Shown here: positions 1 through 64,000 of the stretch, in pieces
Layout of the letters: each line of letters starts with the position of its first letter
How positions within the stretch are numbered: position 1 is the stretch's first letter
NCBI GenBank assembly: GCA_033819885.1
Contig: JAQYUZ010000058.1
Location: forward strand, 16,676 to 80,675
Origin: Microbotryomycetes sp. JL201
Lineage: Eukaryota; Basidiomycota; Microbotryomycetes
Direction of reading: 5' to 3'
DNA: 64,000 nt
The notes under the pieces: model-generated
Told to the model about the DNA's origin: nothing
The model's database searches: none
The model's input: the letters and a program-made list of their open reading frames with translations, nothing else
Translations under genes and position numbers: made by a program

Positions 1-1187
1 ACAAAATGGAGCCACTTTCAGAATGAGCACCAGGCGGGCGGTCGCACGAGACGTACATTCATCGCAACACGACCCAGAGCTTTACCGCTGCGAAGGTCGT
101 ACAGGCAGACGGTCCTGTCGCTGCCACTGCTCGCGAGCACGGTGGTTTCCGATTTGTTGAATACGACATTGACTATGTGTTCGCCAACAGACATGTTGGA
201 CGTAGAGTGAAATTTGAGCGTCGAAAGCGGAGCAGTCTTTGTCTCGTCCCAGATGTCGATCGAGTGCGACGCCGTAGCAAAGACAGGGTCGAAGCGGTGA
301 TGCGTGACCGAGCTGTACACGAAGTCACGTCAGTGTTTAGAGCCGTGGAATAAGCGCAAGATTTCTCACTTGAATGCAGATTTGCCCTGATAGACCTGCA
401 AAGGCTGTTGCGCGAGACGACCGTAAGCATTCGCCACCGCCGACGCACATTCGAGGCACACTCACCTTGACGTGGGCGCCGCTGGGTCCTTTGAGGTCCC
501 ACAACTTGACCGTCTTGTCAACACCACATGACAGCACCCTCGGCGACCCTCTTGTGGCCGTCGAATCGTACGAAAACTGCCCGTCCTCTCCATCTTCGTC
601 GGACAAGTCTGCTCGACCCTTGCCTTTGTCGCCCAGCGTTGTTCGTTTGCGCTTGAGCGATTTTTCTCCTGCAGCGGGCTGCTTGTCTACGCGACCTTGT
701 TCTCCCTGAGCTGGCGGTGAAAAAGCGACGCCCTTGACCATGCCTCTGTGCGCTGCTTGGGCGTGCCACAATGTCTCGCGCCTGGCCAAGTCCCATACTC
801 TGACCTCGCCGTCGCCCGAGCCGGATGCGACGCGCGTAAGAGATCCACTCTCATCTTTTGTCATGCAGTACAAGCCATCGCCATGCCCGTCGAGCGCGTC
901 GACGAAAGGTTTGCTGAACATGCGCTCAAGTTTCGAGGCTGTCACTGCACGCTGATACTCGCGCGCTCGTGCGAACGGATGCAGCGCCGGGTCCAGATTG
1001 CGACTGACGGGCGCCGTCGACTGCGACGTGGACGCGAGGTGGTCGTCCAAGTTGCGGTGCAGCGTCTTGATTTTCTGTTGCGACGAGCGACAACACGACG
1101 TGATTAACAGTGGAAGATGACCAGACGTGCAAGTCAGCATCTTCTGATTCAGTTTGACCAGTCCAGCATGCACAGGGGACTTGCCAT
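1..1187 (-). CDS. SOF1: SOF1/DCAF13-type WD40 protein, 3' end outside window
   Basis: WD-repeat protein of the U3 snoRNP/SSU processome, needed in the nucleolus for early 18S rRNA processing. Exons on the minus strand: 1187-1185 (the ATG alone), 1074-466, 395-370 (26 nt), 312-57, then a donor at 56 leading out of the window. The N-terminus reads MKIKTLHRN, followed by RNLDPALHPF, AREYQRA and SKLERMFSKPF, which are hallmarks of the Sof1 family; WD blades with GSGDGEVRVWDL, DKTVKLWDL and SDRTVCLYDL follow. A basic/acidic insert (KRKRTTLGDKGKGR) sits between blades. Intron 1 (1184-1075) follows the ATG directly and has a GC-AG donor (GCAAGT). The C-terminal Sof1-like domain lies beyond base 1. 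About 100 bp separate its ATG from the start exon of GPN3 on the other strand, so they probably share a promoter. Confidence 0.93.
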
Positions 1188-1288
1188 GGTCAGTTTTGGT
1201 CGATTGACGAGCGGCGGCTCGAGCGCAAAAGTCAAAGTGCCAGTCAGAGCGGCCTCTTGCTCGAACACGCTATCTGCCACTGCCCACG

Positions 1289-2582
1289 AGTGAGCTCCAG
1301 TTGTCTGTTGACCTTAATAACTATTTGACATTGACTTGCTTCGTTGCACACCAGTGCGCTGTAAGCTCGCAGCCAGCTCGGCGATGGACGCCAACGCGAC
1401 AGCATATAAGCCGCTAACAATACCATGATCTAATTTCAGACGCTGTACTAGTCACTGGTCCAGCGGGCGCAGGCAAGTCGACCTTCTGCGCATCACTCAT
1501 TACTCACGCCCAGTCGCTCGGCCGCTCCGTGCACCTCTTTAACCTCGACCCGGCGGCAGAGAACTTTGAGTTTCCACCGTCACTTGACATCAAAGACCTC
1601 GTGAGCTTGGAAGAGGTCATGGAAGACTTGGAACTCGGCCCGAATGGCGGCCTCATCTATTGCTTCGAGTGAGTCTTGCACAAGCTCGGGTCGCCCATGT
1701 CCGTGCGGCTGACAGTTCCCTGGTCGCCAGGTACCTTATGAACAACATCGACTGGCTACAGGAAGCGCTCGGCGACTACGAAGACGACTTTGTGAGTGAC
1801 TATCGTCATAGGGGCGAGCTTGCCACTTTTGAGTCTAAGACCTTCTGCTGCAGCTCATCATCGACTGTCCCGGCCAAATCGAATTGTACACACATATTCC
1901 TATTTTGCCCAATTTGGCAAAACTCTTGACGACGACGATGAACATCAACCTCGTGTCCGTGTACCTGCTCGAGTCTCAGTTCATGGAGGACCCTGCAAAG
2001 TACTTCAGCGGAGTGCTTAGCGCCATGAGCTGTATGGTCGGTCTCGAAGTGCCAACCGTCAACGTCATGAGCAAAATGGACTTGGTCAAGAAAGCCGGCA
2101 CGAAGCGCAAAAGAGACGTCGATCGGCAAGTCTGCCTCTTAAAATTAATGCACGTGAACTTTCTCATTTGCTCATCTCGATTCGGCCGTTCGTTAGCTTT
2201 CTCGACCCTGACCCAGAACTGCTGAGGGAGAGCGCCAACAAGTCTACAAACCCGAAATTCCATGCGCTAAATAGCGCCATCGCGCACCTAGTCAGTACTT
2301 GAACGCACTGTCAAGCCGCACATTGTACTGACCGCTTGCCTAATGCATACATCTGCAGATCGAGGAAAATAACTTGGTTCAGTTCTTGCCATTGGACGTG
2401 ACGGACGAAGACAGCATCGGCGTCATCCTATCTCACATTGACAACGCTATTCAGTTTGGCGAACATGAAGAGCCCAAGGAGCCAGAGGACGTGAGTTTGA
2501 TACAGCCATCCGAGGCCAGGGTGCGATGTCTGATCGTGGCTTGTTGCAGCTCGACAATGGCGATTTTGATGTCGGAGAATGA
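1289..2582 (+). CDS. GPN3: GPN-loop GTPase 3 with split start codon
   Basis: GPN-loop GTPase that helps assemble and import RNA polymerase II. The 275-residue model has eight coding pieces: 1289 (the A of ATG), 1355-1360 (TGCGCT), 1440-1668, 1731-1791, 1854-2125, 2197-2290, 2359-2490 and 2550-2582. The product starts [19 protein letters not shown] (P-loop), then LDPAAE, the GPN motif [26 protein letters not shown] (G3) and MSKMDLV (G4), and ends in an acidic tail. No ATG reads into the P-loop exon in frame without splicing; the only good solution joins CACGA|TGCGCT|ACGCT across two introns with canonical ends (1290-1354, 1361-1439, the latter with CTAAC before the acceptor). Intron 2126-2196 is GC-AG. 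A GTG start at 1356 would be the alternative. Family identity is certain; the start is inferred. Confidence 0.92.
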
Positions 2583-2949
2583 TACGAATGTCCGATGTGT
2601 ATAGCGAATCGACAGAAATTGTCTCGAATCTTTGTTGTCACTTTTTGAAAATGTCCTGAGTACTCGTCTAAAGAGATCGGCCAGCGCGCTACCAGCTCTG
2701 CCTCTGAGCCAGAGCCTGTTCGTCTGTCCCGCTCACGACGCTCTTGACACCGAGCGATATATTTCTGGGCAGCGCTTCGTTGCGCCTTTCGATCGCTCTG
2801 TGTGCGCGTTGCAACTTTTTGAACGCAGCAGCTCGGCCGAGCTCATCCGCATCAGCATTACGATCCAGCTGCTTTCGTGTGTGCCGAGACTCGATTTTGG
2901 GAAGCAATCTTCTCCTTGAGCCTGTACACACCAGCGTGACTGGGCCAGG
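2583..2949. other. Intergenic, GPN3 end to NOL10 start
   Basis: A 367-bp stretch between two plus-strand genes, presumably GPN3 terminator plus NOL10 promoter. On the minus strand an open frame at 2931-2689 has protein-like composition (FKKLQRAHRAIERRNEA) but opens with GTG and has no in-frame ATG, so I do not call a gene. Confidence 0.5.
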
Positions 2950-5735
2950 ATGGTTGTTTCGCTTGCGTCGACCGGCGGCGCCGCCAAAATCTACACCGTC
3001 AACGGCGGAGGCGCGTCAGGCAAGAATGCAGCAGCTTGGTTGGAACAAAAGATCGGTCAGAAGAACAAGAAGAGAAGAACGGGCGGTCAGGGTGGCACCG
3101 GCGGTGAAGGCGAGATCCGATTGATCCAGGTCAGCATGTTTGTGTACAACCATGAGACGATTGGTGAGGTTGACTCGACATTGCTGGCTGTCACTCGCAG
3201 GACTTTGACTTTCCAGAGGCCTCGAACAAGATCAAGTCGACCCGGGACGGCCAGTTTGTCATGGCCACCGGCACATACAAACCCCGCATGAAAGTGTTCG
3301 ATTTGCACGAGCTTTCACTCAAGACGGAACGTGTCACCGACAGTGAAAATGTTGATTTCTGCGTGAGTAGCACGAGACAGTGTGGCGTGCACGGGCAAAG
3401 CTGATCGGAGCTCTCGACAGATCTTGTCTTCGGACTGGATGAAGACGCTTCACCTACAAGCCGATCGTGGGCTCGAGTTACACACACAGTCGTCGATGCA
3501 CCATCGCGTCCGCATGCCGAAGCACGGCCGCGCGCTCAGCTACCATTTCCCGTCCTGCGACGCCATCGTCGGTGGCGAAGGCTGCGACGTATGGAGGTTC
3601 AACTTGGAAGCCGGAAGATTCATGAAGCCGTTCGAGCTCGAAGGCTCTAAAAACGGAGCGGACGGCGGCGAAGGCGGCGTCGGCGTTGGTGGCGGCGTCG
3701 ATGTTGTGACTGGAGTGAATGCTATCGACATCAACCCGGCTCACCAGCTCATGACTTTTGGCACGTCGACTGAAGCAGGAAGAGGGACCGTCGAAATGTG
3801 GGATCCTCGCTCGAGATCAAGAGCAGGACTGCTCAGGTTGCCTTATGCGCGGCTGTTTGCAACGTCAAGCTCGAGCGCTGCGCTCCTGCAACCGGCTTTG
3901 CCAGGAGTAGACGACACGGGTCGAGCTGGATTGTCTGTCACTGCACTCGCCAGCAAAATTGATGGTCTCAATTTGGCCGTGGGCACTTCGACCGGTCATG
4001 TTCTTTTGTACGATTTGCGCGCCAACCGCGAGTACCTCACCAAGGATCAAGGCTATGGGTTGCCCATCAAAAAAGTTGAGTGGATCGAGAACCCAGTCGT
4101 CAGTAGCGGAGAAGCAGAAGCGGAAGGAGGATATGTGGCGAGCGCGGACGAACGAGTCGTCAAAATATGGGGCAAGGAGACGGTCAGTTCAGAAAGGCTG
4201 TTTCTCACAACCCCTCGGCTGATTTACTACCCTCCCTGTTCTTGACATTTCAGGGAACCAATCTAGTCTCGGTCAACCCGCCGATGCCAATCAATGATAT
4301 GCACGTGTACCCGTCCAGCGGACTTGTTTTCCTGGCAAACGAAACGTCGCCCATGACTGCCTATTACATTCCCCAACTTGGACCTGCGCCCAAGTGGGCT
4401 CGCTTCCTCGACAACATGACAGAAGAGATGGAGAACGATCAAGAAGAGCTGCTGTACGACGATTACAAGTTTGTGGACAGACAAGAGTTGGCGGCGCTCA
4501 ACTTGGACCACTTGATTGGCTCGAACCAACTCAAACCTTACATGCACGGCTTCTTTGTCGATCTGAGATTGTACACAAAAGCGAGGGCGATCGCAAACCC
4601 ATTCGCGTATGCGGAACACAGAGAACGGCTCATTCGAGAACGTCTCGAAGCCGAGCAAGAGAGCCGGATCAGAGGTGCCAAAAAGGCGGCTTCTGGATCG
4701 AAAATGGAAGGTGTCAAAGTCAACAAAACGTTGGCAAAGAAGGTACAAGCTTTGCAGGACAAAGCTGCCAAACGGGCGGCAGGGCAAGAGGACGACGATG
4801 GCGAAAACAAGCGACGGCGCAAAAAGAAGGACGCCGCAGAAGTGCCTTCGTTGCTCAAAGACGACCGATTTGGAGAATTGTTTACCAACCCGGATTATGA
4901 GATTGATGAGCAGTCGAGGGAGTTTGCGTTGCTCAATCCGTCTGGACCACCGGTGCGTTTGCCGTATCCCATCTTTCAAAATCGGCCACTGAATCTCTCT
5001 CACAATCTGCAGAAGAGGCGAGCGGAAGGTGAATCCGACTCGGACGATGACGACTTGCGCCCGCAACAAGCCGATTCGGACTCTGAAAACGACACCGCAT
5101 CGGACAGTGACTCTGGATCGATCAGCGACAGCAGTCAAGAGGGAGATCTCGGGTACGACACCCGCTTCAACAAGCCTGCTCCTCCTGTCGATTACAAACG
5201 TAAATTGCCTCCGAGTCGGGTGGCGGCGAACGTGCCGACTTCAAAAAAGAAATTGTCTTTGGTCGCCGCGGACGATTCTGACGAGGACGGTGATGCTGTT
5301 TCTAAACCTCTGTCTGCTTATCAAGCGAAAGCGAGTCAGACGTTTGCTCAACGTGCAAGGCAACAACAGCGACACGGTGATGGAAGTAAAGGCAAGGGCA
5401 AAGCTCGAGCCGACGCTGGAGACTCTTTCGTCAACAACACGATGGATATCATTCGCGGTGGACCTGGAGGAGCTATGGAAATGTCTTTTATTCCTCAATC
5501 GAAATCGTCCAATCAAGACAAGGAAGGATCAGACAAGCGCTCAAAGGCTGACGAGGCAAAGGCGAAAAGATTGAAAGACAAGCGAGAAAAGAATTCGTTT
5601 GGAATGGGTATGGAGAGGAGAGGAGACTTTGGCGATGATGACGATGTGCAGCTTGAAGGTGATCAAGAAAGTGGTCGCAAGCGCATGCGCAAACCCATGC
5701 GGTCCGCTTCCAGAAACGTGACGAGGCAATTATAG
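2950..5735 (+). CDS. ENP2: NOL10/Enp2, SSU processome WD protein
   Basis: Nucleolar protein of the small-subunit processome, needed for 18S rRNA maturation. Exons 2950-3129, 3201-3362, 3421-4182 and 4254-5735 give 861 residues. The N-terminus carries AAKIYTVNGG and later DFDFPEASNKIK, GTYKPRMKVFDLH, and SYHFPSCDAIVGG, which follow the NOL10 family order; then TVEMWDPRS, TGHVLLYDLR, the diagnostic GYGLPIKKVEWI, NETSPMTAYYIPQLGPAPKW and HLIGSNQLKPYMHGFF. Residues around 600 (DDRFGELFTNPDYEIDE) match the NUC153 module found in several processome proteins. The last third is acidic (DSDDDDL, SDSENDTASDSDSGS) then Lys-rich, as usual for the family. The ATG at 2950 gives a family-like N-terminus with no upstream exon needed. 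Confidence 0.95.
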
Positions 5736-6199
5736 ATGGGCCATTTCGGTATATAGATGAGATCTTGTGGAACAGAGATGAAACGTCCAGCGTTCTCATT
5801 GCAAGTTTACAACCTACGTGTGTAAGGCTGCTTCAGACCAAAGAACGAGCAAAAACACGACAACTTTGAAAGTGCTACAAAAAGCGGCGCACCCCCTTTT
5901 TTTTTTGGGTAGACAGATGTGGTGATGTAGTGATGCACGGCAAATGGCTTGCCAGTTCGGACAAAGAAGCCCGACACAACACGCATAGACGGTACGTTTC
6001 TTCGAGTTAATAAAAAGACCAACGAGACGAAAAGTGTCCATTTTGTGATGGGCTTGAAGCGGTCGCCAAACGTGCTTTTGTTGACGCCTTTCACGCCTTT
6101 GGGAGAGAGAACAAAACAAAACATGAAAATGTTGAAAGAAAAAGTTGTAAAAGTGTCTGTCGGGAGCTTTCCAAGGAAAGCTGGGAAAGTGATTGAAAG
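5736..6199. other. Convergent 3' intergenic region
   Basis: 464 bp between the converging 3' ends of NOL10 and the zinc-finger gene. It holds a C/T homopolymer stretch near 5890-5908 and A/T-richer sequence suited to 3' UTRs and poly(A) sites. Open frames of 80-105 codons here lack family features and I treat them as chance. Confidence 0.5.
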
Positions 6200-7639
6200 T
6201 TATGCCATCGGGTGATCTGGAGGACTGGCGACTTCATCCTTGACGCTGTCGGTGCTGCCTGTTTCAGACAAGCCCGCATCCTCATCCGATGCCGCATGAC
6301 TCGCTGGACCGGTGGCACGACCGCCAGGGGAGCCAGCAGAGCCATCTTCAGCAATAGTCTGGCCCGCGAGCTTGTTACCACGGTGTATCTTGAGATGGCG
6401 TCGGAGATTTGACTAAGGAAAGCCCTCCGAGTGAGTGAGCGAGGACACTGTGAAACGACAGAACACTCACATGCACCGAAAATCCTCGACCGCAGTGCTC
6501 GCAACTGAACGGCTTCTCACCAGTGTGCGAATGAATGTGAGTTCGCAGCGATGATGGCCGAGCAAAGCGTTTGGCTGGTTGACCGTCCGTGTCAGGACGT
6601 GCGTGTATGTCATGTGGAAAGATGCACAACACTCACGACAATGCGGGCAGACATACCGGCCCGACTCCATAGTCACATCCGCCATCGAGTCTTGGGTCGT
6701 CGTCGCTACTGCCGGCGCCGCGAAGGACTGCGCATTGGCCGAAGATGGTCCCGACCATGTGTGATTGGCCGTGGCAGGAACAGCGGGACCTCTCTGGTGC
6801 TGGGTTTCTTGATGTATTCCGGAGCGTCTGTTGTCGCTGGACGAGATGCGCAAACCGGCCAGCTCAGGACTCAGGTGCGCAGTCGCTCGCGCTGGGCCAC
6901 CAAGTTGAGGAGACGACGCGGCAGCTGCGAGCTCGCTCCTCTCTGCGGCGGCGACAGCTGCAAGAGATTGTAACGAATCTGGCGAACCCATCGATTCAAC
7001 CGTCGAGCCTCGCCTTGACGGGCCTTGGTTCGTCTGTGGCGATGACGTGACGGATGACCCCGCATCAGTCGAGAAACTGGCCCGACCGATGGAACTTGCG
7101 CCAAATCGCTCCATGTCTGGTATGTATGCATGTCGGTAATGTTCGCTCCCTGGCAGCGACGTGCGTGGCCGAGTGTGAATGCGCAACGCCGAGTCCGCAT
7201 CATCTTGGGTTCGCTTTCTAGTGGACTGGTCTATCCATGATGCGGAAGCTCTGCGCTCGTCACTCGGGGAATGCCATGGGCCTGGCGCGACGGGACTTGG
7301 CCCGTAAATGGTTCCAGCGGCCGTAGCGCCACTGACCGAGTTTGATCGAGGTCGTCCGCCGGGTGATCGACTGTCGAGAGGCCGTTGCGACAGTGAAGGA
7401 CTAAATCCGCCAACCAGACCCGATGGCAACGGATGCAGGGGTCCTCCTGTCGGCGAGACGAGCTGCATTGAGCGCGGTCTCGGCCTTTCGTCTGGCGAGC
7501 GGCGGTCGTGCATGTCGTCAGGTGAGCTGCGTACTGATGATGCGTATGGGCGCTCTAGTAAGTTTGTAGTCGAGATGGGTGCCAGTCGCCGCATGTCGTT
7601 TTTGGCAGTGTGTGGTGAGTGCTGCGCGTCGGGGCTCAT
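6200..7639 (-). CDS. C2H2 zinc-finger transcription factor
   Basis: Probable DNA-binding regulator of 439 residues. Exons 7639-6637, 6574-6471 and 6412-6200. Two tandem C2H2 fingers are assembled across the exon junctions: YVCPHCPKRFARPSSLRTH with a following HSH and a TGEKPF linker, then FSCEHCGRGFSVHSNLRRH with a following KIH. Both show C-x2-C...H-x3-H spacing. The long N-terminal part is Ser/Pro/Arg-rich and low in structure (for example SSPQTNQGPSRRGS, AAVAAAERSELAAAA). The tail after the fingers is short and acidic (EDGSAGSPGG...SDEDAGLSETG). The frame stays open to 8029, but only through a GTG; the first in-frame ATG is 7639. A TATA-like TATAAAA lies about 620 bp upstream on the same strand, implying a long leader. 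The regulon cannot be told from sequence. Confidence 0.85.
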
Positions 7640-8166
7640 CAGCCTTGATGGCGGCGACGGCGGGTGCAGCGAACTACGGCGGGGCACGGCAGCCGCTGCC
7701 GACAGAGGCGGCGATCGAGGCGCTGTCAGAGTATAAGTTGCCCGTGCCGCGGTCGCGGGCGCGTGACAAGTCGCCCAGGGCTGAGCAAAGTCGATCGCTT
7801 GGCGAACATCTTCGCGGTTTGCGGGCCGCGCAGGACCAGCTTGTTGCTCGTGGCGTCGCTCTGTACAAGGCGCGCACGACAATGCAAAGAATTGCGCGTC
7901 AGCACACTGTCCCAATCTCGGCCTCAACAGGCGGCCCGAGCTTACCGATGCTGGCCAGCAGCGACGAGATGGGTGGCAATCGCGGCAAGTTCGAGGCCGC
8001 GCTCGCAGCCGCAGGCGCTGCCATCGCACGAGTCGCAGCTTGCGGACTCAATGTCGCTACAGGAGGCTCCATCCTAGCTACCGCACTCGGACGCTCATGC
8101 CCAACAGCCCCGTCGTCGTCGTGGCGAGAGGAGTCTGGAAGACCGGCCAGAGTGCTCGACTCTGTG

Positions 8167-8187
8167 CTGCTGCTGCTGCTGCTGCTG
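8167..8187. repeat. (CTG)7 microsatellite
   Basis: Seven perfect CTG units in the presumed 5' leader of the zinc-finger gene. Confidence 0.95.
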
Positions 8188-8256
8188 CTTGACGATTCGA
8201 CGACGATGAAGCAAAAAGAGGCCTCAAATGGCTCTGATCGCTCGCTCGGTCGCCTC

Positions 8257-8263
8257 TTTTATA
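8257..8263 (-). promoter_or_regulatory. TATA-like box of the zinc-finger gene
   Basis: Reads TATAAAA on the minus strand (TAATATAAAAGAGG in context), pointing toward the zinc-finger ATG at 7639. It is the clearest TATA element I saw upstream of a gene here; its use is inferred. Confidence 0.4.
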
Positions 8264-9754
8264 TTATGCCGGAAAAAAGCTCCAGGTAGTTCGTGTCTCG
8301 CGAGAGAGGCCCAAGCGCAGCGCGTGCTTGGATATCCGAAAATCAAAACAGACTCGTCCGCCGCTTCGTCCGGAGTCGAACTTGATCGTTCACGCTCAAT
8401 ACCGAATGATGAGCGGGGTCGTCGGCGTGATCGTGTAGCGCACAGACTCTGAAGCGAGCTGTTTGGACAGCACAGAGCAGACGTGGCAGGCAAAAGGCAG
8501 AGCCAGCCCGCTTCCGCAGGCACACAGCAAGGAAAACTGTGCGCTCGCCTGCGAAGCTCGTTCTGTCGATCAGATGGGGACCTTTTTTTTACCGCGGTTA
8601 TGATGATGACCGTTCAAATATGACTTTGCCGCAAACTTCGCAAGTTCGCACACAGCAAGCAACCTCTGACGATCAAAAAGTTGCGCAGCGCCGTGCGAGT
8701 CGCATACAATAACACCCGGTCAAAGTTGGCGATCGTGCCCTTCGCACAAAACCCGTCGACTGCGCAATTCGCTCGTTCGACGAAGCCGGGACGATCTTGC
8801 CGCCCGCTGACGCACCACGTCATAACTGGCTTTTGCCGTGCCTGCGAACCGGGGTCGACATTTGTGATGCTGAATGTTCGCCGCGGCTCATCATGTGCGA
8901 TCGGGTTCTTGGTGCATCAGAACATTCTGCTCATGTGCAAAGCTCATACAGATGGACTCTCTAGCTGGGTGATATGTGGACCGAGTGCTTGGATATCACA
9001 TAAATTGGCCAAGACTGCGCGAAAGGAGGCTGCTCAGTATCCTGACCACACTTTGCCGCTTAGCCGTGAGCATGCTCTAATGACTCTGGGCGCATGTCTG
9101 TACGTCTGAAGATGTAATATTCATGGAATTGGCTCATTCCGCGCGGAGGAACGCGCCTAGAACAGGGTTCAGGCGAGCCACGCGGACCTTCTAGTCGTCA
9201 GTAGTCGTCCGGGCTCTGGCCGATCAACTTGACTGCTGATTATGATAAACAAAACAACGTATGGTCCATAGTAACAATACGAGGATCGGACTTCTTCACT
9301 GGTCAAGTGGCGCCTCCTCCCCCCTCCTTTTCGCTGACGCCTACTCGCGCTCTACAGAATGTCGTACCTGAACGGATCTTTCAATCTCAATGTTCCCACT
9401 CACCTCCTCGATCACCGCAGTTGAAGCCCTCGTAAACAGCTCGTCGCAGCAACAGCTTGCGGCGGACGGCGACCTATACTAGGCGCGCAAGAGATTTTCT
9501 CACGGGTCTTTAATGGGTCCCTGATTGATCGAAATGCAATAAAGATTTCTCACGATTTCCCAGCGTTTCGGTGTGTGCGCGTCAGCTCGAAACACGGATA
9601 TGAAGCTGAGTATATCCGGGTGGCAAACTTGCTGGCTACTCCTATTAACCCCCCGCCACCGAGCACTTTCCAATTGAACTACACAGACTTCGAAATGCAC
9701 AAATGCAAAGTTGGTACAATGACGCTTTCTCTTTGGGGACATTTCGAATCTGTT

Positions 9755-11878
9755 CTATACTCCTTCCTCCGTTCTTGTCATGACCGCAATCTTGTGCCTT
9801 TGAATCCTGCTCGCCAACCTCTTATCAACCTTCCAGCCTTTCCACCCGGACCCTTCATGCGCAAAATGTCTCTCAACGTCCATCCACCTTTCTAGCACGA
9901 CATCGCTATCTTGACCGGTCAAGTTCTCGTATGCCAACACGAGCCAAAACAACTCTTTGCTTGAAGGTGCCGTACGTTGACCGTTGAAAGGCAAATGAGG
10001 TCCAGGTCGAGGTGGATCGAGAGTAAGGAATGAGGTGAACAACTTTTCCAAGTTGGTCAAGGACCATTCGACGAGAGGTTTGCTCGAGTCGTCAACGCTC
10101 GTGGCAGCGTAATGGGACAAAGCCGAAAACGAACTACCGATGGAAGCTGATCGTCTGGTTGTAAAATTCCTCATTGTCCGAGGGACAGGTGTGTCAAGCT
10201 CGTTAGGCTGCTGACCGTGTTGCGCAAACCCTTTAAACAAGCTTGCGTAGATTTGGGGAGTCGGACCGACCTTGAGGCCTGTTTTGTCCGCAATGTCGGC
10301 TGAAGCGAGCATGTCCCTCAGAATGCTAAGAGCCAAGGACAAGTCGCCCCGGTGGCACAGCGCTTGAATCAATCCAGCGTAGCCCGCGTAATCAACGCGC
10401 GGTGGCTCCACCAAAACAGGCGTCTCGACATCAGCTTCAACAACGTCATCATGACTGACATAATCTTCAGGTCGTAACGTGTGAATATCGACCGTGTCGC
10501 CTTTGCGCCGAGCCTGATAAATCGCCATGGCCTCGTTGAACAGTCCTCGCTCGGCAAATGCCCACATGATGATTCCCCACAGCTCCCCCCGAGCGTGCTC
10601 GTTTCTGTGACGAACGATAGCGTCTTCAAAACAAGCCCAAACGGCTCTAATGTGCGCATTGCTTTCATGCAACCTGCGCAATCTGAGGGCGGCCGTGACA
10701 ATGTCGTGCCTGACGTCAAGTTGCTCCATTCTCGTCAAAGTGTCGTCAAACAGCTCCCATGATCGACTTTTTACGGCGGCGTGCAACAAGGCATTGTGCA
10801 TGTTCGTCATTTGCGCTTTCGAAGGTCGATTGCCCGAAGGTCGACCCTTTAATTGTTTGCTCCACTGAGCGTACAAGGCGAACGCGCCTTCGGTTTCAAT
10901 CTCCTTGCGAGGTGATCGATAGGTTGATCCGATGAAATCGAGCAGAGTTTTCCAGTCTCTAGGTCGAAGCCCGAGTCCCTCGCCGCGGAGATCTGTCGTG
11001 CCTTCGGACATGAATCCTTCACGCACAGCCGTGTCGTTCCTCCGTCCACCAAGTCGCACAGAGGGTCCAAGTGGTCGACCTTTTGCCTTCTTGAGCGCAA
11101 TGAGCTCGGCCACGACAATCAGTCGTTGTAGACCCGTCTTTGTTCTCGGAGTCTGTTTCGCAAAGACGTCGAACGCCTGGCGCAGCTCGCGCAAAGATAA
11201 AGTGATCGGCGAGCGTTGAGCCTCAGCTTGTGCTTCAGCTTCGAGCGAATGAAGTTTATTCGCTGCAGCGAGAGAAGACGGGAACGCGATAGGCGTCCGA
11301 ACGGACAATGGCAAGGGCGTTGCAGGCATTTCTGGGACGATTGAGGGGTACTGAATGACGGCTGCGAGTGCGTCCCAAACGAGGTCGGGGTGGCCTGCCG
11401 GCAAATGACCGGGTTTCTCGTGGCGGTGGCCGACAGTTGGTTCTTTAGAGCGAGCGTTGGCGACCAATTGCGTATGCAAATTTGCCATCAGGTGCGAGGT
11501 CTCTCGAGTCACGAGTGGCAGGTAAGGTGATCGCAATAGTGCATCGTCTGCCTTGTTCTGTTTCGCCTCAGTGCGACTCGTGTGCGAGGCATTTGGCGAT
11601 GCAGGGAGCCTGACGATCCTCGAGAGCTTGGCTGTCTGCTTCCTTCTCTTTTTGTCTTTCGTGCCGAGCGCTCCCTCTGGACCTTTGTTGGATCTGACGT
11701 GCGCACTCGACGTTCGAGGGAGGAACGCGCTGAATGCGCCCGGCTCCTCCATATGTTCCAGCTTGACTGCAGAGGTTGAAGCCTTATGAAGTGGACTGGA
11801 TGTTGTTTTGAAAGAGGCATGGCCCGAGCACGAGCTCCGAGCTGTGGCCGTCGCTGCGGCCCGAGCTCGGCTTAGCAT
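9755..11878 (-). CDS. Mitochondrial PPR-like protein
   Basis: Intronless 707-residue protein. The N-terminus MLSRARAAATATARSSC is rich in Arg, Ala and Ser with no acidic residue, a typical mitochondrial presequence. Helical repeat units of PPR type follow in the second half: MHNALLHAAVKSRSWELFDD, LWGIIMWAFAERGLFNEAM and YAGLIQALCHRGDLSLALSI show the paired-helix, ~35-residue spacing of pentatricopeptide repeats. A middle block contains LSLRELRQAFDVFAKQTPRT. Such fungal proteins usually act on mitochondrial RNA stability or translation; the target transcript cannot be named. A possible 5' UTR acceptor (CTTCCTTCAG) lies just upstream of the ATG. It diverges from CNS1/TTC4 across 175 bp. Confidence 0.75.
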   Translation of the reverse strand: MLSRARAAATATARSSCSGHASFKTTSSPLHKASTSAVKLEHMEEPGAFSAFLPRTSSAHVRSNKGPEGALGTKDKKRRKQTAKLSRIVRLPASPNASHTSRTEAKQNKADDALLRSPYLPLVTRETSHLMANLHTQLVANARSKEPTVGHRHEKPGHLPAGHPDLVWDALAAVIQYPSIVPEMPATPLPLSVRTPIAFPSSLAAANKLHSLEAEAQAEAQRSPITLSLRELRQAFDVFAKQTPRTKTGLQRLIVVAELIALKKAKGRPLGPSVRLGGRRNDTAVREGFMSEGTTDLRGEGLGLRPRDWKTLLDFIGSTYRSPRKEIETEGAFALYAQWSKQLKGRPSGNRPSKAQMTNMHNALLHAAVKSRSWELFDDTLTRMEQLDVRHDIVTAALRLRRLHESNAHIRAVWACFEDAIVRHRNEHARGELWGIIMWAFAERGLFNEAMAIYQARRKGDTVDIHTLRPEDYVSHDDVVEADVETPVLVEPPRVDYAGYAGLIQALCHRGDLSLALSILRDMLASADIADKTGLKVGPTPQIYASLFKGFAQHGQQPNELDTPVPRTMRNFTTRRSASIGSSFSALSHYAATSVDDSSKPLVEWSLTNLEKLFTSFLTLDPPRPGPHLPFNGQRTAPSSKELFWLVLAYENLTGQDSDVVLERWMDVERHFAHEGSGWKGWKVDKRLASRIQRHKIAVMTRTEEGV

Positions 11879-12053
11879 TCGGGAGGTTGAACCTGAAGGA
11901 AGAGCGCATCAGGTCAGCCTTGATCAGCAGGAACGAGCTCTGTGTTGATCGTCCGCACCTGTAGTGTACGCAGAGAGCAATTGCTACTAGCTGAGGACAA
12001 AAAACGCCGAGCGAAAGACTGGCGTTTTGTCGTCCACTTACCCACAACACGAA
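11879..12053. promoter_or_regulatory. Shared promoter, PPR gene / CNS1
   Basis: 175 bp between two divergent ATGs; contains both promoters by position. No clear TATA box. Confidence 0.5.
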
Positions 12054-13553
12054 ATGGCTACCGCACCAGAGAGACCACCAGAGTAAGCTCTCTCTTGTCT
12101 CGTCTACCGTTGCTTAGCCTGACGGACGTATGTGCAGATCTCGCGCCGGCGCCGAGAACCCTTTCGCAGGATGGGATTCTGTACCCCTCTTTATGAAGTC
12201 GCTCCCGGAATCATTCGACGCTCAAGATGATAAAGACTCGAACCTGGACACGCTTGCAGCTTTGCAAGCGCTCGCGTACGACGGCACGCCCAAGGGTCAG
12301 CGCCAGCTTCTGGCTCATCTCTTGACGGTCCTGCTGACGATGACGTTGCAATGACGAACAGAGATCGCCGACGGGTTCAAGGAACAGGGCAACACACTCT
12401 TTATGCAACGTAAATTCAAAGAAGCCGCTGGATTTTACACGCGGGCGCTGGACGAGTGTGGCAAAGATCTGGACACGAACGACAAGCGAACGTTGTGGGC
12501 GAACCGAGCCGCATGCAATCTGGAATTAGGCGAGTGCGAGAAGCAAATCGAATATATTCTACTGCAGCGCCGTCGACCGCTGACTTTCGAGCATTTTGCA
12601 ATCAGGCAACTATGGCAGCACCTTGAGAGACACGTCCTCCGTCTTGGCTGCGCCACGAGACTTTCATCCTGAATCAGCCCCGGCGTCATGGACAAAGACA
12701 GACATGAAGGTGCTACTGCGAGCGGCAAGGGCACTGTGCGCTCTGGACAAATTGCCTGAAGCTCTGGATGCGCTGCAACGGCTGCAATTGCTCGAGCAGT
12801 CGATCGGCGAACAGGACAAAGACGTGGGCAAAAAATGGAGAGATGAGGTTCAAGCCAAGATTGACATCAAGACGAGACGAGACGCAGAAAAGAACGAGCG
12901 CGAGCGCAGACGGAAAGAGATGGACCGGACGATGACGGCGGCGCTGACGGTTAGTGTTTGACTTTGTGTCCAAGTTTCTCTGCTCTTTTTTGACTGTGAC
13001 ACCTCGACAGTATCGTGGCGTGCTTTATCCTCGGCCGACACCCCAGAAGCCTTTGTTTCATAGTTGTCCAACGGACGTCACGCCACCGCACTTTGACCGC
13101 GACAGCCTGCCACCGCAGTCGTCGCCCGATTTGCCTCTCGTGCCAACGTCCGCGTCGGCCGCGCCATTTGTTCCTTGGGCGCCACCACCTGTCGATACGC
13201 CAATCGTGTTTCCTTGCTTCTTGCTGATGCCGCTTGCGCAACCGCCAACTCGGGACTTGTGCCTCGAGTTCCACGAGCAAGCGACTTTTGGAGACATGCT
13301 CCGTTCAATGGAGCACGATCCGAGCCAGACGCAGTTGTATGTTGCGACGCATAAAGGCCGGGTATTAAAGGTGGGAGCGAAATTGAGCTTGAACCAGGTC
13401 CTCGTCGCGGCGGCCAAGGAGGCGCAAGATGGATGCGTGCTGCAGGAAGGATGGGCATTTGAGTTTGTGGGAGTGCCAAAAGGTTCTCAAGGTGACGAGT
13501 GGGTGCAGCAGTGGAAGCACGAATTGCAGAGTGGCAAGCAAGCTATTCTCTAA
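12054..13553 (+). CDS. CNS1: Cns1/TTC4 TPR co-chaperone
   Basis: Hsp90/Hsp70 co-chaperone, essential in yeast, with a TPR domain binding chaperone C-termini and a C-terminal wheel domain. 413 residues from exons 12054-12082, 12138-12295, 12362-12529, 12606-12949 and 13011-13553. NPFAGWDSVPLFMKSLPE near residue 17 is the family's N-terminal segment. The TPR block runs from about residue 65 (FKEQGNTLFMQRKFKEAAGF, NRAACNLELGNYGSTLRD) to about 165, followed by a charged helix (RRDAEKNERERRRKEMD). The wheel domain contains VFPCFLLMPLAQPPTRDLCL, FHEQATFGDMLRSMF-like text and a Trp-rich end. Intron 12530-12605 is GC-AG (GCGAGT); splicing there is forced because it restores LELG|NYGSTL. Confidence 0.92.
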
Positions 13554-13592
13554 TTGCGAATACAAAACCTTTTGTATTTCTGAATTTCTCTT

Positions 13593-14295
13593 CTAGGGTC
13601 GCGAAGAGATTCGGGACCGCGCTGCTGTTTGTACACCACCCCGTCCACCTCGATTGGCCGCGACAGTCGCCTGTTGTCTGTTCGATACCCGATTGAACAT
13701 CTCGCGCGTTTCCGGCTGGTTGTCGTGTGCAGTTTGCGCGTGCGAGTTTGACGCGGGGGACGCGGACCGGTTTCGGCGTCTGCAGCACGTCCACGAAAGT
13801 GTTTTGCAACTGTTCGCGAGCGTGAGCAGCACTTGTGAGTTGATTGTGGGTATTTCCGGATGTTTGTAGCTCATGGATAGGCTGACATGGCGTGCTATGG
13901 CGTTGTCGAGTCAAGGTCCCGCACGCACGCACTCACGCCGCTCGTTGACTCTGCCTTGAGAGTTGACTCGGACGCGATTGCGACATTGCTCAGACTGAAA
14001 AGTCCGGCCCTCTTCGCACTCGACCGGCGCAGGCTTGCATAGCCCCCTTGCTTTCCTCAAGGTACATCAGTTGCCACTTGGCCCAGACCGCGTGCTCACG
14101 CTCTTGCTGCGGATTCCGCGCCGTCACTTTGTCCAAGTCAGACTCACTGCCCTCGCCACTACTTTGCTCATACGAATCATGGCCGCCTTCCACGTCATCA
14201 AGATTGCTCGCGCCTAAAGACCTTGTCAACCAAGATCACATACAGCGCGCGCACCTACAACCACCCTTCTCTCCAACTGTCCAGTCTGCCGACAT
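13593..14295 (-). CDS. Small five-exon gene, function unknown
   Basis: I do not recognise this gene. The proposed exons are 14295-14259, 14213-14020, 13954-13937 (18 nt), 13881-13768 and 13700-13593, giving 156 residues. Every junction has canonical GT-AG ends and the phases agree throughout. The product starts MSADWTVGEKGG, has an acidic Ser/Glu stretch (SSGEGSESDLDKV), an aromatic helix (EHAVWAKWQLMYLEES), a likely amphipathic helix (AAHAREQLQNTFVDVLQTP) and a basic Gly/Arg tail ending SRISSRP. No signal peptide or membrane segment is visible. Donor choice at the first junction is open by three bases. It converges on CNS1 (40 bp between stops) and diverges from the PCL5-like cyclin. RNA evidence would settle it; composition and phase agreement make chance unlikely but not excluded. 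Confidence 0.55.
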
Positions 14296-14815
14296 ATTGG
14301 TCGACCCCGACCATCACTTTCAACACTTGCCCACCCCAACGCTAGCAACCCTGGGCTCAACAGCTCGGGTCTGCTCTTTTACACTGTTCACTCGGTCCTC
14401 TGCCTGACGGTCACGTCGCTTTTCGTCGCCACCTTTTGTCTACGGCCTGCCGTTCCGCCGCACACTGCGCAACGCACAGGCCTCTAAGCCCCCAAACCCT
14501 GCCCAGCACCCCTGCCGACGAGCATTTGCGCATCTGAACGTGTCGAGATTGCACATCATCGTCAACTCGTCACTATCATTCTTGTGGCACAGTTGTCTCG
14601 TCGTTGAATTCGGATCACAGCCGTGCACGCTCGCGTGACTCGGCCCCTTTTTTCGCCGTCGCCCTTGGTCAGTCGACTCAGCCCGAGGCGACCGCGTGTG
14701 ACTCAGTGCGCTGACTTGGAGCCTTTGTCGTTCTTTTCTTCCCCCTTCTCTATTGTCATGTACAGTCTCACCAATCAATATCGTTGATCGGTCGTGACAA
14801 GTGCTCGAATCAGCA
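14296..14815. promoter_or_regulatory. Upstream region of the cyclin gene
   Basis: 520 bp between the divergent small gene and the cyclin ATG. C/T-rich on the plus strand and without a long credible reading frame; most likely a promoter plus a long 5' leader. Confidence 0.45.
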
Positions 14816-16614
14816 ATGATATCGCTCTACCCGTCGCCGCCACCCGCCTTGACTGCGGCCCATGCCGCGTCAGCGGTGGCGACCTCGACCCCTTTCAACT
14901 CTCTCACCGGATCCTCTGCACATGTCGACGCATATGTTGCTGCTCTGTCGCGCCAACGCTCATCGTCTACATCAGACTCGCTCGCTCCGCCACGCGCAAA
15001 ACGCGCAAAGTCGAGCGACCGCGCCGCCGCCACGTCAGCGTCTCACATCTTGGGAGAATGGTGCGCAGCATACGATGGCAGCCACGTCTTACCTTCATGG
15101 CAAAGCGCGGAAGCCGTTCCATTGCCGCAACCCTTGTCCGCACTTTCATTCGATCCTGTCAACGAGTCACCATGCGCGCCTTCGTTCCAGTCACACGTCG
15201 CCAACGTTGCTCGACCTATCAACAGTCGTTCATCTACAGCTCCGATGCACCCACAATGCGCTGCTGCTGATCATGCAACGACAGACGATTCGGTCGTCTC
15301 TCACGCTGCTGCTGGCTTGGCCGGAATCCTTGGTCCGCAATTAGAAGCTCAGATCACTCCTGCGGGTACGAAAACTGTACAGACGACGTCTGGACTCAAT
15401 GCCCCTAAATTGTCAGCCACATCGTCGTTGCCAGACGTCGCCACCAAGGATCGCTTCGTTGCCGGTCTTGTGGGTCAGTCAAGAATGCAATCTCGCTTGG
15501 CCTGGCCGCACGGAACTCATCTCTTTGCTTTTTACAGGCGCATCTGTCCTGGCCATCGAGTCCATCTGGGGCTCGTCGCCTGTCGACACGTCCAGTCCCG
15601 ACTCTGGCGTGCTGCCTATTCACTGGTTCGTCAAAGAAGTTTTGCGGCGTTCTCGCACATCTTGCTCGACGCTCCAGCTAGCCTTATTCTACCTGCACAA
15701 GTCACGACGCGATATCCGAGACGCTGTGGCTCGCGCCGCCGCCAGCCGCCAAGAATGCAGCAAGCTCGAACAGCAGATCAAGGCGACTCGCGAGGCGCGT
15801 CAACTAGACGATTCTTATCCGTCTCCGCCAATGTCACCAATATCCGATGATGGCTCACCGTCCAACGGCGTCATTCAAGATCGCTTGGCCAGTCTGCTTG
15901 AATTCCAGAGCTCGCCCGTTCTGTGCGGCCGTCGTATGTTTTTGGCAGCACTCATCGCCGCCTCAAAGTACTTGCAAGACCGCAACTACTCGAACCGTGC
16001 TTGGTCTCGCATTTCGGGCTTGCCTGTGAACGAAATCAACTCGAACGAACGCGCGTTCTTGACTCTTGTCGGGTTCGACCTGCATCTTGGCGCGTCGGAA
16101 TTCCGTAAATGTGAGTTTGAGCGTCCATACCTCTCTGCTGGTCTTGTTGTCTCACAAGCCATTCTGGCGGTGGCTAGGGACGGAACGTTTGGCCTCTTTG
16201 ACGACGCAGGGCGCTCAAATCGAGCAAGCCGTCTCTCAAGCGCGTACCGGATTGGGTCTTGCACGGACCCAGTCAGAATACGCGCCCAACGTAGAGCAGC
16301 CAACTCATGATTTGATGCGCCCCGCTCGACTCAGCCTTGAGTTGGCCGGCCGAAGTCAATCTGAAGCCACTCTCAAGTTTGGTGGTCAGCAACGACAGTT
16401 CGAGCCTCCTGTGCAAATGGCCAGCCCCCCGAATTCCGAAAGCAGCGGAGACGAGTCATACCCTAGCATTGTTGCCGGACGAAAAGTCCGAGGTTTACCT
16501 CTCCGTCGCTCTCAGCAAGGGTTGGGTCTGTCTCGCGCGGCCAGTCGGTCTTCATTGGGCGCTGCCAGGCATGTCGACGCCATCCATCCTTCAGCGATTG
16601 CACGCTGGCATTAA
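14816..16614 (+). CDS. PHO80-like cyclin, PCL5 type
   Basis: Cyclin partner for a Pho85-family kinase. 555 residues from exons 14816-15473, 15538-16110 and 16178-16614. The ATG at 14816 is the first in frame. Residues 1-210 are Ser/Ala/Pro-rich and low in structure. The cyclin box spans roughly residues 215-415: ASVLAIESIWGSSP, IHWFVKEVLRRSRTSCSTLQ, then CGRRMFLAALIAASKYLQD, RNYSNRAWSRISGLPVNEIN and FLTLVGFDLHLGASEFRKW. The GRRMFLAALIAASKYLQDRNYSN block resembles Pcl5, which in yeast promotes Gcn4 turnover. The Ser-rich tail ends with an SSLGAARHVDAIHPSAIARWH stretch. The second acceptor (16177) was chosen because it restores FRKW and keeps the tail open. Confidence 0.87.
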
Positions 16615-16892
16615 ACAGACCTTCGCTGGATCTGGAAAGAAAAATTCAGCACGCTTCCGTGCCTTTCTCATCTGTTCCTTCGCTCCTTGTGTCTGTCGGC
16701 TTTACTGGTGCTCTCTCTTGGATGTGTTTTGTTTATTTCTTCTTCTTGGTTCTTTCGTTTCTCTCCAGTCGTTGCTTTTTTCTTTCCTTTCTTTTGCGTT
16801 AGTTGATTGTTCGCAACATTCGCCTCATTGTGAGCGTCTGGTTGTGTGTATTTTCAGCTTTCTACCTCTTTCCTCAATACGGAGTTTTTCGA

Positions 16893-19800
16893 TCACTGTC
16901 GACGGCTTCCGAACCTCCTTCGGTCGCCTCTGTCATCGCCTCCACCGCGTCTGCCACCTGCGAACCTGTCATCACTTGCTCCTCCACTAGATTCTTGACG
17001 ACTTGAAGAAGAAGAAGGTCTCGGCGGTAAAGTGTTGACAGCAGGGGACAACCTCGAACTCAAACTCAAAGTCGTTGATCCTCCGTCTGTCGCTCCGGAA
17101 GGTTCGTTACGTGGACTCTCGATCGAGTCGTTGTCGACTCGTCTACGTTTGCTTGTACCGTCGGTCTCTGGACCATTGCGAGATGTGGATTGATGTTCGA
17201 CAGGAGATTTAGGTCCACGTCCTCCACTTGCTCCTCCGCCTCCGCCCTTGATTGACAATTGAAATGGCAAAGGCGCAGACGTCGGTGCGGATTCGGTCTC
17301 GCGAACTGTCGCGCTGGGCAAGGGGTCAGGTCGGGAAGTATCCGAGACCGTTCGACGATCTCGAACATTGTCAGAATCGGGTCGGTCACGAAGCCGATCG
17401 CGGTCAGAGTCGCGATCGCGGTCTCGCGTTCGAGCGCGGTCAGTCCGAGAGTCGGAACGCGTGCTCGTTGTCTCGCCCGACTTGTTGTCGTAAAAGGACA
17501 TGCATCAGCAATTTCCAGTACCTTCCGTTGATGCGAGTCGAGCACTCACGTTGCGGTCATCAGTCCGGCTGCCACGGGAATCTCTCGTCCGTTCTTTGTC
17601 CCGCTCGCGTTCGCGGTCCCTCTCTCGTCGAGACGACGCGGCCGACACTCTGCCTTCCTCCCTTCTCGACGACCTACTGTCCTCCTCGCGTCGTGAATGT
17701 CGACCGTCTTCTTCTCCGCGCCTGCTGTTGCGCTCTTCTCGCCTCGAAGTAGAAGACTCGTCGTCACCGCGCCACGCACTCCGGTCGCTTCGTCTGGATG
17801 ACAGATGCGTTTCATCCTCATGATTGCTGACACGTCGTCGATCATCTCTCCGACCGTTCCGAGCACCGTCCCTGTCATCCGGTCGACGATCGTTCGTAGT
17901 CAGAGTCTCACGGCCGCTGCTATCCCGCTTGACGCCTCGAGAACCTGATTGACTCGAGTCGGCACTATGATCGCGACTACGATCCGCTCTCTGTCGACCG
18001 ACGTCCCTGTCACGTTCACTGTCTCGACCTCGTTCCCTATCTCGGTCTTTGCGGATTGACGAGTCTGTGCGGTCGGGTGAAGTCGTTCGAGACGAAGGAG
18101 CAGACGGGGCCCGAGGTTGATTTTGTGTGCTCGTTGTCGTCGTTGACGACGCTTCAGTGGGCACGACACTCGAGCTGACTGATCGACCCGGGTTCGCAAA
18201 CCTCGTTGCAGCCGAAGGCGCCGGTGGTGGATCCATCGTTGTTTGAGTACCGGCACCACCTTGTTGCGTACCCCTGCGCGTGCCTAGCGCTTCTTGTCGG
18301 AGGCGTTCAGCTGTCGTGGGCGTGTTTGACGCCGTGTTTGATGTCGAGACGGGCGTGTTTGACCGAGGAGGCACGTTTGGGTTTGCGAAACGGTTGCCGA
18401 GCGCAGAGCCTGGGCGAGACGGCGGTTCATGCGGTCGTCTGTCACAGGAAGGAGGAACGCCGTCAACCTCAGTGCCAACACAGAGTTTCGCTGTTAGGCT
18501 CACGATGGAATCGTGGGTCCAGGCGATCTCGGCTCGCTGTCCGGGGCACGAGTTCTGCAGAAACACTCTCGATGAACTTGACAAACTAAGAAGGCGCAGC
18601 GTTTGAAGCACTCACGGCGCTGGAGATCGCGAGTCGAGCGCAGATCCAGGTCGGGCTGGCAAGGAATGCCGAGGTGCACTTGACGACAAAGCAGGACCCG
18701 CGGGCACGGATTGATCCTTTGTCGACTCTGTTGACTCGACCTTGCTGACAGGCTCGACAGCATGAGGCTCGGAGGGTCCAGGCGTTGAAGCTTTCGACGG
18801 AGCAGGGGAAGCCTACGGGTAGAGGATGTCTCAGCGTCACAATCGGGTGCACTCGACAACAAATCTTACCGAACCAGCCTTCGCCGGCTGTCCCAACCAA
18901 GTCTTTCTGCGTTTTGTCAAGATGGCTTTGTAACCTTGCGCCAGAATGGTGAGGTCCTCGCGTTTTTCGGTGGCGAGGTGATCAGACACGGCCTTGTCGA
19001 GCTTCATGCCGTCACTGTAAACGAGAGGATACACTGGAGCAAGTTTTGTGAAGACGAGCACGGCGTTCTTGATTGCCATGTAATCGCTCGACTCGAGCGC
19101 ACGTGCGAAACTCTAGCATTAACGTTTCGTTGTTAATTTTCCATGGACATACACAGCACTGCTTGACTCACGACAACCAGACCTTTGTGCCATTTTTGGA
19201 CAAGCCCTTGAAATGCTGTAAAATCGATAATTGCGCCCGGTTTCGGTGCAGCACCGGCGGGCGCCGCGGGATACGATCGCGTAAAGCCATTGAGGTTGCT
19301 AGGGATAGCTTCAGCTTTGTAAAGCTTTTCGTCTTTGTACCAGCTGCTGACGTCTTTCAGCAGGTCGTGCAGGAATTGGGCTGAAGCGGGAAAAGAAAAC
19401 TATGAGCCGAGTTCATCAAGATTGCTGTCGCCAACGGACCATAGTTGCGTGCCTCGTTCTCGGAAAGGGAGAACAGAAGAGGCGATACTGATTGGGACAA
19501 GATCTAATGAAAATAGCATGGTGAGCGCGTATCGCGCTTGCGAACCCGGAGGCTGCTCACCTTGTCGAAAATTACGGCCGTGTGAAAGCCGGGAGTGTTC
19601 ATCGAGTGCATTCGCTTGATCCACTGATACGTAAACACGGCATCTGGTAGCGAAAGCTTTGCGCGAGGGAAGAAGCAGTACTGATAGAGCATGTCGGCAA
19701 TTTTCTCTCGCTTCGGTCTTGTCGCATGGTGGTCGTCTGTATGCCAAGTCAGAAATCGTCCCTCAGTTCGAACCGACTCAAGTTTACTCACAAGGGAACC

Positions 19801-22800
19801 AATGCTTTGCCTCTCGATTAAGTCGTCGGTTCGTCAATCCTCGAGCACTCGCGTGCTTGACTGCCTCGTCCGTGAGACGATTCGCCAGTTCGACAACATG
19901 CTTGATAAATTTATCTTTGTCCTCGGTCTTGATGGCAGTCGAGGCACTGGCTTCGCGTTGCATTGTCCGCAGGCGGGTCAATTCTGCTTCGTATCTTTCT
20001 TTTGGATAAACGATGTCGAAGAGTGTGAGTTGCCAAAATGTCGTAAAGAATGGAGCGCTGTGTCATGATTTGTAAGTGTGGGAGCTTGTTTGGAGATGTT
20101 GCCTGCGCACCCCATCGAGTTGTTGACCTCTTCTGGCAAGACATTCTGTATCATCTCGATCGTCTCGAGCAAGCCGGGGTGCCAAGGCTGTGCGTACCAC
20201 GAGGTCAGTACATGCCGTATTGCATGACGAAACAGACTGTGACGCACCGATGGCGGCGTTTTCGTAATCGGTTCAGGCGTGACCACGGCCGCATCCTGCA
20301 TTATCACGTCACTTGCCCCGTTCGCATTGGCCGTCACTAGCTCTTCAACGCCGTGAGCCCCAACGGTACCCTCTGGCTTGACGTCAACCATTTCTACATC
20401 CTCGATTTTGACCTCGTCAAGCTTGGCCTTTACAGGGTCGCTGCGCACGTCTGCTGCAGCAGGAGTACCTTCTAGACCGAATTTATTGGCTCGCTCGCGC
20501 TCTTTGGCAAGCTTCGCTGCCAAGTTGGCCTTCTTCTTTTGCTCTGAAGCGATCCTTGTTGCTTCCTTCTCGTCGTGCGCCTAGCGAGGACGTGGATCAG
20601 CAAGCAACAAGGTGCGGACTTTCCTCAAATAAAGACAGACCTTCATAGCTAAGCGAAGCTTGGGCCTTCCAATGTCAAACGCGTCTTCCGCATCGAGTCC
20701 GTACCTCGACAGCAACTCGTCGACGGCTGGTACCATTTCGCCGAGTTCTTCAGGCTCGAACAGAGCAGTCAAAAATTCAATAAATTGAAACAAGACGGCG
20801 TGATTCTGTTGAAACGAGTTCAGGATCAGCACCCGTACCGTCTCGCACAGAGGAATAACTAACCTGATCATACAAAGCACCAAGCGACTTCAAGTGAGCG
20901 TCTGTCGAAGTAGCACCTTTGATGTGCATCGCAATATTGACCAGCAGAGGCATGGCCAAACCGCTTGATCTGAACGACTTCGACAGCCTTTCTCTTGCTG
21001 CGGCGACCATGCTCGTTTGAACTTTTTTACTGGCCTGTCCGATATCAGTCTGGCTAAAGACTTCGGATCGCAAGACCTTGCCGCCTGCAAGCGACATGAC
21101 TTGAGCGTCTGACAAGTCGGCGAAAGGCTCAATGTTTGTCATGCGAGTAATAATTTCGCGCAATACGATCAAGTCTTTTGAGCTGCCAGACGCGAGTTGG
21201 TTGACCAGGTACTGAATGACGATCCAAAGTGATGGAGCCATGGCGGGCCAGCGGCGGTACAGCTGACCAGTGAACGTCGCAAGGCCTGCGCGTACAAAGT
21301 TTCCTCAGACCGCCGTTAGCGGCAGATGTACAAAGAGCAACGCACCTTGTAGCCACAAGGCAACACTTGTGCCGTCTTCTTTCGTCTTGGAGCGGCTCGA
21401 CGACAGCGCATCCAAAAGAGAATACGTCAGGACATCGTATCCAAACTCTGTCAAATACCTCGCAGCCTCCACGACAGGTACAATTAGGTTGTCATAGCTC
21501 TGAACTTGATTCAAGGCGATTGCGAAAATGATTGTCGGGTTCGTGTGTGCAGCCTTTGCCAGCGTTTTGCCGAGTTTCTTTGCATTGTCCGTGGAAAGAC
21601 GTCGCAAAATGGATTTAACGTCTCGTTCTGCTTCAGCCTTACGCACTGCGAGAGCTGGAATCCGCCTGTACAGCGTATCCTTCCATTCTCCATAGAATTG
21701 GAACCGCTTCTCGATCGGAAACAGGGACAGAACCGTCCACAGTTGAAGAGCGGCGGCGGAGTTGTCTTTGAGAAGCGACAGTGACGGCATAAGGTATTGC
21801 CGCAGAACATCAATCCATCGTGCGAGTCTCGGATTCTCGAGAGATGGCTGTTGCAGGGCAAAATCAGTGCCTTGACGTGCCATTGTCCAGCTCTTTGAGC
21901 TCACGCCCAGATCCGCGGCAACAATCTTGCAGATCTTCGAGTACAAACATAGGTCGCGTGAAATGTGCACGCCAATGACAGGGAGGTACAACGCCTCCAG
22001 CAGACTCAGCGCAGACTCCCATGAATCGCACCGCGGTATGTGGTCTCGCCACGCGGAAAAGAAGAATGTGACTTCCTTGTGCGGGTCGGGGAAAGCTTTG
22101 TACGTCAAGTGCGTCGGTTTCCGGACCGTTGGTGCTAAAGGCAAGGTGGTTTGACTGCGCTTGTCAGGCGCTACGTATTTCGACTTTGTCGCAGTGAAGC
22201 TGTCCTGGTACTCGACATTGTTGTCATAGACGGACAAGCTCGCGTAAGCCGGCTCTATTGAGACAGAGAGCGCTCGGTTGAGCAGATCGGCCACATCCGG
22301 GTTGGCAGGCACGAGGTACGGATACTGAGCCACGATGAACATGGCGTGCTTCAGATCGCCGACCGTAAGGAGAGCCCGCAGCATATCCAGTTTCTGGTTC
22401 GGCAACTGTCTTGGCGTGGCTGACGCTGCCGCTTCGGCCGCTGCGTCAGCGGTCGACTGTGTGGTTGTCGCGCTTGTGGTTGCATCGTCGTCAACCAACG
22501 CGCCTGCCATTGCAAGCGCATTCGCGCCGCCGACCGATCGCGCCAACTTGTCTTGCTCGTCACGATATTCAGTTTCGACTTTGGCCAAGATCTCATCCTC
22601 TGGCGACAGCTGACGGCGGATCGGGCTCAGCTTTTCACTCAGAAGTTCGGCACAGGCTGACAACTCCAACGTACATGCGTCCAAAGGTCTGCGAGCTTGA
22701 CAAAGCCGTGCCAGATGAGCAGCGCCGTCATTACAAACAGTCGGTCAGACGCTGGCTCGACGCCATCGCCCTTTTTCGCCAGACGATTAGTCCTTGACTC

Positions 22801-24180
22801 AATCGACATGAACGTATGGCAACTGACCTGGTAGTATGTGAATTTGAAGCCAAGAATTTGAGCGATCAGCGACCGTCCCTGCTCGTCCTCGATGCCGACG
22901 TCCAAGGGCACGTCTTTAGCTTTGCCCTTTCCTTGTCCTTGGTCTTTGCTCGCATGGGAAGACCGCGGAGCCCATGGCGAGACTCTCAAGAGATCCAAGA
23001 AGAACTGATAGTGATTCTCGAGCTCGTCAGAAAATGCATCGAGAATGATATCGAGACAGCGGTCCGGGTCAAGGTCAAAGTTGCCTGTGAGTCGAACGGA
23101 AACTTTTGAATTAGATTCTGCGATCGATATGAAGAGCCGGACCCACCAATCAAGCTCTTGATTGAATCAACGACGCGGTTGGCCCGTGCGAGCCTAGACC
23201 GTTCAGGCTCTTGCGGTTGACCGTTATCTAGCGAGTGCGGTGGGCCCAGGTTACCCAGGATCTCGATCGAAAGTTTGGCGTAGCCTTCCGACTCTTCTCG
23301 CATCAGGTTGAATTTTTGTTGCTTGTAGCTGCGTAGGGTCGGGAACGCAGGTTAGGAGCAGGTCCGGCAAGCAGCGAGGCGAGGCGAGAGACTTGCTATA
23401 GCGCAGTTCTGGACCTAACTTCGAGGCGCGAGAACGTTCGAAAGTCGGGCACGAGGCGCAAGGTGGGCAATGCGAGCAGCAAAGTGTCGAGGCGCTCAGC
23501 ACAAGCCTGGCTCGAGAGTACTTGCGAGTCCTGAGGCGTTTGTCCAAACGGGTCAGGTGCCTAGCGCGCACGAAAGTCCGCGAATCGGGCTGATGTGCTC
23601 ACGATCAAGAGTTTGACAAGACGAGCGAGCTCTGTTCTATTCTGGTTGTCCGCGGCCTGGTTGACTTGCTGCAGCTGGGCCGCCGCTGGATCTGCCAGTG
23701 TGGCGTCGCCGCCGGCTGACGACGGCGTTGGTCCGACAACGTCGACGTGCATGTCGTCATGAACCAATTCGCGAGCGTGATAGATGCCCGACTCGATCTC
23801 TTGGTCGAGCTGCCACACGACGTCAATCAACGCATCTGCCAACTGGGCCACAGCCGCGTCATCGTCCTGCTGCTCCTCTTTCAAAGCGGCGACGAGGTCT
23901 GAAGAGACGTATGTGGCGACGTCGTGTGCACTCGTGCGAGGTTGCTGCCTCGCTGGTGCGATGCAGCCGCGGACAAGCTCTGCGAGCTGGCTGTACAGGT
24001 GGACGACGGACGCCGAGGATGACACGCTCTGCTGGATGAGAGACAACAGCGAGGGTGTTCTGTGTGATGTTTGCGCACGAGGCATCAGCCGTTGGTCGAG
24101 GCAGAGTGCGCTCGACCGTGCTCGGCTCACAAGCGCCTCAATTCTGCAGCAGCAGAGTCGCCATCTTCGCCTGAAGCCAT
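16893..24180 (-). CDS. THO2: THO complex subunit 2
   Basis: Largest scaffold subunit of THO/TREX, coupling transcription to mRNA export. Nineteen exons: 24180-24131, 24059-23603, 23560-23397, 23328-23147, 23084-22828, 22755-22675, 22630-21346, 21285-20864, 20805-20641, 20580-20248, 20187-20111, 20057-19792, 19736-19561, 19503-19440, 19380-19172, 19112-18870, 18812-18616, 18438-17550 and 17480-16893; 6105 coding bases, 2034 residues. Conserved blocks appear in THO2 order: YYKQQKFNLMREESEGYAKL, NFDLDPDRCLDIILDAF, ILGFKFTYYQ, NPTIIFAIALNQVQSYDNLI, FWQLTLFDIVYPKERYE, SLPDAVFTYQWIKRMHS and KNAVLVFTKLAPVYPLVY. The last ~450 residues are an Arg/Asp/Ser/Glu tail (RDRDRDSDRDRLRDR), probably RNA-binding. 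Intron 23396-23329 is GC-AG; introns 23602-23561 (42 nt) and 22674-22631 (44 nt) are unusually short. Confidence 0.95.
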
Positions 24181-24331
24181 CGCGCTCGAGATGCGAGGTC
24201 GAGTGGCGAGGCGAGGCGAGGCGAGGCGACGGGCGGGCGGGCGGGCGATGTGATGTGGGTCAGGGACAGGTTGAGTTGTGCCCACAACCGACTCGGGACT
24301 TGCCAGCCAACGACCTACAACTCGTCTCGGC
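24181..24331. promoter_or_regulatory. Shared promoter, THO2 / HBS1
   Basis: 151 bp between divergent ATGs. It contains a GGCGA tandem repeat and a CGGG tandem repeat (see next entry). GC-rich and without a TATA box. Confidence 0.5.
24205..24246. repeat. (GGCGA)5 followed by (CGGG)4
   Basis: Five GGCGA units (24205-24229) directly followed by four CGGG units (24230-24246-ish), in the THO2/HBS1 bidirectional promoter. Confidence 0.9.
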
Positions 24332-27300
24332 ATGGTGAGCATAATGTATTTTATAAGAAATCAAATACAGCGATTGATCGCCCGATCACTCTCTCCAAGT
24401 CTCGTCATCGCGCCGTCAAGAACCTCGACTTGGACGGTGAGAGCGCGCAACGGCGCCAATCTGCAATGCCCAGCAACACTGACGACGTCTGCCGGCCTTT
24501 GCAGAGGAGCTAGACGACCAGGCGATCGACTATGGCGGACAAGATTACGATGGTCAGCCTTGCTCTCCGTGTCTGCGCGATGACGTCGAGCCGAGCTTGA
24601 CATGGATGCCAACGCCGGCGCTTGCATCACTACAGACGACATGACCGAGGAGCAGGCAGGTCAGCGCGCTCTCACTGCACTTCAACTCTTGCCCATTGAC
24701 GTGCTGACGTCGTCGTGTCGGGCCCAGCGCAAATGGCATCCGCATTATCTGCAGTTCAACACGTCCTTGGACCGACAACAACAATAACTGACAAAGAAAT
24801 AAAGGATGCTCTGTGGGACAGCTACTTTGACGTCGACGGGACGGTTGCGTACTTGCTCGGTCCGTTTCATGACAAACCACAAAATCGGCCGGTCCTCAGG
24901 CTCACGCTACCGTCACAAACCCGCAGACGAACAGCACAAAAAGCAAGCGGCAAAGGCGAAAGCACAAGGTGAGCTGACTGGTTCTACAATCGACGGTCCA
25001 CGAAAGGAAGAGGGAGAGAGAGAAAGCGAAAAGAAGGGAGAGAGAGAGCGCCACGCAGACGCTTCAGCCAGTCCTCTGGAACGGCGGGCTCGACATGTAT
25101 GAACCTGTCACAGGTGCGGCTCTCTTCCTTCATTCGTCATTCTATTCTCGTCAAAGAAATCTCGTTGCAGTTCGCTGACAAGTCATTTACGCTCACCCGT
25201 TTCAGACGCGACATCTGCTTCGAAAGATCCACCGACCGAGTCTCTGGCGGCAATGTCAATAAACCAGAGCCCATCCACCGAGCAAACTCTGCCTCAGCTA
25301 CATTCCCCTGCAACTGCAAACAGGTCAAAGGGCAAACTTGCGGCCAAAATGGCAGCAAACAAGACGGCCAGAATGTCAAAGATGTCTTTGGCAAACAGGA
25401 ATGCACCAGAAGAAGCGCCGACAGCGGAGCAACAACAGACTACCACGGTTGAGGAAGGCGGCAAAAAGTTGTCGAAATTGCAGCAGCGGATGCTGGCATC
25501 GAAAGCGGCCAAAGCAGCAGCCACGTCTCAACGAGCATCGTCCGAGCAGCAGTCAATATCAACCACCTCTGAATATGCCTGCGAAAGCTTGCAAGTGCAA
25601 GACACGAATCAAGTCCCGCCATCCGTGCCAGCCTTGCTTGCTACGCCATCACCTTTTGCATCATCGCTCGTCACTCATCGCAAACCTCTGTTGTCTAGCG
25701 AAGCGGACCGGATCGAGCGCTCCTTCGTCTTTGAAAGTCCGGCGGCTTTGCCAGGCGCCAGTGTTCAAGACAACGTGCGGGCTAGGTTCGGGCCAAGCCC
25801 GGACGACAAGGTGCTCGAAGCTCGCAAGGGCACAGCGTTGGGAGCTAAATCTCAATAACCATATTGCTGCCTCTTTCCCTCTCCAAACTCTCTCTCTTCC
25901 TCTCTCTCACTTCAAATCGAGCCTTTTCCTGGCGTGCGACGGGCTGATCTGTGAACTTTTTCTTGCATTATTCCTTCATCCAGCTCAAAAGGCAGCCAAA
26001 TCAAATTCTCGCCCGCAATCCGCTCGCAATTCTCGACCCGCGACGCCAAACCCACCAACGAAACCGACACTTTCCGGGACCAAATCTCAAACAAAATCAT
26101 CTGTCGGCAAACCCGCAGCAGGACCAGTCAGTCAATTACGTCAAGACCTCGAAGGTATGAATCTGGCACCGTCTTCCCCTTCGTCTTCAACGGCTGCCAC
26201 TAGGGGTAGTTCCGGCACAAGTTCCCCTAGAGAGGGCATCATCGACGACTTTGAAAATCCGCTGCCGACTCCACCCATCGCCATGGCAAAAGAGAAGATA
26301 TTAGAACAAGTCAAAGCTCAGCAATCAAAGGAGAAACCGACATTGAGCTTGGTCGTCGTTGGTCACGTTGACGCTGGCAAGTCGACTTTGATGGGCAGAG
26401 TATTGCACGATCTGGGTGAAGTGTCAGACAGGTCTGTTGAACAGAATCAGAGACAGAGTGCAAAGATGGGCAAAGGGTCGTTTGCATACGCTTGGACGTT
26501 TGACGCTCTGGATGAGGAGAGGGAAAGGTGAGCATCTTTGTCATCCTGGAAAACCTGATCTGATCCGCGCCTCGTATCGGCACAGAGGAGTGACCATCGA
26601 TGTCGCAATAGACAGCTTTTCGACGGAACACCGTCGGTTCACGCTTATTGACGCTCCCGGGCATCGAGATTTTATTCCAAACATGATTTCAGGAGCGGCG
26701 CAAGCTGACACGGCAGTTCTTGTCGTCGATGGCTCGGGCGGAGCTTTCGAGCGGGGTTTTGAAGGAGGTGGTCAGACGAGGGAGCATGCCGTGCTCGTGA
26801 GGAGTTTGGGAGTGCAGCAACTGGTCGTGGCAGTGAACAAGCTCGACGCTGTCAGTGCAGGCACGTGTATCTTTGGATGACGCAAGTGCTGACGTCGTTC
26901 CCTATGGAATGCTTAGGTCGGGTGGGCGCAGTCGCGTTTCGATTCGATCCGAGAGCAACTCCGTCCGTTCTTGACTCAATTAGGATTCCAACCCTCAAAG
27001 GTCACGTTCGTGCCAGTCGGCGCCATGTCTGGCGAGAACATCATTGCCAGACAGAATGAAATTCTCGATGCCTGGTACGAAGGTCCGACGCTCGTCGAGC
27101 AACTAGGTAAGCGGTTGGTGTCGAGTTCGCGCTTCTGCAAGGGCTCACACGCATTCGCAACACTTTTAGATTCACTCGATGTGCCGAAGCGCGCGTTTGA
27201 TGCTCCTCTGAGGATACCAGTATCGAATGTGTTCCGTGGACAGAGTGCGACAGCGTCAGGCTTGGCCGTGTCGGGCCGAGTCGAGACGGGCATCGTTCAA

Positions 27301-28128
27301 GTTGGCGAGCGATTGTGTGCTTTGCCAGGAGACGAGAGCGGCATCGTCAGAGGTGAGCTGCAACATGTTTTGCGCTACCGGTCGGCATGCTCAGATATGT
27401 TCTTCTCAGCGTTGGAAGTGGACGGCGAGATTGTGCCGTTTGCTGTCGCCGGCTCCAACGCGACCGTCTTTTTATCCGGCATCGACATACTGCAACTCAG
27501 GTATGTTCGTATATGTAACTTATACAACTTTTGTACGGAGGCCCGAATGACATGTTTCGTCTTTCGCGCAGTGTTGGTTCCGTTCTTTGTCCGCCTCACC
27601 AGCTTGTTCCCGTCGCATCTTCCTTCACGGCTCAAATCATGGTGTTTGATCTCAAGTACCCAATGACGGCAGGTTACTCTGTCGAACTGTTTCACCACAG
27701 CAAGGACATACCAGCGACGATCACCAGTCTCGAAGCCTTACTCGACAAGACGACGGGGGCCGTGACAAAGACGAATCCAAGGTATGAAGTGGTTCCTTTT
27801 TTTTCTTGCTTCTTTGCTTCGAGAGCTCAACATGCGAGAATGCGGTGTTTGATAGGATGGTTACGAAGAATTCGTCTGCGCGTGTGACTGTTCAGTTGCG
27901 ACCTTCAGCGACGGGCTCGACTCGGCGGACTGTCATCCCAATTGAACCGTTCTCGCTCAACAAGTCTATGGGACGAGTCTTGTTCCGTAGGGCCGGCGAG
28001 ACTGTTGGTAAGCGCGTGTTACTCGTTCGATTCCTCCGAGGAAGAAAGAAAAGGCGTAATTGATTCATGTGATTATGTCTGTCGGCATCTCTTTTGCAGC
28101 TGCAGGCATTGTACTTGAAGTCTTGTAG
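24332..28128 (+). CDS. HBS1: HBS1/SKI7-type translational GTPase
   Basis: eEF1A-like GTPase that with Dom34/Pelota rescues stalled ribosomes. Exons: 24332-24334 (ATG alone), 24400-24436, 24505-24552, 24636-24659, 24728-24859, 24927-24968, 25206-25850, 25984-26527, 26586-26850, 26917-27106, 27170-27352, 27410-27500, 27572-27781, 27856-28007 and 28100-28128; 864 residues. N domain: [18 protein letters not shown] and [19 protein letters not shown] low-complexity linker in exon 7 ([31 protein letters not shown]). The GTPase has GHVDAGKS (G1), [20 protein letters not shown] (G3) and NKLD (G4); domains 2-3 end AAGIVLEVL. The junction 25850/25984 lacks a GT or GC donor and is bounded by CTCAA direct repeats. 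The 237-nt intron before exon 7 could hide another exon. Confidence 0.92.
25002..25049 (+). repeat. Purine (GA-rich) tract in HBS1 intron 6
   Basis: About 48 nt, almost all G and A, in the intron before exon 7. Roughly complementary to the CT-rich tract in the next intron. Confidence 0.9.
25870..25913 (+). repeat. Pyrimidine (CT-rich) tract in HBS1 intron 7
   Basis: About 44 nt of C and T with one AAA interruption, near the 5' end of the non-canonical intron after exon 7; it may also act as a polypyrimidine tract. Confidence 0.85.
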
Positions 28129-28380
28129 GGACGGGAAATATGCAATGGATAACTGAATTCGGAGAGGATCCCTATCTCTTTCTCTGCCCGTCCGTAGACC
28201 TCGTCCGCGCCTGACTCGACTCGTTGGCCTTTTCAACTATCAAAGTCACCTCACGATTACACACGTCTTCGCTGCCCGCTCTACGCGTGTCTGTCTCACC
28301 CTTTGACGCGTCAATCAACAAAAGACGCGTTCCTCACACGACGCTCGAACGCCAACGCCGGTACCCCAAAAACCTATACA

Positions 28381-28704
28381 ATGGACAATCCTTATGAACA
28401 AGAACAGCAAAAGATTCTAGGTCGGATCGTGACGACTTTGGAAAAGCTCAACGAGTCGATCCTCGCCTTGAACCATGCAGTTGCAGTCAGTTGTGCCCCC
28501 ACTCCGGGCATCGCGTGTCCTTTATTTCAAGGGTATGACTTAATCAGATTCAAATCTTTCTCGCTCTTCGCGCTATGGGGGCGATTTTAGGAGACGAACG
28601 TTTACAACTCAACCTCGAGCGAGATTGTCGAACTTTGGACAACTTATCAGCGCAACGTAAAGTTCAACTTGCAGCTGAGTAATCAGGACCACGAGCCTGT
28701 CTAA
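28381..28704 (+). CDS. DAD4: DASH complex subunit Dad4
   Basis: Kinetochore DASH/Dam1 ring subunit, specific to fungi, which couples chromosomes to microtubules. 72 residues, the usual size, from exons 28381-28485 and 28591-28704. It starts MDNPYEQEQQKILGRI, continues EKLNESILALNHAVAE and ends with SEIVELWTTYQRNVKFNLQ, following the family pattern (M-x-NP-E... LN... W...Y..N..FN). The intron (28486-28590) has GT-AG ends and is longer than most here. A GTG/TTG-opened extension upstream is not needed. HBS1 ends 252 bp before it on the same strand. Confidence 0.9.
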
Positions 28705-28906
28705 GCACGTCCTGTCCGACGTGTTCGTTAGTGAGAGCGTACTTGTTTTTTGTATATCCAGAATTAGTTTCCATGTTGTATGTACAACAAGACGCCGAGA
28801 AAGTCCCAAACCCAGTACAACAAATCAGTCGCAAAATGCAGACTCAATTTGTAGCATCCAGTCTCTTGTTGACAGAGCCGAGCAAGGTCTGCGTACCACA
28901 TACGCG

Positions 28907-30087
28907 TCAGCACCTGTAGATCTCCCTGCAATGTTGCAAACTTGTCACTTTGAGTATAAAATCTGCAGTCAATCCGCCCGAGAAGGGTGTCCTGAAATAG
29001 AGAATCAGCGTTCTCGCCACAACGACCCAGGAGTGATACAGCCCCGGTTGCAAGAGAACTTACGTGTCGACCTTGATTTCGACGACGGAGAAATGGGATT
29101 TTTTTTTTTTTTCGAGTCAGCGTCAAGAGCTACGATTGCTTCAGGAGGAGGCAAGGTGACTGACAAGGTCTCGCACGCCGGCACTGCCTTTGAGGTCGTC
29201 GTCCAACTCTTGCAAAAACTCTGCCGCCTCTGGGTCGTTTCCGACCTGCAAGAACTGAATACCCAATTGGAACGGCGGAGCTCTGATCTCGTCCAACCTT
29301 GAAGCCATTTCCAAGATGCAATCTTTTACGCCGTCACTGTCATCGGCCCTACCATCTGTCGCTACGACGACAATCATCGGCTTCACTTTCTGTTTTAGAG
29401 GTTTGGCGTCTTCGACTCGTTCTACGAATTCTCTACAAATCTCGTCGAGCACCATGGCCAAAGGAGTCGAACCCGTCGGTTGAACCGTATCGAACGCTTC
29501 CCTAACGGTCGAGACGTCCGTAACGTTCCTGAGCCTGACATGATCTGCATTCATGAACGTCATGTTTATGCCGTCCTTGTCGAACCTGACTGCCTGTTCT
29601 GCGACGCCCATGAGTGCGCTCCTCAAGTCTTGCCACCGAGTGCCTTCGAGCATCGACGGCGAGTCGTCGACTATGATCTCGATATCATACTTGCCGAGTG
29701 GCGCCAGAGGGTCTTCGACTGACGTTCGGCGTTGTACTGCAGCCGTTGCCGGGGCTGTAGTCGATGCATGTGACGACGGCGGCGGTGCGGCAAAACTCGG
29801 CGAGGCTGGCGCCGCCTGAGCCGCGTGCTGCTGCTGCTGCACAGGCCGAGGCGATTGAGAAGGTGGACCAGTCAAGCTGTGTCTCAAGGCAGTGTCGTAG
29901 GACGGCGGCGGGGGCGCAGTGTCGTCCGGCGCGGCGTCGAGGTCAATCAAGTCACGCCCCGCTGCGCGCTGTGCAGGCTGCGCTTGCTCAGCCAGCCTCC
30001 TATGTAAGGACTGCACATCACAGCGCGTCAGTGTCAGTTCAGCCCGGACGATGGCGGTTGCGGCATCGACGGCATGTGGCGCACCAT
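28907..30087 (-). CDS. VWA domain protein 1
   Basis: Cytosolic von Willebrand factor A-type protein, role unknown; 313 residues. Exons 30087-30085 (ATG alone), 30010-29165, 29071-29064 (8 nt) and 28991-28907. The N-terminal 95 residues are Ala/Pro/Gln-rich. The VWA fold starts at DPLAPLGKYDIEIIVDDSPS, whose DxSxS is the metal-binding MIDAS; PTGSTPLAMVLDEICREFVE and IVVVATDGRADD supply the other MIDAS residues. The end reads QLGIQFLQVGNDPEAAEFL, LDDDLKG, then GVRDLVDTTPFSGGLTADF. The 8-nt exon (GTCGACAC) is supported because it restores the VDTT found in paralogue 58395-59693. After that the C-terminus differs from the paralogue. Start alternative: the frame is also open upstream of 30010 but has no ATG. 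It lies 106 bp after the formin stop on the same strand. Confidence 0.75.
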
Positions 30088-30193
30088 GTCGGATGAGGGT
30101 GAAAGCGTCCGGATTCGGGCATAGATGCTATCAAAACTTGCAACAATAGAAGAGCCGAGAATAAAGAAAAACGATATGTACAGTGGACACATG

Positions 30194-33100
30194 CTAAACC
30201 GCCTTAAATGACGTTCGACTGTCCTGCGTCGTGCCACTCGCGCTGCGCTCCATGTCAAGGTCGAGCGTGTCGTCACCCAAGTCTGGCAGCAAAGGTAGAG
30301 CGCCGCTGCCGCCGCTGGTGTGCCCGCCATCATCGGCTGCGAGTGGACTGGACGGCCGAGAGCTCGTGTCGCGCTCTCTTGACGTTCGACGCTTGCGGTG
30401 GCGAGGACGGGATGGAACCGTCGACGGCGAAGACGCGCTCGCCGCAAACTAAGACGGAAGCCACACAATCAGTCACCGGTCATGGATTCACGCACATCGA
30501 GGTCAAAGAGGTCCCGACTCACGCCCTCGGACTGCAGTTTCGCCAACAAAGATTGCGCTGCCGTGATAGTCTGATGAGGATTCGTCGCGCCGGGTGATTC
30601 GTTCACACCGTCTCTTCCACCTGTTGTCTGATCAATAGGCGAGGGCGATCCCGCACCTAGCGCGCTAGGCTGCGATTGGGGACCGGCCCGTCTGTTACGA
30701 CGCGGTACCCGCGGCGACTCGAGAGACTGTTCGCGCAGCTTGCGCAACATTTCTTCAACGAGTGAGTCGCTCTCCTTCGCACGCTCTGCCGCTTCGGCAG
30801 CTGCTTTCGCCTTGCGCGCCTGTGAAGCGGAGAAAGTCAGCAAACGCACAGAAAACACTATCGAGATAGGGAATACGGACAGCAGTCTCTTCCGCTTTAG
30901 CTCTGGCTTCTGCCTGACGACGGTTCTCTTCACGAGCGCTCTGCGACACGCGATTCAAACACGTTAGGTTTTGCGTCCATGAGCTACGACCGACTAGCGA
31001 GACGGACCTTGTACGACATGACAAACGTCTTGAAAACGCTGAAAAACTCTTCAGTGGACGAAATAGATTTGCTGTCTTCTCCGTAAAACTTGAGAGCCTC
31101 TTGAAAGGTGTTGCTCGCGACCGTCACCAGGTCCGTCAACGCCAACAACCTCTCTTGAGCTTCCTTGGCGAACCTAAACATCTTCTTTGGGAAACCATCT
31201 TCAGGATCGAGGTCAATAACGTCAAGGAAGCTGCTATTGAGTAACTCTTCAAGGGCTTTTTGCTGAGTGCGAAGTTCTCCGAGTACGACCCGCACATGCG
31301 ATAGGTCGGCTGCAGAATAGGTCGGAGCAAGAGAGCGAATTGTCAGCTCATGTACATAAATCGGCCTCGTCTGATGTTCGACACACCTTTGAAAGCATCA
31401 GCCGGTCTCGCCAGCTCGTCAATAAACGTCTCGACTGCAGGCATCGTCTGCGTCACAGTCTTTGCCAAAAAGTGCAGCAGCGTCCGATTGCTTGACCTAG
31501 AACTTTTCGTGTCGACCAATTTGTTGATTGAAGACACCTTGAACCCTCGAGCGTTGCCCTTGTGGTTCGACGCATTGAGAAAGTTTCCGAGCAAGAGAAT
31601 GAGCTGCAACAGATAATCTTTAGCCATCACTCAACCGCAGTGCATTGTTGAAAGCCGAACCTTGAGCAGCTCTGCAAAATTCGGAGCGTTGAGCAAGTCT
31701 TTCGAAGCATCGTAGATCCTCTGCGCCTCTTCTTCCAGGTCGTTGATCCGATCGAGAAAGTGTTCCCGATAGATCATGGACTTGAGACGAGGTTTAATTC
31801 GGTACATCTTGAGGCACTCGATAATGAACCTGTCAGCAGGCTCAAGGAAATCGAGCTCCTCCTGGGGCGTCGACTTGTGTACGAGCAGCTTAGCCTCCTG
31901 CAAAATCATCCTTCAGTAAGCTGTCTCAGGGTCGCCATCAAGGCACATACCTGGTCAGGACCGGGCATGACCGCTAGCGTTTCGGTCAACACGCCTTCGT
32001 TCAAGTCGTCGCTGTAACGCAAAATGCGCTTGGCCGCTGCCATCACTCGCTCATACGGGTCGTCTGAAGCCGTTGTACCGCTCGGACCTTTCAATATACC
32101 GATTTCTATTTTTTTTTTTTCAAACGTCAGCACGTCAGCAAAGCTCTTGTCATCCGCAGGCGAGCAGGAGTCCGTGCCACGAACCGATTCTCTGTCTTAT
32201 TTGAGGGGTGAACGCAGACTGAAGCATCTGTTTGTCCTGCTTCGTGATAACCTTGACCGTCTGCTTCGCCCGAAAGTCGTCTTCCATCTCGTCGAAAATG
32301 CCTTGGGCGCGCAACTTTGCTTCAATCTCGGTCTCGACCTTGGGCGCATCCTCCCAGACAGTTGCGGCAGTCTGGCCTGCAGACACCTTGTCCCATTGGA
32401 ACGTCTTGAGCTTACGACCTGGTGCAACTGCAGGAGTCTTGTTGCGTAATGAAGGTGGAGGAGGTGGTGGGGCGGGAAGACTGTTGGTCGGCGAGGCTCC
32501 ATCCGCACCTCCGGGACTCGCACTGCTTTTGAGACCGGTCCTGGCCGCGAGAAGTTCACCGAGCGACGCAACATGTTTCTGAGGCGTACCTTTGCGCACG
32601 CCAGGAGGAGGCGGTGGCGCCGGCGGCGGAGGCGGCAGTCCAGCTTTTCCACCTGGCCCAGGTGGCGCTGGCGGAGGTGGTGGTGGCGGAGGTGGGGGAG
32701 CAGGAGGAGGAGGCGGGCCCGCTAGTCCAACTGTACCAGCAAATGTAGAAGAAGAAGGTGGTGGTGGTGGTGGTGGTGGTGGAGGAGGTGGCGGAGGCGG
32801 TGGCGGTGGCGGCGCCTCTTCGGCAGTTACTATGGCTGTTTCAGTTACTGGCGGTGGTGGCGGGGCCGGCGGTGGCGGCGGTGGTGGCGATGGCGGAAGA
32901 GCTTGAGACGTGACTGCCGGACTGATCGTTGCAGCTCTTTCAAAGTCGACTCCGTTCAAGTCCGCTACCGCCGCCCTTTCGAGTATCGACTTGTTCGGTT
33001 TGGCAGTATCTAAGCGAGCTTTGCGCGGCGTGCTTGTTGATTGCATGATGCTGTCCTCGGTCAGGAGCATTGTCAAGTCGGGTCGTCGTGCCGATTGTTT

Positions 33101-36100
33101 CTCGACAACGTCCTCGACAACGTCCTGGACATTGCCTGCGCCGGTGTCCTTGACAACATCACCCGCACCATCGGCGTCCTCCGATCCCTCGTCTACCATC
33201 GGTGTTGACGGTGCAGTTGAATAATTACCAGTGATATATAGAGTGTCCCTATTCGAGCCGGCTTCGAATGCAAGCGGTGGCAACAAGCCAGAAAAGCTCG
33301 CCGTGCCTGATTCGTTCCTGCGATACGAAGGAGACGCGAGCGGATCGTCGTTGTGAATTGGCGATTCGGCACTTGCTGAACCTTGTCGCGGAGACTTTGA
33401 TAAGAACACTCCAGGTATTCTATCATTCGACTCGTCTTCGTCAAGATCGCCCAGACCGCCGTGTCCGCTTGGAGAAGGCGGTGTCGAGCTGGAGTAATCT
33501 GAACCGGTGTCGGAATCGTCTTGATCCAGAGTAGCTGTTCTATCTGGACTGATACCATTCTGTGTAGCGACGTCGCGGATCTGCTCAGCCAAAGTCGGTT
33601 GCCGTTTGTGACTGACAAGGTTCTGACGGGGCGATGCAGACAACATGACACCGTCCAGACTGGCCTGACCGACCGATCGTGCTTGTGCTGAGCTTCGCTC
33701 CCAATCCGTCTCTGGAGAAACATCTTCCGAATATCGCGACGGACCTGCCGACCTCCTGCCTTCACTCGCCCGCCCGTTTGTTTGCAGAGACCTCGGTGGA
33801 CTTGGTGACCAGGCAGATATCTACAAGATGTGCTTCACGGTCAGCAGAAGCTCGGAGAAACAATCCTTATGTTGTCCACGTACCAAACGCTTTGGCGGAC
33901 TCGTCGGCGTTGATGGCGGTAGAGACGCTGCATCGGAATCTGTTTGGCCCGTTTCTCGTTTCCGTCTCATCGAGCTTGAACCAAGCAACCGATGTCCAGG
34001 CTTGCTGCCAGACTTTGTCGTCTTGCTCGGATTGCCCTCAAGAATTTGTACTGTTCGCATACGCTGCAACTGTTTCTCCATTCGCTCCTTGAGCTCGTCT
34101 GCGATACCGTCGACCAGTCCCGCTTCCTTCAATCTTTCAAACAGCTCGCGATTGTCAAGTCTCAATGCTGCGATTTGATGTTGATATTCGGCTTCTTTTG
34201 AAGTCAGTTCGGCCTTTGTCGTGTCTGTCGCCGCTCGTGACAGTGCCAAAGCTCGCTCGAGCTTTTCAACTTTCGACTTCAGCGATCCAACAACGCCGGC
34301 CGCACCCTCGTCAACTTGTTCTCTCAGAGCTTCATTATCTTTCTGTAGCCTGTTGATCTTGATCTTTGCGTCATCGAGCTCGTCGCCGAGGACTTCGAGT
34401 CTGTCCTCGTCCGCAAATTTGGATACGATCGAGGCGACGCTTGATCCGAGCAACGACGAAAAGTCACCATCCAAGCCTTTCCTGTCCGTCACGACCGCTG
34501 AAACGAGCCTTTCGACCAATTGGAAGTACCTCATACGAGCGTCAAACTCGCTCGGCACGAGCAACAAGTGCTTCAGTGTGCTCGTAAAAAACTCCAACGC
34601 GCGCCCTTCAGTGTTTTCAATAATTGCGTCAAAACATCCTCGGGGATCAGAAAAATTCATCCGCACTTCGTCCTTCATCTGGTCCATAAGCTCGAGCTCG
34701 TCATTTTGCGCGTCGTCGTAATGGTCGGCAATCAAGCGCTTCAGATTCGGATGATCAAGGACTTGATGCTTGTCGAGTATCCTACGTAGGCCCGAAGATT
34801 CCATGTGTGCTCTGAGGTGCATACGCACTTTCAGATCGCGCTCACTCAGCAGCATTCGGATCAGAATCAGGTTCGACACCTGTAGTGTAGTATATCGTCA
34901 GCAAAGCTCTGACTGTCGCAACGCACAGTCTATCGCGGCTGACCGCAAATTCTGCTAACGCCGTATCCTTGATGTCGACTCCGAGCGGCGTCAGCTGCCC
35001 ATGAGGCCGTGCGACGCCGTTTTGCGTTGGAGTGTCGCCGACATGTCCTCTGCCTTTGCCACGCAAGCTCAGCACAGAGTCGCTCGCCCCAACAGAGCTT
35101 CCAAATCGTCCTCTACCGTCGATTGCCGCTTCCCAAAAATGAAACCAACCGTCAAATTCGCCAGGCAACCGCCTCGACGCTGAAAAGTCATTCAAGCCTT
35201 TCAGAACGAGGTTTGCCCCTCTCAGAGGATCATGTCCGACAAAGAATGTCAAGATCTCGACGACGCTTTTACGTGTGGAAATTTCTGAAGCGAGAGACGC
35301 CGTGATGGGCGAAATTGACGAATTGTTGTCTAGTGCGTCACGGGCACCAGGGCCATGATTGAACAGGGCTCGAAAGCACTTGATCAGTTCGGCTTCCATA
35401 GTCGGATCGGGTTTGCGTGCATCTGGTTTGTTGATGTTGTGCAAGGCGTTGCCGAGAACGGCCTGACCTTTGAGCGCAATGAATGTTTCGAGCCACCTGC
35501 AAGACAAACGCGACCTCTCAGTGTCGTCACGTGTGACTCTGACCAACAGAACTTACTCCAGCTCATAGGTCCTTAGACACACGCTCAAAGACGCCACCTG
35601 TGCAGGCGTAATTGTGTTGTCCATGAATTTGCCGATGTACCATTCTGGGCTTTCGTTTTTGCCCCAACCTTTTCTGACGGCTTTCTGACCCGTTCCACCG
35701 TCCGAACTGATGCCCGCCTGACCCATCTTCGAGTCAACGTACTTTGCAGTGATTTTATCCCGAGCGCCTTTCCATTTGCTCAGCGCATCATTGTACACCA
35801 TGATCCATTTTTTCTCGACATCCAATGCACGCAAGTCTGCCTGCATTTTTGTTGTCGCCGCCAGTTTCGGCACGAGCGTCTCAAACATGGCTTCGACCGA
35901 CTCGTCCGAGGACGGCCTGTGAAACGTAAACTCTGCAGAGAAGGGCGATACGCCGTTCGGCAGCGATGGCATCATGGACGGGTCGTAAGCTGTCATGTTT
36001 GATTGTCGCGTCGCTGTCGACATGGCCGAACCTCTCCGCAAGTCGTTGCGAGGAAACAGTGGCAAATTGCTCGACAGGGTCGACGAGGCATACTCGCCTT

Positions 36101-36857
36101 TGTTCCCTGTTCTATTGCTGCTTGTAGGGTTCGGTGACAAAGTCGTGTACAACGTAGCAGCACTGTCTCTGGAAGACGACGTTGTTGACATGACACTCGG
36201 CGCTCGTTTGTCTCGGGTCGAATGTGCTGCGCCACTCGAGCTAGAAGCGGTCGTGTTTTCGCTGCTGACGGACCTGCCCGACGCGGCGAAACGCTTTGTC
36301 GGGGACATGGGCAAAGGCTTTGTAAACGGGTCTGCACTGGTCGATGACGCGCTCTTTGTCCTGCCCATGCGGGACGACGATGGATCTGCGGCCGGTGGCA
36401 AGCTGTCGACTCGTTGCCTGCGCTGCGTCGTCGAGCCTGATGGCGGCTGGTGCTTGTCGTAGGAGGATGATGCATTCGTTGCGACTGACCTGATGCTGTA
36501 CTGCTCTGGCGAGTGGGGCCTGCCTGCCGAGGACGAGTGGGTCGTGTCCAGGCTCTCGCGGTCGTCGTCGTCTCTGTCTGGCGCGATCACGTTCGTGATG
36601 AGGTTGACAGGCGGGCTGATAGTACTGCTATCACCAGACATGGTCGACGAGTACGTCGGTGCTGGCGACGCTGTCGTCGCGAGGGTCGGGCTGAGGTTGT
36701 TGAGCGAGGCGTGCAGGCGCTCACTCTCACTCCGTGAGCGCTCACGTGGACTCGTCGGGGCCGCGGTCGAGTTCCGTTCCGTGTTTGAGGATGTTGGAGG
36801 GTAGAACGATGTCGGGAACATCGAGTGCTTGGGCGTGGTCGCGGACGAGGTCGCCAT
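30194..36857 (-). CDS. Diaphanous/Bni1-type formin
   Basis: Actin nucleator for cables, polarity and cytokinesis. Eleven exons: 36857-35557, 35496-34944, 34879-33884, 33820-32185, 32105-31951, 31897-31661, 31603-31387, 31309-31008, 30940-30881, 30819-30523 and 30448-30194; 6009 coding bases, 2002 residues. Residues 1-310 are Ser/Thr-rich; the GTPase-binding/FH3 region begins near 315 (FTFHRPSSDESVEAMFETL) and includes FFVGHDPLRGANLVLKGLN. A coiled coil (EVLGDELDDAKIKINRLQKD) precedes FH1 (about residues 1240-1370), with Pro runs separated by Ala/Gly. FH2 starts LKTFQWDKVS and includes IRQRIEIGILKG, ILLLGNFLNASNHKGNARG, KLVDTKSSRSSNRTLLHFL and FLDVIDLDPEDGFPKKMF. The tail has EEMLRKLREQSLESPRVPRR, a likely autoregulatory DAD. 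The A-rich acceptor at 32106 restores QRIEIGI. Confidence 0.95.
32592..32890. repeat. Proline-codon (GGN antisense) repeats of FH1
   Basis: Imperfect GGT/GGA/GGC trinucleotide runs on the plus strand (for example an uninterrupted GGT run near 32758-32780), encoding the formin polyproline FH1 region on the minus strand. Confidence 0.9.
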
Positions 36858-37296
36858 CCGCTCGTAGCTTGTCGGCCGCGCATCTGCACCACCGCTCAGC
36901 GTCGACGCGTCCGTCTGGATCGACAGCTGAGATGGTGTCGCACTCGCCCGCGCGCGCTTCGTCTTTTTCCATAGCGACTCCAGCTTGACGTCGCGGGCCC
37001 GAGCTCAGAGGCTGGCCGGCCGCGTCCTTCCTCCCCGTCTTGGTGCTGTCCTTTATCCCAGAGTCGCCTGTGCAAGCTCGGAGCGTGCAACGTGTCCAGC
37101 ACGCAAACAGTCGGCGCCTGGCCTCGCAAGCTAGAGCGTTCACTCGGTAAGATCAAAGACAGCGGCTTGCGCGCGCCCGCAACAGACAAGTGCGTGCGCC
37201 ACATCCCAGCAAAGCCAATTCCATTCAAAACCGGGTCAAAGCATCATTGCACTCTACAAATTCAACTGCTTGAAACAGACCCAAACATCAATCACT
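36858..37296. other. Formin upstream region / VMA8 3' side
   Basis: 439 bp between the V-ATPase D stop and the formin ATG, both on the minus strand. Presumably the formin promoter and leader. GC-rich; no credible gene on either strand. Confidence 0.5.
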
Positions 37297-38442
37297 TTAG
37301 AAAATGACTGGAAACGAAAAGATCGCCGTCAGCTCGGGACCGCTTTCCGCACTGCGGGTCTTGTTGAACGCACTGTCTTCGTCCTTGTCGGCGATCAAGT
37401 TCTCGGACGGAACATCGTCACCCTCTTGGGCTTCCCTGTGCGTTCGCGCCTCGTCCTCACGCGCGGCCGCGTCTCGTTTCTTTTTGCCTTGAACCTTTTT
37501 CAGCCTAAAAAACTCTTCGCGGTCCATCTCATCCAGCCTGAGCGAACAGGTCGGGTGCGTCAGTACGTTCCACTCTTTTGGTTGAGCATGAGCAGGAATG
37601 AATGCCGTACTCTGAATTGATATAACTGATGGTGTTTTCTAGCCGAGGAATGACGACATGCTCGAGCGCGTTGACACGTCGGTTCGTCATCTTGATAACC
37701 TCGTCGAGGATGACGAATGCAGTCTGTATCGAGACAAGTCAGACTTGTAGTCACCACCAAGGGTGCGGGTGGCGCGTAGCGGACCTGCAACGAAGCCAGC
37801 TCGACCAGTGTCTCGACTGCCTTTGCGAACGTCTCTCTGCATTTGGTGATTTGCTGGCCACCTCGTCCGAGACCCGTTAGCCCGAACGCTATGTGAGACA
37901 AAAAAAATCATGTCAGCTGCGAATGAGATGCAGGCGGATTTGATGGCAAAGAACGTGCCTCCTTGCGCGGCTTCTCCTTTTGCAATGACTGGTTCAAATG
38001 TTGGCAAAATTGTGCCAGAAACATTTTCCTGCTTGGTCTGTACTTTGAATGTCGCCTCGGTGATGCTCTCTTGGATCTGATACGAAATGTCGCCAGTGGC
38101 GTAAGTCACTTCGGCAAGCGAAAAGGCTGCGAGTTGCATCACTCGGCCCATTTTGCGCTTTGCTTCGTCAATCTTGCCTAGGATGGCGCGAAATCGTTTG
38201 TTGAGCGCATCCGATTTTTTCTTGAGCAAATTGTGGCCAGTTTGAGCGCCCTGAGCATGTTCCGACACCCGAATTGGTATTGTCTACGCGAGCTCGCCCG
38301 TACACAGAAAGCATGACTGACCTTGAGACGCGTCTTTGTGACGGTCAGGTTCATCCGTGTCGGAACTGCATCAGATTTCGCAGCAATCAGCCTCGAGCGA
38401 CTCTGGTGGGACCCCACGGTCGACAGCGCGACTCACAGACAT
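37297..38442 (-). CDS. VMA8: V-type ATPase subunit D
   Basis: Central rotor-stalk subunit of the V1 sector of the vacuolar proton pump. Exons 38442-38433, 38365-38322, 38250-37959, 37888-37785, 37723-37611 and 37537-37297; 267 residues against roughly 250 in the family. Conserved text: PTRMNLTVTKTRLKGAQTGH, KKKSDALNKRFRAILGKIDE, AKRKMGRVMQLAAFSLAEV, AFGLTGLGRGGQQ, CRETFAKAVETLVELASLQ, FVILDEVIKMTNRRVNALEH and LDEMDREEFFRLKKV. Intron 37958-37889 is GC-AG (GCACGT) and restores the junction before AFGLTG. The extra C-terminal ~35 residues (DKDEDSAFNKTRS...) are unusual. The start is uncertain: the 10-nt first exon (MSV|IPTRM) uses a weak GTCGCG donor, and a 34-nt intron would be the alternative. 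Confidence 0.9.
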
Positions 38443-39187
38443 TCTCGCGTGCGCCTGCCCCAGACACTGAATCAGAGGAGTTAATGTTTATACGTTGTCA
38501 GTAAACAGCTCGAAGCAAGGGCGATGAACAGAGCCTTGGGGGAGGACGGTCCATTGCGTGCGCAGAACGTTGCAGAGCAGCAGCGGGCTGCTGTGATCCG
38601 GTCGCATTCTTTCGGACGTGCAAATTGAGACCGCTGAGCCGTCCTGGAACGCGGGGCGAAAGCTGATGGAGCCAAGAGGTCGTCATTGGCCATGGGGCCG
38701 ATGGTTTGACGTGACACAGTGGCGCTGCGATTGACCGAAGCATCGTAGACAGGTTGTCATACTTACTCTTGGCTCACGACTTGGAGCGAATCGAGCGCGT
38801 CAGTCGATCAGGCGAGTCTATGGCGATGAAGCGTGCCAATCTCGACGATCAGACTGACGAAGTGCAGACAAAGTGATCAAGGTTGTGCTGCAGGCTGGTC
38901 CGGTCCGGTACGGTCTGACAAGCGTTGTCGTGGGGCTTATGAGCACGAGTCGAGCAACAAGAGAGTGACGACGTTTGAGTTCTCGCTACATCGACCAACG
39001 TGAGCGGCCCGGCGCATGATTGGCTCATCGTTCGATATCGCTGACGGTCTTGCTTCTTGCCGTCTTTCTGTCTCTGCATCTGTTTCCGCGGCTCGTGCGC
39101 TCCTGCCGTTCGTCGCTCGCACGCACGCACCGCGCGTTATCCCCGTTCGCCCGCGTCTCGACGTCGCTCTCGTGCCCGATCGACAGC
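38443..39187. promoter_or_regulatory. Intergenic, VMA8 / SAR1 divergent promoters
   Basis: 745 bp between divergent ATGs; long for this window. Minus-strand open frames here lack ATG or family features. No tRNA found. Presumably two separate promoters and the SAR1 leader (C/T-rich before 39188). Confidence 0.5.
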
Positions 39188-40417
39188 ATGTGGGTGTTTC
39201 AATGGTTTTGGGACGTCCTTGCCAACTTTGGTACGTCTGTCTGCAAGCTGATCACGCTCATGGCGCGTTTCTGACGCCGATTCACGCGCGTGCGCGCTCA
39301 CACTCGTTGTCCGCATCCCGCAGGCCTCGTCAACAAGGTCAGTCATGAGTGAGACGGTATTCTGTCAATGCTGGCTTGCCGGACCGCTGCTTCGTATGGC
39401 GTCTTGGCGTTCTACGGCACGCTCGCCGGTTCGCCGACCGACAGCAGCGTTGGGCCCGACGTGTGCATCGCAACTCGAAAGGACGAAGCTGAAAACGTTC
39501 TGGTCATGCCTTTCAGAACGCAAAAATCTTGTTCCTCGGCCTCGACAATGCAGGCAAGACGGTCAGTTATCTCTTTCTCGCTCGCTCGCCCGCCCGGCTC
39601 CGGCGACCCCGATGCTCTGCGTGAGAAAGATGGCTAATTTCAGGGTGCTTGCCGCGCAGACCTTGCTGCACATGCTCAAGAACGATCGACTGGCAACATT
39701 GCAACCGACTTTGCACCCAAGTCAGTCCTTCTCACCGGACGAATCCATCTGTCCTTGCGAGCTCATACTGTCGCACGTCGCTATACAGCCTCTGAAGAGC
39801 TGGCTATCGGTAGCGTCAAATTCACCACTTACGATCTCGGTGGTCACCAACAAGGTCAGTGTACGGTCTCAGACGCCACCGAACGCGTTCCTCGATTACT
39901 GACTGTTCTACGACGTGTCTTTGCTCGAAACAGCACGCCGCTTGTGGAAAGACTACTTTCCCGAAGTTGACGGCATCGTCTTCTTGGTTGACTCGCAAGA
40001 CGTTGAGCGCTTCCACGAGTCAAAGGCCGAATTGGACGCGCTGTTGTCGATCGAGGAGCTGAGCAAAGTGCCATTCTTGGTCCTCGGTAATAAAATTGAC
40101 GCTCCTGGCGCTGTATCGGAGGAAGAACTGAGGTACGCACTCGGCTTGCACGCAACAACCGGCAAGGTCAGTACTTGTTCCTGCTTTTCTACTCTGCTCG
40201 AGATCGCATGAAGCTTAACGTGGGGTTTCTCGGGAACCTACAGGGCAAGCAACCTCTGAATGGTGACGTGAGGCCGATCGAGATGTACATGTGCTCGGTC
40301 GTCATGCGACAGGGTTACGGAGAAGGTTAGTCATCGCACGAGACTCGTGACTATTCTCGCATTGACGCCTCTCCTGAAATCATTGTAGGTTTCCGCTGGC
40401 TCGCCCAATACATTTAA
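39188..40417 (+). CDS. SAR1: COPII small GTPase Sar1
   Basis: Starts COPII coat assembly at ER exit sites. 190 residues, the family's size, from eight exons: 39188-39230, 39324-39337 (14 nt), 39517-39561, 39660-39720, 39789-39854, 39934-40166, 40244-40325 and 40389-40417. The N-terminal amphipathic helix [15 protein letters not shown] is typical of Sar1, which is not myristoylated. G motifs: [10 protein letters not shown] (G1), PTLHPTSEELAIG (switch 1), [19 protein letters not shown] (G3/switch 2), [11 protein letters not shown] (G4). It ends [20 protein letters not shown]. The 14-nt exon encodes GLVNK and all phases agree. It diverges from VMA8 and converges with SURF6. Confidence 0.97.
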
Positions 40418-40871
40418 TCTCGTTCCGCCAAAATTCTCCCACTTTAGGCGTACACGAACCCTCTCTCCTTGTCGTTTCCGATTGAGGATTGCTTGGCTGA
40501 TTCCCGTCTATACTTTCCCCTGCCTCTTCTCCCAACCTTCCCTTTTCACGTTGCCCGTTGTTTGTGTTCTTTTATGTGATGAAAATCCTCAGCATGGAAC
40601 CGACCCTTCTTTTTACTGGTGAAGAACCAAACTCGTCCAGCAAACACTTGCTGAAGTCAAAAGAGATCTTCGTCCTGTAGCCAGTTGCCGAAGAAAAGAA
40701 ACTTTTCTCGTCTAATAAAAATACAATGCATGTGTCCACAAGAAAAATTACATAGCAATGTTGGACAACAAACAAAACCCTTTTTTTTTGGGGGGGGGGG
40801 GGGGAGCGAAAAAAGGCAAGAATATTTGAAAGAAAAAAAAGAGCTCCAGGCAATGGGTCGGTCTCGTTTGC
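40418..40871. other. Convergent 3' intergenic region SAR1 / SURF6
   Basis: 454 bp between converging 3' ends, A/T-richer than the genes. Apart from the homopolymer run listed below I see no gene. Confidence 0.5.
40781..40804. repeat. T9-G15 homopolymer junction
   Basis: Nine T followed directly by about fifteen G on the plus strand, within the convergent SAR1/SURF6 intergenic region; exact length may be a sequencing estimate. Confidence 0.8.
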
Positions 40872-42905
40872 TCACTTTTTGCTCTTTGGTTTGCCTTTGC
40901 CTTCAAATCCTGGTCTGCCACCCGCTTTAGGTCTGTGACTGTGACTTGAACTCTTTGTCTTTCCTCCGCTGCCAGGTTTACCTGTTTTCGAAGACGACTT
41001 GTTTTTGATACCAGACTTTTTGTCTTTTTGAGCTTGAATTCGAGCTTGAATGTTGGCGTTGCGCTTTTCGATCCTGGTCGAGATGTTTGTTTGAACTTGT
41101 TGTTTCCTCTCGGCCCTGCAAAGCAATATGACAAGAGAAAAAGTGTCAATTGAACGGTAATGACGAAAGACAAAACAAAAAAGAGACTGGGCCACTGACC
41201 AAGCTTTTGCACTCTTTCGTTTGATTTGCTCTTGCCTCTTTGCCATCTTTTTCAACCTCTTTTCGTCGTCCCTGACCTTGTCTCCTTGAGCTTTCAACTC
41301 GACTTTTTCCCACCTGTCCTTGTCTTCTCGTTTTTCGCGTTGCTCGTCCGTCATTTCAGACAATTTTTGCTTGCGAGCGGCCAACACTTGCAAAGCTGCA
41401 TTCGGATCTTTCGGCAACGCGTGACGATTCTTTTTGTTTGACAGTTTGGAAAGCGCTTTTGGCGACATGGTAGAGTTGGCGTTTAGCAGCGATTGGTGGG
41501 CGAAATCGAGGTTCGAGAATGTGAACGCTTCGGGGTCAACAGGTTCAGACGGAACCAGAGCGCTCGAAGAAGCGCTGGCAGCGCCACCGAGAACAAGTGC
41601 TTTGCCATCACCGTTCTAAACACCAGATGCAAAGCGGTCAGCGCTTCATACATCTGTCGACATAGGCAACAACGACAGAGGTCGCCACGCACCTTTGTTT
41701 TCTTGCGTGGTCTGTCCGCCTCGTCATCACTGCCGTTGAAGCCAGCTGCATTTGCTTTGCCTCCACCCTTACGACCATTTGATGGTTGGTTTTCGGTCCT
41801 CTTTGGCTTAGTCAATGCCTCATGCTTGCGCTCTTCCTTTCTCTTCTTGCGACGGTTGTCCCTCAGTGCTCCTCGCCTCCGTCGTTCCTCTAGCAAATCT
41901 TCCTTGCTCTTGACTTGGGCAGTCTCCTCATCCTCGTTTACGTCATCATCGTCTGCGTCTTCGTCGGCACCGCCGCGTTTCTTTGACCCGACGCTTTTTT
42001 TGGCCGCTTGAATGTCTTGGATCCGTTTCCTCAATCTCTCCCTCAATTCTGTAACACTAGGGGAAGGACCTTTGTTCTCTGATGGGTGATGCAGTTTTGG
42101 CACTGAAATGTCCTCCTCGTCCGAGTCGACAAAGTCGGTGTCGTTTGGCGAGTCTTCCGCTTCTTCGTCGTCATTTTGCGCAAACTCAGCTTGTCCGTCA
42201 TCGTCCTCGGAATCAACGTCTTGCCATGATGCGCCTTCGTCGTTACTTTCTTGCTCTTCTGCCTGTAGCTTGGCGTTTTGTCGAGCTTGTTGGATCTCGG
42301 GAATCGTCTTTGGCTCGTCAGGATCGTACTGTTTTCGACGTCGCAAGTGGAGATGCAATTGGTCAGCTGGTGATCCATATTCTGTGTGACCGGGTCAGAA
42401 GCTTACCTTTGCGAGTCGGGCCTGCTTGAGTGCGAGGCTTTTTGCTTGTTGAAACGCCGGGTCTTGCTTTTGTTTGCGTAAAGCTTTTTTCTGGGCTTTC
42501 GTCAGGGGGCCCTGAATAGTTTGAGTTTGCGTTTGTCAAGATGAGAAGTGTGCGATGTGTGCGATGTTGTATGTGTCAGACGATGTAAGGACGAGGCAAG
42601 CGAGCGCCGAAAAAAGGCCGACGATTGGGTCAGCGGGGACTGAGCGCACAGGGGCGGCGACAGAGCATGAGAGCACTGACCGAGTGCTTGATCAAGCTGT
42701 CAGCATTGCCGTCGTCATCATTGTCATCTCTCCTGATGTAGTACGCTGCCGGGATCCGCCGCAAGAGCGCGTCGAAAGAATCGTTGTGCGCCTTCAAGCT
42801 CGCCTGCAGCGCGTACGCAGGAGAGACCACAGTCAACAGCTGTGCACATGGCTTGCAAAAGCTGTTGTGACTGACCCGCAGGGCTTCTGTGGTCGTTGTC
42901 GCCAT
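40872..42905 (-). CDS. RRP14: SURF6/Rrp14 ribosome biogenesis protein
   Basis: Nucleolar protein acting in 60S (and 40S) subunit maturation. Exons 42905-42876, 42803-42681, 42511-42407, 42328-41693, 41615-41200 and 41115-40872 give 517 residues. The N-terminal Rrp14 segment reads LKAHNDSFDALLRRIPAAYY. A Lys-rich and then acidic middle follows (DSEDDDGQAEFAQNDDEEAE). The SURF6 domain starts SVTELRERLRKRIQDIQA and includes LLEERRRRGALRDNRRKKRK, AFTFSNLDF, SNKKNRHALPKDPNAAL and RWEKVELKAQGDKVRDDEK; the end is a basic tail (KKSGIKNKSSSKTGK). The first intron is 72 nt and the second 169 nt. Only 111 bp separate it from OST2 on the other strand. Confidence 0.93.
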
Positions 42906-43016
42906 TCGTCGGCCTTGTGCGTCGCTCAAAGTCAACCCGCGCCGAGACTGCGCAGCGCCAGCACTTGAGAGCAGATTGCACTTGACCACGCTCAACTCGA
43001 CGCCCGCCCGCCAGAC
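42906..43016. promoter_or_regulatory. Shared promoter, SURF6 / OST2
   Basis: 111 bp between divergent ATGs, one of the tightest head-to-head pairs in the window; both promoters must lie here or within the first exons. No TATA box seen. Confidence 0.5.
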
Positions 43017-43804
43017 ATGGCCCCGAAACAACGCACACCGCACAAGTCAGCCAAGCCCCCATCAGCACCACCAGCAGCACAACACGCACCACCACCACCG
43101 CCGACGACCAGTGTCGAAGCCGTGTCTGCATCATATCGCCCCAAGAGCGCTTCACATGACGCCGCTGCAACACAGACACAAGCCTTCTCCGCCTCACTGT
43201 CACATTTGTGGTCAAATTACACCCGAGACAGTCAGTCGACAGCCTTGTCCGTTGCCTAGTCGGATCACACTGACATCCAGTCACCCGGTCGACAGCACCT
43301 CGAAAACTGCAACTTTGTGACGGATTCCAACTATTCTTGATGCTGACGGGCATTGCTCAGTTCGTGTACTGCATCTTGATTACAAACTATCCGTTCAACG
43401 CATTCATCGGAGGGTGAGACTCCCGAGGTTTCGTCAGAGGGCCTTTTGCGTCTTTCATCGCTGACGATTTGCTTTTTATGACTCTCTGTGCACTTTCGTA
43501 CTTTTCCGAAACTCGTGCATACTGCTTCGTCTCGACTAGCTTTGCCGCCACCGTTGGCCAATTTGTCCTCACAGCTTCACTGCGATCTCAAGTCAATCCC
43601 AAAAACGCGACAACGTTTCCAACATTGTCTCCAGAGAGGTGAGCCCAAGTCCACTCTGCGCTTTACTTTGATTTTAGCTTCGTTTTTCCGCAAAGTCTCG
43701 ACAATGCTGACTGGGTTTTCGTCTAATCGGGATTCAGAGCGCTTGCGGACTACGTGTTCGGAACACTCGTCTTGCATTTCTTCGTGTACAACTATCTAGG
43801 GTAG
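43017..43804 (+). CDS. OST2: Oligosaccharyltransferase subunit Ost2/DAD1
   Basis: Small membrane subunit of the ER oligosaccharyltransferase for N-glycosylation. 165 residues from exons 43017-43230, 43296-43413, 43540-43638 and 43738-43804. The first ~60 residues are a Pro/Ala-rich cytosolic extension (SAKPPSAPPAAQHAPPPPP) absent from animal DAD1, followed by ASLSHLWSNYTRDTPRKLQL. Three membrane segments: FQLFLMLTGIAQFVYCILIT, FAATVGQFVLTASLRSQVNP and YVFGTLVLHFFVYNYLG at the C-terminus. YPFNAFIGGFAATVGQFVL and SPERALADYVFGTLVLHFF are the DAD1 signature. It faces SURF6 across 111 bp. Confidence 0.94.
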
Positions 43805-44030
43805 ACGCATGTCTCAAGGAGCCTCTCGGGCCCCCTTTTGTAATACAATCGCGGCAGTAATAGCTTTTCGGTAGCACAAGAGTCTCAATTACACTGAAAA
43901 TTGAGCGTCTGGCCCAGACAAGAGGTACAACAAGCAGAAGAGGGGCGACAGAGGTATGATTCGATATGTCAGATGTGCTGGCGCTCCAAAAGACGGCAAA
44001 CGACCAAGCTTGCGACGACGACGGCGTCCC

Positions 44031-44389
44031 TTAACGCCTCCTCTCGAACGCTGAGGACCTGCCCATGACAACCACGGCCAAATCTGTGGCCCACTCTCCG
44101 ACTTCGAGATAGGTGACGAGCAGTTGGCGCAAGTCTTTTGAACGGATTCGACTAAGAGCCGGTCCTAGGCCTGTTGAGCGCTGCGAGCGAGAAAAAGATG
44201 TGCACGAGGCTCAGGGTCAGCAATGTCTGGCTTGATCGATGCACGCGCGACGTGCTTTGATGCCGGCGAGGCAGGCGCTGATCAGGATGGCGTCGAATGC
44301 GATGTGAATAAACTGCCAGCAGACTGGGCGTCAGATCTGTGCGCGGGGTCGTCTTACTCTTTTCAACTGACCCTGCCGAGACCAAACAT
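44031..44389 (-). CDS. ATG44: Mitofissin Atg44 (DUF1748 family)
   Basis: Small mitochondrial intermembrane-space fission factor; the DUF1748 family contains yeast Atg44/mitofissin, needed for mitophagy. It is fragmented into exons 44389-44372 (18 nt), 44312-44256 and 44180-44031; 225 coding bases, 74 residues, the size of the family. The product starts MFGLGRFIHIAFDAILISAC, continues LAGIKRSTGLGPALSRIRSK and has YLEVGEWATDLAVVVMGRSS before FERRR. The key GIK|RSTGL junction requires a GC-AG intron (44255-44181, GCACGT). No single open frame shows this gene. It diverges from the aminopeptidase gene across 191 bp and converges with OST2. Confidence 0.88.
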
Positions 44390-44580
44390 GGCGAGCAGAT
44401 GTGCGCTCGTATGCGGTGAGAAGGCGAGCAAGCCGAGTGTGCGTGCGCAGTCGCGGTGGGGCCGAGCAGGCGATGATCGCGCCGTTCATTCTCCTGCACA
44501 CACGCACTATCGTCGGGCACCGACCTGCCTCGTCTATCCATATACTACTTCTTCCGTGAAATTTGGTCAGAGATAGCCTG
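44390..44580. promoter_or_regulatory. Shared promoter, ATG44 / aminopeptidase
   Basis: 191 bp between divergent ATGs; no clear TATA box. Confidence 0.45.
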
Positions 44581-46009
44581 ATGCTGTGCGACCGGCTCAG
44601 CGCGCTCGCCATCTCGGCCGTCCTCGGCGTCGTCAGCGCCAGACCCGTCCAACACGACTCGAACGGCGACAAGCTTGGTCTTGATATCGATCAAGTCCAT
44701 CATCAAATCCGATTCGGCGCTCCGGATGGCATCTCGCTTCCGTCCACGTCGGCCGATCTGATCGCGAGCTTGTTCGAAACGGACGCTTATGCAAATCTGG
44801 CCGACCAGGACAAACAATTGATGCACCAACATGTCCAGCAATGGCCGCAAAGGCGACTAGTACAACTGTCTCCTACCACAGCGCCTGTCGAAGTCACCGA
44901 GGGTCACAAAGCACTCCTGACCTTGGCCAACTTGCGCTTCACCGACGTCACCGACGATCCGCTTAACCTTGCAGCTGAAAACTATGCGCTCGCCGCTGCC
45001 TCTTTCAAAGACGGCAAGACGCCAGCGACAGGGTTCCCGAAGAAGCTGCAATACTCGGCAAAAGACTTGGACTCGCTCTTCAAAGCCGTTTCGATCGACG
45101 ACATGAAGACATTCTTGACGCATTTTACTTCGTTCAGAACGAGGTACTACAAGTCCGAAACTGGCAAGCAGTCGCAACAATTCTTGCTGTCAACGATCAA
45201 GAGCATTGTCGAGTCGAACAAGAAACTCAACGTTTCGGTCTCGGGCAAGTTTTTCCGCGTCCAGACCCAAAAGAGTTCTCAGACCAGGTGCTTCATATTG
45301 ATTGTTGTTGCTTGCAGAGTTTACTCACCCTTGGGGTCAAAATTCAATCATTGTTCGATTCGAACCAGACTCGAAAACTGTCAAGGACGACAAGATTGTC
45401 ATTCTCGGCGCACATCAAGATTCTACAAACCTTTTGCCTTGGTTCGCCGCACCTGGTGCCGATGACGACGGTTCTGGCACGACGACATTGATCACCAGTC
45501 TCAAGACGCTCGTCAAACATTCATTCGTTCCGTCTGACCGTCCGGTCGAGTTCCATTTCTACTCGGCTGAAGAAGGAGGACTATTGGGAAGTCAAGCCGT
45601 CGCTCAATCTTATGCGCATCAAGGCAAACAAGTCAAAGCAATGCTCCAACAAGACATGACGGGCTACGTCAAACAAGGCACTCGACCTACCATTGGCATC
45701 ATTAGAGATTTCGTCGATGAAGGTTTGACAGATTTTGTCTCCCTCGTCGTGGATGAATTTGCAGAGATTCCAAGAAAGGATACGAAATGTGGTTACGCTT
45801 GTTCTGATCATGCGAGTTGGTCAAAGATTGGAGCTCCGAGCGCTTTCGCGATCGAAAGTTCGTTTGAAGATTCAAACAAACAGATTCATTCGTCAGGTGA
45901 TACGATCGACAATCCTGGGTTCTCGTTCGAGCACGTCAAACAGTTTGTCAGGATCAGTGTCGCTTTGGCGGTTTGTCTTGGAGGCGGAGAGAATGTTCAA
46001 TTAAATTGA
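44581..46009 (+). CDS. Secreted leucine aminopeptidase, M28 family
   Basis: Zinc aminopeptidase releasing N-terminal residues from peptides outside the cell or in the vacuole. 451 residues from exons 44581-45244 and 45318-46009. The ATG at 44581 begins a signal peptide (MLCDRLSALAISAVLGVVSA). An inhibitory propeptide probably follows to about residue 90. The M28 core shows the two-zinc ligands in order: ILGAHQDSTN (His, Asp), GADDDGSGTT (bridging Asp), FYSAEEGGLLGS (catalytic Glu and Glu ligand), QDMTGY (Asp) and IHSSGDTID (His). CGYACSDHASW carries the conserved Cys pair of the Lap family. The single intron (45245-45317) is GC-AG (GCAAGT) and restores VSEFTHPWGQNSI. An upstream TTG-opened extension is not supported. 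Confidence 0.92.
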
Positions 46010-46372
46010 ACACGTACTTTTGTATTTCTTCTTTCCTTCTAGCGCGAGCGCCTATAGGTCATGAGTAGGCATTTCTCGCATTGCTGCACTCAAATTAATC
46101 ATCGTGTTTTTGTCAAACGTTCTCGAACTAGGGCAAAAGAGACTGGGAGAAAGCGATCGATGACAGACATTGCAACAAAGTCAGATCACTCCCGGCTCAA
46201 TCAAAGAATGTATTGCGCTGTTGAGTCGACGTATGATCTTTCGCATTACCATCCGGCACGATAGACCTGTGTTTTCGTTTGTTTGTTCCGAGTAGCAACA
46301 TCGTGTCAGCCCTCGCCATTCTCCCGTCTGGTCGAAAGAAAGGAAGTCTGCGCTTGTTCGGCATCGCCCTAC
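46010..46372. other. Convergent 3' intergenic region
   Basis: 363 bp between the converging 3' ends of the aminopeptidase and the bZIP gene; short open frames only, none convincing. Confidence 0.5.
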
Positions 46373-48613
46373 TCACTTCATCGTCAACTCGATCTCTCCT
46401 CGTTCTTTCCTCCACCTGTTTGTGTAGCCCAACACTTCGGCATCAATCACGTACCAATACTTTTTCAAAAACTTTTCACTCAATTCCCAATTGCAAGGTT
46501 GTAAAATGTCGTTGCCGTGAATGTCTAGAGCGTCCATCAAGTCTTCGAGCAAGGTTTGCAAGTCGTATTGGTCTTTGAGCAGGATCAGACGGTCACGTAA
46601 AGATGGAAAAATGATGCCTGTTTCAGATGAAGACATCCGTGCCGCCTCCGGTCCATGTGAGCTTGTGGTTGCAAGGTCGCTGAAACAAGGGACTTGCCGT
46701 CGAAAAAGGTAGAATGAGGCACGGTCTGTTGCGTCACGGTTGCTTTCAGAGACGGCGGAAGGTGATAATTCGGCTGATTGTAGTTCAAGTAAGCAGCAAG
46801 CCCGATAATCTGCTTGGCAAGCCGAAATGCGTACCTGCTCTCTTTTATTGCGCATGTGATCTGCCAAGCGAGTCAGTCAAGTTAGCATCAGTCGGCTACA
46901 AGTGGATCAAACCTCACAGCTGATCATCTGAATCGCCTGAAGTTTTGGATTGTCCGTCGGCTTCCAACGATAAAAGTGTCAGCATGCCATGTCAAGGTCG
47001 AAAAAAAGTGCCCCGAATAAACGAACCTGGTTGAACAGCTCTTGCAGTTTTTGTTCATATGCAGCATGCTGCCTTTCAATGCCTTGCGTGTTCAACCTCG
47101 TGCCGTTTGATATTGGCAAGATGCTTCTCAATTCCCTGTTGTGAGCTTCATTCTCTTCTCGAGAGTTGGCGGACACCACAGGCGGAGCACGTGAGGTGGG
47201 CGTGGACGTGCCTGTTCCAGGAAGACTTGGAGCCGTTGCCGTCGTAACAGCCGCCGTGCTCGGGTGAACAATGTCTCGCAAATTTGTCTGTGTTCGAACG
47301 GCGAAAGGACCAGTTTTTTGTTGCTCTGCAGTGCTGGACGCGACAGACGTGGGAGAATGTCGAGCGGGAGGAGGTAAAGTGAAGGGAGCATTTGGCGATT
47401 TTAGCCCAGAAAGAGCCAACGCAGGCGCAAACAAGTTGTTTTGCGCGTCCGACATGGACGACACGGCTGGCTGCTCGGCCATGGACGCGGGTGCGGTAGG
47501 GTTAGCCGAGTCTTGTGAGGTTTCGTCCAGTGTGCCGGTCGCACGTTTGCGCTTAGCCGGCGGAGGGTTGCCAGGAGCAGACGAAACTTGACGGGCAACC
47601 GTTTCCCTTGCGTTTGGTAGGACCCTGTCTATGACACTTGTGATCGTGTCGAGTCTCGTCTGGGTCGCGATCGAGTTGAATTCTAACCCGTGAGTCACGT
47701 GCTTGATGTCAGCGTAATGTCGGCGTGCGTGCGAGAGACTGGAGACTTACGTTGCAGCTCCATACCGATGCGTGGTAGATACCCTCCCAATCCTTCGCCC
47801 TGCGATTCGTAAATTCGGTGTGTGGCCATTGCTGAGACTCATAGGCGGACTGGTGTGATCAAAGAGTGAGCTTACGATGAAGCCTGTGACGCCAGCGAGC
47901 AGTTCCCTCAATTTGACATTCTCTTCAACGAGTTGCTCGATGGCTTTGCCAAGCAGGTCGATCTGCTCGTCTCTTGCTGTGCCTTGAAGGGCAACTTTGG
48001 CTTCTAGTTCCTGTGTGTACCGTGTGTTTGATTGCGAGTGGTGGCGAACGCCTGAAAGTCAGTGCGGCGCACATTGCGAGCGGATGAGAGAGCGCACTTT
48101 GATGTACTGCTGCTTGCGCTGTGGTTGCGATCGATGACCGAGGCGAACTAGTCAGCTTGCGGTTGCTTTTTGGAATGACCGAGACTGGCCGGGATCGACT
48201 CGCCTGGCGAAAGTCGCGTTGTGCGCGCCTGTTTTGCTCCTTGCGCAGCTCCTCGTTGTTGCTGCCAAGTAGACATGATAGAATAATGTGTCATGGTCTG
48301 TCGTTTGCCCCTCAATCGGTCTCGGGCAACCTTGTGTGACCGTGCGGACGTGCTTGTGCCACCCATTGGCGCGCTCGCGCAGACTCACGCGTCAACTTTT
48401 CTCTTGCTGCCGCTGCTACTGCTCGCTCGTCTGCCTGTCGAAGAGCGTCCGTCATCGTGTCCTGGCGTGGACGCGCCATCGTCGTCAGACAGCTGCGGCG
48501 ATGATCGTGTCAGCCGGATGATGTAAGGCAATCACGTGAGCGCGCAACTCTGCCAACACACATCCCGGACCATGGCACCGGGTGCCGAGGACACTCACCT
48601 GATCGTGTTCCAT
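46373..48613 (-). CDS. bZIP transcription factor with DUF3425 tail
   Basis: Fungal bZIP regulator of 475 residues in eleven exons: 48613-48599, 48492-48389, 48261-48204, 48118-48098 (21 nt), 48010-47876, 47799-47751, 47682-47027, 46960-46918, 46860-46835, 46773-46698 and 46617-46373. The N-terminus is MEHDQLSDDDGASTPGHDDG. The basic region NNEELRKEQNRRAQRDFRQR|KQQYIK (residues ~41-66) is of Yap type and is spliced across exons 3-4; the zipper follows (LEAKVALQGTARDEQIDLLG, AIEQLVEENVKLRELL). The C-terminal DUF3425 domain (residues ~335-470) reads PTDNPKLQAIQMISYHMRNK, PNYHLPPSLKATVTQQTVPH and IIFPSLRDRLILLKDQYDL, ending WRKERGE. Two introns are GC-AG (48203-48119 and 46697-46618). Its targets cannot be deduced. 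Confidence 0.9.
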
Positions 48614-48832
48614 CGTGTGCGCGCGCGCGCTCCCGCCTCGCAACGAAAGTAGACGAAACCCACCAATAACACCGAGCGGCGCCCGCGCCAGCACAAACTT
48701 GAATCTGTCAACACCGAATACGCGCCAGAATACACGACTTCACACGGCACATCATCCCTCGAATGACATGCATGCACTCGGCACCAGCAGGCTCGCAAAT
48801 GCAACACACCCTTTGATGCAAATCAAATCTAT

Positions 48833-51800
48833 TTAATCCTCCTCGGCAACGTTGGCCAACCCTCGCCTCGGCGGTTCAAACCCAGCTTGCTCCCCAGCCG
48901 ACGACGAGCTACCGTGCTGACCAACTCCAATCTTCAACACTGCTTTGCCGACCCTGACAAACAGAGCTCTGACTGCCTCACGGACACTTGCGTCCATCTC
49001 GCGAGCCAGAACATTGGTCGCGAGCGGGTACAACTGTTCCAGTTGGGCTTTAAACTGATTGTCCAAATAAGAACCAATCAGCAACGAGAGAACTTGACCG
49101 AGCCGGTACATCCTGACACTCACAGGCTCGTCCTCGAAACTGCAAAACCCGTGAAGGATTTCTGCACACACAGGCGTCCACGCCGTAATGTTGCGAGCTT
49201 GTGTCTCCGGGTTCAACGCGACATAGTTTGCGAGCACATCCATCCCAAGCCTGGTTCACCAAATGGTCCAAATTAGCGTTGTTTCCTCTTCTTCGCATTG
49301 AAAGGAAGGAACAGCTTACGGCGCAAACACTTCAACAACTTCTGCCCGTCTTTGCACGTGCTCAGACTGTTTGTCGTTGTACATCCTCAACAAGACGTTG
49401 ACCAACGTGGCCGCGCTCGTAGACTCTTGCCTCAAAAGATTTGGCAAGTCTCGCATAAAGCCAACCTTCCACAAAGCCATCCGTAAATCCTTGTCGGCGT
49501 TGAATTTGCGTGCAAACCGATAACTTTCGTCCAAGGATGCCATCAGACGCAGTAATTGAGATGGCGGGATCGTAGTATACACAGCCTCGTTCTGAAGTAA
49601 CTCGCTCGTCGTCTCAATCAGCAACAGCTGAAGCACGCACTTGACAATGATTTGTCGGAATACGCGTCGTCGATCAGGCACCGCGAGCGCTGCTTTAGGT
49701 TGCTCTCCCTGAGCTGGAGCTGGCGATAGCGGCGTCACAAGGCCGTTGCCGGCGCTCGTCGAGGGCTGCTGTTGCTGTTGCTGCTGCTGTTGCTCCAAAG
49801 AGTTGGATCCGGCCGTTGGCGTCACTAGAAGATTCTCATCAAACAGCTGATACGCCGTCGTCGTCTTGAACAAATGCGTAAATGTCGAAACGATACGCTC
49901 CCATCGCTCAGCAGACAGCTTGTCGACATTGTTCTCGAGCAATTGCTGCAGGCAGGACGTGCCTATCCGAGCGAGCGTGTCGTTCTCTACAAGAAACCCA
50001 GTCTCAGCTTCACAAGAAAACGCGACCCATGCAAGCGAGCGTACCTTGACAAATGCACTCGACCAACAAATCGAGCAACTTGTCCAACAGCCTCGCCAAA
50101 ACGTCAAAGTAGAACGTGAACAAGTCGACCAAATTGCGCAAAGCTTGAATCATCGTTGTAGACAACCAAACGCTCATGTCTTCGTGAGTGCTGAACCGAG
50201 ACACGTCCGACCTTGACCTGAGCACGGCAAAGATTGGAAACAGGACCTCTTTGCACACCGTGTCCCAAAATTCTGGAGTGAACGTGTCGCCGTGCTTCTT
50301 GAGCGTCTCGAATAGGTAGTCCAAAGCGCTGCAATCGGCCAGCAGATTTGACGTCAGCCGCGGCCTAAACCTGCAGAGCAACGAAAAAGGAGGAAAATGC
50401 TGACCGTTTCCTGACTTCGAGGTCTTCGCCGTTCATAATCACATCATAAAACGCAAACAATAGGGGAAACCAGAATTTGAGCATCGGGTCGTCCGTCGCC
50501 GTGACTTCTGTCCGTCTCTTTTCGTCGCTCAACGGACACTCTGGTGTCGTCAACATTTTCGGGATCAAGCTTTTGAGCAGTTCGATCGACTGCAAACTGA
50601 CACGCTGGTACTTGCTGATCTTGCAAAAATCGGTGATGCACACTGTCAAGTCGGCAAAAGACCCATACTCGACAACGGCAGGGAAATGTTCAGAAACGAC
50701 GCGCTGAACGAGGTCGAAAGATTGGTTCGCGATCCGTTCGCTCGGTATCTTTGCGGCCGCCGCAAACACGCCAAACATGGTCCTCCAACCTGAACGCAAG
50801 TTCTGAACTCGAGCTTGAATCATTTGTTGAAGGCATTGAAGTACCATTTCTCGAGCGTCGGGGTGATTGTTGTGGACCATGGCGTACTCGAAAGGTTTGA
50901 GAAAGTCTTTTTGGAACTTGAAGTTGGCCAACTCTTCCTTTTCGAGGAACCGCATCGCGAGCTGGCGCAACGAGTCGAGGGCGAGGAACGAGACTTTGGC
51001 ATTGGTATGGCACGTTACCTAGAGTCAATATGCTACACATTCAGTAGGATTCAGACGCTCGGCCGCGTCTCGTAAACACTTGCCTGATTAAAGTGCTCGC
51101 CCAAAATGAGCCAGATTGCAGACCATTCGAGGCGAATGCGGTTCATGTTGTAGTAAGAGATTTCGACAAGCTTTTGCAAGCAAAACACTCTTGGCTGCTC
51201 CGCCAAACCGGACGCCTGAATTTCTTCCCACGAGACTTCGCTTAGCGCCCTCACAAAGTCGACAATGGCAGTGCCGGAGAGTTGAGGCGTCGATGAGAAA
51301 ATCATGTCGGCCGTGATTGTGATGTGAGACGACCGAGTCTCGAGCGCGACTTCTTCTGTCGGTCGACTGTTTCGGGTTCTCGAGCCAATTGTCGATCTTC
51401 GCGAACCAATCGAACTATTCGCGGCAGCCTGTCAGGGTAGTGGCACACATCAAACGCACGTGCACACTTACGGTTTCCTGCCGAGTTCAGGTACGCTCTG
51501 CGAATCGACTCCTTGCGTAATCAGCTGGAACCTCTCGAGCTGGCTGACGCAAACAATCACATCTCTCCAAGAGTTTTTGAGGTAGTTGCCATCGACCATG
51601 GCAACATCCAACAGCGTTTTGATGGCCTCTACGTTCTTTGCCTTCATTTCCCCAAAATTGTTTAAAAACGTAAACTTTGACAATGTCGTCACGAACGCAT
51701 TGCGCTCGAGCTCGAGGTCAAACAAGCAAGCGATCTTGATCGCCTGTTTGAATCCGTCCAGACTCAATGTAACAAGGTCCATGTCGTCGGAGATCTGGAG

Positions 51801-54800
51801 CGGTCCAGAAATGCCGGCAAGAATCGGCATCCATGCGACTTCAAACATGGGCTTGACATGCTCAAAGTGAGATGCGCTGTAGTACTGCTCTGCCGCGCCC
51901 CGAGTCGAACCACCACGTCTTTGACCTCGAACTAATGTCCTGAACAAGGCTTCCGTCCTGTTCGCCATGCCTTCAGATTGCCAAACGTACTGCTCGCGCT
52001 GCAAGTCACGCCCGACCGTCGCCAACGCGTTGGCGATACCCGATCCTCCGGACACGGCGACCGGACCGGCAGCCTCGACTTCGTCTTTCATTCGGATCTC
52101 GTTTGTACTGATTTCGTCGTAAATGCTATTGAGCATTGCTTCGTCAATGTCTTTACCGTCGTCAATCCCTCTATTGTTGCGAATGAATTCGGCTCTCGAC
52201 ATTGGCTTCTTGACTTGAGGGTTGTGCAAATCAGTGTTGAGCAAAATGACAGAGAACGCAAGGACGTAAGCAGTGTCTGCGTTTGCAAAGACTCCTGGAT
52301 TGCCAGCAGTGTAGCGTTCGGCAAACTTGAGCATGAATCGATCAATCTTTTGTGCCTCGCCGGGCAACCTGAACGATTGCAAAAAGCTTCTCAAAGCGTC
52401 GACGAACGCCAAGTTGGCAAAGTCCATGAAATCGACAAAGGCGTGCATGGTATTGATGTTGTCTTGGTCTCCTTCGCCCAAATACTCGCCAATCTGAGCC
52501 TTGTCTAGGCCGTCGGCTTGAAGCAGGAATCGGGCAATGTCTTTCGGCTCGCGGCTTCGGATAAATCCAGTATCGATCAAAAAATCTACGCCCTGGTATC
52601 CCAAGATTGCAACGTCAGCAAGCTTTTATTGGTGGCGGGAATTTGCCAGCCGCACCCGCTTTGGCTTGAAATTGAATTTCTTGATTCCTTCGAGCAAAGT
52701 CGTCTTTCTTTGTTTCGCATTCTCAAACCTGCTTGGGTCGTCGGCCAGTTGGACGTCTGGTGTGCCCGTTCCACTGCGAGACAGGATTTGAGACACGCCA
52801 GGTGACATTTGCAAGTCCGTTTCGCTGCCGGTTTGACCATTTTCATTCGCCTGCTTGATTGCGCTCAGAGACCCATTCGACTCGCTGGCAGACATGCCTC
52901 CATTTGGGCCGCCAGCGGGCCCTGTGGTCGTTGTCGAGGCGCTGAATCCTCTAGCCGCCCAAGACACGAGTGATCTGAGGACATGGACCAAGTTTTCCAG
53001 AGCTTGACGTTTGAGTTGGTGTTCCGGAGGCTGACCGCCTGTCAAAGGGTCGCTAAATTTCGTGTCTTCAGACAGAGAGGGACCCTGAAGAGGGAACGGC
53101 GAGTTTGCTATGGCGGACGGCGCTGGCGGTCCCGGACGCTCGGACGAAGGCGCAAAGTTGGTCGTCACCAGTTTCGAAACAATGTTGATAAGTCTGCGAG
53201 TTGCTCATTTGTTAGAGAGGCAATCGACTCGAAAACTGGGCATCCTCACCTCTCGTATATGTTGTCGAGGGAAGTGCGGTCGCAGTCGTAGTTGAGATAA
53301 ATATCGACGAGTGCCTGAGGATCCATGGACAGCCGTCCAAAAACGGCTAGCAGGAGCGACTTCTGCCTGACTGTGGAATTTTTCATCTCAAGGATTGGCA
53401 TAAAGATTTCGTTGAGCAAGACTTCGATCTCTTTCTTGAGTTTCGTGCGCATGCCGCTCAATACCCGCCAAAAGATTTCGCAGCTCAGCTCAAACACTTG
53501 GCTGACAGGTGACACGGCATTGCGAGATAACGCAAGGCAGAGGTATTGCTTGACCGCTTGAATGAACGGCGTGCGGTCCCTTGAAGTTGACGAAATAATG
53601 ATCACGTTCGGGTCGACAAAAACGGCCAGATGGTTCTGTAAAATCGAGAGCACGAGGTGTAAAGACAGCAGCTTGGACCGCATCGCGTGTGACTTGATGT
53701 CTCTCTCGCTAAACATTTGTATTTGTCAGCATTCTTGAAATTGAATCAGCGAGAGACGGTCATGAATCACCTTTCGGCCCCCAAAGGCTTCATCGAAAGC
53801 TTGCACAGTGCCCGGAAAACGAGGAATGCGTCTTTGACGTAGAGGTCATTCTTGCTGATGAACGGCATTGGCACGTTTTCGCGTACGCCGTCGAACGATC
53901 TTCTGTTTTCGATGGTGGCCCTGCAAGTGAGTACATTATGTGAGCTTTTTGCGAACCCCGACGCAAGTGGAACGCACAACGTGACGTGTTCGCTTGATGC
54001 AGTCCGTGAACTAGCTGAAAGCTCGGCGGGACTGCCGTTTGACAAGTTCTGATGCTCGTCTCCCGAAGCTTCAGGTTCGACGACTTCGGGCACGTCAGTC
54101 GATGGCAACGTCGGTGTCTTCATACCCTCGTCTCGTCCGGACTCTTCGTTGTCAACTTCTGCAGACTCTGCTCGAGGAGCAACTCGCGGTGTTTCCTGAG
54201 GCCCGACGTCGCTTGCCTCTTCTGTCACGCTCGTCAAATCGGCTTTGCTTCCCCTCGCGCTGGCACTCCTGCTCGACAGACCATTCCTGCCATTTGCAAA
54301 ACCGGGCACACCGCTAGCTGCATTCGACGCAGCAGCGGTCGTTCCAAGCTCGACCCTGCTGAAAACGCCTCCGACAATTTGTCCCAAAGTCGCTTGAGCG
54401 ACAGTCTGGACCGTTCCCGGTCTGCCGAGCAAAAAGACATTGTAAACTGTTCTAACCGCCTTGAGCAGTGCGGCCTGGTGGACTTCGAGGCTTTGTGACA
54501 GGATAAGGGACAAGAGGCAGGACAACAGTCGAAGCAACAATTGGTCGTGTTGTGTCGTGGGAGAATTGCTGCTCGATGACGACGTTGACGTACTCGGTGA
54601 AGGCGAAAAGCATTCACATACGGTCGTGACGACGAGATCAGGCAAAGCCATCGTCTCGATGTTTTGCACGGGTCCGACTGGCTCGCCGTCCTCGTTCGTC
54701 TCTTGTTGAATCGTGTGATGTTGAGCGCGAGCCGACGTATCTACGAAGAAATCAGACGAGACGAGCTTGCCGATGCAGTCGAGCGACGTAATCATGAGTC

Positions 54801-55845
54801 CAAGACTCTTTGTCTCGCACGCAAGTCGCAGTGGTGTAAAGATGACACGTGGGTCAACCGTTCCTGCGGGACCAGCTGACGGCATCGGACTTTTGAGTGC
54901 CTCGAGCGCCTTGTCGCATGCGTCTTTCAATGGCTTGAGCTTTTTCGCTTCCTTTGACGCTGCTATTGTTTCGATAGAATTGATGATGAGGACGCCGGAG
55001 ACGAGTGAGGACGAACCGGTGGCCGAGACTGTCGCGTTTGAGGCCACGGACGAGCGCCGGCCTTGCATCGGAGCGGGGCTCGGTGGCACGCTCGGACCGG
55101 CTGAGGATGAGGCCATGGCTGGCGATGAGGAGGTGTCGGCGGCTGGGTCTGATTCAATGGTTCGCTTGTTGCCGTCCGGAGACGTTGCATCCGGCTCGGA
55201 AGCAGTGGCGGAAGCTACCCCTGTTACATCTTCACGTTGTTGCTGCATTGCGTTTGCAGGAGAGGCTGGCGCTGTCTCGTGCTCGGGTGCCGAGGCTTGG
55301 TCGACCTCATCTGCTTGCTCGTCGCGCGGTGCAGGAGCAGAAGGCGGTGGTGGCGTCTTGGCGAGCGAGACTTCCTCGAACTGGGACGAGTCGTCCATCG
55401 TTGGCTGGGTCTGCTCAGCAAGCGGTGTATTGTCGTCACGGAGCTGCTGTTGGCTGAGCTCGGACGCGTCGCCGGTGTCAGCTTCGTCTGCGAGCGTGTC
55501 TTGGAGTGCATTGGCGGGCAGTGGCGGTGACTGAGGAGCTGATGGAGAGTCTGGCGTGACGAGCATGTCTGTGTCTGGCGTCGGGCTTGGCAGTGCCGCG
55601 AGTCCCGAGTGCTGCATTGTCTGCGGGCGCTGCTCGTCGACAGCAGCGTCTGTCGAGGTGGGAAGGGCGACGGCAGCTGCTACTCCATTGTCGTCATGAC
55701 CTTGCGTTGGCGCGTCCATCAAATGCTCGCTGTCGTCTTGGTCGTCGTCGTCCACGGCGTGCGCTCGCGGCTCGAGCTGTTCTGGCATCGGTGGCGACGG
55801 AGGCAGCTCGGGCAACCTCCTGCCGTCGTCCTCGTCTGCAGCCAT
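48833..55845 (-). CDS. SEC7: Sec7/BIG ARF guanine-nucleotide exchange factor
   Basis: Activates Arf1 at the trans-Golgi. Ten exons: 55845-53981, 53920-53771, 53708-53250, 53193-52656, 52592-51472, 51414-51084, 51018-50405, 50328-50045, 49986-49320 and 49250-48833; 6447 coding bases, 2148 residues. Residues 1-330 are acidic and Pro/Ser-rich. DCB: DACDKALEAL, VDPRVIFTPLRLACETKSLG. HUS: KDAFLVFRALCKLSMKPLGA to GRLSMDPQALVDIYLNYDCD. Sec7 domain (~1000-1190): FLQSFRLPGEAQKIDRFMLK contains the glutamic finger (Glu ~1083), then AYVLAFSVILLNTDLHNPQV. HDS domains follow (VDLFTFYFDVLARLLDKLLD). A Gln-rich run sits in HDS. Intron 51083-51019 is GC-AG. A GTG-opened extension to 55950 was rejected for the ATG at 55845. 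Confidence 0.95.
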
Positions 55846-56005
55846 CCGATGACGAGGCACTCGGTCGCAACCGGTGACGCGTGTGTGCGTGTGTGGGGGG
55901 GATGCGGCGGCGTTTGGAGTGCGCCTCCTGTCTTGCACGCGCGAGTCCACAGTGCGCAGTCGAAAACGCTCTCTGCTGCACGCGCCTGCGCCTGACCATC
56001 AAGCC
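55846..56005. promoter_or_regulatory. Shared promoter, SEC7 / NOP56
   Basis: 160 bp between divergent ATGs; contains a GTGTGTGCGTGTGTGG-like run near 55880 but no TATA box. Confidence 0.5.
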
Positions 56006-58110
56006 ATGGCCACCCACGTGAGTTCCATTCTAGCCTTGGACGCTGCCAGCCTGCCACACGCTCCGCCAGCTCGAGTGGTTGCGGCTGTGCGAGCGTCGTT
56101 TCGTGGCCGCACCGCGTCTTTTTCTTTGCGAGCGAGCGCACGCTGACCTCTGCCCGCCATGCACCCATCGCAGGTCCTGTTTGAGAGTGCCACAGGCTTG
56201 GCACTCTTCTCGTCCGACTTTGCAGAAGAAATCGGCTCGAAAGGATCAAAGCAGGTGCAGCAGTCCGTCTCGGACGTGAGCAAATTCTCGAAAATGGTCA
56301 AACTCGTGTCATTCACGCCGTTTCAAGACGCCGCACACGCACTCGAAGTTGCCAATGACATTTCAGAAGGTGAGCGTGCTCTTGACCGATGCTGCAATGC
56401 TTTCGCCGGCTCGCCGACGACGACCTCGGCTGCGCAACTGCAACCTCATCATTTCGCAATCAGTCATTTCGCCCGACATGCTGGACCCCTGATACTCTGC
56501 GCATTCATTTCGTTTTCAGTGTGCATGACACTGACTAGCGTCCTGTCTGTCTCTGTTTCGGAAACCTAGGCGTCGTCCACGAGTTCCTCCAAAGCTTGCT
56601 CGAGCTCAACCTTGGCAAAAAGGCAGGCGTCGTTCTTGGCGTCGAAGAGCGTGGTCTGGCACAGTCGATCAAATCAATGCTCGGAATCGACTGCGATGCT
56701 ACAGAACGCTCGCTCGAGATCATTCGCGGCATCCGCTTGCACGCCGAGAAATTGCTCCAGGGCCTCGAAAAGGGTGACATGGACAGGTCACAGCTCGGTC
56801 TCGGTCACGCATACTCGCGTGCCAAAGTCAAATTCAACGTCAACAGGTCCGACAACATGATCATCCAGGCTATTGCCTTGCTTGACCAGCTCGACAAGGA
56901 CGTCAACTTGTTTGCGATGCGCGTGCGCGAGTGGTACGGATGGCATTTCCCCGAGCTTGTCAAGATCGTGCCAGACAACTACCAATACGCCAAGGTCGCC
57001 CAATTGATTGGCGACAAGTCCAACGTGTCGGACGAGACGGTCGAGCAGTTGACAGACTTGCTCGACAACAACGAGACGCTTGCTCGCAACATTGTTGATG
57101 CCGCTCGTGCCTCTATGGGAACAGACATCTCGCCTGTTGATCACATCAACATCAAAAACTTTGCGTCACGCGTGATCCACTTGTTCGAATACCGCAAGAG
57201 CTTGCAGGCATACCTGTCTGAAAAGATGGGCGTCGTCGCACCAAATTTGGCTTCATTGATCGGTGACACTGTCGGAGCGAGGTTGATCAGTCACGCTGGC
57301 TCGTTGACAAACTTGTCAAAGTACCCGGCCTCGACCGTTCAAATCTTGGGCGCCGAGAAGGCCTTGTTCCGAGCTCTCAAAACAAAGGGCAACACGCCCA
57401 AGTATGGCCTCATCTATCACGTCAGTTTGCTTTCTGTTCGCCTCGAGCGGATCTAGTGGGCTGACCTGCCGATATTTTTACTCTTCTCTGACCGGAATCA
57501 GTCGACGTTCATTGGTCGGGCAGGCACCAAGAACAAGGGACGAATTTCACGATTCTTGGCCAACAAGTGTTCTATCGCTTCACGTATTGATTGTTTCGCC
57601 GATACGCCTTCGACTCAGTTTGGCCAAGCGTTGAGGTCTCAGGTTGAAGAACGATTGGCTTTCTACGAATCAGGTTCAAACCCTACCAAGAATGCTACTG
57701 CTATGCAGAAAGCTTTGGCCGCTTTCAAGGCCGAACAACAAGAGCAGGAAGGTGGTGTTGCGGACGTGACCATGGACGTTGACGAGGACGAAAACGTTGA
57801 CAAGAAGGACAAGAAAAAGAAGCGAAAGAGTGAAGTTGCAGACGATGTTGAAGGTGGTAAAAAGGCTAAGAAGAGCAAGAAGGAAAAGACAGAGGTGACG
57901 GCGGCCGTTTCGGCCGCGGTTACTGAACCGACAGAACAAGACGAAGAGGCTTTGAAAGCTGCTCGTAAAGCCGCAAAAAAGGCTGCCAAAAAGGCAGCAA
58001 AGGAAGGTTCATCTGTCGCAGAAGCAGTAGCAGAAGCGGCTGACGAGACGATGAAGGAAGTCAAAAAGAGTAAAAAGGAAAAAAAGGACAAGAAAAAGTC
58101 AAAGGCATGA
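56006..58110 (+). CDS. NOP56: Nop56, box C/D snoRNP core protein
   Basis: Core protein of box C/D snoRNPs guiding rRNA 2'-O-methylation, in the nucleolus. 555 residues from exons 56006-56017 (MATH), 56174-56369, 56570-57420 and 57502-58110. Domains: N-terminal [13 protein letters not shown]; coiled coil; Nop domain with [57 protein letters not shown]-like text (read as [20 protein letters not shown]) and [40 protein letters not shown]; and a Lys/Glu/Asp KKE/D tail ([13 protein letters not shown]). The first two introns (156 and 200 nt) are long for this genome. NOP56 introns host snoRNAs in animals, but I could not define C and D boxes here. Confidence 0.96.
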
Positions 58111-58394
58111 CCTGACTGTTTCGGTCCGCCTTTTTCGATCTTTTTTTCACTCTTGACCTCTTTACTTTTTTTTTTTCTCTTTGTGTAGCTTTGGCGCTCC
58201 CCATTCTTCTTTGCCTTGTGTTGATCAGCTTATTCGTGCCGAGCGGTTTTTTTCCCAGGACGCTCGAGCTTGCATGCTATTGTACTTGTAAAATCACTTG
58301 TTCTTCTCTTTGACCTACTTGAACTAGAGTGCGAACTCAATAGTTGGTACAAGAGCGGACGATTCTACGAAAGATTCCAGCCAGCTCCCATTTT

Positions 58395-59693
58395 TCAGTT
58401 TTGGTTGTCTACCGACTTGTTGATGCCACCGAGTAAAGCTTTCATCAAGTATTCGGTCGATATTTCACCGCCTTGACTTGAATCAAACAAGGTCGTGTCA
58501 ACCATGTCTCGAATACTTGATAGTCCAAAAACGTTTTTTGTCAGTCCAACGCGCGAACGAGAGAGGTACTTGAGACAAAGAGATCGTGCGACTGACCCAT
58601 ACTTTTCCCTCAAATCGTCATCCAAACTTTGCAAAAACCTTGCCGCTTCGTCATCGCTTCCGATCTGAACAAACTGAATGCCAAGTTGATAAGGCGGCAT
58701 GCGCATCTGCTCAAGTGAACGAGCCGTCTCTACGATGACGGGTTCCGGTGACTCGCCGCGATCAGGTTCACCGTCAGTCAAGATGATCTGGAGTAATCAC
58801 AGTGGACTTTTGCTCAGTGGCCAGGTGTCTTGTAGATCTGAACCTGTTCGGACGACTGACCAAGTTCATGGGCTTTGGCCTCGGGTATCCGGCGGGTTTG
58901 CCTTCAATTTGCCAATTGCGCAGCTCTGAGAGATATGGATCAATCACTCTGCGCATGGCTGAAGCAGTTGGCGTAGATTTTGATGGCCAAACGCGCTGGA
59001 ACAGGCTCATGATTTCGCGCGAAGACTTTGACGTGGCTCGAGTTCGGTCGTTCATGAAGCAAATGTCGACGCCGTCAGACTAGACCGTATAAAAGTAGAC
59101 CGTCGTGCTGTGTCAGTGGTTTCCCTTGCTTGTTGATGCAATGCAGAGCGGCATGGCCGTGCACTTACATCGTAGCGCGATGCCGTGTCTATGACTTGGG
59201 CGAGCGCAGGTCGCAGCGAGTCTTCCCAGAACATTTCCATAGACCCGCTGTCCTGCAAGTGAGCGAACGCAAACCATGTGTCAATGCAGGGGAGGCGTTA
59301 GAGGAAGTGGCGACGACTGACATCGACGAGGAATACGGTGTCGTACTTGCTGAGCGAGGCGAGGGGGTCCTCTCGGCCTGGCCTCGCTGCTGGTGGCGGA
59401 GGTGCGCCGTACTGCTGACCCGTGTGTGGATGTGGGGGCGGCGGACCAGGCGGAGCGCTGTACTGCTGCTGCATCGCGGTCGGTTGCTGGTAGCCTCCTC
59501 CGCCGCCGTACTGCTGTGGTTGCTGGTATCCGCCGTAGTGTTGCGGTGCAGCAGCCTGGCCGTAGCCGGCTGAGGCTGAAGGCGGAGGCGGCCCGGGAGG
59601 CGGTGCGTACTGGCGCTGCGACGGCGGCGCCTGCGATTGCTGTTGACTGCCAGGAGCAGGCTTGGTCAATTTGGACTTTGAAAACAGACCCAT
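58395..59693 (-). CDS. VWA domain protein 2
   Basis: Paralogue of the VWA gene at 28907-30087; role unknown. 328 residues from exons 59693-59322, 59252-59169, 59079-58861, 58787-58597 and 58515-58395. The first 110 residues are Pro/Gln/Gly/Tyr-rich (YQQPQQYGGGGGYQQP). The VWA fold: DPLASLSKYDTVFLVDDSGS (MIDAS DxSxS), FWEDSLRPALAQVIDTASRY, KSTPTASAMRRVIDPYLSEL and IILTDGEPDRG. It ends MRMPPYQLGIQFVQIGSDDE, AARFLQSLDDDLREKYGIRD and MVDTTLFDSSQGG followed by TEYLMKALLGGINK. Both copies share QLGIQF.Q.G.D.EAA.FLQ.LDDDL and RD[ML]VDTT. It converges with NOP56 and diverges from UTP14 across 317 bp. Confidence 0.88.
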
Positions 59694-60010
59694 GGCGTCG
59701 AGCTGCAGTGCAAATCCGGTCGAGAGTAAGCAAGCGCGCAATGACGCACGCAGCCCTGCCAAGCGCGAAGCAACAGGAGGTCAAGTCACGTGAGCGCTCT
59801 GCCAGTCAATTTCCCAGTGCAGTGCTGGCGCCAGCTCGAACGAATCAAATTCAAAAAAGCATGCAAGGTGCTCCTGGTCTCGTTTCCCGCTTCTGTGTAC
59901 GCTTGGGCCCCAGCGGCGGCAGACGCACAAAGTTGGAAACGCTCGTCTAACAAAGCGCCGTCCACCGCCAGCGCGCCAAGTCAGACTCGGTCCAGGCGTA
60001 CCTGCCCACG
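59694..60010. promoter_or_regulatory. Shared promoter, VWA2 / UTP14
   Basis: 317 bp between divergent ATGs; no TATA box or other site I can name. Confidence 0.45.
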
Positions 60011-63000
60011 ATGGCTCGTCAAGGCCGACAGCCGCGCCAGAATGCGCCGCAGACGTCGTCAGCAGCGTCGTCCGAACGCGCGCGCCGACCGCCGAAAAAG
60101 GCCACTCACGCTGCCGCGCAAGAGCGAGCAGACACATTGGACGTCTACTCGTACGAGCCACGTCAGAACAAGGCGAGAGGAGATGTGGACCCAGCTGCGA
60201 AAGCGAAAGCGAATGCAGCGGACCGATCAACTCGAGCGAACAAAGCTCGCAAACGGACACGAAAGGGCGACGAAGACGGCGATGGCGATCACATTGATGA
60301 CGATGACAGTGAAATGGACGACGACGAACTGATGGGCTTTTACGGAGACGGCATCGTAGAGTTTACAGGCGTCAAGCCGGCAAACCTCAAAATGGGCATC
60401 GACTCGGAAGACGATGCAGACGACAACGACCGTAACGATGACACTGACGACGAAGAAATCAATTCGGACGATGCTGCAGGCTCCGACGACGACGAGCCTC
60501 TTGCTCGTAAAGAGCACGTGCGCAAGCCAAAGGTAAGAGTCCGCGTGAGCATGTGCGGGTGGCAAAACCTGGTCACACCTCTGGACGCGCCGGCTGACGA
60601 CTCGTATCCATGACATAGCAGAAAGCTACCAAGGCAGTCCAGTTCGACATAAATCTTGACGAGGATGCGGCAGAAGACCTCAGCGATGACGAGGACGAGG
60701 ACGAGGACGAAGACGAAGACGGTGAGGGTTTCGTCGATGCAAGCGAGATGCTCGACATGGGCGCAGAATACTCGGAAGATGATGACGATGACGAGAATGA
60801 AGCTCAACGAAGCGCACAGCGTGATGAAATGTCCGACTCGGACGCAACTGAGGACGAACAAGGCGACTTGGAAAAGTTGACTGCGTTCGTGGATGGTCTT
60901 GACGGCAAAAAGCGCAAGTTGGACGACCAAGAACGAGACGGCGGCGGCAAGCGAAAGCGCGTCGTGTTGAAAGAGAGGACAGAAGCTATTCCGGAAGGAG
61001 AGTTTGTCGCCGTCGGCTCTCGCGATACCGCCACAGGTGCGCTTCATTCGAAAACAGAATTCACTCGGATTGAGCGCTGATGAGGCGTTGATTAGACAAA
61101 GTCAACTTGGACGACTTGCTTGGGAGCTTTGCCGACTCGAAAGATCCACGCCTCGCATCTCTTCGCAAAACTCTCAAGCCTCTGGCACCTGCATCCAATT
61201 CGGCTCTCAGTGCCAAGCCTACGACAGTCAAATCTCATTTGAAGTCGACAGGTCCGATCGCAGCCCCGCTGCCCGCCCGACTGCAGGACAAGGTTGATCG
61301 CGAAGCTGCATATAATCAAACAAAGCAAGAAGTTGACAAATGGAACGAGACTGTCAGACGCATGAAAGGTGAAAGCGGTCTCGGTAGCGAGGGAGCCAGG
61401 CATGAGCGACTTAGCCTTCCTTTAGTGGGAGGCGCAGGCGACGTTCACCGCGATGCAAACGCCAACGACTGGAGTGCCAAGTTCACGCCCACAAACGACC
61501 TCGAAGCTTCAATTCAATCGCTGCTCGAATCGAGCCAAATGTCTCAGTCTGCTCTTCGCAAGCAAGAGAAGCAAGCTTTGGCGACGCTCAAGCCAGAGGA
61601 TTTGGCGAAACGACAGGCCGAGTTGCGCAAGCAACGAGACTTGATGTACCAAGCCGAACGCAAAGCGAGACGCGTCGCCAAGATCAAGTCGAAAACTTAT
61701 CGAAAGATTCATCGCAAACGTCGAGACAAGGACGGCGTCGAAGGAGGTTTGAGCTTGGAAGATTTGGCAGAATTGGACAAGATTGATGGTGGAGACAGGG
61801 TTTCGGAGGAAAAGGCTCGGCTCGAGATTTTGAGGGCCAAAGAGAGAGCAACGTTGAAGCACTCGTCCAAAGGCGGTCGGTGGAGTCGAACGGACATTGG
61901 TGGATTGGACGGCTTGGACGAAGAGCGAAATGCTGCCGTAAGAGACATGGTGGCCAAAGGCGAGCAGTTGCGCCGACGCATTGCAGGCGTCGACAGTGAC
62001 GAGGATCAGAACGAGTTTGACGAGGATGACGAGAGTGATGACGATGACGATTGTGCCGACATTGATCAGATCAAGCAGAGTGCATTCGACGAGCTCAAGA
62101 GTCTCGAGGAAAAGGAAGCCGCCATCAACGCTGCGCAATCAAAAAGCAAGGGTGTCATGGGAATGAAGTTCATGCAAGATGCTTTGAAGCGGAATGAAGC
62201 TCGAGCGAATGCGCAGGCAGATGAGCTGAGGCGAACGCTCGAAGGCATGGACGATGAGGGCAACGATCCCGATGACGATGATGCAGAAGCGCCAGTCGCA
62301 GTCTCGGAACAGGTTGGCGGTAACCTAGGCCGAATGGTATTTGGTCCGACGGCCGGCTCAACGAAGCAAACCGGCGTGAATAGCGATGACGAGCAAATAC
62401 AGCCATCCGGACAGCCGCACGTGACTAAGCTCAGCTCGTCCCTCAACGTTGTCACCGGTCAGTCGGTGAAGCGATCATCTCTTTCAGCTCCAACACGATC
62501 TGTCGAAGATGTCAATCCATGGCTCGCGCTTGCAGACGAAGATCAAGTATCGAAATTGTCTCGTAAAGCCAACAAGGCTGCGGTAACAAAAGACGCGCGC
62601 GACGCCGACAAGGTTGCCAACAAGGTGTCTCGACACAAGTCCAAGCAGGATGACGCTCGGATCGCAGAGAAAGAGGACGCCCAAGTCGATATTGATCCGA
62701 CCAATGTCATGAGCTTGCCTCAGAAAGCCGTCGACAAGCCGCAGATTAATCAAAAACTACCCCAAACGGCAGGCAAGGGACGTCGACAGCCGAGTTCACA
62801 TGTTGCCGGTGACGACAGTGGTGACGACGATATTGAGGGAGACCATGATATCGAACAGGATGATGAGGAGATTGATGCACAAAGAGGCAAGGGCAAGGCT
62901 GCCATCCGGCAGCGGGAGCTGGTAGCAAAGGCTTTCGCGGGCGATAACGTGCTAGAGGTAAGCTTTCGTCTGGCTGTTACAATCTGTCGCAATGCTGATG

Positions 63001-63521
63001 TTTCTTTGCAGGATTTTGAAGAGGAGAAGCGCAGAATTATTGCACACGATGCACCGCAGGAAGAGGACGCCACCCTTCCTGGATGGGTGCGTTTGTCCGA
63101 AGGGAGTTGCCCGCATACATGACTAACTGGGATATTATTAGGGATCCTGGGCCGGTAAGGGCGTCAAGAAGCCGAAGAAAACGGCGAAGAAATTCATCAA
63201 GACGACTGCCGGAATCGACCCGACAATACGCAAAGATGCATCGCTTAACCACGTGATCATATCTGAGCGCAAGGACAAGAAAGCCCAGAAGTACATGCTC
63301 AAAGATCTACCGTTCCCGTACACGAGCGCTGCTCAGCATGAGCACAAGCTGCGCACGCCCATGGGTCCTGAGTGGTCTACGTCAACAGTGAGTTTGCAAG
63401 CCCGTGTCCCGCCTCATTTTCGCTGACATTGGTTCTGCAATAGATTCTGCGAGACCAGACCATGCCCTCCGTTCTCGTCAAACCTGGAGTCACTATTCGT
63501 CCTGTCGATCGCAAGATCTAA
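60011..63521 (+). CDS. UTP14: Utp14, SSU processome protein
   Basis: U3 snoRNP-associated protein that activates the Dhr1 helicase during 18S maturation. Exons 60011-60532, 60622-61036, 61096-62957, 63012-63086, 63142-63387 and 63444-63521; 1065 residues. N-terminal two-fifths are strongly acidic (DEDEDEDEDEDGEGFVDASE). Family blocks: VNLDDLLGSFADSKDPRLAS, PLPARLQDKVDREAAYNQTK, EVDKWNETVRRMK, KIKSKTYRKIHRKRRDK, GGRWSR, NPWLALAD, the C-terminal GSWAGKGVKKPKK and DLPFPYTSAAQHEHKLRTPM. Exon 2 has tandem acceptors TAGCAG, so either three bases more or fewer (one Gln) are possible. The stop at 63521 follows VDRKI. Confidence 0.94.
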
Positions 63522-63829
63522 TCGCATACTTTCTTTCGTTCCCTGTCATGCTCTCTCTGTCACAGCGTCAGTGTTGTAAAATTGTTCTCAAAACATGTCA
63601 ATCTCGAAAAAAGAGTCAAAAGTGGCCCACAAAGTTTGATTGCAAACTTCAGCGATGGCACGATTTGGAAAGAGCAATTGTACACGAGAAAGAAAAAGGG
63701 GGGAAAACAACGAGATTCATGCTTCAGAAGCTATGCAGTGGTGAACGGTGGGGTGAATGAGTGCGCTGCGGGCAATGACATGCATCTTTTGAGATGAGGC
63801 AAGGAGAATGAAAGATGAGAAACCAGTGC
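63522..63829. other. Convergent 3' intergenic region
   Basis: 308 bp between the UTP14 stop and the stop of the right-edge gene; A-rich in part, no gene seen. Confidence 0.5.
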
Positions 63830-64000
63830 TCAATGCTTCTTGCCATCATCTTTGCCGTCCTTGCCGTAGCCGTGACCATAGCTCTTGCCGTCGTGTCCCT
63901 TGTCGTCGTGTCCATGCTGGTCTCAGAGCCGGCGTGTCAGTCGTAGTGAAATCTGAGTGCTCGCTCGCGCTCACCTTAAAGTCAAAGTCGTAGTCTTTCT
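63830..64000 (-). CDS. 3' end of a His/Asp/Gly/Lys-rich protein gene
   Basis: Only the last two exons are inside the window: 64000-63975 (partial) and 63916-63830, separated by a GT-AG intron (63974-63917). The visible product reads KDYDFDFK then HGHDDKGHDGKSYGHGYGKD and GKDDGKKH before TGA. The repeated charged and His/Gly residues resemble low-complexity tails of secreted or metal-binding proteins, but no family can be named from 37 residues. The upstream exons lie beyond base 64000. Confidence 0.55.

What the first reader, a model, noticed from the sequence alone, without database searches (positions are those of the whole stretch)
1289..1440. Start codon of GPN3 split A|TG around a 6-nt microexon
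The P-loop exon (from 1440) has no usable in-frame ATG. Splicing CACGA|GTGAGC...CACACCAG|TGCGCT|GTAAGC...TTTCAG|ACGCT yields ATGCGCTACGCT, i.e. MRYAVLV, exactly what GPN3 needs before GPAGAGKS. The start codon is thus made only by splicing, and exon 2 is six bases long. A retained intron would leave no start for the full protein, which could act as an on/off switch.
Basis: partly seen in the sequence, partly recalled or inferred. Interest (0 to 1): 0.75.

Follow-up and report, generated by a model that had tools for sequence, protein, structure and literature searches.

The report
Splice-made start codon in GPN3 gene
A fungus-like GPN3 gene most likely gets its start codon only when two short introns are removed around a six-base exon, a neat gene structure whose separate parts are already known from other fungi.

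Summary
The gene is a GPN-loop GTPase 3 (human GPN3, 9t5j_C, E=1.7e-86). The P-loop exon (1440-1668) has no in-frame ATG before 1619 (residue 63 of the model). Of 19 enumerated spliced structures upstream, two give a GPN3-like N-terminus, MRYAVLV; both use the 6-nt exon TGCGCT (1355-1360) and an A|TG-split start. In 3000 random 5' regions, 39 gave M(0-2 residues)[RK]Y and 4 did so with as good a splice score. Against it: intron 1 is weak (12.2, below all 71 training introns), and a rival without a family-like N-terminus scores slightly higher on splice and coding scores alone. No transcript or sister-species data could be reached. The parts have precedents: 47 Yarrowia genes have a one-base first coding exon, the A of ATG (PMC2911113), and a 6-bp exon is reported in Phanerochaete P450 genes (PMC1184071). 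The on/off switch has no evidence. The divergent neighbour SOF1 also seems to have an ATG-only first coding exon before a GC-AG intron. A new member of a known kind, modest interest.

The parts
1190..1289 (+). region that probably holds the GPN3 transcription start and first exon; its last base, A (1289), is the first base of the start codon. The transcription start itself is unknown; no ATG lies between 1189 and 1289
   Evidence: sequence; ATG list; the placing of the transcription start is inference
1290..1354 (+). intron 1, 65 nt, GTGAGC...CACACCAG; possible branch points GTTGAC, TTTGAC, ATTGAC (43, 26 and 20 nt before the 3' end)
   Evidence: (total score 12.2, below all 71 training introns); donor hexamer GTGAGC is used by 6 of the 77 introns of the window's gene models
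1355..1360 (+). 6-nt microexon TGCGCT: completes ATG, codes Arg, and gives the first base of Tyr
1361..1439 (+). intron 2, 79 nt, GTAAGC...GCTAAC...TTTCAG, phase 1 within the Tyr3 codon
   Evidence: total score 21.2, 44th percentile of 71 training introns
1440..2582 (+). rest of GPN3: exons 1440-1668, 1731-1791, 1854-2125, 2197-2290, 2359-2490, 2550-2582 (stop); the intron 2126-2196 is GC-AG
   Evidence: human GPN3 9t5j_C, E=1.7e-86
1185..1187 (-). predicted start codon of the divergent SOF1/DCAF13 gene; first coding exon is ATG only, directly followed by a GC-AG intron (1184-1075, GCAAGT...GCTGAC...CAACAG)
   Evidence: (weak splice score, 8.5); exon 2 begins KIKTLHRN, and MKIKT aligns from residue 1 of solved Sof1 chains; found by eye, alternatives not enumerated

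Best explanation
This is an ordinary nuclear GPN3 gene (an RNA polymerase II assembly/import factor by family) of an intron-dense, fungus-like genome. Two constitutive short introns sit in and just behind the start codon. Removing intron 1 (1290-1354) joins A to TG; removing intron 2 (1361-1439) joins the 6-nt exon TGCGCT to the P-loop exon; the mRNA then reads CACG ATG CGC TAC GCT..., with an A at -3. Shown here: the sequence, the homology, a list of alternatives and a chance rate. Inferred: that these junctions are really used, that splicing is constitutive, and that mis-spliced transcripts make no GPN3 and are probably degraded.
For: Protein family: RYA of the model aligns to RYA at residues 3-5 of human GPN3. 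Of 19 enumerated upstream structures, 2 give a family-like N-terminus and both use this microexon. Random 5' regions reach such a start with as good a splice score in 4 of 3000. Intron 2 scores like a typical intron of the window, and the intron 1 donor hexamer GTGAGC is among the commonest (6 of 77). There is no ATG between 1189 and 1289, so the splice-made ATG is the first AUG if transcription starts there. Context: A at -3. Each part has precedents in fungi.
Against: Intron 1 scores 12.2, below all 71 training introns (minimum 16.1), mainly from a weak acceptor (1.0, below all of them) and a donor at the 7th percentile. Ignoring the protein family, another structure scores slightly higher (-2.3 against -2.8 with coding score; -0.4 against -2.6 on splice sites alone), and its first intron (1189-1247, 19.3) scores better than intron 1 here. 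My gene finder chose that rival, start at 1186 with exon 1248-1302, but it could not represent a split ATG or a GC donor. No cDNA and no homologous gene structure could be consulted (searches found none; no genome held).
Confidence: 0.83

Rival explanations
1. A longer N-terminus: an upstream ATG (1186, or 1117 further up in the same frame) reaches 1440 through an exon such as 1248-1302, giving GPN3 an unrelated N-terminal extension (ending ...VSSSYAVLV).
For: Highest score in the enumeration (-2.3, splice sites alone -0.4) and the choice of the gene finder. ATG 1186 is followed by GTCAGT, the commonest donor hexamer of the window's models (14 of 77, this one counted); the intron 1189-1247 scores 19.3, 31st percentile.
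Against: Loses the Met-(x)-Arg-Tyr-Ala start that human GPN3 has. Its second intron is long (137 nt) with a weak donor GTCTGT (total 16.2, 1st percentile). ATG 1186 overlaps the predicted start codon of SOF1 on the other strand, so GPN3 transcripts may begin downstream of it (inference).
Confidence: 0.08
2. The same microexon and protein, but intron 1 uses another donor ending in A, such as A|GTCAGA at 1243 (112-nt intron), or both donors are used.
For: It is the only other enumerated structure giving MRYAVLV (score -6.1).
Against: Lower score than the 1290 donor (-2.8) and a longer intron.
Confidence: 0.06
3. No intron 1: translation starts at the genomic GTG (1354-1356) as a non-AUG start, with only intron 2 removed.
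For: GTG CGC T|AC is in frame.
Against: Any AG acceptor followed by TG reads GTG in the genome, so the GTG is no independent evidence. Its context is poor (C at -3). GTG starts are very inefficient in eukaryotes (general knowledge).
Confidence: 0.02
4. A regulated switch: retention of intron 1 or 2, or microexon skipping, is controlled to turn GPN3 on and off.
For: All three mis-splicings take away the start of the full protein; intron 1 is weak by the splice model. A microexon switch is reported in Trichoderma (PMC11121469, start of abstract seen).
Against: The same would hold for many early introns; GPN3 is expected to be needed constantly (general knowledge). Regulatory motifs were not looked for, so their absence is not claimed.
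Confidence: 0.04

Closest known systems
Yarrowia lipolytica genes with a one-base first coding exon (PMC2911113, section 6 read, passages)
   Same: The start codon is split A|TG by an intron; 47 such genes are reported there
   Different: The part read mentions no 6-nt second exon; a different fungal lineage is likely here (inference)
6-bp exon and microexons of Phanerochaete chrysosporium P450 genes (PMC1184071, passages seen)
   Same: An exon of six bases in a fungus with small introns
   Different: Exons of P450 genes; nothing in the passages seen about a one-base first exon or a split start codon
GPN-loop GTPase 3 (human GPN3, PDB 9t5j chain C; species recalled)
   Same: Residues 2-269 of 275 aligned, RYA and P-loop included
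   Different: Gene structure was not compared; only the protein was available
Single-nucleotide exon in Arabidopsis (PMC4674806, start of abstract seen)
   Same: Shows that exons far under the usual minimum are spliced; its abstract gives 6 nt as the smallest constitutive exon then known
   Different: A plant gene; whether it lies near a start codon was not seen

Membership tests
GPN3 (GPN-loop GTPase 3) | Overall similarity greater to GPN3 than to GPN1 or other GPN GTPases | tested here: met
   Of 5 distinct PDB sequences matched, the best is GPN3, 1.7e-86; next are 7zhf_A 'GTPase' (archaeal by recall) 2.3e-25 and GPN1 6.8e-25
GPN3 (GPN-loop GTPase 3) | P-loop and GPN motif | tested here: met
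   GPAGAGKS and GPNGG present and aligned to human GPN3; motif names recalled
Genes with an A|TG split start codon | First coding exon is the A of ATG, joined by splicing | tested here: inconclusive
   Best-supported structure by sequence and family, but no transcript evidence
Microexon genes | Internal exon of a few bases flanked by functional splice sites | tested here: inconclusive
   TGCGCT between CACACCAG and GTAAGC; the upstream acceptor scores weakly; use not shown
Regulated microexon or intron-retention switch | Condition-dependent inclusion changing the product | not testable with these tools
   Needs RNA-seq across conditions

The most novel reading that the evidence does not exclude
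The divergent pair SOF1-GPN3 shares a promoter of about 100 bp, and both start codons are bound to splicing (ATG alone as first coding exon on one side, A|TG plus a 6-nt exon on the other, with a weak intron 1 and a GC-AG intron). Splicing capacity could then set the output of a ribosome-assembly factor and an RNA polymerase II assembly factor together.
Probability: 0.04. Interest if true: 0.5.

Novelty: new member of a known kind. Interest (0 to 1): 0.27.

Why it matters
Start codons split by introns and exons of six bases are easily missed by gene finders: the simple one written here missed this start, being unable to represent a split ATG. The case is a clean test for annotation methods. 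If the structure is conserved it would show how a very small exon is tolerated at the most sensitive place of a gene expected to be essential.

Tried and rejected
These collections are viral and prokaryotic, so this says nothing about fungi. No whole genome is held for the window.

A first self-trained gene finder ran away (515 introns in 7 genes). In the next script a penalty of 18 gave 71 introns, 22 gave 4 introns, and the run at 26 crashed. The third script converged (32 models, 77 introns, median 64 nt) and was used, with the 6 introns starting before 2700 left out of training (71 kept). Those training introns are the finder's own choice, not transcript-proven, and are biased to strong sites. 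The finder allows neither split start codons nor GC donors.

Structural RNAs and tRNAs: none reported in the window (at Rfam gathering thresholds). A Pfam scan was sent once with a frame containing stops and returned an error; it was not repeated because the PDB search settled the family. Literature: six searches. None was aimed at showing that a split start plus 6-nt exon in GPN3 is absent from print, and I make no such claim. The phrase search for interrupted start codons (15 papers listed) gave nothing of use by its titles.

The idea that the GTG at the acceptor is a relic start codon was dropped: every AG|TG acceptor reads GTG.

Full report
What is there. The window looks like nuclear DNA of an intron-dense, fungus-like genome (inference): a self-trained finder gave 32 gene models with 77 short introns (median 64 nt; commonest donors GTCAGT, GTGAGT, GTGAGC; commonest branch GCTGAC; acceptor CAG in 62 of 77). 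At 1289-2582 on the + strand lies a GPN3 gene. The spliced product of eight coding exons is 275 aa without a stop and matches human GPN3 over residues 2-269 with E=1.7e-86, far better than GPN1 (6.8e-25) or the other GPN proteins listed.

The start. The P-loop exon begins with AC, the last two bases of a codon. Unspliced, both relevant frames meet a stop before any ATG, and the first in-frame ATG downstream is at 1619, residue 63 of the model, after the P-loop. The proposed A | TGCGCT | AC gives MRYAVLV. The RYA aligns directly with RYA at residues 3-5 of human GPN3.

Alternatives. I enumerated structures with one intron (40-400 nt) or two (40-200 nt each) that put an ATG in frame with 1440, using GT donors scoring above 0, donors GCAAG, GCGAG or GCCAG scoring above -1, AG acceptors scoring above -2, and sequence from 1101 on. 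There are 19, each listed with its most upstream in-frame ATG. Two give MRYAVLV; both use exon 1355-1360, with donors at 1290 (score -2.8) or 1243 (-6.1). The gene finder also chose that exon, with a start at 1186, though it could not have chosen a split ATG.

Chance. With 1190-1427 replaced by random sequence drawn from its dinucleotide frequencies, 2250 of 3000 trials had some spliced in-frame ATG within 60 nt, 452 had one with a splice score of -2.7 or better, 39 had M(0-2 residues)[RK]Y, 8 had MRY, and 4 had M(0-2)[RK]Y with that score. The pattern was set after seeing the model.

Splice-site quality. Scored with introns starting beyond 2700, intron 2 is typical (21.2, 44th percentile of 71) and intron 1 is weak (12.2; training minimum 16.1): donor at the 7th percentile, acceptor below all, branch at the 30th. 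The five other introns of this gene, whose junctions I set by the protein reading, score 17.3, 16.5, 10.5 (a GC-AG intron), 20.7 and 22.7; the rival's introns score 19.3 and 16.2. A weak score is therefore not disqualifying here, but it is the main evidence against the model.

Consequences of mis-splicing. Intron 2 retained: ATG opens 24 codons, then stop. Intron 1 retained, in a transcript from 1189 on: first ATG at 1619. Microexon skipped: no ATG around the junction. That this is a switch is not shown; it would be equally true of many genes with an early intron.

Neighbour. The divergent gene on the - strand is SOF1/DCAF13. Its conserved reading begins KIKTLHRN right after a CAACAG acceptor. 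With a Met put in front, residues 1 to about 120 align from residue 1 of solved Sof1/DCAF13 chains (the Met is mine, the KIK match at residues 2-4 is not). The fitting start that I found by eye is ACCATG|GCAAGT, an ATG-only coding exon at 1187-1185 followed by a 110-nt GC-AG intron with a GCTGAC 59 nt before its end. By my splice model this intron is weak (8.5; that score does not count the GCTGAC, which lies outside the branch window). An unspliced start at 1140 with an unrelated extension remains possible. The CCATGG at 1184-1189 carries an ATG on both strands. If both readings are right, two divergent genes about 100 bp apart have first coding exons of three bases and one base.

Precedents. 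In Yarrowia lipolytica 47 genes have a first coding exon of one base, the A of the initiation codon, and about 60% of introns lie in the first 10% of the coding sequence (PMC2911113, section 6 read). First introns near initiation codons are described for fungi more widely (PMC8476143, passages). In Phanerochaete chrysosporium P450 genes the shortest exon is 6 bp and microexons are common (PMC1184071, passages). Small exons are said to be frequent in basidiomycetes (PMC2897884, passages). The Arabidopsis single-nucleotide exon paper (PMC4674806, start of abstract) nt the smallest constitutive exon known before it. A functional microexon switch in a filamentous fungus is claimed for Trichoderma Xlr2, as the first of its kind (PMC11121469, start of abstract). 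The finding is therefore a combination of known features.

Verdict. It is a new member of a known kind, of modest interest.

Noticed in passing
1075-1187 (- strand): SOF1/DCAF13 appears to have a first coding exon of just ATG, followed by a GC-AG intron; its protein would then begin MKIKTLHRN, aligning from residue 1 of solved Sof1 chains.
   Followed up: partly
1184-1189: Palindromic CCATGG carries an ATG on both strands; on + it is followed by GTCAGT, the commonest donor hexamer of the window's models, on - by the GC donor GCAAGT.
   Followed up: partly
2126-2196: GC-AG intron (GCAAGT...TTAG) inside GPN3, required by the reading VDR|FLDPD; with that of SOF1, two GC-AG introns within about 1.1 kb.
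   Followed up: partly
56006-56174: Another gene with a very short first coding exon: ATGGCCACCCAC|GTGAGT, then ...GCAG|GTCCTGTTTGAGAGTGCC ([15 protein letters not shown]56-like by recall only; sequence).
   Followed up: no
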